A DNA stretch of 64,000 bases. Source: Couchioplanes caeruleus (lineage in GTDB: Bacteria; Actinomycetota; Actinomycetes; Mycobacteriales; Micromonosporaceae). Below, piece by piece: positions 1-64,000 of this stretch; position 1 is the first letter of the stretch; each line of letters starts with the position of its first letter. Position numbers and translations under genes: made by a program. Location of the stretch: assembly GCF_023499255.1 (NCBI RefSeq), contig NZ_CP092183.1, positions 2,177,501 through 2,241,500 on the forward strand, written 5' to 3'. Under the pieces are notes generated by a model. It saw nothing but the letters and a program-made list of their open reading frames with translations. It was not told the origin of the DNA and ran no database searches.

Positions 1-911
1 TCCGCTGGCAGAACAACGCCAACGGCAACGACGCGCAGGGCGCCGGCGGGGTGAGCCGGTACGGCATCGCAGCGCTGGACCAGCAGAACGGCGTACCGCT
101 GAACTGGAACCCGACCCGGTCGCCCGGCAGCGAGCTGCCCTCCGGCGGCACGAACTGGGGGCCGATCATGTGGGAGCTGTGGTCCGGCCCGAACGGTCTG
201 TTCGCCGGGTACGACTCCGACGGCCTCGGCAACGAGTACCACGGCCGGATGGGGTATTTCCCCAAGTCCGGTGGCCGCACGATCCCCGTGCAGGACGCAC
301 CGCAGGCCGACTCCGGCTTCCTGTACCTCGGTGCGGGCAACGGCCAGGTGACCAAGGTGCCGTTCGGCCCGGGCGGTGCCGGTACGCCGGCCACGGTGAG
401 CCAGCCGCAGCTGACCAGCGCCAAGGCGGCGTTCTCGCTGTCCAACAAGCTCTACTGGGCCAAGACGGACAGCACGAAGCCGACCGGTAGCGTGCTGAAC
501 GTGTCGATGCTCACCGGCGGCACCATCGGGGCGCCGTGGGAGAGCAGCGGCTGGAACACTTCCTGGTTCAACGCCGCCAGCATGACCGGCGCCTTCTTCC
601 TCCAGGGCCGCATGTACTACACGACCTCGTCGAGCAACTCGCTGTTCTACCGGTATCTGACCCCGGACGGCTCCGTCGTGGGCTGCACCGCGTTCACGTT
701 GCCGACAACGGGTATCGACTGGCGCACTGTGCGTGGTATGACCTGGGTGGCGGGAAAGCTCGTCTATGGCTCCACCAACGGTTCGCTGCGATCGGTCGCC
801 TTCGACCCCGCGGCGAGCACGGCGGTGGCGGGCTCCACGGCGACCGTGGTCGCGGCGCCCACAGCGGACGCCACCTGGAACAACGCGACCCTGTTCTTCG
901 CCACCTCGTAG
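1..911 (+). CDS. secreted beta-propeller-like protein, C-terminal part (5' truncated by window)
   Basis: An open frame enters from the left edge (in-frame codons from base 3) and stops at 911, so only the last ~303 residues are seen. The protein is rich in Gly, Ser, Thr, Trp and Asn. Segments such as GIAALDQQNGVPLNWNP and FLYLGAGNGQ look like blades of a PQQ/Kelch-like propeller, as in actinobacterial extracellular proteins. No catalytic motif is visible. It sits just upstream of the exopolysaccharide operon but is separated from it by a strong terminator, so it is a separate transcript. The secretion signal would lie outside the window. The family assignment is tentative; the coding call is secure. 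Confidence 0.7.
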   Translation, partial: RWQNNANGNDAQGAGGVSRYGIAALDQQNGVPLNWNPTRSPGSELPSGGTNWGPIMWELWSGPNGLFAGYDSDGLGNEYHGRMGYFPKSGGRTIPVQDAPQADSGFLYLGAGNGQVTKVPFGPGGAGTPATVSQPQLTSAKAAFSLSNKLYWAKTDSTKPTGSVLNVSMLTGGTIGAPWESSGWNTSWFNAASMTGAFFLQGRMYYTTSSSNSLFYRYLTPDGSVVGCTAFTLPTTGIDWRTVRGMTWVAGKLVYGSTNGSLRSVAFDPAASTAVAGSTATVVAAPTADATWNNATLFFATS

Positions 912-934
912 CGGGGGACGCACATCGGGGCATC

Positions 935-968
935 CTCCCCGGCCGGGCAGCGCAGCCCGGCCGGGGAG
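935..968 (+). terminator. hairpin terminator after the propeller-like gene
   Basis: A perfect 14-bp stem (CTCCCCGGCCGGGC with its complement) around a 6-nt loop starts 24 nt after the stop codon at 911. It is followed by TTGTCC rather than a T-run, as is usual for high-GC actinobacterial terminators. It isolates the upstream gene from the EPS operon. Confidence 0.8.
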
Positions 969-1013
969 TTGTCCGAAATCGGAAAACAACTGCATGTCGG
1001 GGAGAGACGACAC

Positions 1014-2696
1014 ATGGATGTGAGTGATTCCGTCGCCGCGAGCCGGCAGCGGGTCGTCGGCTTTGCGGACGTGGTACGGATTCCGCTGCGCCGCTGGCGC
1101 ATCGTGGCCACCGTCGCCGGCATCGTCACGCTGGCGGCGCTCGCGTACCTGCTCTTCTTCCCGGCCACCTACCGGGCCACCACCGTGGTGGTGCTGCGGC
1201 CCGTGGTCACCGACCCGTTCACGCTGCCGTCCAGCGGCGCGGACCGGGCCATCAACATGACGGCCGAGAACGGCATCGCGCTCGGCAACGACGTCATCGA
1301 CTCGACGGCGCGGATCCTCAACCGGGATCCCGAGGACGTGCGCGAGGCGCTCAGCACCGAGGTGCCGACCGGTGGCCAGGTGCTGCGGTTCCAGTACACC
1401 AGCGACTCCGAGCGCAGCGCGATCACCGGCGCGAACACGGCCGCCGAGACGTACCTGCGGGTCCGCGAGGACATCTACAAGCAGCAGCGGGCGGCGCTGA
1501 TCCTGTCGTACGACAACACGATCAAGTCGGTCACGTCCCAGCGGCTGAGCGCGCAGAAGGAACTGCCCTCCAACCGGGCGAGCTCCGACACCACCTCGCC
1601 GCGTACGCAGGCCATGCTCGATCAGGTCAGCGCGCTCAACGACCAGATCGCGCAGCTCGCGAACGCCCGCGCGAAGGTGATCTCCGCCGACCTGAGCCCG
1701 GGCTCCGTCACGGCCGCGGCCCGCGCGCCGGTGCCGTCGAGCCATGACGCGGCGGTGCTCTACCTGACCGCCGCCGTCCTCGGCGGCCTGCTGCTCGGTG
1801 CCATCGCCGCGCACGCGCGGGAGGCGCTGGACCGCCGGGTGCGCTCGATCGACCAGGCCGCCGACATCGTCGGTGTGCCCGCCCTCGGCGTGGTCCGCGC
1901 GGCGGGCCGGCACGGCGAGTCCGCGGCCGCCGCCGACGCCCGGTACGTCTCGCTCGCCGTGCTCAAGTGGATCGACCGGCACCCGGACCGCGCCCTGGTC
2001 GTGCTCTCCGGCCGCGACGACGAGGGGCGCACGACGGTGAGCGGCAACCTCGCGGTCGCGCTCGCCGAGGCCGGGCAGGACGTCACGCTGAGCGCCACGC
2101 CCGAGACGCACGAGGAGCTCAAGCGCATCCTGTTCGCGGCCCAGAAGCGCACGCCCCCGCGGCCGCGCACGCTCTCGCCCTCGGGCGGGGGCCTCAACGG
2201 GTCCTCGCCCGCCGGCGGCCTGGGCCGTGGCGGCGTCGGCGCCCCGGCGCCCGGGGTCACCCGGCTGCAGGGCTCGCCGATGCGGGTCGCCGACCCCCTG
2301 CCGGAGGTCAAGGCGACCTCCAACGACCCCGAAGCCACGCTCATCATGGAGACGTCCGCCGGCCGGTCCGCCTCCTCCGCCCCGATCGTCGCCCCCGCAC
2401 CCGCGCGGCCGGCCGCGGACCTCGACGGTCGCGCGCCGCTCGTGGTGCTCCTCGGCGGCGGCGTCGTCCGGCTCTGCACGCTCGGCGAGGAGCCGGAGAT
2501 CGGTGTGGTGGTCGTGGACGCGCCGCCCTCGGACATCGACGAGCGCGGGGTCCGCGCCGCCCAGGCCGGCGTCGCCGTGCTCGTGGTGGCCCGGGACCGC
2601 ACCCGCAACACCGAGCTGAGCCGGCTGGTGGACCGGCTGCGCTCGGCCGGCGCCCAGACCGTCGGGTTCGTCCTCACCGGAGGCCGGGGTGCCTGA
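1014..2696 (+). CDS. Wzz-type polysaccharide co-polymerase with degenerate BY-kinase-like C-terminal domain
   Basis: 560 aa. The ATG at 1014 is chosen because GGGGAGAG lies 8-15 nt upstream; an in-frame start 15 codons earlier has no such site. A membrane segment near residues 32-52 follows a short cytosolic N-terminus, then a mostly helical extracytoplasmic region with Wzz features, then a second membrane segment near 245-265. The C-terminal half aligns by eye with bacterial tyrosine kinases, but the P-loop reads GRDDEGRTT with Arg339 in place of the essential Lys. The A' motif is lost, a VVVVDAPP Walker B-like strand survives near 497-504, and there is no Tyr cluster at the C-terminus. It probably sets chain length without kinase activity. 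It overlaps the next gene by 8 nt and heads the EPS operon. Confidence 0.85.
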   Translation: MDVSDSVAASRQRVVGFADVVRIPLRRWRIVATVAGIVTLAALAYLLFFPATYRATTVVVLRPVVTDPFTLPSSGADRAINMTAENGIALGNDVIDSTARILNRDPEDVREALSTEVPTGGQVLRFQYTSDSERSAITGANTAAETYLRVREDIYKQQRAALILSYDNTIKSVTSQRLSAQKELPSNRASSDTTSPRTQAMLDQVSALNDQIAQLANARAKVISADLSPGSVTAAARAPVPSSHDAAVLYLTAAVLGGLLLGAIAAHAREALDRRVRSIDQAADIVGVPALGVVRAAGRHGESAAAADARYVSLAVLKWIDRHPDRALVVLSGRDDEGRTTVSGNLAVALAEAGQDVTLSATPETHEELKRILFAAQKRTPPRPRTLSPSGGGLNGSSPAGGLGRGGVGAPAPGVTRLQGSPMRVADPLPEVKATSNDPEATLIMETSAGRSASSAPIVAPAPARPAADLDGRAPLVVLLGGGVVRLCTLGEEPEIGVVVVDAPPSDIDERGVRAAQAGVAVLVVARDRTRNTELSRLVDRLRSAGAQTVGFVLTGGRGA

Positions 2697-3603
2697 CAGC
2701 CTGCCGGACGTCACCGTCGTCGTCGCCACCCGGGACCGGCCCGGCCTGCTGGAACGCGCCGTCACCAGCATCCTCGGCCAGGACTATCCCGGCCACGTCG
2801 AGTGCATCGTCGTGTACGACCACGTCGACGTCCGGGAGCTCGACGTGGCCGTGGGCCCCGGCCGGTCGCTCAAGCTCATCAACAACACCCACCGCCAGGG
2901 GCTGCCGGGCGGCCGCAACAGCGGCGCCGACGCGGCCACCGGCGACCTGCTGGCGTTCTGCGACGACGACGACATCTGGCTCGCCGCGAAGCTCAGCCGC
3001 CAGGTGGAGCTGCTCGCCGACCCGGCGATCGGCGCGGTCAGCTGCGGGCTGCGCCTGCGCGGCCCCGGCATCGACAAGGAGCGGGTGCTCGACAAGGACC
3101 TGGTCACGCACGACGACTTCCTCGCCGACCGGGTCATGGAGGTGCACTCCAGCACGATGCTGATCCGGCGGTCCACCTGGGCCGCGGCCGGCGAGGTCGA
3201 CGAGCAGATCCCCGGCGGGTACAGCGAGGACTACGAGTGGCTGTTGCGGGTCTCCGCGCAGACCCCGGTGGCCGTCGTCCGCCAGGCGTTGGTCATCGTC
3301 GACTGGCACGGCGGCTCGTTCTACTTCGGCCGCTGGGCGACCATCGTCGAGGCTCAGCGCTATCTCATCGCCAAGCACCCCGACCTGGCCCGCAGCCGCG
3401 CCGGCCTGGCCCGGCTCCGGGGACAGATCGCGTTCGCGCTCGCCTCGGGCAACCGGCGCACCGAGGCGCTCAAGGAGCTCGCGGCGGTCGTCCGGCTCAA
3501 TCCCCGGGAGAAGCGCGTGCTGGTCACCGTACCCGTCGTGCTGCGCCTGGTGACCGGTGAGCGGGTCCTGCGGATGGCGCAGAAGCGCGGCAGGGGGATC
3601 TGA
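2689..3603 (+). CDS. family 2 glycosyltransferase
   Basis: 304 aa, GTG start overlapping the end of the wzz-like gene by 8 nt, so probably translationally coupled. The N-terminus VTVVVATRDRPGLLERAV is the GT-A nucleotide-sugar fold entry. The metal/UDP-binding acidic cluster CDDDDIW is near residues 89-95, and a later SEDYEW segment could supply the catalytic base. There is no membrane segment, so it is likely a cytosolic or membrane-associated inverting enzyme that adds one sugar to the lipid-linked repeat unit. Donor and acceptor cannot be read from the sequence. Confidence 0.88.
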   Translation: MPDSLPDVTVVVATRDRPGLLERAVTSILGQDYPGHVECIVVYDHVDVRELDVAVGPGRSLKLINNTHRQGLPGGRNSGADAATGDLLAFCDDDDIWLAAKLSRQVELLADPAIGAVSCGLRLRGPGIDKERVLDKDLVTHDDFLADRVMEVHSSTMLIRRSTWAAAGEVDEQIPGGYSEDYEWLLRVSAQTPVAVVRQALVIVDWHGGSFYFGRWATIVEAQRYLIAKHPDLARSRAGLARLRGQIAFALASGNRRTEALKELAAVVRLNPREKRVLVTVPVVLRLVTGERVLRMAQKRGRGI

Positions 3604-3605
3604 GG

Positions 3606-4970
3606 TTGGCCAGGACGACCCTGCGGCCCAAGCGCGTCGCGCGCGCGGCCGTGCCGGCCAGGGCGCGGGCGATCGCCGCGGTCGAGCCGGGCGTCCTGGA
3701 CCCGGCGGCCTGGCGGGTCCGCACCGCCAAGCTGCCGCTGTGGCCGCTGTTCATGATGTTCGCGCTGATGCCGCTGTGGTGGGTGCTCGGCGTCTGGTAC
3801 GTCGTCTGGCCGTTCTTCGGGGTCGTGCTGTTCGCCCTGCTCGCCACGCGCGGTGACGTCCGGTTGCCGGCCGGCACCTGGCTCTGGCTGATCTTTCTGG
3901 GCATCGTCGCGATCAGCAGCACCCGGCTGGAACGGGCCACCTCGATCGTGGTGTTCGGCCTGCGGCTGGGCCACCTCTGCACCGCGCTGCTCGTCGGCAT
4001 CTACGTCTACAACCTGGGCCGGGACCGGATCCCGTGGGCGCGGATCGCCTCCCCGCTCGCGCTGTTCTGGCTGGCCATGGTGGCGCTCGGCTGGTTCGGC
4101 GTGCTGGCGCCCCGGTTCAGCATGCCGAGCCCGTTCGAGCTGGTGCTGCCGGCGGGCGTACGGGGCGAGCGGTACATCCTGGACGTGGCGCACCTGGACG
4201 CGACCGAGTTCAACCCGTTGAGCCGCAACCCGATCTACCGGCCGGCGGCGCCGTTCCCGTACACCAACAACTGGGGTACGGCGTACAGCTTCCTCGTGCC
4301 GTTCGTGCTCGCGTATCTCATGTCGGTCCGGCGCGGTGCGCTGCGCGCCGTACTCATGGTGTCGTTGCCGTTGTCGCTGGTCCCGGCGTTCCTGACGCTC
4401 AACCGGGGCATGTTCATCGGGCTCGGCGCCGGCGTGCTCTACCTGCTGGTCCGGGAGATGGCCAGGGGCCGGGTACGGCTGCTGCTGCCGATCACCCTGA
4501 TCGTCTTCGCCGGCTGGGTGGTGACCCTGTTCATCCCCGTGGTCGACCTCATCACGCACCGGACGTCGACGACGGACACCAACACCGACCGGTTCGACCT
4601 GTACGTGCAGACGTGGGCCGCGGTGCTGCGCTCGCCGCTGCTGGGCTTCGGCCAGCCGACCCAGGTCGACACCACGCACGCCGCGGAACCCCTCGGCACG
4701 CAGGGCATGATCTGGCAGCTGCTGTACAGCCACGGCATCCCGGCCACGATCTGCTTCTACCTGATCCTGCTGGTCCTGGCCCGCCGGCTGTCCGGCGCGG
4801 TGAGCCCCGCCGGGCTGTGGCTGAGCGCCCTGCCGGTGATCGCCGCGGTCGTCACCCCGTTCTACTCCTACATCGACCCGAACATGTCGGTGCTGCTCTT
4901 CGCCGTCGGCCTCGGCCTGGCGGCGGTGGACGGGCCGGTCAACCGCGAACCGAGGACCAGGGCGTCGTGA
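3606..4970 (+). CDS. O-antigen ligase/polymerase-like integral membrane protein (Wzy-like)
   Basis: 454 aa starting at a TTG only 2 nt after the GT2 stop; no better ATG/GTG lies nearby. After a basic ~40-residue N-terminus come about ten hydrophobic segments with a large extracytoplasmic loop (around residues 170-220), the layout of Wzy/WaaL proteins. The GFGQPTQVDTTHAAEP stretch with a His late in the protein resembles the second periplasmic loop of O-antigen ligases. Together with Wzz and Wzx neighbours it should polymerise the EPS repeat unit outside the membrane. Its GTGA end is also the start of a bridging micro-ORF. Confidence 0.8.
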   Translation: MARTTLRPKRVARAAVPARARAIAAVEPGVLDPAAWRVRTAKLPLWPLFMMFALMPLWWVLGVWYVVWPFFGVVLFALLATRGDVRLPAGTWLWLIFLGIVAISSTRLERATSIVVFGLRLGHLCTALLVGIYVYNLGRDRIPWARIASPLALFWLAMVALGWFGVLAPRFSMPSPFELVLPAGVRGERYILDVAHLDATEFNPLSRNPIYRPAAPFPYTNNWGTAYSFLVPFVLAYLMSVRRGALRAVLMVSLPLSLVPAFLTLNRGMFIGLGAGVLYLLVREMARGRVRLLLPITLIVFAGWVVTLFIPVVDLITHRTSTTDTNTDRFDLYVQTWAAVLRSPLLGFGQPTQVDTTHAAEPLGTQGMIWQLLYSHGIPATICFYLILLVLARRLSGAVSPAGLWLSALPVIAAVVTPFYSYIDPNMSVLLFAVGLGLAAVDGPVNREPRTRAS

Positions 4971-5029
4971 CGGACTGCACCGCAGCGAAGCAAGGGCCAG
5001 GACGGCACGACCGTGAGGCTCAGTCATGA
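4967..5029 (+). CDS. 20-aa bridging micro-ORF with MTDCT N-terminus
   Basis: The gap between the polymerase and flippase genes is filled exactly by one 21-codon frame. It starts at GTG 4967 (inside GTGA, overlapping the upstream stop) and ends at TGA 5027-5029 (inside ATGA, overlapping the flippase start). The peptide begins VTDCT and carries GPGR and RE. A 30-aa ORF in the same position between two ABC genes (17885-17977, other strand) also begins MTDCT and contains GPGR followed by RE. No strong Shine-Dalgarno is seen, so translation would rely on coupling. It could be a real small protein or a reinitiation relay whose product is irrelevant. Confidence 0.45.
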   Translation: MTDCTAAKQGPGRHDREAQS

Positions 5030-6543
5030 CGGCCGTCGCGGACAGGGACGAGGTCCGCCGCAGCACCCGCAGCGGCCTGATCGGGCTGCTCGGCGCCGCG
5101 GTCAACGGCGCCTGCGGGTTCGTGCTCACCGCCGTGATCGTGCGGGTCTTCGGCGCGGCCGACTCGGGCGCGCTGTTCACCGCCATCGGCCTCGTCAGCA
5201 TCATCGGACCGCTGTGCTGCCTCGGCGCCGACACGGGCCTGATGTGGGCGCTGCCGCGCCGCGAGCGCCTCTCCCGGGACGGGGCGCGCCTGCTGGTCCT
5301 GGCGCTGGTGCCCACCGTCGCGCTGGCCGCGGCCGTGGCCGTCGTGGGCTGGCCGGCGGCGCCCCGCCTGGGTGCGGCGCTGCTCACCGGCGGCCCGGAC
5401 GACGCCGCCCTGATCCGGCTCGCCCTCGTCGGCGTACCGGTGTTCGTGGCCGCCACGGTCCTGCTGGCCGCGGTCCGGGCGACCCGGCCGGTCAGCGCGT
5501 ACGTCGGGCTGCAGCTCGTCGCGGTGCCGATCGCCCGGCCGGTGCTGGTCGGCATGGCCGTCGTCGCCGGCGGTTCGGTGGTGCAGGGCTTCGCCGGCTG
5601 GGTCCTGCCGCTGGCCCTCGCCGGGGTGGCCGCGGCGGTGCTGAGCCTCCGCCCGCTCGGGATCGGGCGCGGTGCGGTGCTCAGGCCCACCCCGCAGGAC
5701 CGCCGCGAGTTCGCCGGCTTCGCGCTGCCCCGGGCGCTGTCCACGGCCATCGACGCCAGCAGCATGTGGGTCGGGGTGCTGCTCACCTCCGCCCTGGCCG
5801 GCCCGGCCGCCGCCGGCGTCTTCGGCGCGGTCGGCCGGTACGTGCTGGCGGGTCTGCTGGTCATGCAGGGCCTGCGGGTCGCGATCGCGCCGCAGCTGTC
5901 CGGGCTGCTCGGCGCGGGCCGCCGGTCGGCCGCCGCGCAGATCTACCGGCGGACGACGGTGTGGATCGTGCTGCTCTCCTGGCCCGCGTACCTGCTGCTG
6001 GCGGTCTTCGCGCCGGCCTTCCTGGCGCTGTTCGGCGGCGACTTCTCCGGCGGCGCCGCGCCGCTGGCGGTCCTCGCGGTGGCCATGATGGTGAACGTCG
6101 GCGTCGGCCTCGTGCAGACGGTGCTGCTGATGAGCGGCAACAGCCGCGGTCACCTGCTGGGCACCGTGGCGGGCCTCGCGGTCAACGTCGCCGGGTGCGT
6201 GCTGCTCATCCCGCGGCACGGCGCCCTGGGTGCGGCCGTCGCCTGGTCGCTGGGCATCGTCTGCGAGAACGTCGTCGCCGCGGTGCTGGCCCGCCGGGTG
6301 CTCGGCGAGGCCCTGTTCGGGACCGGGCTCGTGGCGGCCGCGGCCGCGGCGACCGCCGGTACCGGCGTCGCGGCGGCGGCCGGTGCCGGGCTGGCGGGCC
6401 GCGGCGTACCGGGCCTCGCCGTCGCCCTGGCCGTGCTGCTGGCCCTCTGCGCCGCTTCCCTCGCAAGCCCCCGGGTCCGGCGCGCCGTCGCGGCCGCGCG
6501 GACCCAGCTCCGACCACCCGCGAAACAGGAGGCTCTGTCGTGA
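5026..6543 (+). CDS. Wzx-like flippase / polysaccharide biosynthesis membrane protein (MOP superfamily)
   Basis: 505 aa, ATG overlapping the micro-ORF stop by ATGA. There are about 12-14 hydrophobic segments throughout. The N-terminal pattern SGLIGLLGAAVNGACGFVLT followed by ARVFG-like and DSGALF residues is typical of Wzx/MurJ-type lipid-linked oligosaccharide flippases. It should move the undecaprenyl-linked repeat unit across the membrane for the adjacent Wzy/Wzz pair. The stop shares GTGA with the sulfotransferase start. The exact family inside the MOP superfamily is not resolved by eye. Confidence 0.85.
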   Translation: MTAVADRDEVRRSTRSGLIGLLGAAVNGACGFVLTAVIVRVFGAADSGALFTAIGLVSIIGPLCCLGADTGLMWALPRRERLSRDGARLLVLALVPTVALAAAVAVVGWPAAPRLGAALLTGGPDDAALIRLALVGVPVFVAATVLLAAVRATRPVSAYVGLQLVAVPIARPVLVGMAVVAGGSVVQGFAGWVLPLALAGVAAAVLSLRPLGIGRGAVLRPTPQDRREFAGFALPRALSTAIDASSMWVGVLLTSALAGPAAAGVFGAVGRYVLAGLLVMQGLRVAIAPQLSGLLGAGRRSAAAQIYRRTTVWIVLLSWPAYLLLAVFAPAFLALFGGDFSGGAAPLAVLAVAMMVNVGVGLVQTVLLMSGNSRGHLLGTVAGLAVNVAGCVLLIPRHGALGAAVAWSLGIVCENVVAAVLARRVLGEALFGTGLVAAAAAATAGTGVAAAAGAGLAGRGVPGLAVALAVLLALCAASLASPRVRRAVAAARTQLRPPAKQEALS

Positions 6544-7430
6544 CGGTGCTCGACCGGTTGAAGAACGCGGCGCCGCAGGGCGCCCGGGAAGGGCTGCGCA
6601 GCGCCCTGGTCCGGTACGGCGAGCACACCAGCGCCCGTCGCCCGCTGCCCGACTTCCTCATCGTCGGCACCAAACGCGGCGGCACCACCTCGCTGTGGCG
6701 GTACCTCGTCCAGCACCCGCTCGTGCCCCGCCTCTTCCCGGCGTGGAACACCAAGACCTCGCACTACTTCGAGGAGAACTGGTCGCGCGGACAGGCGTGG
6801 TATCGCTCGCACTTCCCGACCGAGCGGCAGCGGGCCGCCCTCGAACGCCGGTACGGCGCACCGCCCAAAGTGGGTGAAGCCGCACCGCTGTACATGTTCC
6901 ATCCCCTCGTGGCGGACCGGGTCGCCGACCTGATGCCGCAGGTGCGCATCATCGTGCTGCTGCGCGATCCGGTGGAGCGGGCGTACTCGCACTGGAAGGA
7001 GCGCCGGGGCGAGGGTGTGGAGCCGCTCGGGTTCGCCGAGGCCCTCGCCGCCGAGCAGGAGCGGACGGCGGGGGAGCGGGAACGCCTCATCGCGGAGCCC
7101 GGCTCCGTCAGCGAGGCGTTCGACTGGTACTCGTACCGGGCGCGCGGCCGCTACCTCGAGCACCTGGAGCCGTGGCTGGCCCGGTTCCCGCGCGAGCAGA
7201 TGCTGTTCCTGCCCAGCGAGACCCTGTACCGCGATCCCGCCGGCACGTACGCCCGTACCCTCGACTTCATCGGCCTGCCGCCGCACGAGCTGGAGTCCTA
7301 CGACGTCTTCAACGACCGGCCGAGCAAGGGCATGGACCCCGCGGTACGTGCCGAGCTGACCGCCTACTACCGGCCGTTCAACGCCGCGCTGGCGGAGCGT
7401 CTGGGGCTGTCGCTCGCCTGGGCCGGCTAG
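6540..7430 (+). CDS. PAPS-dependent carbohydrate sulfotransferase
   Basis: 296 aa, GTG start overlapping the flippase stop by GTGA, with AGGAGG about 6 nt upstream. The 5'-phosphosulfate loop IVGTKRGGTTSL lies at residues 41-52 and the 3'-phosphate motif RDPVERAYSHW near 142-152, both diagnostic of the Sulfotransfer_1 / heparan-sulfate-type fold. Expected activity is transfer of sulfate from PAPS to a sugar hydroxyl. Its coupling to Wzz/Wzy/Wzx genes implies a sulfated exopolysaccharide or glycolipid. Its stop shares a CTAG tetranucleotide with the convergent gene on the other strand. Confidence 0.9.
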   Translation: MTVLDRLKNAAPQGAREGLRSALVRYGEHTSARRPLPDFLIVGTKRGGTTSLWRYLVQHPLVPRLFPAWNTKTSHYFEENWSRGQAWYRSHFPTERQRAALERRYGAPPKVGEAAPLYMFHPLVADRVADLMPQVRIIVLLRDPVERAYSHWKERRGEGVEPLGFAEALAAEQERTAGERERLIAEPGSVSEAFDWYSYRARGRYLEHLEPWLARFPREQMLFLPSETLYRDPAGTYARTLDFIGLPPHELESYDVFNDRPSKGMDPAVRAELTAYYRPFNAALAERLGLSLAWAG

Positions 7431-7690
7431 GTCCCGGCCGCGGCCTCGACGAGCCGCGCCAGGTGCAGGACGTCGGCGCTGTGCGGGAACGCGTCGCGGG
7501 GCCGCTGCTGCACCTCCTCGATGGCGGCGCGCAGCATCGAGCGCTGGACCGGGGAGAGCTCACCGCCGGACGACAGCACCGCGACCGCGCTCGCCCGGAT
7601 CCGGGCCGCCGCGGGGTCCTCCGGGATCAGCTGGGTCGCCACCCGCTCCCGGTACCACTGCTCGACCGCGAGCAGCGCGGCGTGGCTCAT
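7427..7690 (-). CDS. small conserved hypothetical protein (87 aa)
   Basis: 87 aa, ATG at 7690 overlapping the stop of the upstream APH-like gene by ATGA, so the two are coupled. It is mainly helical, acidic to neutral, with no signal or membrane segment and no Cys. No family recognised. Its conserved coupling to the APH-fold kinase suggests an accessory role. The gene ends inside the CTAG that also ends the sulfotransferase on the + strand. Confidence 0.7.
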   Translation of the reverse strand: MSHAALLAVEQWYRERVATQLIPEDPAAARIRASAVAVLSSGGELSPVQRSMLRAAIEEVQQRPRDAFPHSADVLHLARLVEAAAGT

Positions 7691-8928
7691 CGGGGCAGGC
7701 GGGTGGCCAGCACGTCCAGCAGGGCCGGGTGGAGCTTCGGGTTCCAGCCCGCGCCGCCGCCGGACAACTCGTACGTCCGCAGCCACAGCTCGACCAGGTA
7801 GGCGTCGGCGACGAAACGCTGCCGCTGCGCGTCCAGGCCCAGCGCCGGCCCGTGCCCGCGCAGCGCCTCGTCGACGGCGGCCGCGCACTCGGCGGCCGGG
7901 CGCCCGTGCGTGGACAGCGCGGTCTGGAACGCCTGGTGTGCCAGGTCGAAGCCGACCGGTGCGCCCGCCGAGCGGTTCTCCCAGTCCCAGACGAGCAGCC
8001 GGCCCCGGTGCCGCGCCATGTTCCACGGCACCCAGTCGCCGTGCCAGTCGCCCAGCTCCAGCGTCAGACCGGTGTCCAGGGCGTCGATGAAGCCGTGGAT
8101 GCGCGGGTCGGCGCCGGCCGCACGCTGCCGCCACGCGTCGAGCAGCGCGGTGACGGGCGCCGGGGGAGCGGGCGGGCCGCCCCGGCGGGCCACGGCCAGC
8201 ATGGCGTCCAGGCGTGGACGGGCGGGGCGGCGGATGCGGCGTACGGTGCGCGGCATCGGCTCGATGACGGCGATCTCCCGGCCGTTCCACCGGGTGTGCA
8301 GCACGAGCCGGGGCGCGGGCGGGAAGCCGCCGCCGGTCGGCAGGTCGGCCAGGGTGGCCGCCTCGGCCCGGACCATCGCGCGGGTGCCGTCGTTCCAGCC
8401 GATCTTCGCGTACCCGCGGGGGCGGCCGTGGTCGTCGAAGAGCTGCAGGGTCGGCTTGTGGTGCGGGTCCGGCGGGCGGATGCCGATCGCCGCGTGCAGC
8501 CGCGGCTCGCCGAGCTTCTCGGCCAGGAAGGCGGCGAGCAGGTTCCCCGGCTCGGCGGCGTGCACGGACAGGACCGGCGCCCTGGTGAGGCCCAGCAGGC
8601 CGGCGCGGGCCAGGATGCCGACGGCGGCCCGGCCCGCGCGGACCTTCGGCGGCCGCAGCGCGTTGTAGGCCAGCAGGGAGGCCGCGGTGACCCGCCGGGA
8701 GGCCAGCGGGAGCAGGAAACGAGCGCTGTCGAGCGAGGGGATGACCGCGTACCGGACGGTCGCCGCGGGATCGTCGCCGACGGTGACCGTCACGCCCGGG
8801 TCGGCGAAGATCGCCCGGGTCACCCAGCCCAGGCCGTCGGTGCGCCCGCGAGGGTCGCCGGCGCCGACCAGGGGATCGGACGGGGGACGCTGCCCGGGTA
8901 CGGAGATCCGCGTCGACTCGTTCAGCAC
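7687..8928 (-). CDS. APH-fold (aminoglycoside-phosphotransferase-like) kinase linked to the EPS locus
   Basis: 413 aa. The C-terminal half carries the APH/choline-kinase catalytic loop: the Brenner-like motif DWHGDWVPWN (H-G-D...N) near residues 280-290 and the metal-binding segment VWDWENRSAG about 15 residues later. The ~130-residue N-terminal part matches no family I recognise. In this position it may phosphorylate a glycan or lipid intermediate, but it could equally be a small-molecule or protein kinase. Transcription is convergent with the EPS operon. ATG start at 8928; no other start is compelling. Confidence 0.7.
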   Translation of the reverse strand: MLNESTRISVPGQRPPSDPLVGAGDPRGRTDGLGWVTRAIFADPGVTVTVGDDPAATVRYAVIPSLDSARFLLPLASRRVTAASLLAYNALRPPKVRAGRAAVGILARAGLLGLTRAPVLSVHAAEPGNLLAAFLAEKLGEPRLHAAIGIRPPDPHHKPTLQLFDDHGRPRGYAKIGWNDGTRAMVRAEAATLADLPTGGGFPPAPRLVLHTRWNGREIAVIEPMPRTVRRIRRPARPRLDAMLAVARRGGPPAPPAPVTALLDAWRQRAAGADPRIHGFIDALDTGLTLELGDWHGDWVPWNMARHRGRLLVWDWENRSAGAPVGFDLAHQAFQTALSTHGRPAAECAAAVDEALRGHGPALGLDAQRQRFVADAYLVELWLRTYELSGGGAGWNPKLHPALLDVLATRLPR

Positions 8929-8963
8929 GAGCTAGACGATAGGTGACCGTCCATCGAACGGAA

Positions 8964-8994
8964 CAGGGCCCCGAGGTCACACCTCGGGGCCCTG
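8964..8994. terminator. hairpin terminator of the GH16 gene
   Basis: A perfect 14-bp inverted repeat (CAGGGCCCCGAGGT and complement) with a 3-nt loop, 12 nt past the GH16 stop codon on the minus strand. It also insulates the upstream end of the APH-like gene, whose start is at 8928. Confidence 0.85.
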
Positions 8995-9005
8995 TCGGAT
9001 GACCG

Positions 9006-10526
9006 TCAGCGTTGGTAGACGCGTACGTAGTCCACGACGAAGTCGGCCGGGAACCGGGTGCTGCTGTCCGGGTTGCCGAGCCACCCGCCGACCTGGAAGT
9101 TCAGCCGCAGGTTGTACGGCTTGTTGAACGCCTTGTCGTACCACGGGGTGGTGCTGCGGTCCCGTGTCCACACCAGCTTGCCGTCGATGTACCACTTGAG
9201 GGCGTTCGCGTCCCATTCGGTGGTGTACGTGTGGAAGCCGTCGCCCGGGTACCCGCCGCCGGGCAGCGCGATCCGGGTGTCCTGCTTGACCGGCGTGTAG
9301 TCCCAGAAGATGGCCGCGGTGGACTTGTCGTACCAGTCCCGGCCGCCGGGCAGCTCGGTCACGTCGATCTCGCCGTTGCCGCCGTCGTCGGGCCGCAGCC
9401 AGAACGCCGGCCACAGGCCCTGGGACGTCTCCGGCTTGTTCGGCGACTTGGCGCGGATCTCGAAGCGCCCGTACTTCCACGACGCCTTGCCGATGGTGTC
9501 CAGGTACGACTGGGTGAACTGCCGGTTCTGCGAGCTGCAGGTGGCGCTCTCGCGCAGGGCCCGCAGGGTGAGGTTGCCGCCGCCGACGAAGGTGTTCTTC
9601 GCGTCGTCCACGTTGCAGCCGAGGTCGATGTCGCGGCCCTCGTTGTCGCGCAGGTTCCACTTCGACCGGTCGACCGTGCCGCCGTCGAACTCGTCGGCCC
9701 ACACCTGCCGCCAGCCCGTGGGCGGGGCCGGTGCCGTCGTGGCGGCCGGCGGTTTCGTGGCCGGGGCGGTGGTGGTCTTCGTGGGCTCCGGCGCCTTGGT
9801 GGTGGTGGCCGGCGGCGCGCTCGTCGGCGGCGTGGTGGTCGCCGTGGCAGCCGGCGGCAGCACCGTGGCGGGCGTCGTCGGCTCGGCCGTCGGCTTCGTC
9901 TCGGTGTCGTACGACAGCACGAGCTCCGGGCGCAGGTTCTCCTTCGAGTTCTCCCGCGACGCCCAGTAGACCCGGGTGTTGTAGTTCTCCTGCGACAGCG
10001 CGAACGTGTACATGCCGTTCTCCTGCACGGAGGCGGAGACGTCGAACTCGTTGTAGCCCTTCTTGACCGCGTCCAGCGCCTCGACCGTGCCGACGGCGGC
10101 GAACCGGGCCGGGGTGGCGGCCGCGCTGAGGTCGCCCGGGACCGCGCGGGCCACGATGCGGGCGGCGAAGTCGTTCCAGGCGTACACCCGCAGCTTCGCC
10201 TTCACCCGGGTGGCGTTGGCCGGCAGCTTGTCCACGGCGAACTGGAGGGTGGCGTCGCGGCGTCCCCGGGGGTTGTTGTCGCACAGCGCCGGGCAGCTGG
10301 CCAGCGTCGTCTTCACGCTGTTGTCGCCGTCCTGCGGCACCTGCGTGAGGGTGGTGTCGGCCACCGGGTACAGGGTCAGTCCGTTGTCGTCGTCCGCGAA
10401 CACCGGTACGAGCGTCGCGGCGGTCACCGCCACGACGGCCGTTCCGATGATGGTCAGCGATCGGGTGCTACGGATCCCCCGTCGCGGTGCCGGCGCGTGG
10501 GCCGGCACGTGCGCCCTGCGCAACAT
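9006..10526 (-). CDS. secreted GH16 beta-glucanase (laminarinase-type) with N-terminal DNRLRE/CBM96-like domain
   Basis: 506 aa. The ATG at 10526 is preferred to an in-frame start 28 codons upstream because AGAAGGA precedes it. A basic N-terminus and hydrophobic signal segment (residues ~20-45, ending near VFA) are followed by a beta-rich DNRLRE-like module (~48-205), a Pro/Thr linker (~205-270) and a GH16 catalytic domain (~272-506). The GH16 signature EIDVTE gives Glu386 (nucleophile), Asp388 and Glu391 (acid/base). Likely substrate is beta-1,3- or mixed-linked glucan. The position beside the EPS genes allows a role in trimming the cell's own polymer as well as feeding on fungal or plant glucan. 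Confidence 0.92.
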   Translation of the reverse strand: MLRRAHVPAHAPAPRRGIRSTRSLTIIGTAVVAVTAATLVPVFADDDNGLTLYPVADTTLTQVPQDGDNSVKTTLASCPALCDNNPRGRRDATLQFAVDKLPANATRVKAKLRVYAWNDFAARIVARAVPGDLSAAATPARFAAVGTVEALDAVKKGYNEFDVSASVQENGMYTFALSQENYNTRVYWASRENSKENLRPELVLSYDTETKPTAEPTTPATVLPPAATATTTPPTSAPPATTTKAPEPTKTTTAPATKPPAATTAPAPPTGWRQVWADEFDGGTVDRSKWNLRDNEGRDIDLGCNVDDAKNTFVGGGNLTLRALRESATCSSQNRQFTQSYLDTIGKASWKYGRFEIRAKSPNKPETSQGLWPAFWLRPDDGGNGEIDVTELPGGRDWYDKSTAAIFWDYTPVKQDTRIALPGGGYPGDGFHTYTTEWDANALKWYIDGKLVWTRDRSTTPWYDKAFNKPYNLRLNFQVGGWLGNPDSSTRFPADFVVDYVRVYQR

Positions 10527-10719
10527 CGTGTCCTTCTCGGGTAGGTCAATGCGGGCCCGGCCAGATCCCCTGTGGCCGGTCGTGGCCGAGCGTAACCTCG
10601 ACATCCACATGTGACGACCCTCGATCGGGTCGGCTAACCCGGGTTTAAGGTTGTCCTAATGCCAACCTCCGGCCGATCGGCTCTCCCGGGCCCGGCCGGG
10701 GCCCCAGTATTCTGCCGCG

Positions 10720-11376
10720 ATGAACCTGCACTCCCTGCGCTGGCGGCTCGTCGACAGGCCCGACTCCTGGGGCGCGAAGCGCCGGGAGGCACGGTCGCGC
10801 TGGCTGGCGGAGACCTTCCCCGAGTTGTCCGAGATGTCGGTGGTGGACCTCGGCGGCCGCGTGGGGTTCTGGCGCCAGCTGCCGGTCCGCCCCAAGCACG
10901 TCCACGTCGTCAACCTGGAGCCGGCGCCGGCCGAGCTGCCGGAGTGGGTCGAGGTCGATCACGGCGACGCCTGCGAGCTGCCCCCGGAGATCGCCGCCCG
11001 GCGCTACGACCTCGTCTTCAGCAACTCGGTCATCGAGCACGTCGGCGGGCACGAGCGCCGGCTGCGCTTCGCGGAGTCCGTGCACGCCCTCGCCCCGGCG
11101 CACTGGGTGCAGACGCCGTACCGGTATTTCCCGATCGAGCCGCACTGGATCGCGCCGGGCATGCAATTCCTCCCGGTGGCCGCGCGCCGTGAGGTCGCGC
11201 GCAAGTGGCCGCTCGCTTACACCCCGGGCCGCACGCGCGAGGAGGCCCTTTCCCGCGTTTTGTGGACCGAATTGGTGGACAAGACGCAGATGCGCTCGTA
11301 CTTCCCCGAGTCGACCCTGCGCAGCGAGCGGGTCATGGGCCTGACGAAGTCTCTGATCGCCTACAAGCGGGGGTGA
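10720..11376 (+). CDS. class I SAM-dependent methyltransferase
   Basis: 218 aa, ATG start. Motif I reads VVDLGGRVGFW (residues ~42-52), followed by an acidic end of strand 2 (NLEPAP) and a motif IV-like YDLVFSNSVIEHV, together a Methyltransf_11/23 pattern. The middle segment with HWVQTPYRYFPIEPHW is typical of small-molecule or glycan methyltransferases found in polysaccharide loci. No signal or membrane segment. It stands alone between the GH16 gene and the riboswitch-controlled gene and ends at a strong terminator. The substrate is unknown; an O-methyl modification of the EPS is possible. Confidence 0.8.
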   Translation: MNLHSLRWRLVDRPDSWGAKRREARSRWLAETFPELSEMSVVDLGGRVGFWRQLPVRPKHVHVVNLEPAPAELPEWVEVDHGDACELPPEIAARRYDLVFSNSVIEHVGGHERRLRFAESVHALAPAHWVQTPYRYFPIEPHWIAPGMQFLPVAARREVARKWPLAYTPGRTREEALSRVLWTELVDKTQMRSYFPESTLRSERVMGLTKSLIAYKRG

Positions 11377-11387
11377 CCCCGGAATTC

Positions 11388-11420
11388 GCGAGGGGTGAAG
11401 CCGTGGGCTTCACCCCTCGC
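11388..11420 (+). terminator. hairpin terminator after the methyltransferase gene
   Basis: A perfect 15-bp stem (GCGAGGGGTGAAGCC and complement) with a GTG loop, 11 nt past the stop codon. It separates the methyltransferase from the long leader of the Calx-beta gene. Confidence 0.85.
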
Positions 11421-11639
11421 TCGCGTATGCCCTGACCAGCGCAACCTCCACCGTTCGGCCGGGGAAGAAGTCGGCGCAAAGTCCCGCGGAAGGGGCTATC
11501 CGACCGAAAAGTCCATTTCCCCCACACCTCCGCAAATCCCTGGTTACAGTACGGTCGGCGCAGTTCCCAAGTGCGAGCTTTGTCCCCGCGCTTCACGGGC
11601 CGCGCCGAACCGGCCTGCGCCGGCGTTCCACAAGCCGTC

Positions 11640-11724
11640 GCGTGCGGCACCGAGAAAGGCAAACCCGTCGAGAGGCGGGGACGCAAAGCCAGGGACCTCC
11701 CGAGCGGGAGGCGGCCCAGCCGCC
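11640..11724 (+). promoter_or_regulatory. c-di-GMP-I (GEMM-I) riboswitch in the leader of the Calx-beta gene
   Basis: The leader contains the GEMM-I hallmarks in order and spacing. CGAGAAAGGCAAACC ends at 11665. A 6-bp hairpin CCCGTC-GAGA-GGCGGG with a GNRA tetraloop follows, then GGGACGCAAAGCC ends at 11690. A second helix (CCTCCC-GAGC-GGGAGG) and CAGCCGCC close the element. The outer helix P1 can form between GCGGC (11644-11648) and GCCGC (11719-11723), one base before the gene's GAAGGAGA ribosome site, so ligand binding could gate translation. The rest of the 365-nt gap (11377-11741) holds the upstream terminator and probably the promoter, for which I see no clear -35. Confidence 0.85.
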
Positions 11725-11741
11725 GAAGGAGACAGAAGTAC

Positions 11742-14615
11742 ATGCGCTATCAACCAGCCCATGCGGCCAAGAGCGGCTCGGTACCGTTCATGCTGCGTGG
11801 ACCCAAGTCGGTCCGGACGGTCCTGTCGGCCGCCGTCGCCGGTGCGATCGCCTTCGCCCCGGCCGTCCTCATCAGCGCGCCCGCCCAGGCCGCACCGCTC
11901 GCCGGCTTCACCTTTGCCGACAACTCGATCAGCACGACCGAGGGCGGCGACCTGGTCTTCGAGCTCGTCCGTACCGCGGACGCCAGCCCGCTGAGCTCCA
12001 CGAACCTGACCTGGACGGTCAGCACGGGCACCGGTCCGACGGACGCGACGGTCGACGAGGACTACACGGACGTCGGGACGGGCACCGTCACGTTCCCCGC
12101 CGACAACTCGGCCCCGTACGGCGGCGACAGCCAGTTCCTCACCGTGCAGACGCTGCAGGACACCCTCGACGAGAACGTCGAGACCTTCACGGTCACGGTG
12201 ACGGACGGCAACGGCAACACGCTCGAGGCCGAGGGCCGGATCTCCGACGACGACGCCGCCCCGCACTACGCGCTCTTCGTCGACGACCCGTCGCCCTCCG
12301 AGGACATCAACGGCGGCGTGGTCAACATCACGGCGGAGCTGGACGCCATCTCCGGCAAGGACGTCACGATCCCCGTGACCGTCACGCCGGGTACGGCGAA
12401 GCTCGGCGCCACCCAGGACTACACGTTCACCCCCGGCTCGATCACCATCCCGGCCGGCACGAACACCAGCACGTCGCTGTCGATCAGCATCGTGGACGAC
12501 TCGCTGTACGAGGAGTCGGGCCAGACCCTCACCGTCCAGGGCGGCACCAACGCCTCCGTGACCGGCACCGACTCGGCGCTCGTGACGATCATGGACGACG
12601 AGGACCAGCCCGAGATCGACGTCGCCGCCACGACCGTCACTGAGGGCGGCACGCTGGCGTTCGGCGCGACCCTGAGCGGCCCGTCGGAGCGTCCGGTCAC
12701 GGCCACCTGGACGGCGGCCGACGGCCCCGGAACGGACGCGCCCAACTCGACGCACGGCATCGCCAAGGCGGGCTCGGACTACACCGCGGCGACCGGCACC
12801 GTCACCTTCCCGGCGGCCACGTCGAACACCACGGTGCCCGGCAACACCGCGCAGACGATCAACGTCAAGACGGTCTCGGACCAGATCAACGAGGCCACCG
12901 AGGACATGCACGTCACCCTCACCAACCCGACGATCGCCACCATCGGCGACGCTCAGGCGACGGGTGCGATCATCGACAACGACCCGATCCCGACGGCGAC
13001 CCTGTCGCCCACCACGGACATCACCGAGGGCAACAGCGGGCGTACGGCCAAGACGTACACGGTCAAGCTGAACCGTGAGTCGGGCCAGACGGTCACCGTG
13101 AACTACGACGTCCGCACGGGCGCCGGGTCGGCCACGGAGGTCGAGGACTTCTTCGCCACCTCCGGCAAGCTGACGTTCAAGCCGGGTGAGACGAGCAAGA
13201 CCTTCACCGTGGACATCGTCGGCGACAACGTCGACGAGCCGGGCAACTCGAACCGCGAGGACTTCGAGATCGCGCTGTCGAGCTCGACGGCCGACACGAC
13301 CAACAACGGCAACGCCGGCGTGGTCTCCGTCAACATCGTCGACGACGACGCGACGCCCACCTTCTCGGTGGCTCCGATCACCATGCAGGAGGGCGACACC
13401 AGCTCCGTCGTGGTGTTCCCGGTCAAGCTGTCCAACCCCAGCGACACGGCCACCACGTTCACGCTGACCGACGTCCCGGGCAGCGCGACCAACTCGGGCA
13501 ACGACCCGGGCGACGTCGACTACGACCTGGTGCAGAGCACCGTCACCATCCCGGCGCGCCAGACCACGGGGTACCTGTACTTCCTGGTCACCGGCGATGA
13601 CGTGTACGAGACCAACGAGCAGATGAAGGTCACGCTCGCGCCGTCGGCCAACATCACGGCGGGCAACAAGGACGCGAACCTCACGATCCTCAACGACGAC
13701 GACGCGCCGTCGCTCGAGGTCGTGTCCGCGGTCGGTGAAGAGGGCGACACCGTGAACGTCATGGGTGTCGTCACCGGCACCGCGCAGGACGACACGGTCT
13801 TCAACATCAACTTCGCCGGCTCGTCGGTCAACGGCAGCACCGCTGCCTCGGTGAACGACTTCACCAACCCGGGCACGGTCTCGAAGACCGTCCAGGGGGG
13901 CACGCTCTCCGGCAGCCCGGTGATGATCACGACGCTCGACCTGACCGACGACACCACGCCCGAGGGCCCGGAGACGATCCTCGCCTCCGGCAACGCGGTC
14001 AACGGCACGGTCGTCAACGGCGTCATCACCATCGCGGCCAGCGACGGCGGCGCGCCGGCTCCGGCGCCGACCCTGGCGTCGTCGGCGAGCTTCCGCCTCG
14101 GCGTCGGCTCGCTGCGGCTGAGCGGTACGGCCGCCGCCGGCCAGACCGTGACGCTGTGGGGTACGCCGATCGGCGCGCCCGCGAACAAGCCGTGGCAGAG
14201 CCTGGGCACCACCACGGCCAACTCGGCGGGGAACTACAGCTTCTTCCCGCAGTTCACGACGACCGGCTGGTGGTTCCGGACGGCCGTGGGCGACCAGCAG
14301 TCCAACGCGGTCAAGGTGTACCTGAAGGAGGACCCGGACTTCTACGTCCGCTCCTACAGCAAGGGCACCGTCACGCTGATCGCCTACGGTGACCCGCGCG
14401 TCGCCGGCCTGTCGGTCCGCTTCCTGCGGGCCAACAGCAACGGTACGTGGAGCACGGTCGGCACCGGCGTCCTGGACGCCAACGGCCGCTTCTCGAAGAA
14501 GCTGACCGGCCTGAAGTCCGGCGCCTCGTACCTCTACAAGGCGACGATCTACGGCGACGGTGACGTCGGCCTGATGACGAACACGTCGACCAGCGCCCGG
14601 ATCCGGGTGCGCTGA
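11742..14615 (+). CDS. secreted multi-Calx-beta repeat protein, probable adhesin/matrix protein
   Basis: 957 aa. ATG at 11742 with GAAGGAGA 10 nt upstream. A long basic N-terminus leads to a signal segment ending near APAQAAP (~48). Five to six tandem Calx-beta-like modules of ~110-125 residues follow, most ending in D-D-D or D-N-D boundary acids that bind Ca2+ in this family; the sixth is degenerate. The last ~190 residues form two Ig/bacterial-jellyroll-like modules. There is no LPXTG, no membrane anchor and no enzyme motif, so it is probably released or matrix-bound. The c-di-GMP riboswitch ahead of it fits an adhesion or biofilm role. A bidirectional terminator follows. Confidence 0.88.
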   Translation: MRYQPAHAAKSGSVPFMLRGPKSVRTVLSAAVAGAIAFAPAVLISAPAQAAPLAGFTFADNSISTTEGGDLVFELVRTADASPLSSTNLTWTVSTGTGPTDATVDEDYTDVGTGTVTFPADNSAPYGGDSQFLTVQTLQDTLDENVETFTVTVTDGNGNTLEAEGRISDDDAAPHYALFVDDPSPSEDINGGVVNITAELDAISGKDVTIPVTVTPGTAKLGATQDYTFTPGSITIPAGTNTSTSLSISIVDDSLYEESGQTLTVQGGTNASVTGTDSALVTIMDDEDQPEIDVAATTVTEGGTLAFGATLSGPSERPVTATWTAADGPGTDAPNSTHGIAKAGSDYTAATGTVTFPAATSNTTVPGNTAQTINVKTVSDQINEATEDMHVTLTNPTIATIGDAQATGAIIDNDPIPTATLSPTTDITEGNSGRTAKTYTVKLNRESGQTVTVNYDVRTGAGSATEVEDFFATSGKLTFKPGETSKTFTVDIVGDNVDEPGNSNREDFEIALSSSTADTTNNGNAGVVSVNIVDDDATPTFSVAPITMQEGDTSSVVVFPVKLSNPSDTATTFTLTDVPGSATNSGNDPGDVDYDLVQSTVTIPARQTTGYLYFLVTGDDVYETNEQMKVTLAPSANITAGNKDANLTILNDDDAPSLEVVSAVGEEGDTVNVMGVVTGTAQDDTVFNINFAGSSVNGSTAASVNDFTNPGTVSKTVQGGTLSGSPVMITTLDLTDDTTPEGPETILASGNAVNGTVVNGVITIAASDGGAPAPAPTLASSASFRLGVGSLRLSGTAAAGQTVTLWGTPIGAPANKPWQSLGTTTANSAGNYSFFPQFTTTGWWFRTAVGDQQSNAVKVYLKEDPDFYVRSYSKGTVTLIAYGDPRVAGLSVRFLRANSNGTWSTVGTGVLDANGRFSKKLTGLKSGASYLYKATIYGDGDVGLMTNTSTSARIRVR

Positions 14616-14632
14616 CCCTCACGAGCAGCAAG

Positions 14633-14663
14633 GAACGGGGCGGCCCATCGGGCCGCCCCGTTC
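14633..14663. terminator. bidirectional terminator between convergent genes
   Basis: A 14-bp perfect stem (GAACGGGGCGGCCC and complement) with a 3-nt loop sits in the 52-nt gap between the stop codons of the Calx-beta gene (+) and the secreted lectin-like gene (-), so it can serve both. Confidence 0.85.
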
Positions 14664-14667
14664 TGTG

Positions 14668-15819
14668 TCAGCCCTGCCAGAGGTTGCGCACCACGACGGT
14701 GCGGAACTGGAATTCCGTGTTGTCGCCGCGGATGCCCACCGGTGCGGCCGCCGTGATCGGGGCGCAGCCGATGCCGTCGTCCACCACGCTCAGCACCGGC
14801 CTGCCGGCCACCGACATCACGATCGTCACCGATCCGTCCGCGTTGTTCTGCGCGCTGGCCGCCACCGGCACCCAGCGGCGGAACACCGTCGGGAAGCCCG
14901 GCATCTCGCCGAGGACGTAGTACGTGCCGCCGTTGCTGGGGCCGCCCGGGCACTTCTTCTTCACCATGAGCCGGCCGTCGCGGCGGACCACGGATGCGGC
15001 GTACAGCTCGTACTGCGACGCGTGGCGCAGCCAGATGTGGACGCCGTCGTAGTCGCTGGCCGGGGTGTAGCCGGTGGTGGTCTGCGCGGCGACGTACAGG
15101 TCGAACGACACCGCCACGTTGGTGAAGTCGGTGCGCCTGGTGTTCATGCGGAAGACCGCGGACCCGGTGTGCACGGCGGAGTCCGGGCCGGGTGAGCCGT
15201 CGTCGGGCCGGCCCGTGTAGCCGCTGCCGCCGCGGGCGAACAGCGAGCCCGCCGTCACCTGCCAGTCCCTGGAGTGGCGGCTGTCCCTGCGGTTCGGGTT
15301 GCGGTTGGCGTACGAGTTGGTGATCAGCCCGGCCTTCTTCGGCCACGCCGGCCGGAAAGCGGGCCGCAGCGCGGAGCGGAGGACGGGCGTCGCGTCACGC
15401 AGGACGACGTTGTCGATGTCGAGGTCCGGCGAGCTGCTGATCAGCCCGACAGCCGCCTTGGACGTGCCCGCCGGCGCGGGCGGGGTGGTGGTCGACAACG
15501 GCGTCCACGCGGCGGCCGCGGCGAACGGCGGCCCCTCGAACCACGTCCGCCAGCCGCGGGCCGCGCTGTACGCGTAGACGACCGCCCGCACCGTACCGGT
15601 GGAGCGATAGGCCGCGCTCAGCGTCACCGCGCGTCCGGGGATGACCGGAACCGCGCAGGCGCCGGTCCGCAGCGAGACCTGCGAGCCGGGTCCGGGACTG
15701 CTCCAGCACGCGGGTGCCGGGATGGCGGAGGGGGCCTCGGCCGGGGCGGCGGAAGCGGGTGTCCCGTGCAGCCCGCCGAGGCCGGCCACGGCTGCCACTG
15801 TGAGCGACAGGTAGCGCAT
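14668..15819 (-). CDS. secreted two-domain lectin/laminin-G-like hypothetical protein
   Basis: 383 aa with a clean signal peptide (MRYLSLTVAAVAGLGG, cleavage near ASA-AP). An N-terminal carbohydrate-binding-like beta domain (~35-150) is followed by a larger ConA/laminin-G-like domain (~165-383) with features such as DWQVTAGSLFARGGSGYTG and DYDGVHIWLR, reminiscent of DUF1080-type jellyrolls. No catalytic signature is recognised. It could be a polysaccharide-binding protein acting with the Calx-beta and EPS products. It ends at the shared terminator with the Calx-beta gene. Confidence 0.65.
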   Translation of the reverse strand: MRYLSLTVAAVAGLGGLHGTPASAAPAEAPSAIPAPACWSSPGPGSQVSLRTGACAVPVIPGRAVTLSAAYRSTGTVRAVVYAYSAARGWRTWFEGPPFAAAAAWTPLSTTTPPAPAGTSKAAVGLISSSPDLDIDNVVLRDATPVLRSALRPAFRPAWPKKAGLITNSYANRNPNRRDSRHSRDWQVTAGSLFARGGSGYTGRPDDGSPGPDSAVHTGSAVFRMNTRRTDFTNVAVSFDLYVAAQTTTGYTPASDYDGVHIWLRHASQYELYAASVVRRDGRLMVKKKCPGGPSNGGTYYVLGEMPGFPTVFRRWVPVAASAQNNADGSVTIVMSVAGRPVLSVVDDGIGCAPITAAAPVGIRGDNTEFQFRTVVVRNLWQG

Positions 15820-15935
15820 CAGTCCTCCTCCGGCCGCGGCAATGTCGCCGGATTCGTTCGGCCGGTGCGCGCCGGAAGTGAGCGGTCAACCGAGTGACAC
15901 CCGGGGAGCACCCGGGCGGGTGCTCCCCGGGCCGG

Positions 15936-17888
15936 TCAGTCGACCTCGACCGCAGCCTCGGCGAACTGCGCCGAGTACAGCCGGGCGTACGCCCCGCCCG
16001 CGGCGATGAGCTCGTCGTGGGTGCCCTGCTCGACGATCGCGCCGGACTCCATCACCAGGATCACGTCGGCGTCGCGGATGGTGGAGAGCCGGTGCGCGAT
16101 GACGAAAGACGTACGGCCCGCCCGCAGCGTGGTCATCGCCCGCTGGATCAGCACCTCGGTACGGGTGTCGACCGAGCTGGTGGCCTCGTCGAGGATCAGG
16201 ATGCTCGGCTCGGCGAGGAACGCCCGGGCGATGGTGATCAGCTGCTTCTCGCCCGCCGAGACGTTGCCACCCTCCTCGTCGATCACGGTGTCCATGCCGT
16301 CGGGCAGGGACCGGACGAAGCGGTCGACGTGGGCGGCCTCCGCGGCGTCCGCCACATCGGACGGTGTGGGAGCGTCGGCGCCGTACGCGATGTTCTCCGC
16401 GATCGTGCCGCCGAACAGCCAGGTGTCCTGCAGCACCATCCCCATGTGCTCGCGCAGCTCCGGCCGGGGCATGGTGGCGATGTCCACGCCGTCGAGCGTG
16501 ATCCGCCCGGACGTCACGTCGTAGAAGCGCATCAGCAGGTTGACGAGCGTGGTCTTGCCGGCGCCCGTCGGCCCGACGATCGCGACCGTCTGGCCGGGCT
16601 CCACGCCGAACGACAGGTTCTCGATCAGCGGCGTGTCGGGCACGTAGCGGAACGACACGTTCTCGAAGGCGACCCGTCCCTCGAACCGGCGGTGGCCGGT
16701 GGAGGCCGGGTCCGGCTCCTGCTCCTTCGCGTCGAGCAGGGCGAACACGCGCTCCGCCGACGCCACGCCGGACTGCACCAGGTTGGCCATGCTCGCCACC
16801 TGGGTCAGCGGCTGGCTGAACTGGCGCGAGTACTGGATGAAGGCCTGCACGTCGCCCAGCGACAGCGAGCCCGAGGCCACCCGCAGGCCGCCCACCACGG
16901 CGACGAGCACGTAGTTGATGTTGCTGATGAACATCATGGCCGGCTGGATCAGGCCCGAGATGAACTGGGCGCGGAAGCTGGACGCGTACAGCTTGGTGTT
17001 GTGCTCCTCGAAGGTCTCGGCCGCCTCCTTGCCGCGACCGAAGACCTTGACCAGCGCGTGGCCGGTGAACATCTCCTCGATGTGGCCGTTGAGCTTGCCC
17101 GTCGTCGCCCACTGGGCGACGAACTGCGGCTGCGAGCGCTTGCCGATGCGGGTGGTCACCCACACCGAGACGGGTACGGTGACCAGCGCGATCAGCGCCA
17201 GCAGCGGCGAGATCCAGAACATCACCCCGAGCACGCCGATGATCATGAGAAGCGACGTGACGAGCTGCGCGAAGGTCTGCTGCAGGGTCTGCGCGATGTT
17301 GTCGGTGTCGTTGGTGGCCCGGCTCAGCACCTCACCGCGGGGCTGTTTGTCGAAGTAGGACAGCGGCAGGCGGGACAGCTTCGCCTCGACGTCCTCGCGC
17401 AACCGGAAGACCGTGGCCTGCACGACGCGGGCGGTGAGCCGGCCCTGCATCACGCCGAACAGCCACGCGGCCAGGTAGACGGCGAGCACCCACAGCAGGA
17501 TGTGGCCGAGCCGGTCGAAGTCGACGCCCCGCCCGGGTACGACGTGCATGGCGGCGAGCATGTCGGCGCGGTTCGTCTCGCCCCGGGCGCGCAACTGCTC
17601 GACGATCTGCTCCTTCGGCACCCCGGCGGGCAGGCTCTTGCCGACGATGCCGTCGAAGATCACGTCGGTGGCGTGGCCGAGGATGCGCGGACCCGCGACG
17701 GACAGGGCCACGCTGGCGGTCCCCAGCAGCATCACGAGCGCCACGAGGGCGCGTTGCGGGCGCAGCATGCCGAGCAGCCGCTTGCTGGAACCCTTGAAGT
17801 CCTGGAGTTTCTCGGCCGGCATGCCGCCGGCCATCATCCGGCCCGGACCGCCCATCGGCGGCCCCGGCCTTCTCGCGGGCGCCGTCAT
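15936..17888 (-). CDS. ABC exporter half-transporter (canonical catalytic site)
   Basis: 650 aa, ATG with GGGAGG 8 nt upstream. A Pro/Gly/Met-rich N-terminal tail precedes six transmembrane helices (~60-340) and an ATPase domain with Walker A GPTGAGKTT, signature VSAGEKQ and Walker B ILILDEATSSVD with intact catalytic Glu. Paired with the upstream ABC gene it should form a heterodimeric type IV exporter for drugs or lipids, similar to the BmrCD/TmrAB group. It is the last gene of the tetR-ABC-micro-ORF-ABC operon. Confidence 0.9.
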   Translation of the reverse strand: MTAPARRPGPPMGGPGRMMAGGMPAEKLQDFKGSSKRLLGMLRPQRALVALVMLLGTASVALSVAGPRILGHATDVIFDGIVGKSLPAGVPKEQIVEQLRARGETNRADMLAAMHVVPGRGVDFDRLGHILLWVLAVYLAAWLFGVMQGRLTARVVQATVFRLREDVEAKLSRLPLSYFDKQPRGEVLSRATNDTDNIAQTLQQTFAQLVTSLLMIIGVLGVMFWISPLLALIALVTVPVSVWVTTRIGKRSQPQFVAQWATTGKLNGHIEEMFTGHALVKVFGRGKEAAETFEEHNTKLYASSFRAQFISGLIQPAMMFISNINYVLVAVVGGLRVASGSLSLGDVQAFIQYSRQFSQPLTQVASMANLVQSGVASAERVFALLDAKEQEPDPASTGHRRFEGRVAFENVSFRYVPDTPLIENLSFGVEPGQTVAIVGPTGAGKTTLVNLLMRFYDVTSGRITLDGVDIATMPRPELREHMGMVLQDTWLFGGTIAENIAYGADAPTPSDVADAAEAAHVDRFVRSLPDGMDTVIDEEGGNVSAGEKQLITIARAFLAEPSILILDEATSSVDTRTEVLIQRAMTTLRAGRTSFVIAHRLSTIRDADVILVMESGAIVEQGTHDELIAAGGAYARLYSAQFAEAAVEVD

Positions 17889-17977
17889 GCTGTGCCTCCC
17901 GTGGGCATGCCGTCGCGGCCCTCGCGCTTGCGGCCGGGGCCGGCCGCCGGTGGGCGCGGCTCGGTGCAGTCGGTCAT
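17885..17977 (-). CDS. 30-aa bridging micro-ORF with MTDCT N-terminus
   Basis: This 31-codon frame exactly spans the gap between two ABC genes. Its ATG (17977) overlaps the upstream stop by ATGA and its TGA (17887-17885) overlaps the downstream ATG by ATGA. AGGAGG lies about 7 nt before the start, better than many full genes here. The peptide starts MTDCT and has GPGRKREGR; the micro-ORF at 4967-5029 also starts with TDCT and has GPGR followed by RE. All four GPGR codons differ between the two (GGG CCA GGA CGG versus GGC CCC GGC CGC), which hints at selection on the peptide. Function unknown. Confidence 0.55.
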   Translation of the reverse strand: MTDCTEPRPPAAGPGRKREGRDGMPTGGTA

Positions 17978-19710
17978 GCCGCAGCCTCCTGCTCGGTGAG
18001 CTGGGAAAGGACGATCTCGCGGTACGTCTCGTTGGTGTCCATGAGCTCCGTGTGGGTGCCGGTGCCGACGACCAGGCCGTTGTCCAGCACGACGATGCGG
18101 TCGGCGTCGCGGATCGTGCTGACCCGCTGCGCCACGATCACCACCGTCGCGTCCGCGGTCTGCCGGGCCAGCGCCGCCCGCAGTGCCGCGTCGGTGGCGT
18201 AGTCGAGCGCGGAGAACGAGTCGTCGAAGAGGTAGATCTCCGGCCGGTGGACGAGCACCCGCGCGATGGCCAGGCGCTGGCGCTGACCGCCGGAGACGTT
18301 GGTGCCGCCCTGTGCGATCGCCGCGTCGAGGCCGCCCTCCATCCGCTCGACGAAGTCGCGGGCCTGCGCCACCTCGAGCGCCGCCCACAGCTGGTCGTCG
18401 GTCGCGTCCGGGTTGCCGTACCGCAGGTTCGACCCGACCGTGCCGCTGAACAGGTACGGCTTCTGCGGCACCAGCCCGACGGTCCGCGACAGCAGCCCGG
18501 GGTCCAGGTCGCGCACGTTCACGCCGTCGACGAGCACCTCGCCGCCGGTCGCGTCGAACAGCCGGGGCACCAGGTTGAGCAGCGTGGTCTTGCCGGAGCC
18601 GGTGCTGCCGATGACCGCGGTGACCTCGCCGGGCCGTGCCGAGAGGCTGACGCCGCAGAGCACCGGCGCCTCGGCGCCGGGGTAGTGGAAGTCGACCCCG
18701 CGCAGCTCCAGGTAGCCGTGCCGGGCGAGCTCGGTGACCGGCTCGGCCGGTACGCGGACCGAGGTGTGGGTGCCCAGCACCTCCTCGATGCGCTCGGCGC
18801 AGACCTCGGCGCGCGGGATCATGACGAACATGAACGTCGCCATCATGATCGCCATGAGGATCTGCATGAGGTAGCTCAGGAACGCGGTGAGCGCGCCGAC
18901 CTGCATGGCCCCGCTGTCGATGCGGTGGCCGCCGAACCAGAGCACCGCGACGCTGGACAGGTTCACGATCAGCATCACGGTCGGGAACATCATCGCCATG
19001 AGCCGGCCGACGAGCAGCGAGACGTCGGTGAGCTCCTCGTTGGCCACCCCGTACCGGGCGTGCTCGCGCTCGTCGCGGACGAACGCGCGGATCACCCGGA
19101 TGCCGGTGATCTGCTCGCGCATGACCCGGTTGACCTTGTCGATGCGGACCTGCATGGTCCGGAAGAGCGGCCGCATCCGGGCGATGATCAGCGAGACCAC
19201 GATCAGCAGCACCGGGACGATCACCAGCAGCAGCGACGACAGCGGCACGTCCTGGCGCAGCGCCAGCAGGATGCCGCCGACACACATGATCGGCGCGGAG
19301 ACCATCAGCAGGAAGGTCATCAGCACCAGCATCTGGACCTGCTGGACGTCGTTCGTGGTCCGCGTGATCAGCGACGGCGCGCCGAACTGGCCGACCTCGC
19401 GGGCCGAGAAGTCCATGACCTGGCCGAAGATGGCGGCGCGGATGTCGCGGCCCACCCCCATGGCGGTCTGCGCCCCGAAGTACACGGCGGCGACCTGGGC
19501 GACGATCTGGACGAGCGAGACGCCCAGCATCCCCGCGCCCACGCGCAGCACGTAGTCGGTGTCGCCGGGCACCACGCCGTTGTCGATGATGTCGGCGTTC
19601 AGGGTGGGCAGGTAGAGCGTGGCCAGCGTGGCGACGAACTGGAAGAGCACGACCAGAGCGATCGGTCTTCCGTACGGCCTCAGCCGGTCCCGCAGGAGTC
19701 GGATCAGCAC
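17974..19710 (-). CDS. ABC exporter half-transporter (degenerate catalytic site)
   Basis: 578 aa, GTG start overlapping the tetR stop by 7 nt. Six transmembrane helices (~15-300) are followed by an ATPase domain with Walker A GSTGSGKTT and signature VSGGQRQ. Its Walker B is YLFDDSFSALD, where Asp replaces the catalytic Glu. This Asp-for-Glu change marks one subunit of heterodimeric exporters with one degenerate ATP site; the partner downstream keeps the Glu. Substrate unknown; the TetR repressor suggests induction by the exported compound. Confidence 0.9.
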   Translation of the reverse strand: MLIRLLRDRLRPYGRPIALVVLFQFVATLATLYLPTLNADIIDNGVVPGDTDYVLRVGAGMLGVSLVQIVAQVAAVYFGAQTAMGVGRDIRAAIFGQVMDFSAREVGQFGAPSLITRTTNDVQQVQMLVLMTFLLMVSAPIMCVGGILLALRQDVPLSSLLLVIVPVLLIVVSLIIARMRPLFRTMQVRIDKVNRVMREQITGIRVIRAFVRDEREHARYGVANEELTDVSLLVGRLMAMMFPTVMLIVNLSSVAVLWFGGHRIDSGAMQVGALTAFLSYLMQILMAIMMATFMFVMIPRAEVCAERIEEVLGTHTSVRVPAEPVTELARHGYLELRGVDFHYPGAEAPVLCGVSLSARPGEVTAVIGSTGSGKTTLLNLVPRLFDATGGEVLVDGVNVRDLDPGLLSRTVGLVPQKPYLFSGTVGSNLRYGNPDATDDQLWAALEVAQARDFVERMEGGLDAAIAQGGTNVSGGQRQRLAIARVLVHRPEIYLFDDSFSALDYATDAALRAALARQTADATVVIVAQRVSTIRDADRIVVLDNGLVVGTGTHTELMDTNETYREIVLSQLTEQEAAA

Positions 19711-20345
19711 CTCTCAGGCACCCCCGTGGTCGATTCGGATGGGACGAGCAGGCCGTCCAGGAGCAGCGACACCAGCTCCGCGCCGTCGAAGCGGGCGGGG
19801 TCGCCGAACGGCCCGTACGAGTTTGCTCCGCAGAAGAGCAGCAGCAGCTGAGCGACGTCGCCCGGCGACCGGCGCAGCAGCGCGGCGTCCGGCTCGATCA
19901 GCCGGGCGAGCGCGGCCTGCAGGCGCTCGCGGGCCGACGCCATCCGGGCGGCGGCCTCCGGTGGCGCCGCGGCGGCCAGCACGAGCTTGCGGGCGGCGGT
20001 CATGAGCTGGGCGTTCTCGGTGAACCGCCCATGGATCAGCTCGGCGGCCCGGGCCAGCCGGTGGCGCAGGTCGCCCCCGGGGCCGATGCCGGCGATCGCG
20101 TCGAGGGTGCGCTGCGGGTCGAGCGCCTGCAGGAGGGCGGCCACGATCAGCGACTGCTTGTCCGGGAAGACGCCGAAGATCGTGCCCTCGGCGACCCCGG
20201 CGGCCTGGGCGATCTGCCGGGTGCTGACGTCGACGCCGACCTCGTGCAGCAGCGGGACGGTGGCGGCGATGAGGGCCGCCCGCCGGTCGTCGGGCGCCAT
20301 CGCGGGCACCCGGCGGCGGCGTACGTGCTCGCGCGGAGAAGTCAC
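19704..20345 (-). CDS. TetR-family repressor of the ABC exporter operon
   Basis: 213 aa from the GTG at 20345. Longer starts exist up to 20411 but would place the palindromic operator inside the coding region, so the shorter form is preferred; it looks nearly leaderless. The HTH lies around residues 35-70 (STRQIAQAAGVAEGTIFGVF), followed by a helical ligand domain. It is first in the operon, with the two exporter genes behind it, a typical autoregulated efflux arrangement. Confidence 0.85.
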   Translation of the reverse strand: MTSPREHVRRRRVPAMAPDDRRAALIAATVPLLHEVGVDVSTRQIAQAAGVAEGTIFGVFPDKQSLIVAALLQALDPQRTLDAIAGIGPGGDLRHRLARAAELIHGRFTENAQLMTAARKLVLAAAAPPEAAARMASARERLQAALARLIEPDAALLRRSPGDVAQLLLLFCGANSYGPFGDPARFDGAELVSLLLDGLLVPSESTTGVPERC

Positions 20346-20359
20346 GCGGGGAAGCTTAA

Positions 20360-20377
20360 TGAGCGAGCGCTCACTCA
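20360..20377. promoter_or_regulatory. TetR-type operator
   Basis: An 18-bp near-perfect palindrome, TGAGCGAGCGCTCACTCA (one mismatched pair), lies 15 nt upstream of the preferred tetR start. Size and symmetry fit a TetR dimer site and imply autorepression of the exporter operon. Confidence 0.7.
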
Positions 20378-20391
20378 GCCACTGACATTTG

Positions 20392-20826
20392 TCACGACCG
20401 GGGCGTGTCACCCCACACGGCGAGCTCCCCGCCGGCCAGGCAGACCACGAGCACGCCGCCCGGCCCGGCCACCGCCCAGGACTCGAACTCGGCGTCGACC
20501 TCGACCAGCAGCCGCGCGCCGCTGCGGAAGCCGAGCTCCAGTTCGCCGGTGTCCCGGGTCCGCGCGCTGCTCACCACGTCGCCGAGCAGGGCGGCCAGCG
20601 CGTCCGACGGGTGCTCGCCCGGCTCCACGTCGGCGCGGCCGTACGGCCCGTCCAGGCGGGCGACGCTCTCGATCACCACCTGGGCGTGACCGGTGAAGGT
20701 GAGCACGATGGCGTGGCCGAGCCGCAGGTACTGCAGCTTGCGGCCGACCAGCACGTTGATGGACTGCGCTTGCCGCGGGCGCCATCCGGCGTCCATGTCG
20801 GCGACCATGACCGGCAACACCTGCAC
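20392..20826 (-). CDS. small conserved actinobacterial protein (DUF6188-like)
   Basis: 144 aa from the GTG at 20826; an ATG 6 codons later is a possible alternative and no start has a good ribosome site. The core INVLVGRKLQYLRLGHAIVL, followed by a beta-rich segment on ligand-like residues, resembles DUF6188 proteins of Actinobacteria, whose function is unknown. No signal or membrane segment. It lies between divergent tetR and padR units and seems monocistronic. Confidence 0.6.
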   Translation of the reverse strand: MQVLPVMVADMDAGWRPRQAQSINVLVGRKLQYLRLGHAIVLTFTGHAQVVIESVARLDGPYGRADVEPGEHPSDALAALLGDVVSSARTRDTGELELGFRSGARLLVEVDAEFESWAVAGPGGVLVVCLAGGELAVWGDTPRS

Positions 20827-20923
20827 CTCGATCGGCTCGTCGGAGCATCTGACGGCAGGACCGTAGCCCGGACTTTCATAACGGGGCCTTAAAGACCGGA
20901 TGGGATTTACTATTCCTTCAGCG

Positions 20924-20940
20924 TATACGCCGAGCGTATA
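20924..20940. promoter_or_regulatory. PadR operator overlapping the padR -10 box
   Basis: A perfect 7-3-7 inverted repeat, TATACGC-CGA-GCGTATA, ends 9 nt before the padR ATG. Its right arm overlaps TATAGT (20937-20942), a good -10 hexamer that would start transcription at or next to the ATG, giving a leaderless mRNA. PadR binding here would block RNA polymerase. Confidence 0.7.
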
Positions 20941-20949
20941 GTCGTCGGC

Positions 20950-21474
20950 ATGACGGTGCCGCTGACACTCCTGGGACTCCTCGAGCGCGAGCCCAGCCAC
21001 GGGTACGACCTCAAGCGCGACTACGACGCCTACTTCGGACGCGGCAAGCCCCTGTCCTACGGGCAGGTCTACAACACCCTCAGCCGCCTGGCGCGCGACG
21101 GCAAGGTGGTGATGAGCGAGGTCGGGCCGGGGGAGGGGCCGGACCGCAAGCGCTACGTCATCACCGAGCGCGGTGCCACCGAGGTGGACACCTGGCTCGC
21201 CGAGCCGGTGGAGCCCGAGCCGCACCTGCAGACCACGCTCTTCGCCAAGGTGACGCTCGCGCTGATGCTCGGCCGGCCCGCCGAGGCCTACCTCGACACC
21301 CAGCGGGCCGCGCACCTGAAGCGGATGCGCGAGCTCACCGAGATCAAGCGGCACGGCGCCCTCGTGGACGCGCTGCTCGCCGACCACGGCCTGTTCCATC
21401 TCGAGGCCGACCTGCGGTGGATCGAGCTCACCGCGGCCCGCCTCGACGCCCTCGCAGCGGAGGTACGCAGATGA
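20950..21474 (+). CDS. PadR-family transcriptional regulator
   Basis: 174 aa. The N-terminal winged helix starts at residue 2 (LTLLGLLEREPSHGYDLKRDY) and has the PadR wing LSYGQVYNTLSRLARDGKV. A C-terminal helical Vir_act_alpha_C-type dimer domain follows. No Shine-Dalgarno is present, and the -10 box 8 nt upstream suggests leaderless translation. The stop overlaps the ABC ATPase start by ATGA, forming a padR-ABC-FtsX operon that it probably represses until substrate (often an antibiotic or peptide) appears. Confidence 0.88.
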   Translation: MTVPLTLLGLLEREPSHGYDLKRDYDAYFGRGKPLSYGQVYNTLSRLARDGKVVMSEVGPGEGPDRKRYVITERGATEVDTWLAEPVEPEPHLQTTLFAKVTLALMLGRPAEAYLDTQRAAHLKRMRELTEIKRHGALVDALLADHGLFHLEADLRWIELTAARLDALAAEVRR

Positions 21475-22154
21475 GCATCATCGCCGCCCACGACGTCGTC
21501 CTGTCGTTCGGCAGCACCCCGGCCCTGCGCGGCGCCGGGCTGGCCGTCGAGCCGGGCGAGATCGTCGCGATCATGGGACCCAGCGGCTCCGGCAAGTCCA
21601 CGCTGCTGCACTGCCTCGCCGGCATCCTCGTGCCCGACCGGGGCGAGATCCACTTCGACGGCCGGCGGATCGACACGCTGGGCGAGGGCGAGCGCAGCGC
21701 GTTGCGGCGCGACCGGTTCGGCTTCGTGTTCCAGTTCGGTCAGCTCGTGCCCGAGCTCACCGCCGAGGAGAACGTCGCGCTGCCGCTGCTGCTCGGGGGC
21801 GTACGCCGGGCCGAGGCGGTGCGGTCGGCGCGGGAGTGGTTCCCCCGGCTGGGCCTCGACGGGCTGGAGGGCCGGCGCTCCGGCGAGCTCTCCGGCGGCC
21901 AGGCGCAACGGGTCGCGCTCGCCCGCGGGCTGGTGGCGCGCCCGCGGGTGCTCTTCGCCGACGAGCCGACCGGGGCCCTCGACTCGCTCACCGGCGAACA
22001 GGTCATGAACCTCATGGTCGACGCGGCGCGCGCGGAGGGCACCACCGTCGTCCTGGTCACCCACGAGCCGCGGGTCGCCGCGTACGCCGACCGCGAGGTC
22101 GTGGTCCGCGACGGCAAGGCGTACCCGCTGACCGCCGAGGCGGCCGTGTCATGA
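21471..22154 (+). CDS. ABC transporter ATP-binding protein (LolD/MacB-type)
   Basis: 227 aa, ATG at 21471 overlapping the padR stop. Walker A GPSGSGKST, Q-loop FQFGQLVPELTAEENV, signature LSGGQAQRVALARG and Walker B VLFADEPTGALDS are the LolD/MacB-type set. It should energise the FtsX-like permease encoded next (ATGA overlap). Such pairs serve lipoprotein or peptide-antibiotic mechanotransmission rather than uptake. Confidence 0.92.
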   Translation: MSIIAAHDVVLSFGSTPALRGAGLAVEPGEIVAIMGPSGSGKSTLLHCLAGILVPDRGEIHFDGRRIDTLGEGERSALRRDRFGFVFQFGQLVPELTAEENVALPLLLGGVRRAEAVRSAREWFPRLGLDGLEGRRSGELSGGQAQRVALARGLVARPRVLFADEPTGALDSLTGEQVMNLMVDAARAEGTTVVLVTHEPRVAAYADREVVVRDGKAYPLTAEAAVS

Positions 22155-24361
22155 TCCGCTTCGCGATCCGGCTCACGGTGGCGGGGGGCCGTGAGGCCGC
22201 GGCGCGGCTCGTCATCATCGCGGCGGCGGTGACCCTCGGCGTCGCGATGGTGCTGGCCGCGGTGGCCGGCATGAACGGCGTCGGCCGCCAGAACGACCGG
22301 TACGGCTGGGCGAACGCCGCGGTGCACCCGGCCGCGCCGGGCGACCGGGACCCGCTCTGGTGGCAGCTGCGCGTGGACACGTACGACCGCGCCCCCATCG
22401 GGCGCGTCGACCTGGCCGCCACCGGGCCGGGCTCGCCGGTGCCGCCGGGACTGCCGCGGCTGCCCGGCCCCGGCGAGTTCTACGCCTCGCCCGCCCTGCG
22501 CGACCTGCTCGCCGCCGAGCCCGCCGACCAGCTCGCCGCCCGTTTCCCGGCCCGGCTCGCCGGAACCATCGGGCCCGAGGCGCTACCGGCCCCGAACTCG
22601 CTCGTCGCGGTCGCCGGCTACACCCCGCAGGAGATGTCCGCGCGTCCGGGCGCGACCCGCGTCTCGCGCATCCCGGACACCGCGCCGGAGAGCTGCCCCG
22701 GCGGGTGCTGGGCCGGCATCCCCTCGTCCGGCCTCCAGCTCATCCTGGCCGTGGTCGCCGCGGCGCTGGTGTTCCCGCTGCTGATCCTCGTCGGCTCGGC
22801 GACCCGGCTCGCCGCGGCGAGGCGCGAGCAGCGCTTCGCGGCCATGCGGCTGGTCGGTGCGACACCGCGACAGGTCGTCGTCGTCTCCACAGTGGAGTCG
22901 ACGGTGTCCGCGCTCGCCGGTACGATCGCCGGCTTCGCGCTGTTCTACGCCGTACGGGCCCCGCTCGCCGCGATCCCGTTCACCGGAGCGCCGATGTTCA
23001 CCTCGGACCTGTCTCCGGGCGTGTGGGGGATCCTCGCCGTGGCGCTGGGCGTACCGTTGGCGGCCGCCGTGATGGCGTGGGTGTCGCTGCGCCGCGTACA
23101 GATATCGCCGCTGGGGGTGAGCCGGCGGGTCACGCCGCGCCCGCCGCGCGCGTACCGTCTCATCCCGCTGGCGCTCGGCATCGCCGAGCTGGCCTTCCTC
23201 GTGGGCCACCGGCCGGACACCACCAACGGTCAGATCCTGGCGTTCCTGCCCGGCATCCTCGTCGTCATGATCGGGCTCCTCGTGGCGGGACCCTGGCTGA
23301 CGATGGCGGCCGCCAGGCTGATGGCCCGGCGGGCGCGCCGGCCGGAGTCGCTGATCGCCGCGCGGCGGCTGGCCGACAACCCCAAGGCGGGCTTCCGCGC
23401 CGTCAGCGGGCTCGTGCTCGCGCTGTTCGTGACCAGCGTGGCGGTCGGCGTGATGACCGCGATCGCCGCCGACCGCGACCGCAGCGGCAGCGGCTACACC
23501 GACGAGATGGGGCTGATCTTCCGCGACGAGAACACCGCGCCCACGGGCACGGTCGTGCCAGCCGGCCTCACGGCCCTGCCGGGCGTGCGCGCGGCGGTCA
23601 CCGTCCGGGTCGCGCCGGACGACGTGCCGCCGCCCCCGGAGAGCAAGACCGAGTTCTTCTTCCCGTACGCGCTGGCGTCCTGCGCCGACATCGCCCGGGC
23701 CCCCGGGGCGAAGCAGTGCGCCCCGGGCGCCGAGGTCGCCTGGGTGTTCCCCGACCTGGTGGGCCCGGACCAGTTCACCCGTGCCTGGCCGGCCGCGGGC
23801 GTCGACCCCGCCCGGCTCAGCTCGTTCCGGGCGATGTCCCTGGTCGCTGAGACGGACGGCAGCACCGCGGCGGTGGAACGGGTGCGTACGGCGATCGGCA
23901 ACGCGTACCCGACGCGGTGGGGACCCATCACCCAGGGCGACTGGGAGGCCGAGACCAGCCGCGTCTTCCACGGCTGGAAACGGCTGTCGAACGTGGTGAT
24001 CCTCGTTAGCCTGGCCATCGCGGGCCTGAGCCTGGCGGTGAGCGTGGCGGGCGGCCTGACCGAGCGCGCCCGGCCGTTCAGCCTGCTGCGGCTCACCGGT
24101 GTCCCGCTGGCGACGCTGCGCCGGATGATCGCGCTGGAGAGCGTGACGCCGTTGCTGAGCGCGGCGCTGGTGTCGGCCGCGGCGGGGTTCGCCAGCGCCC
24201 ACCTGTTCCTGAAGGCGCAGATGAGGCTGTCCCTGCACTCGCCGGGCGCGGCGTACTACGCGTTCGTCGCGGGCGGGCTGCTGGCGTCGCTGGCGGTCAT
24301 CGCCTCGACCCTGCCGCTGCTGCGGCGCGTGACCGGACCGCAGGCGGCCCGCAACGAATGA
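22151..24361 (+). CDS. FtsX-like ABC permease
   Basis: 736 aa, ATG at 22151 overlapping the ATPase stop. A first transmembrane helix near residues 20-40 is followed by a ~160-residue extracytoplasmic domain with three Cys near 175-185. Then come three helices with the FtsX motif AARREQRFAAMRLVGATPRQV, a central membrane block, a second FtsX core (~410-640) with another external insertion, and three C-terminal helices. This is the duplicated FtsX architecture of actinobacterial bacitracin-type or stress ABC systems. Confidence 0.9.
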   Translation: MIRFAIRLTVAGGREAAARLVIIAAAVTLGVAMVLAAVAGMNGVGRQNDRYGWANAAVHPAAPGDRDPLWWQLRVDTYDRAPIGRVDLAATGPGSPVPPGLPRLPGPGEFYASPALRDLLAAEPADQLAARFPARLAGTIGPEALPAPNSLVAVAGYTPQEMSARPGATRVSRIPDTAPESCPGGCWAGIPSSGLQLILAVVAAALVFPLLILVGSATRLAAARREQRFAAMRLVGATPRQVVVVSTVESTVSALAGTIAGFALFYAVRAPLAAIPFTGAPMFTSDLSPGVWGILAVALGVPLAAAVMAWVSLRRVQISPLGVSRRVTPRPPRAYRLIPLALGIAELAFLVGHRPDTTNGQILAFLPGILVVMIGLLVAGPWLTMAAARLMARRARRPESLIAARRLADNPKAGFRAVSGLVLALFVTSVAVGVMTAIAADRDRSGSGYTDEMGLIFRDENTAPTGTVVPAGLTALPGVRAAVTVRVAPDDVPPPPESKTEFFFPYALASCADIARAPGAKQCAPGAEVAWVFPDLVGPDQFTRAWPAAGVDPARLSSFRAMSLVAETDGSTAAVERVRTAIGNAYPTRWGPITQGDWEAETSRVFHGWKRLSNVVILVSLAIAGLSLAVSVAGGLTERARPFSLLRLTGVPLATLRRMIALESVTPLLSAALVSAAAGFASAHLFLKAQMRLSLHSPGAAYYAFVAGGLLASLAVIASTLPLLRRVTGPQAARNE

Positions 24362-24372
24362 GGAGACGGCCG

Positions 24373-24405
24373 CGGGTCCCCCGGCGACGGGGTTCAGGGG
24401 ACCCG
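24373..24405. terminator. probable convergent terminator
   Basis: A 9-bp stem (CGGGTCCCC and complement) with a 15-nt loop starts 12 nt past the permease stop and overlaps the last codons of the convergent methyltransferase gene. Weaker than other hairpins in this window. Confidence 0.45.
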
Positions 24406-25212
24406 GGCCACCACGCCGTTGCAGGAGACGTCCTCGATGGACGGCCGTGGCCGCGGTTCGTTCTCCGCGCGCCAGCGGGACACCGACACCAGGCCCGGCT
24501 CCACGAACTCGAGGCCGTGCAGCAGCTCCGCGAGCCGCTCACCGGTGCGCGGCACGAAGCGCCCGCCCGGGTTGTTGGCCGACAGCTCGGCGATCGCCTC
24601 CGGGGTCTGGTATTCCCAGGTGGCGTGCGACACGACGACGTAGCTGCCGGAGGGCAGGGCGCCGACGAGCTTGTCGACGATGCCCTGCGGGTCCTCGTCC
24701 TCGCGGATGAAGTGCAGCACCGCGACCAGGAGCAGCGCGATGGGCTCGGTGAAGTCGAGGGTGGCGTGCAGGTCGGGGTGGGCCAGGATGACGTCCGGCT
24801 CGCGCAGGTCCGCGTCGAGGTAGGTGATCGCACCCTCCGGGCCGCTGGTGACGAGCGCCCGCGAGTGGGTCAGCACGATCGGGTCGTTGTCGACGTACAC
24901 CGTCCGGGTGGCGGGCTGGATGGACTGCGCCACGTCGTGGGTGTTGTCGGGCGCGGGGATGCCGGTGCCGATGTCGAGAAACTGCCGCACCCCCTGGCGG
25001 GCGAGGTGTTCCACGGCCCGGCCCAGGAACCGCCGGTTCTCGATCGCCATCAGCCGGATGCTGGGCATCGCCGCCTCGATGGCGTCGCCGGAGGCGCGGT
25101 CGGCCGCGAAGTGGTCCTTGCCGCCCAGCCAGTAGTTGTACCGCCGGGCCGGGTGCGCGACCGTCGTGTCGAACCGGCCTGCCGCACCGGGCTCCCCGTT
25201 GCCGCCGCTCAC
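24394..25212 (-). CDS. DUF574-family SAM-dependent methyltransferase
   Basis: 272 aa from the GTG at 25212, which has GGGAGG 4-9 nt upstream. The N-terminal ARRYNYWLGGKDHFAADR signature and the SAM motif FLDIGTGIPAPDNTHDVAQ identify the actinobacterial DUF574 / Methyltransf_19 group, of which actinomycetes have many paralogs. The substrate is unknown. A monocistronic unit followed by the GNAT gene's territory. Confidence 0.88.
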   Translation of the reverse strand: MSGGNGEPGAAGRFDTTVAHPARRYNYWLGGKDHFAADRASGDAIEAAMPSIRLMAIENRRFLGRAVEHLARQGVRQFLDIGTGIPAPDNTHDVAQSIQPATRTVYVDNDPIVLTHSRALVTSGPEGAITYLDADLREPDVILAHPDLHATLDFTEPIALLLVAVLHFIREDEDPQGIVDKLVGALPSGSYVVVSHATWEYQTPEAIAELSANNPGGRFVPRTGERLAELLHGLEFVEPGLVSVSRWRAENEPRPRPSIEDVSCNGVVARVP

Positions 25213-25253
25213 GCTGCCTCCCACCCCTGGGCGAAGAACGTCACCTCTCGATC

Positions 25254-25817
25254 CTAATGACCGATCCCCAGGGTCCCTCGGGCGAGGGCGGGCCGTTCGA
25301 AGACGAGCTCGAGGCCGTCCTCGTCGTCCCACTGGTCGCCCACCTGCCGGAAGCCGTGCCGGGCGGCGAGGGCCAGCGACGGCACGTTGTCGGGCCGGAT
25401 CGACAGCCGGACCGTGCGGACCTCCGGTTCCCGGGCCGCCCGCTCCAGCAGGGCGGCCAGGGCGGCACCGCCGTAGCCGCGGCGGCGGTACGCGGGGTCG
25501 ACGGCGTACCCGATCTCGACCAGCCCCTCCTCGGGCCGCCCGTGGTACCCGGCCCGGCCGACGGCCCGCCCGGCCTCCTCGTCCCAGACCACGCCCGTGA
25601 CCCACGCGGCCTCTTCCTGATCCGCCACGACCTGACGGTGCCGCCGCAGCCACAGGCCGCTGTTGTCGGGCCCGGCCAGCCAGGCGCTGAGCGGTACGGG
25701 CGCGGCGGCCTGCGCGGCGGCGAGATCCTGGCGGCTCAGTGCCTCGAGGGCGGTGACGCTCAGCTGGACGATGCGGATGCGGGGAAGCTCGATCACCGCT
25801 GGAGCGTACGTAATCAC
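25254..25817 (-). CDS. GNAT-family N-acetyltransferase
   Basis: 187 aa. The acetyl-CoA pyrophosphate loop RRRGYGGAAL follows the GYAVDPAYR strand, and the downstream LSIRPDNVPSLALAARHGFRQVG is the GNAT motif B. The ATG at 25817 is annotated, but the GTG 7 codons downstream (VIELPRIRIV) may be the true start. It lies 41 nt upstream of the DUF574 gene on the same strand and could be co-transcribed with it. Substrate unknown. Confidence 0.85.
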   Translation of the reverse strand: MITYAPAVIELPRIRIVQLSVTALEALSRQDLAAAQAAAPVPLSAWLAGPDNSGLWLRRHRQVVADQEEAAWVTGVVWDEEAGRAVGRAGYHGRPEEGLVEIGYAVDPAYRRRGYGGAALAALLERAAREPEVRTVRLSIRPDNVPSLALAARHGFRQVGDQWDDEDGLELVFERPALARGTLGIGH

Positions 25818-26203
25818 GCCGGCTCCCGCGCTGAGCTGCGGCTGCCGGTGCCCCGTGCCCCGCGGACGCGCTATTCGGGTCCGCGGGTGCGGAATACGCG
25901 TTGAAAGATCTACGACAGTCTGTCTTTGCCGTCCGATCCGGCGCTCTAACCTGAGTGAGCAATTCCTGCGGTGGTGCGAAGCGGAAAAAGATCGGCGAAC
26001 GCCAAAGAATGGCGAGAGCGTCGAATGCCGTCCCGGGGACGGCGCATCTCCGCGATCGAATTCATGGACATCCGTCCGTCGGCGATGCCGGCGGTGCGTG
26101 AGCGATCCGTCCGCACGCGTTCAGTACCACCGCCGCCGGCGGATCCATCGTCCGGTCCCACAGTCACGCCCCCGCCCGGGGGCGATTCATCGGAAGGTAC
26201 CGC
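25818..26203. other. 386-nt intergenic region ahead of the DUF2589 cassette
   Basis: This divergent gap should hold promoters for the GNAT gene (-) and the DUF2589 cassette (+). It is lower in GC than its surroundings around 25900-26100. I see no convincing tRNA, hairpin or riboswitch motif. GGAAGG at 26193-26198 is the ribosome site of the first cassette gene. Confidence 0.4.
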
Positions 26204-27016
26204 ATGACCTCGTCGAACTCGCCCGAGCAGCACAACGTGGACGCGACCACCCGGTCCGCCGCCCCGGCGGCGGCCGGGCCCGCCGACCCCGCCACCGCAT
26301 CACTCGCCGTCCCGTCGGGCGACCTGCCCGCCGGGCAGGTGGCCGTCTCGCCCGCCGAGGCCACGGCGGACACCGGCCGGGCCGCGGCGCAGCTGGGCGC
26401 GACGCTCGCCGCGGCCGCCGCGCCGCAAGGACTCGACGCGCCGACGACGAACTTCACGTCGGAGCTGAACAACATCGACTTCAAGAAGATGATCGGAGGC
26501 CCGTTGCAGGCGGCCGTCGATGCGCAGGTCGCGTCCTCGCTGGCCACCATCGACTTCATCAACAAGGTGGGCTTCACCGACGTCGCGACCACCGGTCCCG
26601 AGCCCGCCGACGGTCAGCCGGTGGCCATCAAGCGAGAACTCGTGATGGTGGACTTCAGCCACAAGCGCACGGACCTGGACAAAGATGGGAATCCCGGCAC
26701 GACGAAGATCTTCGTCCGGGTGCCCCTGCTGGCGATGCTGCCGATCCCGTCCCTGCGTATCGAGCAGGTGGTGATCGACTTCAACGTGAAGCTCAACTCG
26801 GTGGAGACCGCCAGCGTCTCGGACCAGCTGAAGGTCGGCGCCGAGGTGGGCGGCGGATTCGGCCCGGTGAACTTCAAGGTGTCCGCGTCGTACCAGCGCC
26901 AGACGTCGACCAACGTGGAAGTCAAGAAGGAATATGCGTTGAACGTCAACGTGAAGGCCGTGCAGGACGAGATCCCCGCCGGCCTGGAGAAGATTCTCGG
27001 AATGCTTTCCGCGTGA
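26204..27016 (+). CDS. DUF2589 domain-containing protein
   Basis: 270 aa, ATG preceded by GGAAGG. An Ala/Pro/Thr-rich, probably disordered ~90-residue N-terminus precedes the DUF2589 core. The core has FTSELNNIDFKKMIGGPLQAA, VPLLAMLPIPSLRIEQVVIDFNVKL, and a paired beta region GGGFGPVNFKVSASYQRQ with VKKEYALNVNVKAVQDEIP. The family is known only as conserved, often encoded next to other uncharacterised genes. There is no signal peptide or membrane helix. It leads a three-gene unit with 44-nt and 2-nt spacings. Confidence 0.85.
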   Translation: MTSSNSPEQHNVDATTRSAAPAAAGPADPATASLAVPSGDLPAGQVAVSPAEATADTGRAAAQLGATLAAAAAPQGLDAPTTNFTSELNNIDFKKMIGGPLQAAVDAQVASSLATIDFINKVGFTDVATTGPEPADGQPVAIKRELVMVDFSHKRTDLDKDGNPGTTKIFVRVPLLAMLPIPSLRIEQVVIDFNVKLNSVETASVSDQLKVGAEVGGGFGPVNFKVSASYQRQTSTNVEVKKEYALNVNVKAVQDEIPAGLEKILGMLSA

Positions 27017-27060
27017 CGATCCCCGACCGAGTGAACTGACGAGACGAGGGGCGGGCGACC

Positions 27061-27810
27061 GTGGCCGAAATCACCTTGAGCGACTATGCCGGTTTCATTC
27101 TTCTGGAGCTCGTCAAGGCCCGGGAGATGGCGGACGGTTATTCTCGCGAAGTAGCGCAACGATATGCGGCGGACGACGTGATGCGTTATTTCCCCGCCCC
27201 TCGTTTCACCATGCCGAAGCTGGACCTCACCATCCCGGTCCTCATTTCCGGAGCCCGGTTCGACCAGACCGTCCGGTTCGACTTCCCGGCGCAGGACTTC
27301 GTGACGTTCATCGCCGACCACGCGAAGGGGGTACGGGTGGCCGTCGAGCTGGCCCGGCTCCGCGACAAGGGCCTCAGCGACCTGGAGCTCAAGGAACCCC
27401 CGGAATCGCCGGTCGTCGAGGAGCTCGCGACCGAGTTCTACAAGCAACTGGTGTCGAACGCGGAGCCGCGGCACCCCGACACGCTGGTGACGCTGGGCTG
27501 GACGGCCGTCGTCAGGGCGTGCCTGGACGAGGCCGATCTCACCGGCTTCTTCGCCCGGTGGGACGGCGGGCGTGACCTGCTCGCGACCACGATGGCGGAG
27601 GTGCTCGCCAAGGTCGGCGAACGGACCGTGGTGGACCGCACCGCGATCGACAGCCTGCTCGTCAACCCGGTGACGAACGTGGTCAAGAACGGGAGCAACG
27701 ACGCCTCCGTCTGCACCGTCCGCGCGGAGTTGCTGGAGGAGGGCGTCTACTTCCGGTCCGTTCAGGACGGCGAGAGCGGGCGTACGCACACCGTCGTGGA
27801 GTTCGAGTAG
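27061..27810 (+). CDS. hypothetical protein of the DUF2589 cassette
   Basis: 249 aa, GTG at 27061 behind a GGGGCGGG-rich leader. An N-terminal helix (LSDYAGFILLELVKAREMADGYSREVAQRY) precedes a beta segment whose PAPRFTMPKLDLTIPVLIS echoes the DUF2589 partners that carry the same proline-flanked strand. An alpha-rich middle and C-terminus follow. No signal peptide, membrane segment or catalytic motif is seen. Placed between two unknown genes, it is likely a structural or partner subunit of the DUF2589 protein. Confidence 0.75.
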   Translation: MAEITLSDYAGFILLELVKAREMADGYSREVAQRYAADDVMRYFPAPRFTMPKLDLTIPVLISGARFDQTVRFDFPAQDFVTFIADHAKGVRVAVELARLRDKGLSDLELKEPPESPVVEELATEFYKQLVSNAEPRHPDTLVTLGWTAVVRACLDEADLTGFFARWDGGRDLLATTMAEVLAKVGERTVVDRTAIDSLLVNPVTNVVKNGSNDASVCTVRAELLEEGVYFRSVQDGESGRTHTVVEFE

Positions 27811-27812
27811 CC

Positions 27813-28394
27813 ATGCAACGCTTCCTGCACGACCGGCTGGGACGGCTGGAGACCCTTCTCGGCTCCTGCAACGACGCCATGCGGGCGTACACGGCCCTCG
27901 ACCTGGACATCGTGGCGACCACCGCGGAGTTTCTCCGCCAGGCGTCCACCGGCTATCAGCAGCTGGGCGACGCGGACGCCGAGAGCGACATGCTGGCCCT
28001 CGGGGCGCAGCTGTCGTCGGCCCGCAGCGGGATGCACCCGCTGACCCTCGAGCGCATCACGGCGCACCGGCGCGAGGCGGAGCGGTCGATCGTGCTGCAC
28101 GCGCTGGTGGCCGGGGGAGCCCGGCTGCGGGCGGACTTCGCCGAGGCCCGGCAGAGCCTGACGGCGGCTGAGAACCAGCTGGTCCCGATCCTCGCCGTGG
28201 CGGCGCAGCGGGGAATGGTGCCGGGCTCGGCCGACGACCCGCCCACGCAGCTCGAGCTCGAGCAGCTGTGGCAGACGCTGTGCGCCGACGCCGGCATCCG
28301 CCCGGCGGCCCGGCAGGTGGCGATGACGGTGTCGGTCACCGACGTCCTGCTGCTCATCTCCGACCTGCTGGTCGCGGCCGACCGGCCCCGCTGA
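27813..28394 (+). CDS. hypothetical helical protein of the DUF2589 cassette
   Basis: 193 aa, ATG 2 nt after the previous stop, so surely the same operon. It is predicted almost entirely helical, with heptad-like stretches (residues ~1-60 and ~80-140), and no Cys, signal peptide or membrane segment. No family recognised. The tight packing with the DUF2589 gene implies a joint function, possibly an assembly or chaperone-like role; this is inference only. Confidence 0.72.
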   Translation: MQRFLHDRLGRLETLLGSCNDAMRAYTALDLDIVATTAEFLRQASTGYQQLGDADAESDMLALGAQLSSARSGMHPLTLERITAHRREAERSIVLHALVAGGARLRADFAEARQSLTAAENQLVPILAVAAQRGMVPGSADDPPTQLELEQLWQTLCADAGIRPAARQVAMTVSVTDVLLLISDLLVAADRPR

Positions 28395-28463
28395 GCGGCC
28401 GGCCGACCAACCGCCGGCCGACCGGCCCGCTGAGCCGTGCCGGCGCATCCGGTCCCGCGGCCG

Positions 28464-29042
28464 TCAGTGGTATCGCAGCTCGCCGGCGCGGATCGGCTCG
28501 CTGAGCGTGTTCTCGGGCGGCGCCAGCGGGCAGAGCCACCGGTCGTCGTACGCGCAGCTCGGGTTGTAGAGGTAGTTGAAGTCGAGTCGCACCCGGTCGG
28601 GGCCGAGCATCTGCAGGCCCCGGCCGTGGGTGCCCTTCACGGTGTCGGTCAGGTAGCGGCCGCCGCCGTACGTCTCGGGGCCGCTGGTGGCGTCGCGGAC
28701 CGGCAGGAACAGGCCACCGCCGTACGCGGACAGCCACCACAGCGACAGCTCGCCCCATGGTGTGCCGAGGACGCCGACCCGCTCGTAGTGGCACACGCCG
28801 TCAGCGCCGCCGGTGTCGATGTCGAGCTCGCCCGGGGCCTCGCGCAGCGGCACCTCGGCGATGAACTCGTCGGTCGCGGGGAAGTAGCGCAGCCCGTCGA
28901 ACGGCTCGCCGCGCGGGATGGGCGACTGGGAATGCCCGGCGAAGAGCGCGTCGCGCCGGGCCCGGAAGTCGGCGAGGTCCGTGGCGGTCAGGTAGAGGTG
29001 GGCGACGGCCGCTCGGTAGTCGGCCAGTTCGAGTGCCTGCAC
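28464..29042 (-). CDS. DUF1684 family protein
   Basis: 192 aa, GTG at 29042. The C-terminal signature LDFNYLYNPSCAYDDRW followed by CPLAPPENTL is characteristic of DUF1684, with two conserved Cys. The RRDALFAGHSQSPI segment near the N-terminus also matches. Family function is not established. No signal peptide. Convergent to the DUF2589 cassette with a 69-nt gap rich in GGCCGGC repeats. Confidence 0.85.
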   Translation of the reverse strand: MQALELADYRAAVAHLYLTATDLADFRARRDALFAGHSQSPIPRGEPFDGLRYFPATDEFIAEVPLREAPGELDIDTGGADGVCHYERVGVLGTPWGELSLWWLSAYGGGLFLPVRDATSGPETYGGGRYLTDTVKGTHGRGLQMLGPDRVRLDFNYLYNPSCAYDDRWLCPLAPPENTLSEPIRAGELRYH

Positions 29043-29109
29043 GCCCCCACGGTAGCCCGGTCCCTTGAGTGGATCTTGCTGTTCGGCCTAGGCTCGAGGA
29101 GTCACGGTA

Positions 29110-29123
29110 TTGAAACGTTTAAA
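29110..29123. promoter_or_regulatory. LacI-type operator upstream of the rhamnosidase gene
   Basis: TTGAAACGTTTAAA, a near-palindrome centred on CG with the GAAACGTTT core typical of LacI-family carbohydrate repressor sites, lies 46 nt before the GH78 ATG. No lacI gene is in the window, so the regulator would act in trans. Confidence 0.55.
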
Positions 29124-29169
29124 TCCGTGACTGGATTCCGTGCCCTTCTCACCCACCGAGGAGAACCGC

Positions 29170-32100
29170 ATGGCAAGAACCGTCCTGGCCGGCATCGGCA
29201 CCGCCGCCGTGGCCGCCGCCCTCTCGATCCCCCTCTGCGCCCCGCCCGCCGCCGCCCGCCCCGTTGAACGCCGCATTGAAACGCTGTCCGGCGCGCACTG
29301 GATCTGGTATCCGGAGGAACCGCCCGCCGCCGCGACCCGCTATCTCCGCCGGACGTTCACCGCGCCGGCGGGCCCGTACACCCAAGCCGGTCTCCTCGTG
29401 ACCGGGGACGACACCGTCGACGTGTGGCTCAACGACACGTGGCTGACCGCCTCGCCGCGGACCACCGACTCCTGGAAGCAGGCCCTCGCCGTCGACCTGG
29501 CCGCGGCGCTGCGGCCCGGAACCAACACGCTCACGATCGCCGCCCGCAACAACGGCGGCCCGGCCGGCGTCCTCGGCCACCTCCGCGTCGCCTCGGCCGC
29601 CGGCACCGCCGACCTCGTCACCGACGGCGCCTGGCAGGCGGCCACGACCACGCTGCAGGCCGGGGTGTCCGCGCGGGATCTGGGGGCGTACGGCACCGGG
29701 CCGTGGGGACAGGACGTGCGGCTGCCGGCCCTCGCCGCCTCGCCCGTCACCGTCGCCGGGCTCACCACCGAGCGGCGGACGAACCCGGTCGGCATCGACG
29801 CGGCGAAGCCGCACTTCGGCTGGCGGCTCGTCACCTCGGCCAAGGGGCAGGTCCAGGGCCGGTACCAGGTGACCGTGGGCACCCAGCCCGGCGCCGCGGA
29901 CGTGTGGGACAGCGGGCAGGTCGCGTCCCGGCAGTCCGTCGACGTCACGTACGGCGGCCCCGCGCTGGCCGCCGACCGCACCTACCACTGGCGCGTCCGG
30001 GTCTGGGACGCGCAGGGCCGCCCGAGCCCGTGGAGCGCGCCGGCCCGGTTCGACACCGGCCTCGACGCCTGGCAGGCCGGCTTCATCGGTGCCCCCGGCG
30101 GCGCGAACCTCACCGGCGCGTCCTGGATCTGGTACCCCGAGGGCGATCCGACCGTGGAGGCCCCGGCCGCGACCCGGTACTTCCGGCGTACGGTCGATCT
30201 CGCCGCCACCGGGCACACGACGCTGGTCGTGACCGGCGACGACACCGCCGACGTCTGGGTCAACGGGGTGCCGGTCAGCTCCTCGCGCCGCGTCACGGAC
30301 TCCTGGAAGCGCGCGACCACAGTGGACGTCACCGCGCAGCTGCGCACGGGGCGCAACACCATCGCGATCGCCGCGTCGAACACCTCGACCGGCCCGGCCG
30401 GCCTGATCGCCAAGCTGCAGGGCGCCGCGACGGCCGTCACCGACGCGACGTGGAAGGCGGCGCAGTCCGCGCCCGACGGCTGGCAGCAGCCGGGCTTCGA
30501 CGACAGCGCGTGGCCGGCCGCCAAGGCGACGGCCGCCGCGGGCGCCGGTCCGTGGGGCGCCCAGGTCGTCGTGCCGAATCCGGCGCCACGGCTGGGCAAG
30601 ACGTTCGCGGTCACCGGGCCGGTGGCCCGGGCCCGGCTCTTCGCGACCGCGCTCGGCCTGCACGAGACGTACCTCAACGGCGCGAAGGTGAGTGCCGAGC
30701 GGCTCGCGCCGGGCTGGACCGACTACGCCAAGCGCCTGCAGTACCGCGAGTACGACGTGACCACCGCGCTGAAGCAGGGCGACAACACGCTCTCGGCGTT
30801 GCTGGGCAACGGGTGGTACTCGGGCAGCATCGGCTTCGCGGGCGCCCAGCACTACGGCACCTCGCCCTGGTACTCGGCGGAACTCCACGTCGAGTACGCG
30901 GACGGCACGCGCGCCGAGGTGCGTACGGATGGAACGTGGTCGGCGACCACCAGCCCGATCGTGTCCGACGACCTGTACCACGGCGAGGATCAGGACGCCC
31001 GCCTCGCGGGCGGCCCGGCCCAGCCGGTGACGCTGCGATCGGCGCCCGCGCCGCACATGGTGGCCCAGGTGGACCCGGGCGTCACCGTGCAGCAGGAGCT
31101 GAAGCCGGTGGCGTGGACGCAGCCGAAGCCGGGCGTCTGGATCGCCGACCTCGGCCAGAACTTCGCCGGCTGGAACCGGCTGCGGGTCTCCGGCCCGGCC
31201 GGTACGAAGGTGACCCTGCGCCACGGCGAGATCCTCAACGCGGACGGCACGCTCTACACCGCGAACCTGCGGGCCGCCCAGGCCACCGACACGTTCACGC
31301 TGGCCGGACAGGGTACGGAAACCTTCGAACCGCACTTCACCGTGCACGGCTACCGCTATGTCGAGGTGACCGGCCTCCCCGCCGCACCGGGCGCCGACAC
31401 CCTCACCGGCCTCGCCGCGTGGACCGACGGCGCGCAGACCGGCACGTTCACCACCTCCGACCCGCTCGTCAACCAGCTGCAGCACAACATCCTCTGGGGC
31501 GCGCGTTCCAACATGCTGTCGATCCCGACCGACTGCCCGCAGCGCGACGAGCGGCTCGGCTGGACCGGCGACATCGCCGCGTTCGGGGCCACGTCGACGT
31601 TCAACTTCGACACCCACGGCCTGCTCGCCAAGTTCACCGACGACCTGGTCGACGCGCAGCACGCCGACGGGGCGTTCACCGACGTCGCGCCGGACGTGCT
31701 GGGCTGGGGCGGCAAGGCCGGCTGGGGTGACGCGGGCGTCATCGTGCCGTACGTGCTGTGGCAGCGCTACGGGGATCTGTCCGCGGTGGACCGGGCGTTC
31801 CCGGCGATGGCGAGGTGGGTCGACTACCTGCGCGGCACCGCCGGCGCCGACCTGATCCGCAACCAGGACACGTACGGCGACTGGCTCAACGTCGACGACC
31901 CCACGGCCAACGACCTGACCAGCACCGCGTTCTTCGGCTGGTCGGCGCGGCTGGTGTCGCGGATGGCGGCCGCGACCGGGCGCACGTCGGAGGCGGCCAC
32001 GTACGGCGACCTGGCCGACCGGATCGCCGCGGCCTTCACCAACCGGTTCGTGGCCGCGGACGGGACTGTCGGCGCCGACAGCCAGACGGGCTACGTCCTC

Positions 32101-32754
32101 GCCCTCGCGTTCGGCCTGGTGCCCGCCGATCGGCAGCAGGCGGTGGCGGACAGGCTCGCGGCGAAGGTGGCGTCCCGGAACGGGCACCTGTCCGTCGGCT
32201 TCATGGGCGTCGAGAACCTGCTGCCGGTCCTGGCCGAGCACGGGCACCTCGACACGGCGTACCGGATCCTGCAGCAGCCGGACTATCCCGGCTGGGGCTA
32301 CATGAACTCCCGCGGCGCGACCACGATCTGGGAGCGCTGGGACGGGATCCGGCCCGACGGTTCGCTGCAGGACCCCGGCATGAACTCCTTCAACCACTAC
32401 GGTCTCGGCTCGGTCGGGGACTGGCTCTACCGCAGCGTCGGGGGTCTGGCCCCGGCCACGCCGGGATACCAGGACCTGCTGATCGCGCCGAGGCCCGGCG
32501 GCTCGCTCACGACCGCGACCACGTCGCTGACCACCGGGTACGGCCAGACGCGTACGCAGTGGACGAAGAGCGGTCCGGTGCTGACCCTGACCGTCGTGGT
32601 GCCGCCGAACACCACGGCCACCGTGCAGGTTCCGGCGTCCTCGGCCGCCGCGGTCACCGCACCGGCCGAGGCGGTGCCGCAGGGCTTCCAGAACGGCACG
32701 GCGTCGTACGCGCTGCCCTCCGGCTCGTACACGTTCACCGCTCAGGCGGGGTAA
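29170..32754 (+). CDS. secreted GH78 alpha-L-rhamnosidase
   Basis: 1,194 aa. ATG at 29170 with GAGGAGAA 5-12 nt upstream; an in-frame start 10 codons earlier is less likely. Signal peptide ends near PPAAARP. Two homologous beta-sandwich modules (WIWYP...TRYxRR...TGDDTxDVW) occur at ~40-180 and ~315-450, separated by an Fn3-like segment (~195-310). Then come the Bac_rhamnosid_N and concanavalin-like domains and the (alpha/alpha)6 catalytic domain with the GH78 signature DCPQRDERLGWTGD from Asp788. It releases rhamnose from plant glycosides or polysaccharides outside the cell. The 3' end overlaps convergent modC by 13 nt. Confidence 0.93.
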   Translation: MARTVLAGIGTAAVAAALSIPLCAPPAAARPVERRIETLSGAHWIWYPEEPPAAATRYLRRTFTAPAGPYTQAGLLVTGDDTVDVWLNDTWLTASPRTTDSWKQALAVDLAAALRPGTNTLTIAARNNGGPAGVLGHLRVASAAGTADLVTDGAWQAATTTLQAGVSARDLGAYGTGPWGQDVRLPALAASPVTVAGLTTERRTNPVGIDAAKPHFGWRLVTSAKGQVQGRYQVTVGTQPGAADVWDSGQVASRQSVDVTYGGPALAADRTYHWRVRVWDAQGRPSPWSAPARFDTGLDAWQAGFIGAPGGANLTGASWIWYPEGDPTVEAPAATRYFRRTVDLAATGHTTLVVTGDDTADVWVNGVPVSSSRRVTDSWKRATTVDVTAQLRTGRNTIAIAASNTSTGPAGLIAKLQGAATAVTDATWKAAQSAPDGWQQPGFDDSAWPAAKATAAAGAGPWGAQVVVPNPAPRLGKTFAVTGPVARARLFATALGLHETYLNGAKVSAERLAPGWTDYAKRLQYREYDVTTALKQGDNTLSALLGNGWYSGSIGFAGAQHYGTSPWYSAELHVEYADGTRAEVRTDGTWSATTSPIVSDDLYHGEDQDARLAGGPAQPVTLRSAPAPHMVAQVDPGVTVQQELKPVAWTQPKPGVWIADLGQNFAGWNRLRVSGPAGTKVTLRHGEILNADGTLYTANLRAAQATDTFTLAGQGTETFEPHFTVHGYRYVEVTGLPAAPGADTLTGLAAWTDGAQTGTFTTSDPLVNQLQHNILWGARSNMLSIPTDCPQRDERLGWTGDIAAFGATSTFNFDTHGLLAKFTDDLVDAQHADGAFTDVAPDVLGWGGKAGWGDAGVIVPYVLWQRYGDLSAVDRAFPAMARWVDYLRGTAGADLIRNQDTYGDWLNVDDPTANDLTSTAFFGWSARLVSRMAAATGRTSEAATYGDLADRIAAAFTNRFVAADGTVGADSQTGYVLALAFGLVPADRQQAVADRLAAKVASRNGHLSVGFMGVENLLPVLAEHGHLDTAYRILQQPDYPGWGYMNSRGATTIWERWDGIRPDGSLQDPGMNSFNHYGLGSVGDWLYRSVGGLAPATPGYQDLLIAPRPGGSLTTATTSLTTGYGQTRTQWTKSGPVLTLTVVVPPNTTATVQVPASSAAAVTAPAEAVPQGFQNGTASYALPSGSYTFTAQAG

Positions 32755-33794
32755 GCGGTCGCCTCGGTCGCCTTGAGGCTGGCCCACACCTCGCGTCCCG
32801 GTTCCAGTCCCATCTGGACGGCGGCCGCCGGCGTCACGTCGGCGGCCACCGCCACCGGGCCGGTCAGCTCGATGCGCAGCGCGTCGCCGTGCCGGGCCAC
32901 CGCGGTCACGCTCGCCGGCCAGGTGTTGCGCGGGCTTCCCTCCGGCCGTACGGCGTAGAGCGCCACCGCGGCCGGGGGGAACGCCACGAACACGTCGCCG
33001 GTGTGCGGGGTCGCGGTGGTGAGCGTGAAGCCGTCGCCGACCCGGACCCGGGTGCCGTCGGCGCGACCCCGGTAAAGGTTCAGCCCGACGAGCCGGGCGA
33101 CGTAGTCGGTGCGCGGCCGCGACGTGATCGTGGCCGCGTCACCGGTCTGCACGACCCTGCCGTCCTCGACGATGACGAGCCGGTCGGCGAGCATCATCGC
33201 GTCCAGCGGGTCGTGCGTGACCAGCACCGTCGGCCCGGCATGCGCGCCGAGGTGGGTACGCAGGTGCGCGCGGGTGTCCAGCCGGGTCCGCGCGTCCAGC
33301 GCCGCGAGCGGCTCGTCGAGCAGGAGCAGCTGCGGCTCGGTGGCCAGCGCCCGGGCCAGCGCCACGCGTTGCGCCTGCCCGCCGGAGAGCTGCCGGGGCC
33401 TCTTGCCGGCGTGCTCGCCCAGCCCGACCCGGTCCAGCAGCTCTGCCGCGCGCCGGCGGGACTCGGCGCGGGACAGGCCACGGCACCGCGGCCCGAACGC
33501 GACGTTGTCCACCGCGGACAGGTGCGGGAACAGCAGGTAGTCCTGGAACACGACGCCGATGCGCCGCTGCTCGGGCGCGGTGAACCGCCGTGACGCCGGG
33601 TCGTCGAGGGTGCGGTCGTGCAGCCGGACGTGCCCGTCGTCCAGCGCGATGAGCCCGGCCAGCGCGCGCAGGGCGGTTGTCTTCCCGGCGCCGTTCGGGC
33701 CGAGCAGCGCCACGACCTCGCCCGGTTCGGCGCGCAGCGGGACGTCCAGCGTGAAGCCGGGCCGGCGCACGACGAGGTGCGCGTCGAGGGTCAC
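32742..33794 (-). CDS. modC: molybdate ABC transporter ATP-binding protein
   Basis: 350 aa, GTG overlapping the modB stop (GTGA). Walker A GPNGAGKTT, Q-loop VFQDYLLFPHLSAVDNVAFG, signature LSGGQAQRVALARA and Walker B LLLLDEPLAALDARTR are followed by a C-terminal TOBE-type beta domain (~265-350), as in ModC. Order and the presence of ModA and ModB identify the substrate as molybdate (or tungstate). Confidence 0.9.
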   Translation of the reverse strand: MTLDAHLVVRRPGFTLDVPLRAEPGEVVALLGPNGAGKTTALRALAGLIALDDGHVRLHDRTLDDPASRRFTAPEQRRIGVVFQDYLLFPHLSAVDNVAFGPRCRGLSRAESRRRAAELLDRVGLGEHAGKRPRQLSGGQAQRVALARALATEPQLLLLDEPLAALDARTRLDTRAHLRTHLGAHAGPTVLVTHDPLDAMMLADRLVIVEDGRVVQTGDAATITSRPRTDYVARLVGLNLYRGRADGTRVRVGDGFTLTTATPHTGDVFVAFPPAAVALYAVRPEGSPRNTWPASVTAVARHGDALRIELTGPVAVAADVTPAAAVQMGLEPGREVWASLKATEATAYPA

Positions 33795-34582
33795 GACGTA
33801 CCCAGCCAGCGGTCGCGCAGGCCGGCGAGGATCAGCACCGACACCGCCAGCAGCACGAGGCTCAGCACGATCGCCGCGTCCAGGTCCTGCTCCAGCGCGA
33901 GGTAGACGGCCAGCGGCATGGTCTGCGTACGCCCGGGGAAGTTGCCGGCGAAGGTGATGGTGGCGCCGAACTCGCCGAGCGCGCGCGCCCAGCACAGCAC
34001 CGCGCCCGCGGCCACCCCCGGCGCGATCAGCGGCAGCGTCACCCGACGGAACGCCGTCCACCGGCCCGCCCCGAGCGTCGCGGCCGCCTCCTCGTAACGC
34101 GCGTCCGCCGCCCGCAGGGCGCCCTCCACGCTGATCACCAGGAACGGCATGGCCACGAACGCCTCGGCCAGCACCACGCCCGCGGTCGTGAACGGCAGGG
34201 TGACGCCGAACGTCGCGTCCAGCCAGCCGCCGAGCAGCCCGCGGCGGCCGAAGACCAGCAGCAGCGCGACGCCGCCGACCACCGGCGGCAGCACCAGCGG
34301 CACGGTGACCAGCGCCCGCACGAGGCGTCGCCCCGGGAACGTGGTCCGGGCCAGGAGCCAGGCCAGCGGTACGCCGGCCAGCAGGCACAACGCGGTCGCG
34401 AGGGTGGCGGTGACCAGCGACAACCGCAGGGCCGCCAGCACGCCCGGCTCGGTCAGCCGTTGCGGCAGCGTCGACCAGGGCGCCCGGATCAGCAGGCCGG
34501 CCAGGGGCAGCACGAGGAACGCCAGGCCGGCGACCGCGGGGATCGCCAGCGCGAGCGGGGCCCGGGAGCGCAGCCTGGTCAG
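33791..34582 (-). CDS. modB: molybdate ABC transporter permease, probable CTG start
   Basis: 263 aa with five to six membrane helices and the EAA loop (EEAAATLGAGRWTAFRRVTLPLIAPG) of ModB. No ATG, GTG or TTG exists in frame between the modA reading frame and the first helix. The only start that keeps helix 1 is CTG at 34582, which overlaps the modA stop as CTGA, matching the ATGA and GTGA junctions on either side. This would be a rare CTG start driven by translational coupling; a sequencing or frame error is the alternative. Confidence 0.85.
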   Translation of the reverse strand: MTRLRSRAPLALAIPAVAGLAFLVLPLAGLLIRAPWSTLPQRLTEPGVLAALRLSLVTATLATALCLLAGVPLAWLLARTTFPGRRLVRALVTVPLVLPPVVGGVALLLVFGRRGLLGGWLDATFGVTLPFTTAGVVLAEAFVAMPFLVISVEGALRAADARYEEAAATLGAGRWTAFRRVTLPLIAPGVAAGAVLCWARALGEFGATITFAGNFPGRTQTMPLAVYLALEQDLDAAIVLSLVLLAVSVLILAGLRDRWLGTS

Positions 34583-35331
34583 GGCCGCTGGAACCCTGCG
34601 TCGGCCAGCACCTGCTGGGCCTGCGGCGTCTGCACGAACGCGACGAACGCGTCGGCACCGGAGCGGTTCGGCGCCTTCGTCAGCGCGACGATCGGGTAGT
34701 CGTTGATCGCCGACGCGGACTCCGGGAACTCCACGCCCGCCACGTCGGCCGCCGCCGCGCGCGCGTCCGTACGGTAGACCAGCGCCGCGTCCACCTCGCC
34801 CAGCTTGACCTTGGCGAGCGCGGCCTTGACGTCCTGCTCCTGGGTGACCGGCTTCAGCGCGACGCCGGCCGCGGCGAGGGCCTTCTGCGCGGCCGCGCCG
34901 CACGGCACCTGCGTCGCGCACAACGCGACCTTCATGCCCGGCTTCGCCAGCGCCGCCAGCGAGGCGACGCCCTTCGGGTTGCCCTTGGGCACGGCGATGA
35001 CCAGCTGATTGCGGGCGAACGTGACCGGCGCGCCGCCGTCCCCGGCGTCCGTGACCGTCTTCATCGTGGCCGGGCTCGCCGCGGCGAAGACGTCGGCGGG
35101 CGCGCCGGCGGTGATCTGCTGGGCCAGGCCGGAGCTGCCGCCGTACGAGAACACGACGTCCGTGCCGGGGTTCGCCTTCTCGAAGAGCGCGCCGATCCGG
35201 TCGAACGACTCGGTCAGCGACGCGGCGGCCAGCACGGTGATCTTCTTGTCCGCGTCCCGGTCGGCGGTCTGGGCGCCGCATCCCGTCGTCACCAGCACCG
35301 CCACGAGCGCGGCCACCAGCCGTGTCCTCAT
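34579..35331 (-). CDS. modA: molybdate-binding lipoprotein
   Basis: 250 aa. A short signal ends in the lipobox VTTGC (Cys18). The mature protein has the ModA pattern: ITVLAAASLTESFDRIG at the start, the oxyanion-binding Ser residues of SYGGSSGLAQQI, and DAALVYRTDA near the hinge. It captures molybdate outside the membrane for ModBC. ATG overlaps the regulator stop by ATGA. Confidence 0.92.
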   Translation of the reverse strand: MRTRLVAALVAVLVTTGCGAQTADRDADKKITVLAAASLTESFDRIGALFEKANPGTDVVFSYGGSSGLAQQITAGAPADVFAAASPATMKTVTDAGDGGAPVTFARNQLVIAVPKGNPKGVASLAALAKPGMKVALCATQVPCGAAAQKALAAAGVALKPVTQEQDVKAALAKVKLGEVDAALVYRTDARAAAADVAGVEFPESASAINDYPIVALTKAPNRSGADAFVAFVQTPQAQQVLADAGFQRP

Positions 35332-35726
35332 CCGTCGTCCCCCCGCTCCACGACCACCGTCGTCGACTTGATCACGGCCACCGCCACCGACCCGACCTCG
35401 AGGCCCAGGTCGTCCACCGCCTCGCGGCTCATCAGCGACACCACCCGGAACGGCCCGGCCTGGATGTCGACCTGGGCCATCACCGCGTCCCGGGTGATGG
35501 CCGTGACCAGGCCCCGTAGCCGGTTGCGCGCCGAGGACCGGTGCGCGCCGGCGCCCGGGTCGGCCGCCAGGGAGCGCGCGTACGCCGCCAGGTCGGCGCC
35601 CGCGATGCTGCGGTGGCCGTGGTCGTCGCGGGCCGCGGCCAGCCGTCCCGCGTCCACCCAGCGGCGCACGGTGTCAGCGCTGACCCCGAGCAGCTCGGCC
35701 GCCTCACCGATCCGGTACGTCGTCAC
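35328..35726 (-). CDS. MerR-type HTH-TOBE molybdate-responsive regulator (ModE-like)
   Basis: 132 aa from the GTG at 35726 (an ATG 4 codons earlier is possible). The N-terminal MerR/excisionase-like HTH TTYRIGEAAELLGVSADTVRRWVDAGRL is joined to a TOBE domain (~65-132) with SREAVDDLGLEVGSVAVAVIKST, the molybdate-binding fold of ModE and mop proteins. It should sense molybdate and control modABC, which it precedes with ATGA overlap. Confidence 0.88.
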   Translation of the reverse strand: MTTYRIGEAAELLGVSADTVRRWVDAGRLAAARDDHGHRSIAGADLAAYARSLAADPGAGAHRSSARNRLRGLVTAITRDAVMAQVDIQAGPFRVVSLMSREAVDDLGLEVGSVAVAVIKSTTVVVERGDDG

Positions 35727-35736
35727 GCCCGCCAGC

Positions 35737-35758
35737 ATAGCCGCATCTGCGAGCGCTA
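35737..35758. promoter_or_regulatory. possible operator of the mod operon
   Basis: Imperfect inverted repeat with outer arms ATAGC and GCTAT, 22 bp in all, immediately upstream of the regulator start. Position fits autoregulation; the sequence does not match the enterobacterial ModE box. Confidence 0.35.
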
Positions 35759-35781
35759 TTAACTTTGCAGCCTCGCTTCTG

Positions 35782-36702
35782 CTAGAGGCGTGCCAGTTCA
35801 TCCGCCAGCATCTTCGACATGCGTGCGTGCCGCTCGTGACCGACCGGGACGCCGCGGCTCGGACACTCCGTCACCATGAGCGTGTAGAGGTGCAGCCGGT
35901 ACAGCGTCAGCCGGGTCCGCGCCTCGTCGTCGAGGACCAGGCCGGTGGCGGCGGCGTACCCGCGCAGGAACGGATGGTCCGGCTCGTCCTCGATGCGGTG
36001 GAACAGCGCGGGGGAGACCAGGTCCAGCAGCGGGTCGCCGTAGAGGTACCGCTCGCCGTCGACCAGCCCGGTGAGCCGCCCCTGCTCGGTCAGCACGTTG
36101 CCGTCCCACAGGTCGAAGTGCAGCAGGGCCGGGCGGGTCACGGACGCCAGCGCCGCCCGGTGCCGCTCGACCGCCTCGAGGATCCCGGCGGGCAGCGGCA
36201 CGTCCCAGTCGGCCGCGTCGGCGATCAGCGCCCGCATGATCGCCGTGAACGCCTCGGGCCAGTCGCGGCCGGAGGGGCGGTCGCCGTCGTACCCGAAGCG
36301 GGTTCCCTCGACGGTGTGGACGCGCGCGATCACCCGGCCCAGCTCCTCGCGGACGGACGCCGCGTCCGGAACGTCCGTGAGCGACCGTCCGGGCAGGAGG
36401 GTGGTCGCGATCCAGCCGTCGCCCAGGTGCAGCACCTCCGGCACCGGTGCGATATCGCGGACCATCCGGAAATACCGGGCCTCAGCGGGGATGAGGTCGC
36501 GTTCGTACCGCAGCAGCCGGGCGTCGTCCGGCGGGCCTGCTTTCACCACCACGGACCGGCCGTCGGCGAGCGTCGCCCGCCACACCGCCGCGAAGCCGCC
36601 ACCGGACAATTCCGCGGCCTGCACCACGGGTGTCCCCAGGGCGGGTGACAGCATCTCGTCGATCGTACGGAGGTCCAGCCGGCGCTGGGTGGGACTGCGC
36701 AT
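35782..36702 (-). CDS. APH/fructosamine-kinase-like phosphotransferase
   Basis: 306 aa, ATG at 36702 chosen as the first Met that starts the family fold; the frame stays open far upstream without support. It has a fructosamine-kinase-like N-lobe with VVVKAGPP, Brenner loop LLHFDLWDGNVL (catalytic Asp near residue 201) and metal motif GLVDGERYLYGDPLLDL. Likely phosphorylates a small molecule such as an aminoglycoside, sugar amine or choline analogue. Divergent from the TPR gene. Confidence 0.85.
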   Translation of the reverse strand: MRSPTQRRLDLRTIDEMLSPALGTPVVQAAELSGGGFAAVWRATLADGRSVVVKAGPPDDARLLRYERDLIPAEARYFRMVRDIAPVPEVLHLGDGWIATTLLPGRSLTDVPDAASVREELGRVIARVHTVEGTRFGYDGDRPSGRDWPEAFTAIMRALIADAADWDVPLPAGILEAVERHRAALASVTRPALLHFDLWDGNVLTEQGRLTGLVDGERYLYGDPLLDLVSPALFHRIEDEPDHPFLRGYAAATGLVLDDEARTRLTLYRLHLYTLMVTECPSRGVPVGHERHARMSKMLADELARL

Positions 36703-36761
36703 GCGCCATTGTGTACCGAACCGTAAGGTGTTTCTGGCCCCGAAGGGGTACAGACTGGTGC

Positions 36762-37742
36762 ATGACCGTCCGCCATGAAGGGCCGCGGTTGACGAACCAC
36801 GGCCGGGACCCCGCCGTCCCGCACCCGCGCTCCGTGCCGCTCGAACCGCCGAGGGGCGCCGCGGACCTGCCCCGATACCTGCGCGCGCTGCGCCGCCTGG
36901 GAGACGCCGACGACCTCGCCGCCGCGTACGCCGGCTGCACGATCGCCGTCGAGGTCGCCGGGCGCGAGGGCGACGCGGCCGGGCTCGTCGCGGCGTACTC
37001 GCAGCGCTCCTCGGTGTCCCGCCGCAGCGGTGACCTGCCCGCCGCGGCGCGCGACGCCGAGGCCGCAGCCGAGCTGCTCGCCGTCTCCGGCGCCGAGCCG
37101 GACGGCGCGACGGCGGCCCTCCTGCTGTCGCGGCGGATCGCCGTGCTGCTCGACATGGGTGACGTCGACCGGGCCGGCCCGCTGTTCGCCGCGGCGCCGT
37201 TCGGCGGTGACCTGCCCGACGACCCCGAGTTCCTGCTGCTGCGCTACGTGCGGGGCCGCCTGCACGGCGCGGCGGGCCGGCCCGGCGACGCCCTCGCCGA
37301 CTGGTACCGGTGCGGCGAGCGGGTGGCCGTCCGCCGCTTCGACCACCCCGGCGTGCTGCCGTGGCGCTCGGCGGCGGCGGACGTCCTGACCGGCATCGGC
37401 GCCGCCGAGGCGGCCGAGCGGCTGGTCGCCGAGGAGGTGGCGCTGACCCGCCGGCACGGGCTGGCGTCGGCGCTCGGCCGGGCGCTGCGCGTCCAGGGCC
37501 GGGTGCTGCCCGGGGCGGCCGGCCTGGCCCGGGCGGAGGAGGCGGTCCGGGTCCTGCAGGGCGCCCCGCGCCGCTTCGAGCTGGCCACGGCGCTGGTCGA
37601 CCTCGGCGAGCTGCTGCACCGGGCCCGGCGCCGCCCGCAGGCCCGGCGGGTGCTGCGCGACGGGCTCGAGCTCGCCGAGCGGTGCGGCTCCCCGGGGCTG
37701 GCCGCCCGGGCCCGGCGCACCACCCGCGGGCGGTCGACCTAG
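36762..37742 (+). CDS. TPR protein resembling the C-terminal part of a LuxR-type (LAL) regulator
   Basis: 326 aa, ATG at 36762. Helical repeats end in RRFELATALVDLGELLHRARRRPQARRVLRDGLELAE, a signature usually found just before the LuxR HTH in large ATP-binding regulators. Here the frame stops right where the HTH should begin and the N-terminal ATPase is missing. It is therefore either a stand-alone TPR protein or a remnant of such a regulator. No Walker motif or HTH. The IdeR-like box and SIP gene follow directly. Confidence 0.6.
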   Translation: MTVRHEGPRLTNHGRDPAVPHPRSVPLEPPRGAADLPRYLRALRRLGDADDLAAAYAGCTIAVEVAGREGDAAGLVAAYSQRSSVSRRSGDLPAAARDAEAAAELLAVSGAEPDGATAALLLSRRIAVLLDMGDVDRAGPLFAAAPFGGDLPDDPEFLLLRYVRGRLHGAAGRPGDALADWYRCGERVAVRRFDHPGVLPWRSAAADVLTGIGAAEAAERLVAEEVALTRRHGLASALGRALRVQGRVLPGAAGLARAEEAVRVLQGAPRRFELATALVDLGELLHRARRRPQARRVLRDGLELAERCGSPGLAARARRTTRGRST

Positions 37743-37761
37743 TTAGGGTAGCCTTCGCTTC
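37743..37761. promoter_or_regulatory. IdeR/DmdR-type iron box
   Basis: TTAGGGTAGCCTTCGCTTC matches the left and central part of the actinobacterial iron-box consensus (TTAGGTTAGSCTAACCTAA) at 12 of the first 13 positions; the right arm is degenerate. It lies in the 20-nt gap before a siderophore-interacting protein gene, which is the expected target. Confidence 0.6.
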
Positions 37762-37762
37762 C

Positions 37763-38590
37763 ATGATGTCCGTCCTGGCGCCGCCGCTGCTGCGGCCGTA
37801 CCAGCCGTTCCCGCTGCGGGTGGCCCGCGCGGCCCGGCTGAGCAGCAGCTTCGTGCGGATCACGCTGACCGGCGAGGCGCTGGCGGACTTCGCGTACCAC
37901 GGGTTCGACCAGCGGATCAACCTGCTGTTCCTGCCGCCGGACGCCGATCACGAGGCTTTCGCCCGGTCGGCGGACTGGCGCTCGTGCGGCGCCCCGCTGC
38001 GGGTCTACACCGTGCGGGCATACCGGCCGGGTGCGGCCGAGCTCGACGTCGACTTCGTCCTGCACGGCGACGCCTCCCCGGCGTCGCGGTGGGCCGGCGC
38101 GGCGGTCCCCGGCGACCGGATCGTGATGATCGGTGCGACCCCGGGCCACCCGGTCACCGACGTGGCCTGGAAGCCTCCGGCGACCGCGGAGCTCCTGCTG
38201 CTCGCGGCCGACGCGACGGCCCTCCCCGCCGCGGCGTCCATCCTGGAGTCCCTCGACCGCCCCGCCCGCGCCGTCCTCGAGGTGCCGTACGCCGACGACC
38301 GCCTGCCCGTCGCGGGCCGCCACGACATCACCTGGCTCGTCCGCGCCCACGGCGACCGGATCGAACCGGTGGTCCGGTCCCTGCTGGGCGGCGGCGCCAC
38401 GGTCGCCGCGGACGCCCGGCCGGCGGACGAGGACGGCATCGTGTGGGACGTGCCGGCGCAGGCCACCGGCACCTTCTACGCCTGGCTCGCAGGGGAGTCG
38501 CGTACGGTCGTCGCCCTGCGCCGCCACCTCGTCGGTGAGCGCGGCATCGACCGCAACGCAGTCGCCTTCATGGGCTACTGGAAACGCTAG
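37763..38590 (+). CDS. siderophore-interacting protein (FAD-dependent ferric-siderophore reductase)
   Basis: 275 aa; ATG at 37763 or the adjacent ATG at 37766. The FAD-binding domain has VARAARLSSSFVRITLTG and the SIP flavin motif region LRVYTVRAYRP. The NAD(P)H domain begins near LLLLAADATALPAAASILE. It should reduce Fe3+-siderophore in the cytosol to release iron. The iron box just upstream indicates repression by IdeR in iron-replete cells. Its stop shares CTAG with the convergent gene. Confidence 0.92.
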   Translation: MMSVLAPPLLRPYQPFPLRVARAARLSSSFVRITLTGEALADFAYHGFDQRINLLFLPPDADHEAFARSADWRSCGAPLRVYTVRAYRPGAAELDVDFVLHGDASPASRWAGAAVPGDRIVMIGATPGHPVTDVAWKPPATAELLLLAADATALPAAASILESLDRPARAVLEVPYADDRLPVAGRHDITWLVRAHGDRIEPVVRSLLGGGATVAADARPADEDGIVWDVPAQATGTFYAWLAGESRTVVALRRHLVGERGIDRNAVAFMGYWKR

Positions 38591-39393
38591 ACCGTCAAAG
38601 GGTCGCGGGGAGCCCACTGGGTGTGCTCGGCGAACGCGCGGTAGCGGTGCAGCGCGATGAACAGCCACCCGAGGCTGAGGATCGCCAGGATGACGAACGG
38701 GATCACCCCGCCGAAGGTGTCCCAGGCCGTGTGCATGGCCACCGCGCCGGCGAAGGTGGCGAGGAAGGCGAGCATCTTCCTGCCGGTCGGTGAGGCGATC
38801 ATCGCCCAGAGCGCTCCGCAGGTCAGTCCGGTCCAGGCGGTGTGTCCCGCGGGGGCGGTCAGGCCGCGGACGAACAGGGTCTCCTGAACGGCGGTGATGT
38901 TGCCCTTCGACTCGAGCAGCGCGCTGAAGCCGTACCCCATGGTCTCGAGCGCGGCGAATCCCATCCCGGACGCGACCCCGATGACCAGCCCGTCGCTGGG
39001 CAGCCGCCGCCCGTGCCGGGCGAGCAGGACGAACAGCAGGACCACCGGGACGATCATCTTCGCCGCCTCCTCGATGACCGCGACGAAGAGCATCGGCAGC
39101 GCGCCGAGCCCGCGCAGCGCGTCGTACTCGAGCGTGCCGGCCACGACGACGCCGATGACCCCGCCGAAGAACGCCGCGATGACCAGCGCCGCGGCCGGCA
39201 CCTGCCACCGGCCGGTCCGGGCCTGCGCGAACGTCAGGAAGGCCAGGGGCACCACGGTCGCGCCGAGCAGCAGCAGCGAGGGCACGAAGTTGGGGTTCTG
39301 CGTCCGGACCAGCGTCCGCAGCACGACGACGTAGAGCGCCAGCCCGATGACCAGCACGCCGAGCCAGGCCCAGCGGCGGAAGAGATCACGCAT
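38587..39393 (-). CDS. PrsW-family intramembrane protease
   Basis: 268 aa. The ATG at 39393 (MRDLFRRW) is preferred over one 24 codons upstream because the membrane protein pattern starts here. There are about eight membrane helices. The PrsW metal motifs are visible: EEAAK in one helix, an E-T-M/E-S region in the next, and conserved His residues in HTAWTG and HTAWDT. In other bacteria PrsW cleaves anti-sigma factors; actinobacterial members are widespread but mostly of unknown target. Confidence 0.88.
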   Translation of the reverse strand: MRDLFRRWAWLGVLVIGLALYVVVLRTLVRTQNPNFVPSLLLLGATVVPLAFLTFAQARTGRWQVPAAALVIAAFFGGVIGVVVAGTLEYDALRGLGALPMLFVAVIEEAAKMIVPVVLLFVLLARHGRRLPSDGLVIGVASGMGFAALETMGYGFSALLESKGNITAVQETLFVRGLTAPAGHTAWTGLTCGALWAMIASPTGRKMLAFLATFAGAVAMHTAWDTFGGVIPFVILAILSLGWLFIALHRYRAFAEHTQWAPRDPLTV

Positions 39394-39456
39394 GCCTCGC
39401 AGTCTCGCGCACCGGTAAGGGACCCGCCACCGGGTGATTTCAGTGTGCCTCGCCAG

Positions 39457-39477
39457 GTACTTCATCTGATACAGTAC
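39457..39477. promoter_or_regulatory. possible PadR operator
   Basis: Inverted repeat GTACT-N11-AGTAC ends 5 nt upstream of the padR ATG, overlapping GATACAGT, a possible -10 region. Spacing is compatible with a PadR dimer but the arms are short. Confidence 0.4.
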
Positions 39478-39482
39478 TCGGC

Positions 39483-39872
39483 ATGGTTGACAACTCGCGG
39501 GACGTCCTCGCCGCGGACCTGCTGCGGGGGCACACCGACACGATCGTGCTGGGCGTGCTGCGCCGCGAGGACCGGTACGGCTTCGAGATCTTCAAGCGGA
39601 TCCGCGACGCCACCGGTGGGCGGCACGAGATCAAGGAGGCCACCCTCTACGCGACGTACCGCCGGCTCATGAAGGACGGCCTCATCGAGGCGTACTGGGG
39701 TGACGAGAGCCAGGGCGGCCGGCGCAAGTACTACCGCATCACCGACGCCGGCCGTGCCGTCTACCGCCGCAACGCGGCGGCGTGGGCGGCCACCCGGGAC
39801 ATCATCGACACCCTGCTCGACCTCGACGACGGCTCCGGCTCACCCGACACGACGCAAAGGCGGTCATCGTGA
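39483..39872 (+). CDS. PadR-family regulator
   Basis: 129 aa, short class without the C-terminal Vir domain. The winged helix is IVLGVLRREDRYGFEIFKRI...ATLYATYRRLMKDGLIEAYW, with the wing GGRRKYYRIT. The stop is inside GTGA with the next gene's start, so it forms a padR-membrane protein pair, a common arrangement in which PadR represses a DUF1700-like partner and a nearby ABC exporter. Confidence 0.9.
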   Translation: MVDNSRDVLAADLLRGHTDTIVLGVLRREDRYGFEIFKRIRDATGGRHEIKEATLYATYRRLMKDGLIEAYWGDESQGGRRKYYRITDAGRAVYRRNAAAWAATRDIIDTLLDLDDGSGSPDTTQRRSS

Positions 39873-40771
39873 CCCTGTCAGACGAGACCCCGGGCGGGGC
39901 CGGCATGCACGTGCACCGCCTGCTCGACGAGGCGTTCGCCGGCGTCGAGATGGGCCCGGAGCAGCAGGACCTCAAGGAGGAGATGCGCGGCAACCTCGTC
40001 GCCCGCGTCGCCGAGCTGACGGCGAGCGGGATGGGCGAGCCGGCCGCGGCCCGCCGGGCGGTCGACGAGATGGGCGACGTGCGCGCGATCCTCGACGCGA
40101 CCGAGCCGCGGACCGGGCCGGCCGGCACCGCCGCGGCCTGGCAATCCCTGCGCGTACGGACCGACGCGGCGTTCGCGGTCCGCACGGTGGTGCTGTCGGC
40201 CCTCGCCGTGGCCGGGCTCGCGGTGCTCGCGCTGGCGGCGTACGTCGTCGACATGCCCCTCGCCGTCCAGGTCGTGGCGGTGGCGGTGGTCGCCGCGGCG
40301 GCCGGCGTGATCACCGCCGACGCGCTGCGGCAGGAGACCACGGGAAGCCACCCCATGCCGCCCGCCCGGGCCGCCGGGTACGGCGCCGCGACGCTGCTCG
40401 CCGTGGCCGCCCTCGGCGCCGGCTGGCTGTACCTGCGCGACGCCGGCCTGCCCTGGCTCATCGCCGGGGCGCTGGTGCTGGTGGTGTCCGCCGCGGTCTT
40501 CACCTACCTGGGCGCCACCCAGACCAACCGGCACAAGGCGTGGGTGGTCCAGCAGCAGCAGGCGGCGTACGGCTCCGACCGGTTCTCCGAGGACCCGGCG
40601 GCCGCCGCGCGCTTCGGCATCTACACCGTCACGGTGTGGCTGGTCGCCGCCGCGGCCTTCGTGGCGCTGACGCTCACGGCCGGCTGGGCGTGGTCCTGGC
40701 TGGCGGTGGTCGGCGGCTTCGTCGCGATGACCGTCCTGATCGCCCGCATGCTCTTCGCCCCGAAACCCTGA
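39869..40771 (+). CDS. membrane protein with N-terminal permease-prefix/DUF1700-like domain
   Basis: 300 aa, GTG overlapping the padR stop. A cytosolic N-terminal helical domain (~1-90, LKEEMRGNLVARVAELTASGMGEPAAARRAVDEMGDVRAI) is the permease prefix / HAAS-type module that pairs with PadR regulators. Six membrane helices follow (~105-300). It may sense or tune the ABC pair downstream. A strong hairpin follows its stop, so the ABC genes may have their own promoter. Confidence 0.8.
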   Translation: MTLSDETPGGAGMHVHRLLDEAFAGVEMGPEQQDLKEEMRGNLVARVAELTASGMGEPAAARRAVDEMGDVRAILDATEPRTGPAGTAAAWQSLRVRTDAAFAVRTVVLSALAVAGLAVLALAAYVVDMPLAVQVVAVAVVAAAAGVITADALRQETTGSHPMPPARAAGYGAATLLAVAALGAGWLYLRDAGLPWLIAGALVLVVSAAVFTYLGATQTNRHKAWVVQQQQAAYGSDRFSEDPAAAARFGIYTVTVWLVAAAAFVALTLTAGWAWSWLAVVGGFVAMTVLIARMLFAPKP

Positions 40772-40778
40772 GCCAGGG

Positions 40779-40812
40779 CCGTGGCCGCGGTGCGCCAACA
40801 CCGCGGCCACGG
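40779..40812 (+). terminator. hairpin terminator or attenuator
   Basis: A perfect 14-bp stem (CCGTGGCCGCGGTG and complement) with a 6-nt loop, 8 nt past the stop of the membrane protein gene and 146 nt before the ABC ATPase start. It either ends the padR transcript or attenuates read-through into the ABC genes. Confidence 0.7.
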
Positions 40813-40958
40813 CGGGAACACACCGGAGTCGCCGGCCGGTCGGCCGGGTCCTGCCGTGCGTGCCGCAAGCGAACGGTAACCCACGACCTCTGTCACAACC
40901 GGCGACTCCTTCCACCGTCCGGGCGGCGCCGCCGTCCGGCGACCCAGAAGGAGCAACC

Positions 40959-41944
<986 letters not shown>

Positions 41945-41948
<4 letters not shown>

Positions 41949-42721
41949 CCACCGTCGTCACGCACACCGGGCTGCTGTCGCTGCGCTCCCTGCGTACGCT
42001 GTCCCGCCAACCGGCTTACCTGATGTTCACGCTGGTGCAGCCGATGGTCTGGCTGCTGCTGTTCGGCCAGCTGTTCCGCCGCATCGCGGAGATGCCCGCC
42101 TTCGGCGGCGGGTCGTACCTGAGCTATCTGACCCCCGGGGTGGTCGTCATGACCGCGATGATGACCGCCGGCTGGAGCGGCACGTCGATCGTCCAGGACA
42201 TGGAACGCGGCGTCATGGACCGCACGCTGACCTCACCGGTACGCCGCGGCGCCCTCGTCAACGCGTCCCTCGTCCACCAGGCGATCGTGACCGTCGTCCA
42301 GTCGCTGATCATGGTGGGGGTCGGCCTGCTCGCCGGCGCCCGCTACGACGGAGGCCCGCGCGGCATGCTCGTCCTCGTGCTCGCCGCGATCCTCATCGGC
42401 GTGGTGTTCGCCGCCTTCTCCGACGCGGTCGCGCTCCTCGTCCACCAGCAGGAGGCACTGATAGCGGTGGCGCAGTTCCTGGTGCTGCCGCTGACCTTCC
42501 TGTCGTCGGTGATGATCGCGCCGTCGCTGATGCCGGGCTGGGTCGCCGACGTGGCCCGGTACAACCCGGTGGACTGGGCGGCGGTGGCGGCCCGGGAAGC
42601 GCTGACCGACACGCCGGACTGGGGGCTGGTGGGCGGCAGGATCGGCCTGCTGCTGGCGCTCGCGGCGGTGATGGCGTGGCTGTCCGCCCGGGCCTACCGG
42701 GTGTACCAGCGCTCCATCTGA
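41945..42721 (+). CDS. ABC-2 type permease (DrrB-like)
   Basis: 258 aa, ATG overlapping the ATPase stop (ATGA). Six membrane helices with the ABC-2 pattern: an N-terminal amphipathic segment, FTLVQPMVWLLLFGQLF in helix 1, and the central LTSPVRRGALVNASLV loop that contacts the ATPase. The last 28 nt overlap the convergent SulP gene. Confidence 0.9.
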
Positions 42722-44370
42722 TCCGTGCCGCCGGTGGGGCTCAGCAGCTCGCGGGCGCGCGCGATAGCGGCGGGCGTGTCTCTGCAGAGCAGGCCCTCGC
42801 GTTCGAGCTCGGCGGTGCTGCCGACGGCGGTCAGCGCCTGCCGGTGGGCGGGATCGATGCCGGAGAGCAGCACGAGGATCCCGCGGTGCCGCAGCCGCGC
42901 GATGGCGTCGCCGAGGATGTGCGCCCCGGTGGCGTCGATGGTGGACACCCGGGACATCCGCAGGATGACCGCGCGGACGTCCGCGACCTCGGTGAGCTCC
43001 AGCAGGAAGTCGTGCGCGGCGGCGAAGAACAGCGGCCCGTCCAGCCGGTAGGCGACGATGTGTTCCCGCAGCAGCGCGTGCTCCTCGGCGCTGTGGTCGG
43101 TGTCGTCGATCGGGACCTGCTTGATGCCGGCGGTCCGCGCGATGGCCCGCAGGGCGAGGACGACGGCGACGCCGAGACCGACGGCGACGGCAGTGACCAG
43201 GTCGAAGACGACGGTCACGGCGAAGGTGAGGATGAGGACGGCCGCATCGCGGCGGGTGGCTCGGATCAGCGCCAGCAGCGATGCGGTCTCCACCATCCGC
43301 ACGGTCGTGGCCAGCAGGACGCCGGCCAGCGCGGCCAGCGGGATCCGCGACACCAGCGGCGCGGCGGCCAGCACGATGACGGCCAGGGCCACGGCGTGGG
43401 TCAGCGCGGCCAGCTTCGACTGCGCCCCGGCGCGCACGTTGACCGCCGTACGGGCGATCGCCGCGGTGGCCGGGACGCCGCCCATGATCGGCGCGGCCAG
43501 GTTCGCCAGGCCCTGCCCGAACAGCTCCCGGTCGGGATGATGCCGCTGGCTGACGCTCATGGCGTCGGCGACGGTGGCGGACAGCAGGCTCTCCAGCGCG
43601 GCGAGGGCGGCCACCGCGAGCGCGGCGGGCATCAGGTCCGCCGCCGCGGACCAGTGCAGGAAGTCCAGCGAAGGCGCGGGCAGGCCGCTGGGCAGCGCGC
43701 CGATCCGCGCCAGCGGCAGCGACGTGACCTCGGCCAGCACGGTGGCGCCGGCGACGGCGACCAGCGAGAACGGTACGGCGGGCCGCCAGCGCGCCCCCAG
43801 CAGCATGAGCGTGGCGACCCCCGCCGTGACCAGCAGGGGAGCCGGATGGGGATGGGACACGAAGCGCGTCACGGCGTCGGCGGCCACCGCCCACACCTTC
43901 TCGCCCCGCGCGTCGCCGACACCGAGCATCGCCGGCACCTGCTGCAGGGCGATCACCACCGCGATGCCCGCCGTGAAGCCCTCGATCACGGGCGTGGGCA
44001 GGTACCGGACGTACCGGCCCAGCCCGGCGACGGCGAGCCCGATCAGCACGAGGCCGGCCATGACGCCGACCATCAGCACCCCGTCGGCCCCGAACTCGTG
44101 CACGATCGGCAGCAGCACCACGGTCATCGCCCCGGTCGGCCCGGACACCTGCAGATTCGACCCGCCGAACACCGCCGCCACCGCACCGGCCACGACGGCG
44201 GTGACCAGCCCGGCCTGCGCGCCCAGCCCGGAAGCCACCCCGAACGCCAGCGCCAGCGGCAGGGCGACCACCGCGACGGTCAACCCGGCCACGAGATCCC
44301 GCCGCGGATGCCGCCGGGCCGCGGCCCAGTCGCCGCGCTGCGGAAGCAGGCGCGTCAGCCGCCCGGTCAC
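42694..44370 (-). CDS. SulP-family anion transporter with STAS domain
   Basis: 558 aa, GTG overlapping the arsR stop (GTGA). It has the SulP N-terminal motif DLVAGLTVAVVALPLALAFG, ten to twelve membrane helices with SGPTGAMTVVL, and a C-terminal STAS domain (~425-545) with MSRVSTIDATGAHIL, where Ser/Thr near ST-D-ATG are the usual regulatory phosphosites. Substrate could be sulfate, bicarbonate or another anion. Control by the adjacent ArsR repressor is likely. Confidence 0.92.
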   Translation of the reverse strand: MTGRLTRLLPQRGDWAAARRHPRRDLVAGLTVAVVALPLALAFGVASGLGAQAGLVTAVVAGAVAAVFGGSNLQVSGPTGAMTVVLLPIVHEFGADGVLMVGVMAGLVLIGLAVAGLGRYVRYLPTPVIEGFTAGIAVVIALQQVPAMLGVGDARGEKVWAVAADAVTRFVSHPHPAPLLVTAGVATLMLLGARWRPAVPFSLVAVAGATVLAEVTSLPLARIGALPSGLPAPSLDFLHWSAAADLMPAALAVAALAALESLLSATVADAMSVSQRHHPDRELFGQGLANLAAPIMGGVPATAAIARTAVNVRAGAQSKLAALTHAVALAVIVLAAAPLVSRIPLAALAGVLLATTVRMVETASLLALIRATRRDAAVLILTFAVTVVFDLVTAVAVGLGVAVVLALRAIARTAGIKQVPIDDTDHSAEEHALLREHIVAYRLDGPLFFAAAHDFLLELTEVADVRAVILRMSRVSTIDATGAHILGDAIARLRHRGILVLLSGIDPAHRQALTAVGSTAELEREGLLCRDTPAAIARARELLSPTGGTDQMERWYTR

Positions 44371-44711
44371 GACAACTGCCCCTCGGCGTCGATCTGGACG
44401 AGCAGCTCATCACGGTCGGTGAGCACGGCGGACAGAATCCGCCGCCCGGCCGCCAGCAGCTCGGCGACGGCGGGCGTGCTCAGCGTGTAGACGACCGAGG
44501 AGCCGGTGCGAGCGGACGTCACCAGCCCGGCCCGGCGGAGCACGCCGAGCTGCTGGGAGAGGTTCGAGGGCTCGACGTCGATGTCGGCGAGGAGGTCGCG
44601 TACGGGCTTCGGGCCGTCCTGGAGGAGCTCGAGGACGCGGATGCGGACCGGGTGGCCCAGCGTGCGAAAGAGCTCGGCTTTCGCCTGGTACAGCGGGACA
44701 CCCATGCGCAT
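44367..44711 (-). CDS. ArsR/SmtB-family repressor without cysteines
   Basis: 114 aa. Winged helix with the recognition segment DVEPSNLSQQLGVLRRAGLVTSARTGSSVVYTL. The protein contains no Cys and lacks the usual metal-ligating His/Asp clusters, so it is unlikely to sense thiophilic metals; it could respond to pH, an anion or another signal. It is first in an operon with the SulP transporter and has a perfect 20-bp palindrome 24 nt upstream. Confidence 0.9.
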   Translation of the reverse strand: MRMGVPLYQAKAELFRTLGHPVRIRVLELLQDGPKPVRDLLADIDVEPSNLSQQLGVLRRAGLVTSARTGSSVVYTLSTPAVAELLAAGRRILSAVLTDRDELLVQIDAEGQLS

Positions 44712-44734
44712 CCTGTCGGTATGATGACTTCTTC

Positions 44735-44754
44735 ACTTGAAGAATTCTTCAAGT
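44735..44754. promoter_or_regulatory. ArsR operator, perfect 20-bp palindrome
   Basis: ACTTGAAGAATTCTTCAAGT is perfectly self-complementary over 20 bp and AT-rich against a 70% GC background. It lies 24-43 nt upstream of the arsR start, where an ArsR dimer would cover the promoter of the arsR-sulP operon. Confidence 0.8.
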
Positions 44755-44894
44755 CGCGGCCAGCGTACCGGCCGTGATGCGGAGAGAACACGGAGAGTGG
44801 GATAGTTCTCACTCCATCCGTGATCTTGGTTTACAGAGAAACTTAAATACGTCTAAGGTTTCCCTGCTGCTTGACGTGCACGGGGGAGTTGACA

Positions 44895-47800
44895 GTGGTT
44901 CTTTTGGCGATGACGCATGCCCGCTCCACGGCTGCAGGCGTGGCTTTCTCATTGCTGCTCGGCGGGGTTGCGACCACGCTGCCCGCGAGTGCTGTCGCCT
45001 CGCCCGCGCCGGCCGCAGCATCGAGCCGTCTTCCGGGCCCTGCTGCGGCACAGGACGAGGGCGCCGCCCTGCAAAAGGCCAGCAGCTCCGATGCGCGGGT
45101 TGAGGTGCTCTCGGAGCGTACGGAGTTCAGCCAGCTGTTCGCCGAGCCGGACGGCCGGCTCACGTACGAGTCCACCGTGCTGCCGCAGCGGGTACGCCGC
45201 GACGACGGCACATGGGCCGATCTCAACTTGTCGCTTCAGGCAACGGACGCCGGTGTACGCCCGCGAGCCGCGTTCGCCGACGTGACGTTCTCCGACGGTG
45301 GTTCCGAGCCGCTGGTCACCATGGTCGAGGGGGGCAAGACGTTCACCCTGACCTGGCACGGGAAAGATCTGCCTCCGCCCAGGCTGGACGCCGACACGGC
45401 CACTTATCCCGATGTGCTGCCCGGCGTGGACCTGGTGGTGCGGCCGACCGAGCTCGGGTTCTCCCATGTGCTGGCTGTCAAGTCCGCGGACGCGGCGAAG
45501 AGCTCCGAACTCCGCGAGATCACATTCGACGTCGGCGGTGACGCGGAGCTGTCGCGCTGGCCCGACGGTTCGCTCCGGGCGACAGCCGGCGGATCGTTGC
45601 TCGCTACGGCACCGCCACCGGCGATGTGGGATTCGCGAAACGCCGCCACCCCGGTGAAGGCATCGGGAGGGACGTCCGGGCGCGTGGCGGCCCAGGGCCT
45701 CGATGACGACCCTTCCACCGGGAGCGGACCGTCCGACGCGGCTCGCGTCGCCGCAGTGCGGACGGAGGTGACGGCTGCCGGCGATCTGGTGCTGCGGCCC
45801 GACGAGGCCATGCTCACCGGATCGGCTACCTTCCCGGTCTTCATCGATCCGTACTGGGACAAAGGCAAAACCCGCTGGGCCTACTCGACGAACAACAACA
45901 CCAACAACTCGGACGTCTCCCGGGCCCGTGTCGGCATGGACCCGGACGGGCGGATCTACCGCTCCTACTTCGAGTTCCCCCTCACCACGATCAAGGGCAA
46001 GCACGTCGAAGAGGCCAGCGTAAGGATGAAGCTGGATCACTCGTACTCGTGCGTCGACACCTGGACGCACATGTTCAGCGCGAGCCCGATCTCCTCGACG
46101 CCGCGTACGGCGTGGAAGAACAGCTCGTTGCTGAAGCACCTGGCGGCCACGGAGTCGCATGCCAACGAAGGCAGTGGATGCGCCGACTCGCCCCAGCCGG
46201 ACATGACGGTCAACTTCGAAGGTGGCGCGATCACCTCGCTGATCAACAGTGCAGCCGGCAAGGGGACTTCCAACGTCACGATGGCGTTCTCCGCGGGGAA
46301 CGAGACGCAGGACTACGAGAACTCTAAGGACCGGTGGAAGAAGTTCTTCCCCAACGACGCGAAGCTCATCGCCGACGTCGACGCCAAGCCGGGTAAGCCG
46401 TACTCGTTGCAGGTCAATAATGTGCAGTGCAAGTCGACCAGCATCGGTATCGGCATCAAGGACCCCTTCCTCTCGGCGATCATGCCGGACGGCGACGACA
46501 GCCAGCCGTTGAAGGCCACCTGGCAGCTGTACCACATCGTCGGCGACAAGTGGACCTCGATGACGCCACCGCCTGTCAGCAGCACACCGGCGAACGACCG
46601 GGAGAAGAGCGGCCGCATCGAGAAGGCGGAGGACAAGAACCTGTACGCGTTCCGGGTGATGGGCACCGACCCGAAGCCGTATGAGATCGACAGTCCATGG
46701 TCGGACTGGTGCTACTTCCGGATCGACACCGAGGAGCCCGACGTCTCGGCCGTCACGTTGACGAATCCGCCGGGGCCCGGGCAGCCCGGCACCTTCAAGA
46801 TCATGTCCACTGCGACCGACGTCACGACGTTCCGCTGGGGCTGGGAGTCGGCTGTCCACGAGGTGCCGGCGAAGACCGTCGCGAACGAACCGGGGAAGTC
46901 GGCGGTCATCACCGCCACCGCGCCCAAATACGGCGACAACCTCATGACGCTTCAAGCCGTCGATTCGACACTCAACGAAGGGGACGGCACCCACCCCTTC
47001 TTCGTCGAACGCCCGGCGCCGCCGGTGGCCCAGTGGCTGTTGGAGAGGTATCCCTACGACAAGGATGACAAGGCGCTGTCGGACCAGGCCGCGTCAGTGG
47101 GGGGTGACACCCCTCTGACCGCTGCGGGCACGTCGTGGGCCGACAAACAAAGGGTGGTCGGCGGCCGCAACGTCGCCTTCACGGGCTCCGGCGCGCTGAC
47201 CACGGGTGGGAAGGTTCTCGACACCACGAAGAGCTTCACCGTGGCGGCGTGGGTCCGTATCGATCAGACGACGGGCTTCCAGAACATCATCTCGCAGGAC
47301 GGCGCGCACATCGCCAACTTCCAGCTGCAATATCGCAGCGACGACCGCAACGGCGACGGTACCGCCGACAAATCATTCTGCTTCGGCATGCGTGTGACTG
47401 ATACGGACGCCACCGCCCCCATGGAGTTCACCTGTGCGCCGGACAGCGCCATCGCCAATCGGTGGACGCATGTGGCCGGTGCGTACGACGCCGGGGAAGA
47501 GACCATGCAGGTCTGGGTCAACGGTCAGCGAAAGGCCGTCAAGGATGCTCCGGCGGCCTGGTCGTCCACCGGTCCCATGCGCGTCGGCAACCGCAAGTAC
47601 ACCAGCGATGTATGGACGGACTGGCTGCAGGGCAGTGTCGCCGACGTCCAGGTCTTCGACCGGGTTCTGGTCGCTCAGGACTTCACCGGTGAGCCGGGCG
47701 ACCCGAACCGGAAGATCGCCGACGAACCCGGCATCATGACGCCGGTCGAGGCGGGGCGGTGGGACTTCGCCGATCTACAGCCGTGCCCGGACCCGTCCAT

Positions 47801-48548
47801 CGCGGAGATGTGCCAGGCCCCCGACCAGTCGTCGTGGCACCGGCGCCTCTCGTTCACCAAGGGGACGGGCATCGGCTTCGGCAGTGGCGGAGAGTTCCTC
47901 GCCCTCGACGATCAGGAGTTCGTCTGGGAGGGCGAGCCGAACCCGCAGGCACCGAAGACCCGCGAGTACGGCGTCACCCAGGCCAACGCCGCCCCGGAGG
48001 GCTCACCGGCACAGTGGCAGAACGGCACGCCCCTGCGCACCGACCAGTCCTTCACAGTGTCGGCCGCCGTGCACGTCGACTCGACGAGCACCACGATGAC
48101 CGCGCTCGCGCCCAAGGGGAACAAGCAGTCCGCGTTCTTCCTGGGTACCCGCAAATCGACGGTCGACTCGGTGACGGCTCAGCGCTTCGAGGTCATGGTG
48201 CCCTCCGCCGACGCCGATACCGGGGAGACGTACACGCACGTCATCGCCAAGGCGCCCCTCGACATCGACGACGAGGGTTCGTGGACCCGGCTGACCGTGG
48301 TCTACGACGCCGGGGCCGGGACGATGTCGCTCTACGTCAACGACAGGGATCCGGTCACCCAGCAGGTTCCGCGCCTGTGGAACGCGGCCGGGCCGCTGAT
48401 CGTCGGCGGCGGCTGGTGGGCCGCGGACAACACGACCGGCGCGTGGGTCGACCCCTGGAAGGGCGGCATCGACGACGTGGTGGTTTACCAGGGTGCCCTC
48501 ACCGGTGTCCAGGTGATGAAACTCGTCGCCGGTCTGGACGCCGGATGA
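44895..48548 (+). CDS. large secreted LamG/DNRLRE protein, partner of the Rhs toxin protein
   Basis: 1,217 aa. GTG at 44895 is preferred because GGGGGAG precedes it by 6 nt. Signal peptide (~10-40, ending AVASPAPA). A beta-rich N-terminal region (~60-310) of the kind found before Rhs genes in Actinobacteria is followed by a DNRLRE-like module (~320-500). The middle has Fn3-like sections and the C-terminus two LamG-type ConA domains (~750-930 and ~1050-1210), each with the TxFTVAAWVRID / TVSAAVHVD strand. Probably displays or anchors the following toxin. ATGA links it to a micro-ORF. Confidence 0.85.
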   Translation: MVLLAMTHARSTAAGVAFSLLLGGVATTLPASAVASPAPAAASSRLPGPAAAQDEGAALQKASSSDARVEVLSERTEFSQLFAEPDGRLTYESTVLPQRVRRDDGTWADLNLSLQATDAGVRPRAAFADVTFSDGGSEPLVTMVEGGKTFTLTWHGKDLPPPRLDADTATYPDVLPGVDLVVRPTELGFSHVLAVKSADAAKSSELREITFDVGGDAELSRWPDGSLRATAGGSLLATAPPPAMWDSRNAATPVKASGGTSGRVAAQGLDDDPSTGSGPSDAARVAAVRTEVTAAGDLVLRPDEAMLTGSATFPVFIDPYWDKGKTRWAYSTNNNTNNSDVSRARVGMDPDGRIYRSYFEFPLTTIKGKHVEEASVRMKLDHSYSCVDTWTHMFSASPISSTPRTAWKNSSLLKHLAATESHANEGSGCADSPQPDMTVNFEGGAITSLINSAAGKGTSNVTMAFSAGNETQDYENSKDRWKKFFPNDAKLIADVDAKPGKPYSLQVNNVQCKSTSIGIGIKDPFLSAIMPDGDDSQPLKATWQLYHIVGDKWTSMTPPPVSSTPANDREKSGRIEKAEDKNLYAFRVMGTDPKPYEIDSPWSDWCYFRIDTEEPDVSAVTLTNPPGPGQPGTFKIMSTATDVTTFRWGWESAVHEVPAKTVANEPGKSAVITATAPKYGDNLMTLQAVDSTLNEGDGTHPFFVERPAPPVAQWLLERYPYDKDDKALSDQAASVGGDTPLTAAGTSWADKQRVVGGRNVAFTGSGALTTGGKVLDTTKSFTVAAWVRIDQTTGFQNIISQDGAHIANFQLQYRSDDRNGDGTADKSFCFGMRVTDTDATAPMEFTCAPDSAIANRWTHVAGAYDAGEETMQVWVNGQRKAVKDAPAAWSSTGPMRVGNRKYTSDVWTDWLQGSVADVQVFDRVLVAQDFTGEPGDPNRKIADEPGIMTPVEAGRWDFADLQPCPDPSIAEMCQAPDQSSWHRRLSFTKGTGIGFGSGGEFLALDDQEFVWEGEPNPQAPKTREYGVTQANAAPEGSPAQWQNGTPLRTDQSFTVSAAVHVDSTSTTMTALAPKGNKQSAFFLGTRKSTVDSVTAQRFEVMVPSADADTGETYTHVIAKAPLDIDDEGSWTRLTVVYDAGAGTMSLYVNDRDPVTQQVPRLWNAAGPLIVGGGWWAADNTTGAWVDPWKGGIDDVVVYQGALTGVQVMKLVAGLDAG

Positions 48549-48613
48549 TCCCTCCAGTCGTGCCCCGCCTCGTCGGCTCGGTGTGTTCCACCTGTCAGGA
48601 GAACCTTTCATGA
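48545..48613 (+). CDS. 22-aa bridging micro-ORF (CxxC)
   Basis: A 23-codon frame exactly fills the gap between the LamG gene and the Rhs gene, with ATGA overlaps at both ends (48545-48548 and 48610-48613). The peptide contains a CSTC pair. It is not similar to the MTDCT micro-ORFs but shares their position and the presence of Cys. The Rhs gene's ribosome site (AGGAGA) lies inside it. It may act only as a coupling relay. Confidence 0.35.
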   Translation: MIPPVVPRLVGSVCSTCQENLS

Positions 48614-51600
48614 TCGGACGTTTGTCCCGGGCCGCGCGCACCAGGGCGGGAATCGCCGCGGGCCTGGCCGTTGCGCTGAGCCTCACCGGCTTCTCCAGTG
48701 TTCCCGCGCTCGCCGAGCCGGCCGAGCCGCCGCAACGGCTGAGCGCCCAGGTCGAGAAGCTCGACCAGGACGGCCGGGAAGTCGCCGGCGTCGGCTGGCA
48801 GCCTCGGGCCACGCCATTGGCGAAGGTCCCGGCGCCGGTGTGGCCGGCTGCCGGAAGCCGCGTCACCGTGACCACGGCGCCCACCAAGTCGGCAACGGCG
48901 GCTGCCGAGAAGCAGGCGGCTCCTGCGGTGACCGCTGAGGTCATCGGTCGTGACGCCGTGCCGCAGCGCTGGCGGTCCGGGGTGGTGGCACGGCTCACGG
49001 GCCGTGCCGCCGGCAATGCCTCGGTGTCGATGGACTACTCGGCCTATCGGCACGCCTTCGGCGGCAACTGGTCCTCCCGGCTGCGTCTGTGGCGGTTGCC
49101 CGATTGTGCTTTGACGGAACCCGACCGAGCGGGCTGCACGGCGGCCCCGCTGCCCTCGCGCAACGACCCGGCGCGGCAGACAGTGACAGCTGACGTCTCG
49201 CTGTCGGCCGGCCGATCCGGTACCGGCACATTGGTCGCTCTGGCGGCAGGACCCTCCGGCGATTCGGGGGACTTCGCCGCCACCTCGCTGTCGGCCTCGT
49301 CCAGCTGGTCCGTCGGCGGCTCGACCGGAGCATTCTCCTGGTCCTACCCGATGCGCACCCCGCCGGGCGTTTCCGGCACCGGCCCGGGTGTGACGCTCTC
49401 CTATTCCTCCGCCGCCGCGGACGGGCGCTCTTCCGCCACCAACAACCAGCCGTCCTGGGTCGGTGAAGGCTTCGAGTACGCGCCCGGCTTCATCGAGCGC
49501 CGGTACGTGCCCTGCAGCGAGGACGACTCCGGCACGCAGAATGCGCCCGAGTACACCGGGGACCTCTGCTGGCGGTCCAACAACGCGGTCCTCTCGCTGG
49601 CGGGCAACAGCACGGAGCTGATCTACGAGGCCGACAAGGGCTGGCACGCCCGGTCGGAGGACGGATCCAAGATCAGCCGCTTGACCGGTGGCACCAACGA
49701 CGACGACAACGGCGAACACTGGCGGGTCACCGCGACGGACGGCACGCAGTACTACTTCGGGCTCAACAAGCTGCCCGGTCAGGACAAGAACACGAACTCG
49801 GCGTGGACGGTGCCCGTCTACGGCAACCACGCCGACGAGCCGGGACACGCGACGAAGTTCGCGGACTCGCGTACCACCCAGGCCTGGCGCTGGAACCTCG
49901 ACTACGTCGTCGACACCCATGGCAACACCACGTCCTACTGGTACGACGTGGAGAAGAACCAGTACGCGGCCGAGATCACCGAGAGCAAGAACGTCCCCTA
50001 CGTACGGGGCGGCACGCTGGCCCGCATCGACTACGGCACGTGGGACCGCGGATCCTCCGATCGCTCGGTGAAGGCCCTCGCGCAGGTGGTGTTCGAGCCG
50101 GGCGACCGCTGCAACTCCGGCTGCAGTGAGCACGACGGTGTGCACTGGCCCGACACCCCGTGGGACCAGGAGTGCAAGTCGACGGCCACGTCGTGCGACA
50201 ACTTCTCGCCGACCTTCTGGTCGACCAAGCGTCTGGCCCGCGTCCTCACCCGCATCTGGGACACCACCAAGGCCACGCCGGGCTGGCGGGACGTGGACTC
50301 CTACACCTTGACGCACAGTTTCCCGTCACCCGGTGACGGCGACGCCGGCGGCCTGTGGCTGGACTCGATCGTGCACACCGGTCACGTCGGCGGCACCGCC
50401 ACCCTGCCGGCCATCACGTTCAAGCCGGTCGCCCTGCAGAACCGGGTCAGGACCAAGACCAACACCACGAACAACTGGCAGCGCCTGGCCAACATCTACA
50501 CCGAGACCGGCGCCCGTGTTCAGGTGGTGTACTCCGACAAGGAATGCTCGGCGGACAGTCTGCCGTCCTCGCCGGCCACCAACACGAAGCTGTGCTACCC
50601 GGTCATCGGCCCGGACCCGTACGACATCGACGGCCCGGACATCACGGAGTGGTGGCACAAGTACGTCGTCAAGCAGGTCTCCGAGAGCGACACCAAGCTC
50701 GAGAACGGCTATCAGTCCCCGGGCAAGACGACCTACTACGCGTACGAGGGCAGTCCGGCCTGGCACTATGCCGATGACGACGGCCTGAGCAAGCCGAAGC
50801 GCAAGACGTGGGACCAGTTCCGCGGCTACGCCACCGTGACGACGCAGGTCGGTGACACCAACAGGACGCTCACCAAGACGACCTACCTGCGCGGCATGCA
50901 CGGCGACCGGGCCGCCGCGTCCGGTGGCACGCGAACCGTCACGGTGGCGGCGTCGCTCGGTTCGGAGACGGTCTACGACGAGGACCAGTTCGCCGGCATG
51001 GTTCGTGAGCAGGTCGTCTACAACGGCGTGGAGACCAAGCCGGTCAGCAAGACGGTCAACGTCCCGTGGCGCTCCGGGCCCACCGCGTCCCGCACCATCA
51101 ACGGGGACACGGTCACCGCGCGCTACACCGGCACCAAGACCACGTACAAAGGCACCGCGCTCGGCGTCGACGGGGCGCGCGGCTGGCGGGTCACCAGCTC
51201 CAAGACCACGTTCGACGAGGACTACGGCGTCGCGGCCGCCATCCAGGACAACGGCGACGTCGACAAGGCGGGCGACGAACGCTGCACCACGACCACCTAC
51301 AACCGCAACACCACCAAGAACATCGTCACGCTTCCCGAGCGGGTGACCGTCACCGCGTTGCCCTGCGGTACGGACCCGAGCACCGCCGACGACATCATCT
51401 CGGACACCCAGACCCTCTACGACGGCGCGACGAGCGTCAGCACCGACCCGGTGCGCGGTGATCTGACCGGTACGCAGGTTCTGAAGGACTGGAGCAAGAC
51501 CTCCGGCACCTCCTGGCTGACGACTGCCACGGCGGTCTTCGACGCGTTCGGCCGGCCGACCAACGCAGGCGATCCGGTGCGCAAGACCACCACGATCTCG

Positions 51601-54600
51601 GCGTACATTCCGGCGGATGCGCTGGTCACCACGCGTACTGACACGCTGAAGCGCCGCGACACCACGCTGTCCGACTGGGTGACCACCACCGAGATGCACC
51701 CGGCGTGGGGGTCGCCGACGAAGATCACGGACCCCAACGGGCGCGTCAACGAGGCCACGTACGACCCGCTCGGCCGTACGTCGCAGGTGTGGGACCAGGG
51801 GTGGCCGCGCTCGCAGCACGCCGATCAGCCCACGAAGCGGCTGACGTATAGCTTCGACACGGAGCGCAAGAACTACCCGTACATCAAGACCGAAGAGCTC
51901 AACACGGTCGGCGGCACCGACGTCAGCTTCACCATCTACGACGGTCTGCTGCGCGTCCGGCAGAACCAGACGGAGGCGGTCGGTGGCGGCCGCGTCGTCA
52001 CGGACACCCTGTTCGACGACCATGGGCGTCTCGAACTGACCTACGGCGCGCACAGCGAACCCGGCGACCCGTCCGGCACCCTGTGGGCCGAACCGCAATG
52101 GTCCGTGCCGCAGCAGACGCTCACCCTCTACGACCGGGCCGACCGGCCGTACGCGTCGATCTTCCAGGCGGGCGACGGCAAGACCAGCATCGTCGAGAAG
52201 TGGCGCAGCACCACGACGTACGAGGGCGACCGCACGACGGCGGTCCCGCCCAAGGGCGGCACCGCCACCACCACGCTGATCAACCCGCTCGGCAAGCCGG
52301 TCGAGCTTCGCGAATACTCCACTCCGGCCGGGACCTCCGGTTCGTACGTGGCGACCAAGTACGGCTACAACGGCAAGGACCAGCTCGCCAGCGTGACCGA
52401 TGCCGGTGGCGACGAATGGACCTACACGTACGACATCCGCGGTCGCCAACGCCTGGCCGTCGACCCGGACAAGGGCAAGACCATCTCCGAGTACGACGAC
52501 GCCGGCGACCTCATCAAGACCACTGACGCGCGTAATGAGGTTCTCGCCTATTCGTACGACGACCTGGGTCGCCGCACCGGCGTGTACGACGATGAGGTCT
52601 CCACGACGAAGCTGCGTGCGGAGTGGAAGTACGACAAGCTCTGGACCGGTCAGCCCATGCGCAACCAGCTGACCGAGGCCATCCGGTACGACAACGGCAA
52701 CGCCTACAAGTGGCAGGCCAGCAACTTCGACCTGCGGTACCAGATCGCCAGCGAGCGATGGGTGATCCCCGCGTCCGAAACCGGTCTGGACGGCACGTAC
52801 AGCTACAGCCACGGCTACTCGCAGTACACCGGTGCTCCGACGTCGCTGACGTATCCGGCCAAGGGGGATCTGGCCACCGAGACGGTCACCACCACCTTCG
52901 ACGCGACCTCGGCGATGCCCAACGGGCTCAAGACCAACTTGCCGAACGTCGGCTCCTATGTCGTCGGCCAGATGTACACCGGCTATGGCGAGCCCACCAT
53001 CACGACGCTCAAGACCAACGGCGGCACGTACGCCGAGCAGAGCATCTCGTACGAACTCGACACCCGCCGCGTCCACGAGGTGAAGGTCAAACCGGAGACG
53101 TCGACCGGCACCATCGCCGATCGGTTCTACAGCTACGACGCCATGGGCAACCCGCTGTCGATCACGGATGCGCCGCAGGTCGGACAGGCTGACACGCAAT
53201 GCTTCGGCTACGACAGCCTCCAGCGTCTCGACTCCGCGTGGACGCCGAAACCGGGTACGGCATGTGACACAGGCCCGGATCCGAAGAACCTCGGTGGAGC
53301 GGCGCCCTACTTGCTCAAGTGGGTGATCGACAGCCTCGGTAACCGCACCGAGGAAACGCATCTGAGCGCCGCCGGGGAGACGACCAAGCGGACCTACGCC
53401 GTGCCCAAGCCTGGGAAGGGCGTGGTCCGTCCCCACGCGGTCAGCTCGATGACGACGAGGCTCCCCGGTCAGACCACCGGCACCACCTCGTCGTACGAAT
53501 ACGACGACGCCGGCAACATGAAGCTGCGTCCCGGCGCCACGGCGGTTCAGGCCCTGACGTGGGACGCCGAAGGCAAACCCGTACAGGTCCTGGAGGGCAC
53601 CAAGCGCTTCACCAACCTGTACAACGCCGACGGTGACCGGCTCATCCGCCGCGACCCCAACGGTACGACTCTCTACCTGCCGGGCATGGAAATCCGCCGC
53701 GACGTCTCGGGCAGCAGCCCGACCGTGACTGGTACGCGTTACTACACCTTCAACGGCCAGACCGTCGCCTCCCGTACCAACCAGAACGACGGCCTGACGT
53801 GGCTCTTCTCGGACCACCAGGGCACCCAGCAGGTCGCGGTCACCGCGGCCGCCCAGACGGCCACCATCCGCCGGCAACTTCCCTACGGAGGCCCGCGCGG
53901 TGGCGACCCGGCATGGCCAAACCTCAAGGGGTTCGTCGGCGGCGACAAGGACCCCACCGGGCTGACCCATATCGGAGCCCGCGAGTACGACCCCGTGTTG
54001 GGCCGGTTCATCTCCGTCGACCCGGTGCAGGACCTGACCCAGCCGCAGCAGTGGAACGCGTACTCCTACGCGGGGAACAACCCCATCGGCCGTAGCGACC
54101 CGACGGGCATGTTCTTCATCGACCCGATCAGCCTCATCGGCGTTATCGGCGCCATCGGGCAGATTATCGAGAGCGGCGGCGGCGACTCCGGCGGCAGCGG
54201 CAACGGGGGCAACGGTGGTAACGGCGGTAATGGCAGCGGCACCGGAAACGGCGGCAACAGCCTTCGCTCCATCATCGGCAACGGCCTGAAAGGGCAGCTT
54301 GACGCCGGCTACGAAGCGACGGTCGGTCTCGTCACCGGCGTCTACTCGATGTTCGAGAGCACCTATCACCAGGCCAGTTCTGACGGCGCCGCCATAGCCA
54401 ACGGCGACATGACCGTATGGGATGCGCTCTGGGGCCAGGCGAAACGCACCTGGAACGGGCCCGGTATGGGCGGCGGCAACTACGCCATGCTGAAGGGTCT
54501 GTTCTCCGAGGGGAAAAAGATCTTCACCGCAGACACCTGGGGCGAGCGGGCATACGCGGGTTCGCACCTCGTGTCGACCATCGCCCTCATGTTCGTCGGG

Positions 54601-55530
54601 CCCAAGGGCATGAAGGGCAAGCCGAAAGCTCCGGCAGCGGCCGCTCTGGAAGGTGTTGAAGGGAGCGCGCCGGCACGCGGTGCGGCGAAGCCCCAGGGGT
54701 GCCTGAACAGCTTCGCCCCGGCCACGCTTGTGCTGATGGGGGACGGCTCCACCAAGCCGATCGGCGACATCGAGGTCGGCGATCAAGTAGTGGCAACCGA
54801 TCCAGAAGCGGAACGAACCGAGAGCCGTCCGGTGATCGCCACTGTTGTCAACGACGACCGCAACTTGACCGACGTGACAGTCCGGGTCGACGAGGACGCC
54901 AGCGTCACCCTCCAGACCACGCCGGAGCATCCGTTCTGGGATGACGGAAGCAAGGTTTGGAGTGACGCTCGTGACCTGAAGCCGGGAGCCCGTCTTCGTG
55001 CGCTGGACGGGACCGACGCCCGAGTGGTCATGGCGCACTCGTATCCCGGCCAGCGCTGGATGTACAACCTCACCGTCGCGGATCTCGACACATTCTACGT
55101 GCTCGCCGGCGCAACCCCAGTGCTCGTCCACAACACCAACTGTCCGGTGTATCGTGCGCAGACTTCTCATCCTGGCAGTCAGCGCATAGCGATCGGCGCG
55201 GACGGTAATGTGTCGCTGAGTGGAGAGGGGCGTTTGTACCTGAACATGAGCGGCGACGCTTCCCATTCGCTGCAGTTCCGTGGCTCCGACGGCCAGGTTG
55301 TAGGCTTCGATGTGGACAGCGCGTTCGTGGACCAGGTGCGCGCGTCGGCCCTTCCGCAGAGAGCGCCGCGCGGATTCACAGGGAGTAGGCGAGAATGGAA
55401 CCAGCTTCGCAGCACGCGACCAGAAATCGCCGACCCGAAGGTTTCGCCGGGACTCTATGGGATTCCGTCGAACATGTTCGATGACCTCAGAGGTGCAATC
55501 GTTCCAGGGTCTGGACGGGTGGTTGGATGA
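48610..55530 (+). CDS. Rhs/YD-repeat polymorphic toxin with Hint autoprocessing domain and C-terminal toxin tip
   Basis: 2,306 aa, ATG with AGGAGA upstream. Signal peptide (1-36), a ~330-residue N-terminal beta region, SpvB/TcdB-like and YD repeats (to ~1780), the Rhs core with GAREYDPVLGRFISVDPVQD (~1790-1815) and a Gly/Asn-rich linker (~1855-1885). A Hint domain runs from Cys2031 (CLNSFAPATLVLMGDGS) to the terminal VHN (His2174-Asn2175). Self-cleavage there would free a 131-residue tip of unknown family, beginning near CPVYRAQTSHPG and containing LQFRGSDGQVVGFDV. The stop overlaps the immunity candidate by ATGA. Confidence 0.93.
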   Translation: MIGRLSRAARTRAGIAAGLAVALSLTGFSSVPALAEPAEPPQRLSAQVEKLDQDGREVAGVGWQPRATPLAKVPAPVWPAAGSRVTVTTAPTKSATAAAEKQAAPAVTAEVIGRDAVPQRWRSGVVARLTGRAAGNASVSMDYSAYRHAFGGNWSSRLRLWRLPDCALTEPDRAGCTAAPLPSRNDPARQTVTADVSLSAGRSGTGTLVALAAGPSGDSGDFAATSLSASSSWSVGGSTGAFSWSYPMRTPPGVSGTGPGVTLSYSSAAADGRSSATNNQPSWVGEGFEYAPGFIERRYVPCSEDDSGTQNAPEYTGDLCWRSNNAVLSLAGNSTELIYEADKGWHARSEDGSKISRLTGGTNDDDNGEHWRVTATDGTQYYFGLNKLPGQDKNTNSAWTVPVYGNHADEPGHATKFADSRTTQAWRWNLDYVVDTHGNTTSYWYDVEKNQYAAEITESKNVPYVRGGTLARIDYGTWDRGSSDRSVKALAQVVFEPGDRCNSGCSEHDGVHWPDTPWDQECKSTATSCDNFSPTFWSTKRLARVLTRIWDTTKATPGWRDVDSYTLTHSFPSPGDGDAGGLWLDSIVHTGHVGGTATLPAITFKPVALQNRVRTKTNTTNNWQRLANIYTETGARVQVVYSDKECSADSLPSSPATNTKLCYPVIGPDPYDIDGPDITEWWHKYVVKQVSESDTKLENGYQSPGKTTYYAYEGSPAWHYADDDGLSKPKRKTWDQFRGYATVTTQVGDTNRTLTKTTYLRGMHGDRAAASGGTRTVTVAASLGSETVYDEDQFAGMVREQVVYNGVETKPVSKTVNVPWRSGPTASRTINGDTVTARYTGTKTTYKGTALGVDGARGWRVTSSKTTFDEDYGVAAAIQDNGDVDKAGDERCTTTTYNRNTTKNIVTLPERVTVTALPCGTDPSTADDIISDTQTLYDGATSVSTDPVRGDLTGTQVLKDWSKTSGTSWLTTATAVFDAFGRPTNAGDPVRKTTTISAYIPADALVTTRTDTLKRRDTTLSDWVTTTEMHPAWGSPTKITDPNGRVNEATYDPLGRTSQVWDQGWPRSQHADQPTKRLTYSFDTERKNYPYIKTEELNTVGGTDVSFTIYDGLLRVRQNQTEAVGGGRVVTDTLFDDHGRLELTYGAHSEPGDPSGTLWAEPQWSVPQQTLTLYDRADRPYASIFQAGDGKTSIVEKWRSTTTYEGDRTTAVPPKGGTATTTLINPLGKPVELREYSTPAGTSGSYVATKYGYNGKDQLASVTDAGGDEWTYTYDIRGRQRLAVDPDKGKTISEYDDAGDLIKTTDARNEVLAYSYDDLGRRTGVYDDEVSTTKLRAEWKYDKLWTGQPMRNQLTEAIRYDNGNAYKWQASNFDLRYQIASERWVIPASETGLDGTYSYSHGYSQYTGAPTSLTYPAKGDLATETVTTTFDATSAMPNGLKTNLPNVGSYVVGQMYTGYGEPTITTLKTNGGTYAEQSISYELDTRRVHEVKVKPETSTGTIADRFYSYDAMGNPLSITDAPQVGQADTQCFGYDSLQRLDSAWTPKPGTACDTGPDPKNLGGAAPYLLKWVIDSLGNRTEETHLSAAGETTKRTYAVPKPGKGVVRPHAVSSMTTRLPGQTTGTTSSYEYDDAGNMKLRPGATAVQALTWDAEGKPVQVLEGTKRFTNLYNADGDRLIRRDPNGTTLYLPGMEIRRDVSGSSPTVTGTRYYTFNGQTVASRTNQNDGLTWLFSDHQGTQQVAVTAAAQTATIRRQLPYGGPRGGDPAWPNLKGFVGGDKDPTGLTHIGAREYDPVLGRFISVDPVQDLTQPQQWNAYSYAGNNPIGRSDPTGMFFIDPISLIGVIGAIGQIIESGGGDSGGSGNGGNGGNGGNGSGTGNGGNSLRSIIGNGLKGQLDAGYEATVGLVTGVYSMFESTYHQASSDGAAIANGDMTVWDALWGQAKRTWNGPGMGGGNYAMLKGLFSEGKKIFTADTWGERAYAGSHLVSTIALMFVGPKGMKGKPKAPAAAALEGVEGSAPARGAAKPQGCLNSFAPATLVLMGDGSTKPIGDIEVGDQVVATDPEAERTESRPVIATVVNDDRNLTDVTVRVDEDASVTLQTTPEHPFWDDGSKVWSDARDLKPGARLRALDGTDARVVMAHSYPGQRWMYNLTVADLDTFYVLAGATPVLVHNTNCPVYRAQTSHPGSQRIAIGADGNVSLSGEGRLYLNMSGDASHSLQFRGSDGQVVGFDVDSAFVDQVRASALPQRAPRGFTGSRREWNQLRSTRPEIADPKVSPGLYGIPSNMFDDLRGAIVPGSGRVVG

Positions 55531-56087
55531 GTGCCCGAAGATTTGCAGGCGAGCAGGTGCGAGTCAGCACCTCTCCTGCATCGGATGCCGAAGGTCCTCA
55601 GGTGCTTGCCACGTTCCTTGTCACGACCAACCTAAGCCAAACCGATTACGCCGGTAGAATTCGTGCCGTCTTGTCTGCGGCCGTTACCTCGGCCAATGAA
55701 ATCTCTAGAGGTTCGGAATTCCTGCCAGAGAATAAAATTCCCGATTGGTTCGCGGAAGTTACACGCGGATCAGTTTTGGTCGGCCGTGATGACCCTGCAT
55801 CGCGGGGAGTCCGTCAATATGTCGCTCGCGAGGGCGAGGAACCTTGGGAACTCCAGGATTGGCTCTTTTGTTTCGATCCTCGGCTTAGGGGCTGGGCGTG
55901 GTGGGATCTGACAAGGGTGTCCGACGAATCGGTACTGCTTTGGGTCGACTCTTCCGGGGAGCCGGTATTTCCGTGTGAAGAGCTGCGGTGGCTGGCCTAT
56001 GCTTGTGGCGCGGAGGCTGTCGAAGGGCCTACCTTGAAACCCTTCTTGGAGTGGCGGCAAATGGCGTCCGCTCGACGAGCCGGGTGA
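55527..56087 (+). CDS. candidate immunity protein for the Rhs toxin
   Basis: 186 aa, ATG overlapping the toxin stop (ATGA), so it is made together with the toxin. It is cytosolic with no signal or membrane segment, Trp-rich in its second half (WELQDWLF, GWAWWDLT, ELRWLAY). Base composition is clearly lower in GC than the rest of the window, as is common for recently exchanged toxin/immunity pairs. No immunity family recognised. The assignment rests on position and coupling. Confidence 0.75.
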   Translation: MSARRFAGEQVRVSTSPASDAEGPQVLATFLVTTNLSQTDYAGRIRAVLSAAVTSANEISRGSEFLPENKIPDWFAEVTRGSVLVGRDDPASRGVRQYVAREGEEPWELQDWLFCFDPRLRGWAWWDLTRVSDESVLLWVDSSGEPVFPCEELRWLAYACGAEAVEGPTLKPFLEWRQMASARRAG

Positions 56088-56156
56088 CAAATAGCTGTAG
56101 GTCGCGGCTCTCAAAGACGGGTCGAACCGTATCGGAGTGCGCGCATGTTCTGGTGA

Positions 56157-56381
56157 GACTCGCCGGCCTCATCGGTAGCGGCCTGCCCCATCTCCGACGG
56201 GGCCAAGGATGGGCGCGGAGCCGTACCCCCAGCAGGCCACATCAAATTCACGAATGGGAACGTGGAATTGAATCGGTCGCTCCGGGCTGTGGACGACGAG
56301 ACGATGCGAAGGCTGCGCTCGTACGGCAGTGGCATTTTTGACGCTGCGGATCGCCTGGAACGGGCTTCCCGCGGCCTGTGA
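56157..56381 (+). pseudogene. open C-terminal fragment, possibly an orphan toxin tip
   Basis: An open frame without a start codon runs from a stop at 56154 to TGA 56379-56381. It encodes a coding-like peptide including HIKFTNGNVELNRSLRAVDD and SYGSGIFDAADRLERA. Codon use looks genuine. It may be the displaced C-terminal end of a former Rhs tip or of another protein. Low certainty. Confidence 0.35.
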
Positions 56382-56420
56382 CGACTGTCTCCCGACAGGC
56401 CGCATGGAAGGAACCGGCCC

Positions 56421-56930
56421 TTGGGAGACTGGTTGCCGGAAACGGTGTCGCTCAACTCTCTCAGAGGGGTGGTCTACATCGGCACGGCCGAGCCGGAGCT
56501 AGATGCCCTTGTCTCAGTGGTTGTCGAAGCCGTCGCGAGATCCCCAACGCCCGTGTTTCCTTCAGAGCCGACGGTTCGAGGGGTGAGGGGCGTGCATCTT
56601 TACCCATCGGCGGAACGTGTGCAGGGCCTCGCCCAGGTTCAGTGGACCGCAGGCGGCACGGAAATGGTTGTTCTCTTCCCACGTGATGATCCAGTCGTGC
56701 TGGCTACGGCGAAGCTGCTGGCCTTCGTAGGGTTTACCGGCAAGGCTGGTCTGGGCGATGTCGATGTCCACCGACCATCCGGGATTGTCAACCGTGTCGA
56801 TCTTGATGCCGAACTCGTGCTCCCATTCACCGTCGCACTGTGTGACGTACTAGGCCTGCAACCAGGCCCACACGTCAGGCGCTGGCTCGTCGTACTCGTG
56901 GTGCATCCGTGGCCCCCGCCGTGTCCGTGA
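56421..56930 (+). other. uncertain ORF, 5' part possibly a gene remnant
   Basis: A TTG frame of 169 codons with GGAAGGA upstream. The first ~50 codons (VSLNSLRGVVYIGTAEPELD) look coding, but from about 56562 it runs antisense to the Imm53-like pseudogene, so the rest is probably a shadow. It may be the N-terminus of a decayed gene that was truncated by recombination. Confidence 0.25.
56562..56906 (-). pseudogene. Imm53-like immunity gene inactivated by an amber codon
   Basis: On the minus strand an ATG at 56906 opens a 115-codon frame broken once, by TAG at 56852-56850 (codon 19). Downstream it reads GEWEHEFGIKIDTVDNPGWS, QHDWIIT and FRAACGPLNLGEALHTF, which matches the Imm53 pattern I know (WEHxYG, TLDNPGW, a short HDW motif, GPxNLxE). 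A residue in this region is usually Trp or Arg, so one substitution could have created the stop. An immunity gene without its toxin is typical downstream of Rhs loci. Confidence 0.7.
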
Positions 56931-57140
56931 GCCGGATCTGAGTCAGATAAGAGTAGGCCTCGGGCAATGTAGCGCTTGAGGCAGCGCATGATCTCGGTCT
57001 TGGTGTGCCTCGGTGATGCGGTGGGCGACTTACCTGCGGGTGGGTTGATGAGAGCGCACGAGGACCAGGGCGACGCGCCATAGGACGCCGTTCGCGTTAC
57101 GGTCGCCGCCGCGGTGTACCGAGCGTTGGCCTCATGTCGA
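56931..57140 (-). pseudogene. IS110-family transposase C-terminal relic
   Basis: About 65 codons are recognisable. VHRGGDRNANGVLWRVALVL runs into a TAA at 57032-57030. The sequence then resumes after a frame change as TEIMRCLKRYIAR, and again in a third frame as EAYSYLTQIR. RGDRxAN, an EIxRCLKRYxARE and a final Y-L are the end of IS110-type transposases. No terminal repeats or the rest of the element are present. Confidence 0.75.
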
Positions 57141-57222
57141 CCCGGTCGGCGATCTAGGTGATGTAGGCAGCTGGTGACGATGCCTGCCTGTTGAGTTCCG
57201 AATGGATGGTAAATACGTGGAT

Positions 57223-57631
57223 ATGAGCGAACTCCTGATGCTGGCGCGGTCAGCTTTGTGGTCCGACCGCGTACGCGCCGGCGAAGAGCTGAGCTCCTGT
57301 GCCGGCCACACGGATGTCGACGCAGTGCTTCGGGAGCTTCTGTTGGACGGGCGGGACACCGCAGTGATCGCGCGAACTGCCGAGGCACTCCTTGCTCGCG
57401 GTGATTTCAGCCGGGTGGAGACTCTTTCTGACGGCATGGGCGTTGGCCACACCAGCGCAAGCGGATCATCTCGGAGGGGCTACGGGCCGAACTCTGTTCG
57501 AGGCCAGCATGGATGCGGCAAGAGCCCAAGCAATACGTGAGTGCCTGACTCTTTCGTCGGCCGACGAGGACAGTATGGTCCGGCAGTCGGCAGAAGAATG
57601 GATTCGCCGAGTCAATCGAGCGTTGTCTTAG
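57223..57631 (+). pseudogene. frameshifted small HEAT-like protein gene
   Basis: The N-terminal frame (start ATG 57223, MSELLMLARSALWSDRVRAG to EALLARGDF) is coding-like up to about 57405. The matching C-terminal half continues in the next frame (GWRLFLTAWALATPAQADHL, then EDSMVRQSAEEWIRRV) to the TAA-free stop at 57631. Helical repeats of ~30 residues with AVIARTAEALL suggest a HEAT-type immunity or scaffold protein of ~130 aa. One indel near 57405 breaks it. Confidence 0.55.
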
Positions 57632-58145
57632 CTCAGGGACGGCGGGCTGAAGTCTGAAGATCTTGGATGGGCGTGTACGGGTGGCTTGGCGTGACGACCG
57701 ATCACGTCGTCGATGAGCTGAGCTGACTGTGAGACCGTGGGCCGACGGCAACTATCCCCACTTGCGTCGCTGGGCTCGCTCGCCGGTCGTGCCTTCGACG
57801 ATATTCTTGCGAAGTTGGAGCCGGCAGTCGCGGAGGCGGTCGACCGCCCGGCCGTGCTTGACGAGCAGTTCTCGGCCATCTTCCGATCCGTTTCCCCCGG
57901 CTACGGCGTCGATTCGGCGGTGCATCTGGGGCTGCCGGGCCTCAGCGTGATGCGAGGCTGGTCCCTCGAAGGCGCGTGAGCGAGGCTGTGGAATGTGGTG
58001 ATCGCTGCACGCGTCGATGAACCTGACGCTGACAAGATCGCAAGGGAAATATCAGCAGCTAGGAGCCTGTACGCCTGGTCTGTGACGACTGTTACCGACC
58101 CGGCCAGGGCGGAAGGATTCGGGCCGTGGGCGACTTGTCCCAAGG
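57632..58145. other. 514-nt region of unassigned coding-like fragments
   Basis: Two short + strand stretches look coding. One at 57737-57979 includes FDDILAKLEPAVAEAVDRPA. Another at about 57995-58140 includes ARVDEPDADKIAREISAARS, which resembles the end of a small cytosolic protein. No start, ribosome site or family is convincing. The region appears to be further decay of the toxin/immunity tail. It should also hold the promoter of the exporter gene at 58146. Confidence 0.35.
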
Positions 58146-59426
58146 GTGACTGCGACTCGCACCGAATCCCCGCCCGACACCGACGCGTCTCCCGGGGAGC
58201 TTCTCGCGCCCGGGCGGCGCTTCCGGATCGTTCTCGTGCTCGGCTTCCTCACCGCGCTGGGTCCGCTCACCATCGACATGTATCTGCCGGCGCTGCCGAC
58301 CATCACCGATGACTTCGGCGCGACCCCGGCTGCGGTGCAGCTCACGCTGACCGGCACGCTGGTCGGGCTGGCTCTCGGTCAGTTGGTGGTAGGTCCGCTG
58401 TCGGACGCGGTGGGGCGTCGGAAGCCCTTGCTCGCCGGCGTCGGCGTGCACCTGGTCGCCTCGGTTCTCTGCGTAGTCGCGCCCAACCTGGCCGTTCTGG
58501 GCACCCTGCGGGTGCTGCAGGGTCTCGGCGCCGCCGCCGCGTCGGTGGTCGCGATGGCGATCGTGCGGGATCTGTTCAGCGGGTTCGCCGCGGCGCGCCT
58601 CTTCTCCCGGCTCATTCTCGTCGTCGGCGTCGCGCCGATTCTGGCTCCGACCATCGGTGGTCAGACGCTGCAGTTCACCTCGTGGCGCGGGGTCTTCGTC
58701 GTGCTCGCCGTCGCCGCCGCCGCGATCATGGCCGCCAGCGCGACCGTCCTGCCCGAGACGCTGCCGATCGGCCGGCGTCGCAGCGGAGGGATCGCCGGCA
58801 CCCTGCGGGACTACGGCCGGCTGTTCACCGACCGGGTGTACGTCGGTCTCATCCTGGTCGCCGGGCTCGCGATGGCGGCCCTGTTCGCCTACGTGAGCGG
58901 CTCGTCGTACGTGCTGCAGGACGGCTTCGGCCTGAGCGAGCAGCAGTTCGCGTACGTGTTCGCCGGTGGCGCGGTCGGTCTGATCGGCGCCACCCAGCTC
59001 AACGTACGGCTGCTGCGGCGCTGGACGCCCCAGCAGATTTTGAGCGGTTCGCTGCTGGCCGGCCTGGGCTTCGGTTCGGTGCTGCTGGTGCTGGCCGCCA
59101 CGCGGACCGGTGGCCTGGTCGGCATCCTGATCCCGCTCTGGCTGGTGCTCGCCATGGTGGGGCTGGCGATGCCGAACGCGCCCGCCCTGGCGCTGAACCG
59201 GCACGGCGAGGCCGCGGGTACGGCCGCTGCGCTGCTCGGCGCGGTGCAGTTCGGCGTCGGCGCGCTGGCCGCACCGCTGGTCGGCGTGCTGGGCGTGGGC
59301 ACGGTCGCGATGGCCGTCGTCGTCTTCGGCGGCATGCTCGCCGCCACGCTTGTCTGCTTCCTCGTGGTCCAGCCGCACCGCCTCCCTGTCGAGCAGACGG
59401 ACGTCGCCTTCGCCGCGGCCCACTGA
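58146..59426 (+). CDS. MFS multidrug exporter, Bcr/CflA family
   Basis: 426 aa, GTG at 58146; no clear Shine-Dalgarno. Twelve membrane helices, with the Bcr/CflA start LGFLTALGPLTIDMYLPALP, the MFS motif A variant GPLSDAVGRRKPLL and a proton-coupled antiporter-like helix 5 region GVAPILAPTIGG. Exports drugs such as bicyclomycin or chloramphenicol analogues, or metabolites, using the proton gradient. A strong terminator follows. Confidence 0.92.
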   Translation: MTATRTESPPDTDASPGELLAPGRRFRIVLVLGFLTALGPLTIDMYLPALPTITDDFGATPAAVQLTLTGTLVGLALGQLVVGPLSDAVGRRKPLLAGVGVHLVASVLCVVAPNLAVLGTLRVLQGLGAAAASVVAMAIVRDLFSGFAAARLFSRLILVVGVAPILAPTIGGQTLQFTSWRGVFVVLAVAAAAIMAASATVLPETLPIGRRRSGGIAGTLRDYGRLFTDRVYVGLILVAGLAMAALFAYVSGSSYVLQDGFGLSEQQFAYVFAGGAVGLIGATQLNVRLLRRWTPQQILSGSLLAGLGFGSVLLVLAATRTGGLVGILIPLWLVLAMVGLAMPNAPALALNRHGEAAGTAAALLGAVQFGVGALAAPLVGVLGVGTVAMAVVVFGGMLAATLVCFLVVQPHRLPVEQTDVAFAAAH

Positions 59427-59433
59427 TCAACGG

Positions 59434-59465
59434 CGAAGGGCCGCCACGGGTGTGGCGGCCCTTCG
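59434..59465. terminator. bidirectional terminator
   Basis: A 14-bp perfect stem (CGAAGGGCCGCCAC and complement) with a 4-nt loop in the 51-nt gap between the MFS stop and the convergent GH64 stop. Confidence 0.85.
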
Positions 59466-59477
59466 GTGAAGAACGGA

Positions 59478-61112
59478 TCAGAACGGCGTCATGACGATGC
59501 CGGCCTGGCGCGGGTCGCCGCTGTGCACGAGCGACTCCTGGTTCTGCACGTCGTCGAAGGCGAAGGCGTACGCCTTGCCGTCGGCCATCTGGTCGTGGAT
59601 GACCTTGGCGTAGTGGTTGCTGGGCTCGCCCTTGTAGAAGTCCGCCGCGGTACCGCTCGGCTGGGTGTCGAGCGTGCCGAGCGTGGTGCGCTGCATGGCC
59701 GCGCAGAGCGTCCGGGCGATCGGGCCGACGACGAGGTCGTTCGGTGCGCCGAGGGCGCCGTCGCAGCCCCACACGTTGGCCGTGGACGGCTTGGTGAACG
59801 AGGCCACCACCTTGCCGCTGCCGTCGGTGAAGTTCATGACGTTGCCGCTGGTGCGGCCGGAGAACTTCGTGTTCGGCTGGTCGCCGAACGGCACCACGGT
59901 CAAGGTCTTGCTCGTGTACGCGTTCCACGCCCGATTGATGTACGGGTCCAGGTACGTGGCGCTCATCAGTCCGGCGTCGGCGGCCTTGCCGGGGGCGAGG
60001 ACGCGCAGCACCGTACCGTCGGAGCGGGTGACGACGCTCTTGGCGAAGTCGGGCTGGGCCTTGATCGCGTCGATGACCTTCTGCCGGCCGCCCGCCTTGA
60101 GCTCGCCGGTCTTGATCGTCGCGCCGTTGCCGCCCTGGACGCTGACGACGTGCGGGATCGCGAACATGTCGACCTGCGAGCTGTTCAGCCACAGACCGGA
60201 GTCGTTGAGGGTGAACTCGCTCCAGTCGAACAGGATGTCGTGGTTGGGGTCGCCACCGGCCCACGGCGCCGGCTGCACCAGCCCGTCGGTGCTGAGCCGG
60301 AAGTCCAGCTTCTTGCCGAACGACATGTAGAGCCGGCCGGACAGGTTCTTCGGCATCTTGATGGTGGTGCTGGAGCCGTTGGCCGGCCCGGGGATCGACA
60401 CGTCCGGCGCCGGCACCGGTACGGCCGCGCCGCCGGTCCACGGGGTGAAGGTGCCGCCGGCGTTGACGTAGCCCAGCTTGCCGGTGCTCAGGTTGACGCC
60501 GAGGACGTACAGGAAGACGGCGTCGGAGCGGCCCGTGTCGTTGGTGACCTTGACCGGGAGCAGGTTCGAGGCCGGCGGCGGGCTCGGGTTGTCCGCGGGC
60601 TTCGTCGTGGTGGGCGTCGCGGCCGGGGGTTTCGTGGTGGGCGCTGTGGTCACCGGGGGCGGCACGGGGCGGTAGGACGTCGGCGCGACCGTGGGGGCGG
60701 TCGTCGGTGCCGGCGCGCCGCCGCCGCTGCACGGCTGGCCGTTGAGCTTGCAGTTGAGCGGGTTGCCGCCGGAGCCGATGAAGCCGAACGTCACCTTGCC
60801 GTCGACCGGGACGGCGCCGTTCCAGGCGCGGTTGGTGAACGTGCGGTGCTGGCCGCTGGCGGCCATGTCGGCTTCCCAGAAGCTGCCGATCGTGGCGCCC
60901 GCGGGCAGGTCGAACTCGACCTTCCAGGAGCTCATCGCCTTCGGGCCGCCGTTGGTGATCGTCACGCCGCCCTGCCAGCCGGAGCCCCAGTCGGACGTCT
61001 TCGAGAAGACCGCCGTGGTGGCCGCCGCGGACGCCGGCATGGCGATCCAGGCGGTGGCCCCGGCGGCCACCACGGCGGCTGTCGAGAGGATGAGTGTTCG
61101 CTTGCGGCGCAT
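59478..61112 (-). CDS. secreted CBM2-GH64 beta-1,3-glucanase
   Basis: 544 aa. ATG at 61112 (MRRKRTLIL) with GGAGG 12-16 nt upstream is preferred over a Met 7 codons earlier. Signal peptide ends near MPASAAA. A CBM2-like cellulose/chitin-binding domain (~30-125, Cys pair CKLNGQPC) is followed by a Pro/Thr linker (~128-185) and a GH64 domain (~190-544) with VSIPGPANGSST and DWSEFTLNDSGLWLNSSQVDMF, the thaumatin-like fold that releases laminaripentaose. Likely attacks fungal cell-wall glucan together with the GH16 enzyme. Confidence 0.92.
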   Translation of the reverse strand: MRRKRTLILSTAAVVAAGATAWIAMPASAAATTAVFSKTSDWGSGWQGGVTITNGGPKAMSSWKVEFDLPAGATIGSFWEADMAASGQHRTFTNRAWNGAVPVDGKVTFGFIGSGGNPLNCKLNGQPCSGGGAPAPTTAPTVAPTSYRPVPPPVTTAPTTKPPAATPTTTKPADNPSPPPASNLLPVKVTNDTGRSDAVFLYVLGVNLSTGKLGYVNAGGTFTPWTGGAAVPVPAPDVSIPGPANGSSTTIKMPKNLSGRLYMSFGKKLDFRLSTDGLVQPAPWAGGDPNHDILFDWSEFTLNDSGLWLNSSQVDMFAIPHVVSVQGGNGATIKTGELKAGGRQKVIDAIKAQPDFAKSVVTRSDGTVLRVLAPGKAADAGLMSATYLDPYINRAWNAYTSKTLTVVPFGDQPNTKFSGRTSGNVMNFTDGSGKVVASFTKPSTANVWGCDGALGAPNDLVVGPIARTLCAAMQRTTLGTLDTQPSGTAADFYKGEPSNHYAKVIHDQMADGKAYAFAFDDVQNQESLVHSGDPRQAGIVMTPF

Positions 61113-61233
61113 GGGGGGTAGTGCCTCCGTCAAGGGGATGTGAAGTCCCCGTAATTATCAGGAGTCTTTACCGTGCCGACGGTTTTTTAAGACGATCATT
61201 AAAGGTTCCGTAAGGGATCACGGACACGAAGGG

Positions 61234-61270
61234 TCGCCCGCCGGTCGCGCATCGCGAAACCGGCGGGCGA
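61234..61270 (-). terminator. hairpin terminator of the S1 protease gene
   Basis: A 12-bp stem (TCGCCCGCCGGT and complement) with a 13-nt loop, 22 nt past the protease stop on the minus strand. The stretch up to 61133 contains ATTAAAG/TTTTTTAA-type AT-rich DNA, probably the GH64 promoter. Confidence 0.7.
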
Positions 61271-61291
61271 TAACACTTTTCCGGGTGTGAG

Positions 61292-62839
61292 TTAGGCGCG
61301 GCGCCACTTCTGGTTCGCGCCGCCGACGCAGTCCCACAGGTGCAGAAGTGCGCCGTCGTTGCCGTTCCACTCCTTGATGTCGACGCACTTGTTCGCCTGC
61401 GGGTTGACGAGGTCACCCGCGGCGGAGAGGACGAACTGCTGCGCCGGGTTGCCGCTGCAGCCGACGATCTGGATCGCCGCACCGTTCGCCGTCGAGCCCC
61501 ACGCCACGTCCATGCACTTGTTGTTCGACGTCTGCAGCGTGCCGTTCACGAATGTCCACTTCTGCGCGGCGGTGCCGTTGCAGGTGTACATCTGCAGCTG
61601 CACGCCGTCGGCGAAGTTCGCGTTCGGTACGTCGATGCACTTGTTGTTCCAGTTGCTGACCACCGAGCTGGTGCTGGAGCCGCCGCCGCTGGTGGTGAGC
61701 GAGAGGCCGTACACGCCGAGGATCTCGTTGACGGGCTGGAACCACATCGTGCCGCCGGAGGAGCAGTTGCCCGTACCGCCGGAGGTCACGCCCTGCGCCT
61801 GGTTGCCGGAGATCCAGGAGCCGCCGGAGTCGCCCGGCTCGGCGCACGCGTTGCTGCGCGCGAGGCCGGAGACGGAGCCCTGGGCGTACACAATGGTCTC
61901 GTCGCGGCCGAGGATCGTGCCGCAGCGCCACCCGGTGGTCCGGCCGGAGCGGCACACCGAGCTGCCGACCGCGGCCTCCTGCGAGCCGGCGACGACAACG
62001 TTGCCACCGGAGTAGTTGTTGACCCACGGCTGGGGCGTCCAGTTGCTGTTCGTCCGGATCCACGAGTAGTCGTTGCCCGGGAACGAGGAGCCGGCGAAGG
62101 TGCCCTGCGAGACGTTGTTGTAGCCGAGCGTCGGGCTGTTCACGCCGCCGCAGTGACCGGCGCTGACGAAGCCGCCCGCGACCGCGAAGCCCACCGAGCA
62201 CAGCGTGTTGCCGTTGATGACGTACTGGTCGCCGCCGCGGATGTCGTACATCGGCTTGGGCTGCTCGGCGGCGTCGGCCACCGTCACCGAGCCCGCGCCG
62301 CTGGCGGCCGCGAAGGAGCGCGCCTGTGCCGACGCGCCCGGCTTGGCCATCACCACCAGGCTGTTCGAGGCGACGTCGACGTACCAGCCGCGGATCGCCG
62401 TACCCTGCGCTTTCGCGGCGTTGCGGTCCAGCCGGGCGCGGGATGCCTCCAGGTCGGCCGCGCTCCGGCCGACGATCTTCGGCACGGCGCCCTCGGCGCG
62501 GACCGCGGCGGCCTGGCGCGCGTCGGTGACCGCGACGGTGAGCCGGTCGGCGCCGCGGGGGATCCAGGCGCCGGCGAAGGTCCCGCCCAGCTTCGTGCGC
62601 AGGCGCTTCTCCACGACCGGCGCGGCGGCCTCGGTGGCGAGGCGGGCGGCGATCTGATCGTCGCTGAGCCCCAGGTCGCGGCGCATCGCCGCCACCATGC
62701 CCGGGGCCATGTCGAACCGGGGCGCCGCGGTGGGTGCGGCAGGCGCCGGTATGGGTGCGGCGAGACTGGGCGCCGGTAGCACGCCGATGGCGGTGAGCGC
62801 CGCGGCGCCGAGGCCGAGCGCTTTCAGGGCACGGGACAT
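61292..62839 (-). CDS. secreted S1 (alpha-lytic/streptogrisin-type) protease with ricin-type lectin domain
   Basis: 515 aa, ATG with AAGGAC upstream. Signal peptide (1-28), a ~170-residue propeptide of the alpha-lytic protease type, and a chymotrypsin-fold domain (~200-370) with triad His229 (SAGHC), Asp257 (GNDYSW) and Ser338 (GDSGGS). A Gly/Ser linker leads to a ricin-B lectin (~388-515) with three repeats, each with CIDV/CMDV/CVDI and QxW-type ends. A secreted serine protease bound to sugars, fitting predation on or digestion of fungal or bacterial walls. Confidence 0.94.
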   Translation of the reverse strand: MSRALKALGLGAAALTAIGVLPAPSLAAPIPAPAAPTAAPRFDMAPGMVAAMRRDLGLSDDQIAARLATEAAAPVVEKRLRTKLGGTFAGAWIPRGADRLTVAVTDARQAAAVRAEGAVPKIVGRSAADLEASRARLDRNAAKAQGTAIRGWYVDVASNSLVVMAKPGASAQARSFAAASGAGSVTVADAAEQPKPMYDIRGGDQYVINGNTLCSVGFAVAGGFVSAGHCGGVNSPTLGYNNVSQGTFAGSSFPGNDYSWIRTNSNWTPQPWVNNYSGGNVVVAGSQEAAVGSSVCRSGRTTGWRCGTILGRDETIVYAQGSVSGLARSNACAEPGDSGGSWISGNQAQGVTSGGTGNCSSGGTMWFQPVNEILGVYGLSLTTSGGGSSTSSVVSNWNNKCIDVPNANFADGVQLQMYTCNGTAAQKWTFVNGTLQTSNNKCMDVAWGSTANGAAIQIVGCSGNPAQQFVLSAAGDLVNPQANKCVDIKEWNGNDGALLHLWDCVGGANQKWRRA

Positions 62840-62877
62840 GGGGGAAGTCCTTCGCTGATCTGGGGGAATCGAGGAAG

Positions 62878-62889
62878 GAGAGCGCTCTC
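62878..62889. promoter_or_regulatory. LacI-type operator upstream of the protease gene
   Basis: GAGAGCGCTCTC, a perfect 12-bp palindrome, lies 39 nt upstream of the protease start. It resembles the CebR/CelR site (TGGGAGCGCTCCCA) of Actinobacteria in its GAGCGCTC core, suggesting control by a sugar-responsive LacI regulator. Confidence 0.5.
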
Positions 62890-63143
62890 TAGCATCGGAG
62901 TTTGTCGATAGTTAACGGATCTGTCAAGAAAGTTGAGAGATTTCGACGGTGGTGACGCGTGGTAATGTTGCCGGGTCGCGGTTCCGACTTCGTATATTTG
63001 CCAGCGCCTGGTGGGTATCTGATCCCACCGGGCGTTTGTCGTCTCCGTCCCGGTTCGGGCCGGAGGCTGTCCCGGTTCGGGCGGGGTCGGAGCGGCGCGG
63101 CGGGGCTCGCGCGGTGCGCGCCCCCATGGTGAAGGAGTGCGGC
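62890..63143. other. divergent promoter region and long leader of the cold-shock gene
   Basis: The 304 nt between the protease and cspA starts (62840-63143) contain the palindrome at 62878, AT-rich promoter-like DNA around 62890-62945 (with GATAGTTAACG), and about 200 nt of G-rich sequence that would form a structured cspA leader. Long leaders are common for cold-shock genes. No GEMM or other known riboswitch motif seen. Confidence 0.45.
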
Positions 63144-63347
63144 ATGGCTGTCGGCACGGTGAAATGGTTCAACGCGGACAAGGGCTTCGGCTTCATCACC
63201 CAGGACGGTGGGCAGCCCGACGTGTTCGCCCACTTCTCCGCCATCGCGTCGGACGGGTACCGCTCCCTCGAGGAGAACCAGCGCGTGGAGTTCGACGTCA
63301 CCCAGGGCGCCAAGGGCCTGCAGGCCAGCAACATCCGGGTGATCTGA
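63144..63347 (+). CDS. cspA: cold-shock protein (CspA family)
   Basis: 67 aa, ATG with GAAGGAG 7-13 nt upstream. Complete [23 protein letters not shown] with RNP1 KGFGFI, then VFAHFSAI containing RNP2, then [19 protein letters not shown]. Single-stranded nucleic-acid-binding RNA chaperone. Followed by a terminator hairpin. Confidence 0.96.
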
Positions 63348-63361
63348 CGAGCGTGGCACGA

Positions 63362-63387
63362 CGGCGGGCCGCGACCGCGGCCCGCCG
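63362..63387 (+). terminator. hairpin terminator of cspA
   Basis: A self-complementary stretch CGGCGGGCCGCG with its complement and a minimal loop, 14 nt past the cspA stop. Confidence 0.7.
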
Positions 63388-63414
63388 GTCCACTCCGTAC
63401 GAGAATCGAGGCGT

Positions 63415-64000
63415 GTGAAGACCTACACAGGTGCTCCCTACCCGGCGGACACGCACAGCCCGCTCCAGCGGCGGCTGCTGCGCAACGCCTCGTCCCCCGC
63501 GCGTGCCCCGCAGAGCGACGCGCTGCGCCTGCAGGCGCCCGCGCTGGTGCCCGAGGTCCACCTGTTCCTCGCCGAGGACGCCGTCCTGCTCTGGGCGCGC
63601 CTCGAGGCCGAGGCCGGTCACCCGCTGCCCGCGCCGTTCTGGGCCACCGCCTGGGCCGGCGGCCAGGGCCTGGCCCGCTACGTGCTCGACCACCCGCAGC
63701 TCGTGGCCGGCCGCCGGGTGCTGGACCTCGCCTCCGGATCGGGTCTGGTCGCCATCGCCGCCGCGCACGCCGGCGCCGCCGAGGTGGTGGCCAACGACAT
63801 CGACCCGTACGCCGTGGCCGCCATGCACGCCAACGCCAACGCCAACGGCGTGTCCGTCCACATCTCGGCCGAGGACCTGACCGGCGGCGACGGCGGCGAG
63901 GTCGATCTCGTCCTGGCCGGTGACTGCCTGTACAGCGGGGACATGGCCGCCCGCATGCTGCCGTTCCTCGGCCGCGCGATGCGCCGCGGCGCGACGGTGC
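63415..64000 (+). CDS. class I SAM-dependent methyltransferase (3' truncated by window)
   Basis: GTG at 63415; 195 codons are open to the window edge. After an N-terminal ~60 residues with PALVPEVHLFLAEDAVLLW, the middle has PFWATAWAGGQGLARYVLD and the SAM motif VLDLASGSGLVAIAAAHAGA followed by VANDIDPYAVAAMHANANANG. This is the Methyltransf_16 / ETFB-lysine-methyltransferase-like pattern. Likely protein or small-molecule methyltransferase. Its 3' end lies outside the window. Confidence 0.85.
   Translation, partial: MKTYTGAPYPADTHSPLQRRLLRNASSPARAPQSDALRLQAPALVPEVHLFLAEDAVLLWARLEAEAGHPLPAPFWATAWAGGQGLARYVLDHPQLVAGRRVLDLASGSGLVAIAAAHAGAAEVVANDIDPYAVAAMHANANANGVSVHISAEDLTGGDGGEVDLVLAGDCLYSGDMAARMLPFLGRAMRRGATV

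Follow-up and report, generated by a model that had tools for sequence, protein, structure and literature searches.

The gene for a 957-aa secreted protein in Couchioplanes caeruleus is preceded by a leader that resembles a riboswitch, which raises the question of whether c-di-GMP acts on an extracellular protein directly through RNA. BldD is a c-di-GMP protein receptor in filamentous actinomycetes. The RsiG-WhiG route, as described in the excerpts available, also relies on a protein receptor in actinomycetes, and it is mainly through protein receptors that we know c-di-GMP signalling in the filamentous members of the group. A functional, genus-wide switch at this locus would let c-di-GMP reach an extracellular protein directly through RNA in organisms that build sporangia and motile spores, and the combination of one aptamer and one target gene provides a ready test pair.

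The stretch of DNA analyzed here (64,000 nucleotides, referred to as the window) was searched in full with cmscan against Rfam 15. The first-pass annotation had placed a GEMM-I element in the leader, and the search agrees: the c-di-GMP-I (GEMM-I) model RF01051, with a gathering cut-off of 35 bits, is matched over its full length (model positions 1-87) at 11648-11727 on the plus strand, with 57.5 bits and an E-value of 1.3e-8. This is the only match above gathering score in the 64-kb window, and the only RF01051 match in the whole 8.42-Mb genome. The leader contains GGCAAACC, a GAGA loop of the GNRA type and GACGCAAAGCC, in the GEMM-I order that had been described. Positions G20, C92, and A47 are named below in what we take to be Vc2 numbering. 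The G20 equivalent, which is the ligand-selectivity base, is a G at 11658, and the ligand-contact C equivalent to C92 by alignment is at 11723; both bases are those of a c-di-GMP-I aptamer. Helix P2 (11659..11684) carries the GAGA loop at 11670-11673. Helix P3 (11687..11721) has an apical stem formed by 11696-11701 and 11706-11711, with two A-C mismatches near its base. The aptamer shares with the family the whole model, the contact bases, the GNRA loop on P2, and the P1-P2-P3 junction. It differs in having a Shine-Dalgarno sequence within P1, and in lacking the tetraloop-receptor positions of the Rfam model, which are gaps in the window alignment even though the GNRA loop is present. The free energy of the leader is ordinary (z -0.85).

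The closing helix is of particular relevance for control. In the related cGAMP riboswitch, the 3′ strand of P1 starts immediately after the ligand-contact C, according to the parts of PMC6274999 available, and mapping from the fold in the same source places the 5′ strand of P1 (CCG) at 11650..11652. The corresponding 3′ strand, CG-AA-G(G), would lie at 11724..11731 and overlap the Shine-Dalgarno sequence AAGGAG (11726-11731). The closing helix had been thought to end one base before the ribosome site; it is better read as P1, with its 3′ strand running into that site. Only 14 nt separate the end of the aptamer from the ATG of the Calx-beta gene.

The pairing of aptamer and gene extends across the genus, more strongly than had been anticipated for Actinoplanes-like genomes. 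RF01051 is matched in 60 of 67 genus genomes, 59 of them above the cut-off. The downstream gene was examined for 82 matches (81 outside the genome of origin, plus that of the window), and these fall into two classes. Class A comprises 59 leaders in 59 of the 67 genomes, each in front of a large secreted relative of the window protein (P0001), and includes one leader under the cut-off (32.5 bits, genome G063). The products are 704-1312 aa long, the longest being open at the locus end, and begin with MRYxxAHAAxSGSVPFxLRG or a relative of this motif. A P0001 family profile recognizes all 59 (E <= 1e-5), the weakest with an E-value of 1.7e-158. Furthermore, all class A leaders have AAGGAG directly 3′ of the aptamer, and the ATG follows 13-16 nt past the model end. 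An alignment of the 59 class A leaders reveals a conserved block, GGTTAnAnTACGG, ∼100 nt 5′ of the aptamer; its window counterpart, GGTTACAGTACGG (11542..11554, plus strand), is a putative promoter-like element. Class B comprises 23 leaders in 23 genomes, upstream of a gene for a small (130-150 aa) secreted protein, and 22 of these genomes also carry class A.

P0001 has at least one match in 66 of the 67 genomes; a convincing ortholog was not found in G010, G018, and G024, three of the seven genus members that lack an RF01051 match (best E-values 1.3e-11, none, and 3.4e-6, respectively). Two genomes outside the 60 with a match, G064 and G019, have kept the aptamer with an enlarged, longer P2, and two others, G046 and G056, have kept the gene with a decayed aptamer; in all four, the 3′ part GCCC(C)AGCCGCC(G/T)AAGGAG is found before the gene. 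In G057, which has class B only, the Calx-beta gene follows an unrelated leader. The decayed aptamers and this unrelated leader indicate that some species can do without the switch. Across the family, RF01051 was found in 60 of 354 genomes, all belonging to this one genus of the 44, using stricter filters with which weak matches are lost.

Alignment of 72 distinct aptamers (50 class A and 22 class B) points to a conserved RNA structure. In P2 and P3, 91.2% of cells are paired, and the covariation score for the two helices is 0.300, compared with 0.117 in shuffled alignments (reached in 0 of 500) and at most 0.085 with the partner slid; much of this signal separates class A from class B. Counts of pairs changed on both sides (9 versus 7.2 shuffled, 29/500) and of further pair types (18 versus 18.7, 439/500) are less striking than the covariation score. 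The selectivity base, which precedes the GC closing P2, is G in 59/59 class A leaders, and the ligand-contact C is C in 72/72 distinct aptamers, including all 50 distinct class A rows. The A47 equivalent is A in 48/50 class A and 21/22 class B rows, and otherwise G. A further departure from the RF01051 family is the P3 closing pair of class A, which is A-C in 50/50 distinct sequences; another P3 pair is C-A in 46 of the 50 and U-A in 4. With the script anchoring used, 53 of the 59 class A leaders can form the CG/CG pairs of P1, the six misses being one mis-anchored row, four with a J1/2 length that was not tried, and one real mismatch (G050). The three-helix junction is one in which P2 and P3 covary and P1 does not; covariation support for P1 is lacking in class A because its 3′ strand hardly varies.

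The product of the window gene (11742..14615, plus strand) had been described as a 957-aa secreted repeat protein without an anchor, and this description holds. Its reading frame opens at the ATG at 11742; across 59 genomes the N-terminus is conserved and the spacing stays at 13-16 nt, which supports this start. A long signal-peptide region (11742..11891), with the genus-conserved motif MRYxxAHAAKSGSVPFxLRG and the top hydropathy from residue 26, is followed, on our reading of the structural model, by six Calx-beta-like beta-sandwich units (11892..14036). Pfam scores three stretches as Calx-beta (PF03160, 116.2 bits against a curated cut-off of 27), and the modelled structure shows the Calx-beta fold. 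A C-terminal pair of Ig-like domains occupies residues 772-957 (14055..14612). Neither an LPXTG-like motif nor, past the signal peptide, a strongly hydrophobic segment was found in the protein. Invariant acidic positions in the family, among them D380, E384, and E387, are suggestive, though only suggestive, of Ca2+ binding. The protein is a secreted, apparently unanchored, probably calcium-binding matrix or adhesion protein, and, as a secreted bacterial repeat protein, it differs from CBD1 of NCX1 and CALX. A relative with 95% identity occurs in Nucisporomicrobium flavum, and most named full-length homologs come from Actinoplanes and the genera split from it, which points to an Actinoplanes-like genome (family Micromonosporaceae) for the window. 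In several species (loci L148, L149, L150, and L151), giant Calx-beta frames of up to 3610 aa form a tandem with the class A gene, on its upstream side; two natural starts of such neighbors were examined and both are without an aptamer. The idea that the N-terminal motif reflects a constraint on the RNA was considered and rejected, since these two aptamer-less neighbors share a related motif.

The surroundings of the gene had suggested a matrix module controlled by c-di-GMP. A convergent ABC transporter gene (15936..17888, minus strand; PF00664, PF00005) serves as a marker of the orthologous locus. The locus is orthologous: of 17 loci (L032, L163-L178), 16 have this gene next to the Calx gene (E <= 1e-10); in the seventeenth, L174, only a 23-residue piece is present at the locus edge. 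A second ABC transporter gene (17974..19332, minus strand; PF00664, PF00005) is cut off by the locus end in several loci. On the other side, window positions 1014-7430 hold a Wzx/Wzy-type EPS cluster, with Pfam matches to GT2, Wzy_C, and sulfotransferase families and a MatE match below its cut-off, and a GH16+CBM96 gene is also present. The proximity of EPS and GH16 genes was thus described correctly for the window. As a general rule, the linkage was rejected: in a survey covering ∼14-16 kb upstream per locus (6 kb for L032), EPS genes and GH16-CBM96 accompany the Calx gene in only 3 of 17 loci (L032, L169, and L174). A lectin-like gene had also been reported nearby; no lectin family was detected among the neighbors scanned with Pfam, a subset of the open reading frames. 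In its make-up, the window cluster resembles wps-1 of Actinoplanes missouriensis, both having genes for GT2, Wzy, and Wzx-like proteins, a sulfotransferase, and a methyltransferase, most genes of wps-1 being needed for normal sporangia, as far as the available sections of PMC13390465 describe. Calx, c-di-GMP, and riboswitches are absent from the main text of that paper.

Taken from sequence, the Calx-beta leader is very probably a genuine c-di-GMP-I riboswitch, with P1 extending into the Shine-Dalgarno sequence and the most likely action at the start of translation. We infer binding of c-di-GMP by the leader, control at the level of translation, and, from geometry, the sign of the response. 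Enzyme domains for c-di-GMP are abundant in the genome (62 GGDEF and 38 EAL matches). Ligand supplied by its many GGDEF proteins would bind the three-way junction and stabilize P1, whose 3′ strand, CG-AA-GG, runs into the Shine-Dalgarno sequence. No sequence intervenes between the aptamer and the Shine-Dalgarno sequence, and we see no separate expression platform, making translation start the most likely point of control. The amount of extracellular Calx-beta protein made would then most likely be set by c-di-GMP. The geometry leans towards c-di-GMP lowering translation (OFF), which we somewhat favor; that it raises translation (ON) has a lesser, though still considerable, probability. c-di-GMP falls at sporulation in actinomycetes, and in the OFF case this is when the protein would be made.

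An ON switch, in which the unliganded leader masks the Shine-Dalgarno sequence or start codon and c-di-GMP frees it so that the protein rises, is a tentative alternative. The Shine-Dalgarno sequence or the AUG could, for instance, be paired with CCUCC of P3 or with the 5′ flank, and the unforced fold of the window does pair GCGUG (11640-11644) with the CAUGC that spans the start codon. There are also precedents in the partial sources available, where high c-di-GMP promotes Vc1-gbpA and Bc2 is termed an ON riboswitch. Against this, no partner of the Shine-Dalgarno sequence recurs over the 59 class A leaders: the commonest lie in the coding region with a mean probability of ∼0.18, and those in P3 reach only ∼0.06-0.08. 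Energy folding was rejected as an arbiter between ON and OFF, as it gave no consistent difference in access to the site. Mean unpaired probability of the Shine-Dalgarno sequence in the 59 class A leaders was 0.59 in free folds and 0.56 with P2 and P3 forced, values that leave out P1 and ligand energy; forcing changed access by 0.2 in few leaders (lower in 6/59, higher in 2/59), and in class B it moved from 0.37 to 0.32. Two hairpins were also put aside. One immediately 5′ of the aptamer looked conserved by eye, but its stem length (5.25) is on a par with simple shuffles (4.97); the perfect hairpin of the window, GGCGGC-CCA-GCCGCC, was dropped as an expression platform because no more than 15 of the 59 class A leaders retain it intact.

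Bound c-di-GMP might instead affect transcription (Rho-dependent or by attenuation) or mRNA stability. Dual control of transcription and translation is described for Bc1 in the excerpts available, yet the Shine-Dalgarno sequence directly after the aptamer in 59 class A leaders leaves no room for a terminator hairpin, and we regard this account as improbable. It is more improbable still that the leader is a relic, having lost switching and been kept as a stabilizer of the 5′-UTR: decayed versions do occur in G046 and G056, whereas contact bases and stems have been kept, with covariation, in 59 genomes. The preferred reading is thus a c-di-GMP-I riboswitch acting on translation of the Calx-beta gene.

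Class B leaders carry a second c-di-GMP-I RNA with a less uniform selectivity base: G in 12 of 23, A in 6 (L033, L053, L054, L072, L090, and L092), and C in 5 (L060, L063, L067, L068, and L069). In the available parts of PMC6274999 and PMC11352751, an A at this place goes with 3′,3′-cGAMP, and G20A alters GEMM-I. The A and C bases make a change of ligand directly testable inside one genus. The small class B protein is predicted to consist of beta strands (model pLDDT 69), and no Foldseek match was found for it at E <= 0.001. Among class B genes, 13 of 36 (L189-L201) are without an RF01051 match; some of their leaders resemble decayed aptamers, and others share a common conserved leader beginning gattcatcaggtgtc. 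An Rfam search of 6 of these 13 loci returned only tRNA and one sub-threshold, chance-like match. A broader reading, which we consider unlikely, is that of a two-branch cyclic-dinucleotide RNA regulon for the Actinoplanes coat. In one branch, an OFF switch, strictly of the c-di-GMP type and with the Shine-Dalgarno sequence in P1, would provide the Calx-beta protein as c-di-GMP drops at sporangium development; in the other, class B, having drifted from G20, would act on a beta-sandwich, perhaps fiber-like, protein, with A20 and C20 reflecting another or a relaxed ligand. The Ig-like pair that ends the Calx protein was also looked for at 17 class B loci and occurs again close to the class B gene in 5 of them (L189, L190, L192, L195, and L197); at L189:3129-4232(-), it lies within a 367-aa protein with a lamin-tail domain. 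Directly after the class B gene in two genomes (L204:4416-6512(-) in G048 and L088:3578-5653(+) in G057) is a single open reading frame combining a signal-peptidase-like domain, DUF5305, and a GGDEF domain. The L204 frame scores above the cut-off for archaeal-type signal peptidase I, and its GGDEF domain is probably inactive, as the motif reads EADNF.

Comparison with known systems helps to define what is new. The gbpA gene encodes an adhesin, Bc2 is the collagen-adhesion switch, and both the Vc1-gbpA and Bacillus thuringiensis switches act on other proteins, in other phyla, than the Calx-beta pair. In the partial sources available, Vc1-gbpA of V. cholerae and the B. thuringiensis riboswitch of a collagen adhesion protein likewise place a c-di-GMP riboswitch before an adhesion protein; the sign of the response is known there, whereas for the window switch it is only estimated. 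The same kind of source describes Vc2-tfoY as promoted at low c-di-GMP, and the large repeat adhesins FrhA (with Calx-beta repeats) and CraA of V. cholerae as controlled by c-di-GMP with LapG/LapD; their release depends on a protease, and riboswitch Vc2 touches frhA only via TfoY. The first-pass annotation contrasted direct riboswitch control here with other means of control in proteobacteria. A switch does precede the Calx-beta gene, but riboswitch control of an adhesion protein is not new in kind, given Vc1-gbpA and the Bacillus example. Searches of open-licence full texts found no c-di-GMP-I riboswitch in Actinoplanes, none combined with type IV pili and actinobacteria, no combination of Actinoplanes missouriensis with Calx-beta, and, in the portions of text available, no Calx-beta target under a riboswitch. 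Likewise, among the open-licence matches listed, a c-di-GMP riboswitch in Actinobacteria or Micromonosporaceae was absent, and the aptamer-Calx pair was absent from those for riboswitches in Actinoplanes or sporangia and from those, seen as excerpts, for c-di-GMP or GEMM riboswitches in Streptomyces and for c-di-GMP riboswitch, adhesin, and Shine-Dalgarno combined. The novel part, which we did not find described in the literature searched, is the genus-wide use of a known riboswitch class on a Calx-beta target, together with a possible ligand drift in the class B sister.

A class-level sample places these findings in a wider actinobacterial context. RF01051 was found in 43 of 394 genomes, including the genome of origin. 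Of 58 matches other than that of the window, 53 were examined; four run off the contig and 49 have a downstream gene called. None of these 49 genes matches the Calx profile, and the Calx-beta target appears to be confined to this genus within the sample. In 52 of the 53 matches, G occupies the selectivity position. By their GFTLIELL pattern, 25 of the 49 genes encode type IV pilins (one checked, PF07963), and 10 are CAP-like by pattern (one checked, PF00188), with 3 more recognized by eye; the remainder are 3 class-B-like genes, 2 response regulators, and 6 others. Within the actinobacterial sample, extracellular appendage and surface proteins are the common targets of c-di-GMP-I riboswitches. 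L208, L209, and L211, among others, are examples from other actinobacterial families in which the riboswitch precedes genes for type IV pilins or CAP-like secreted proteins.
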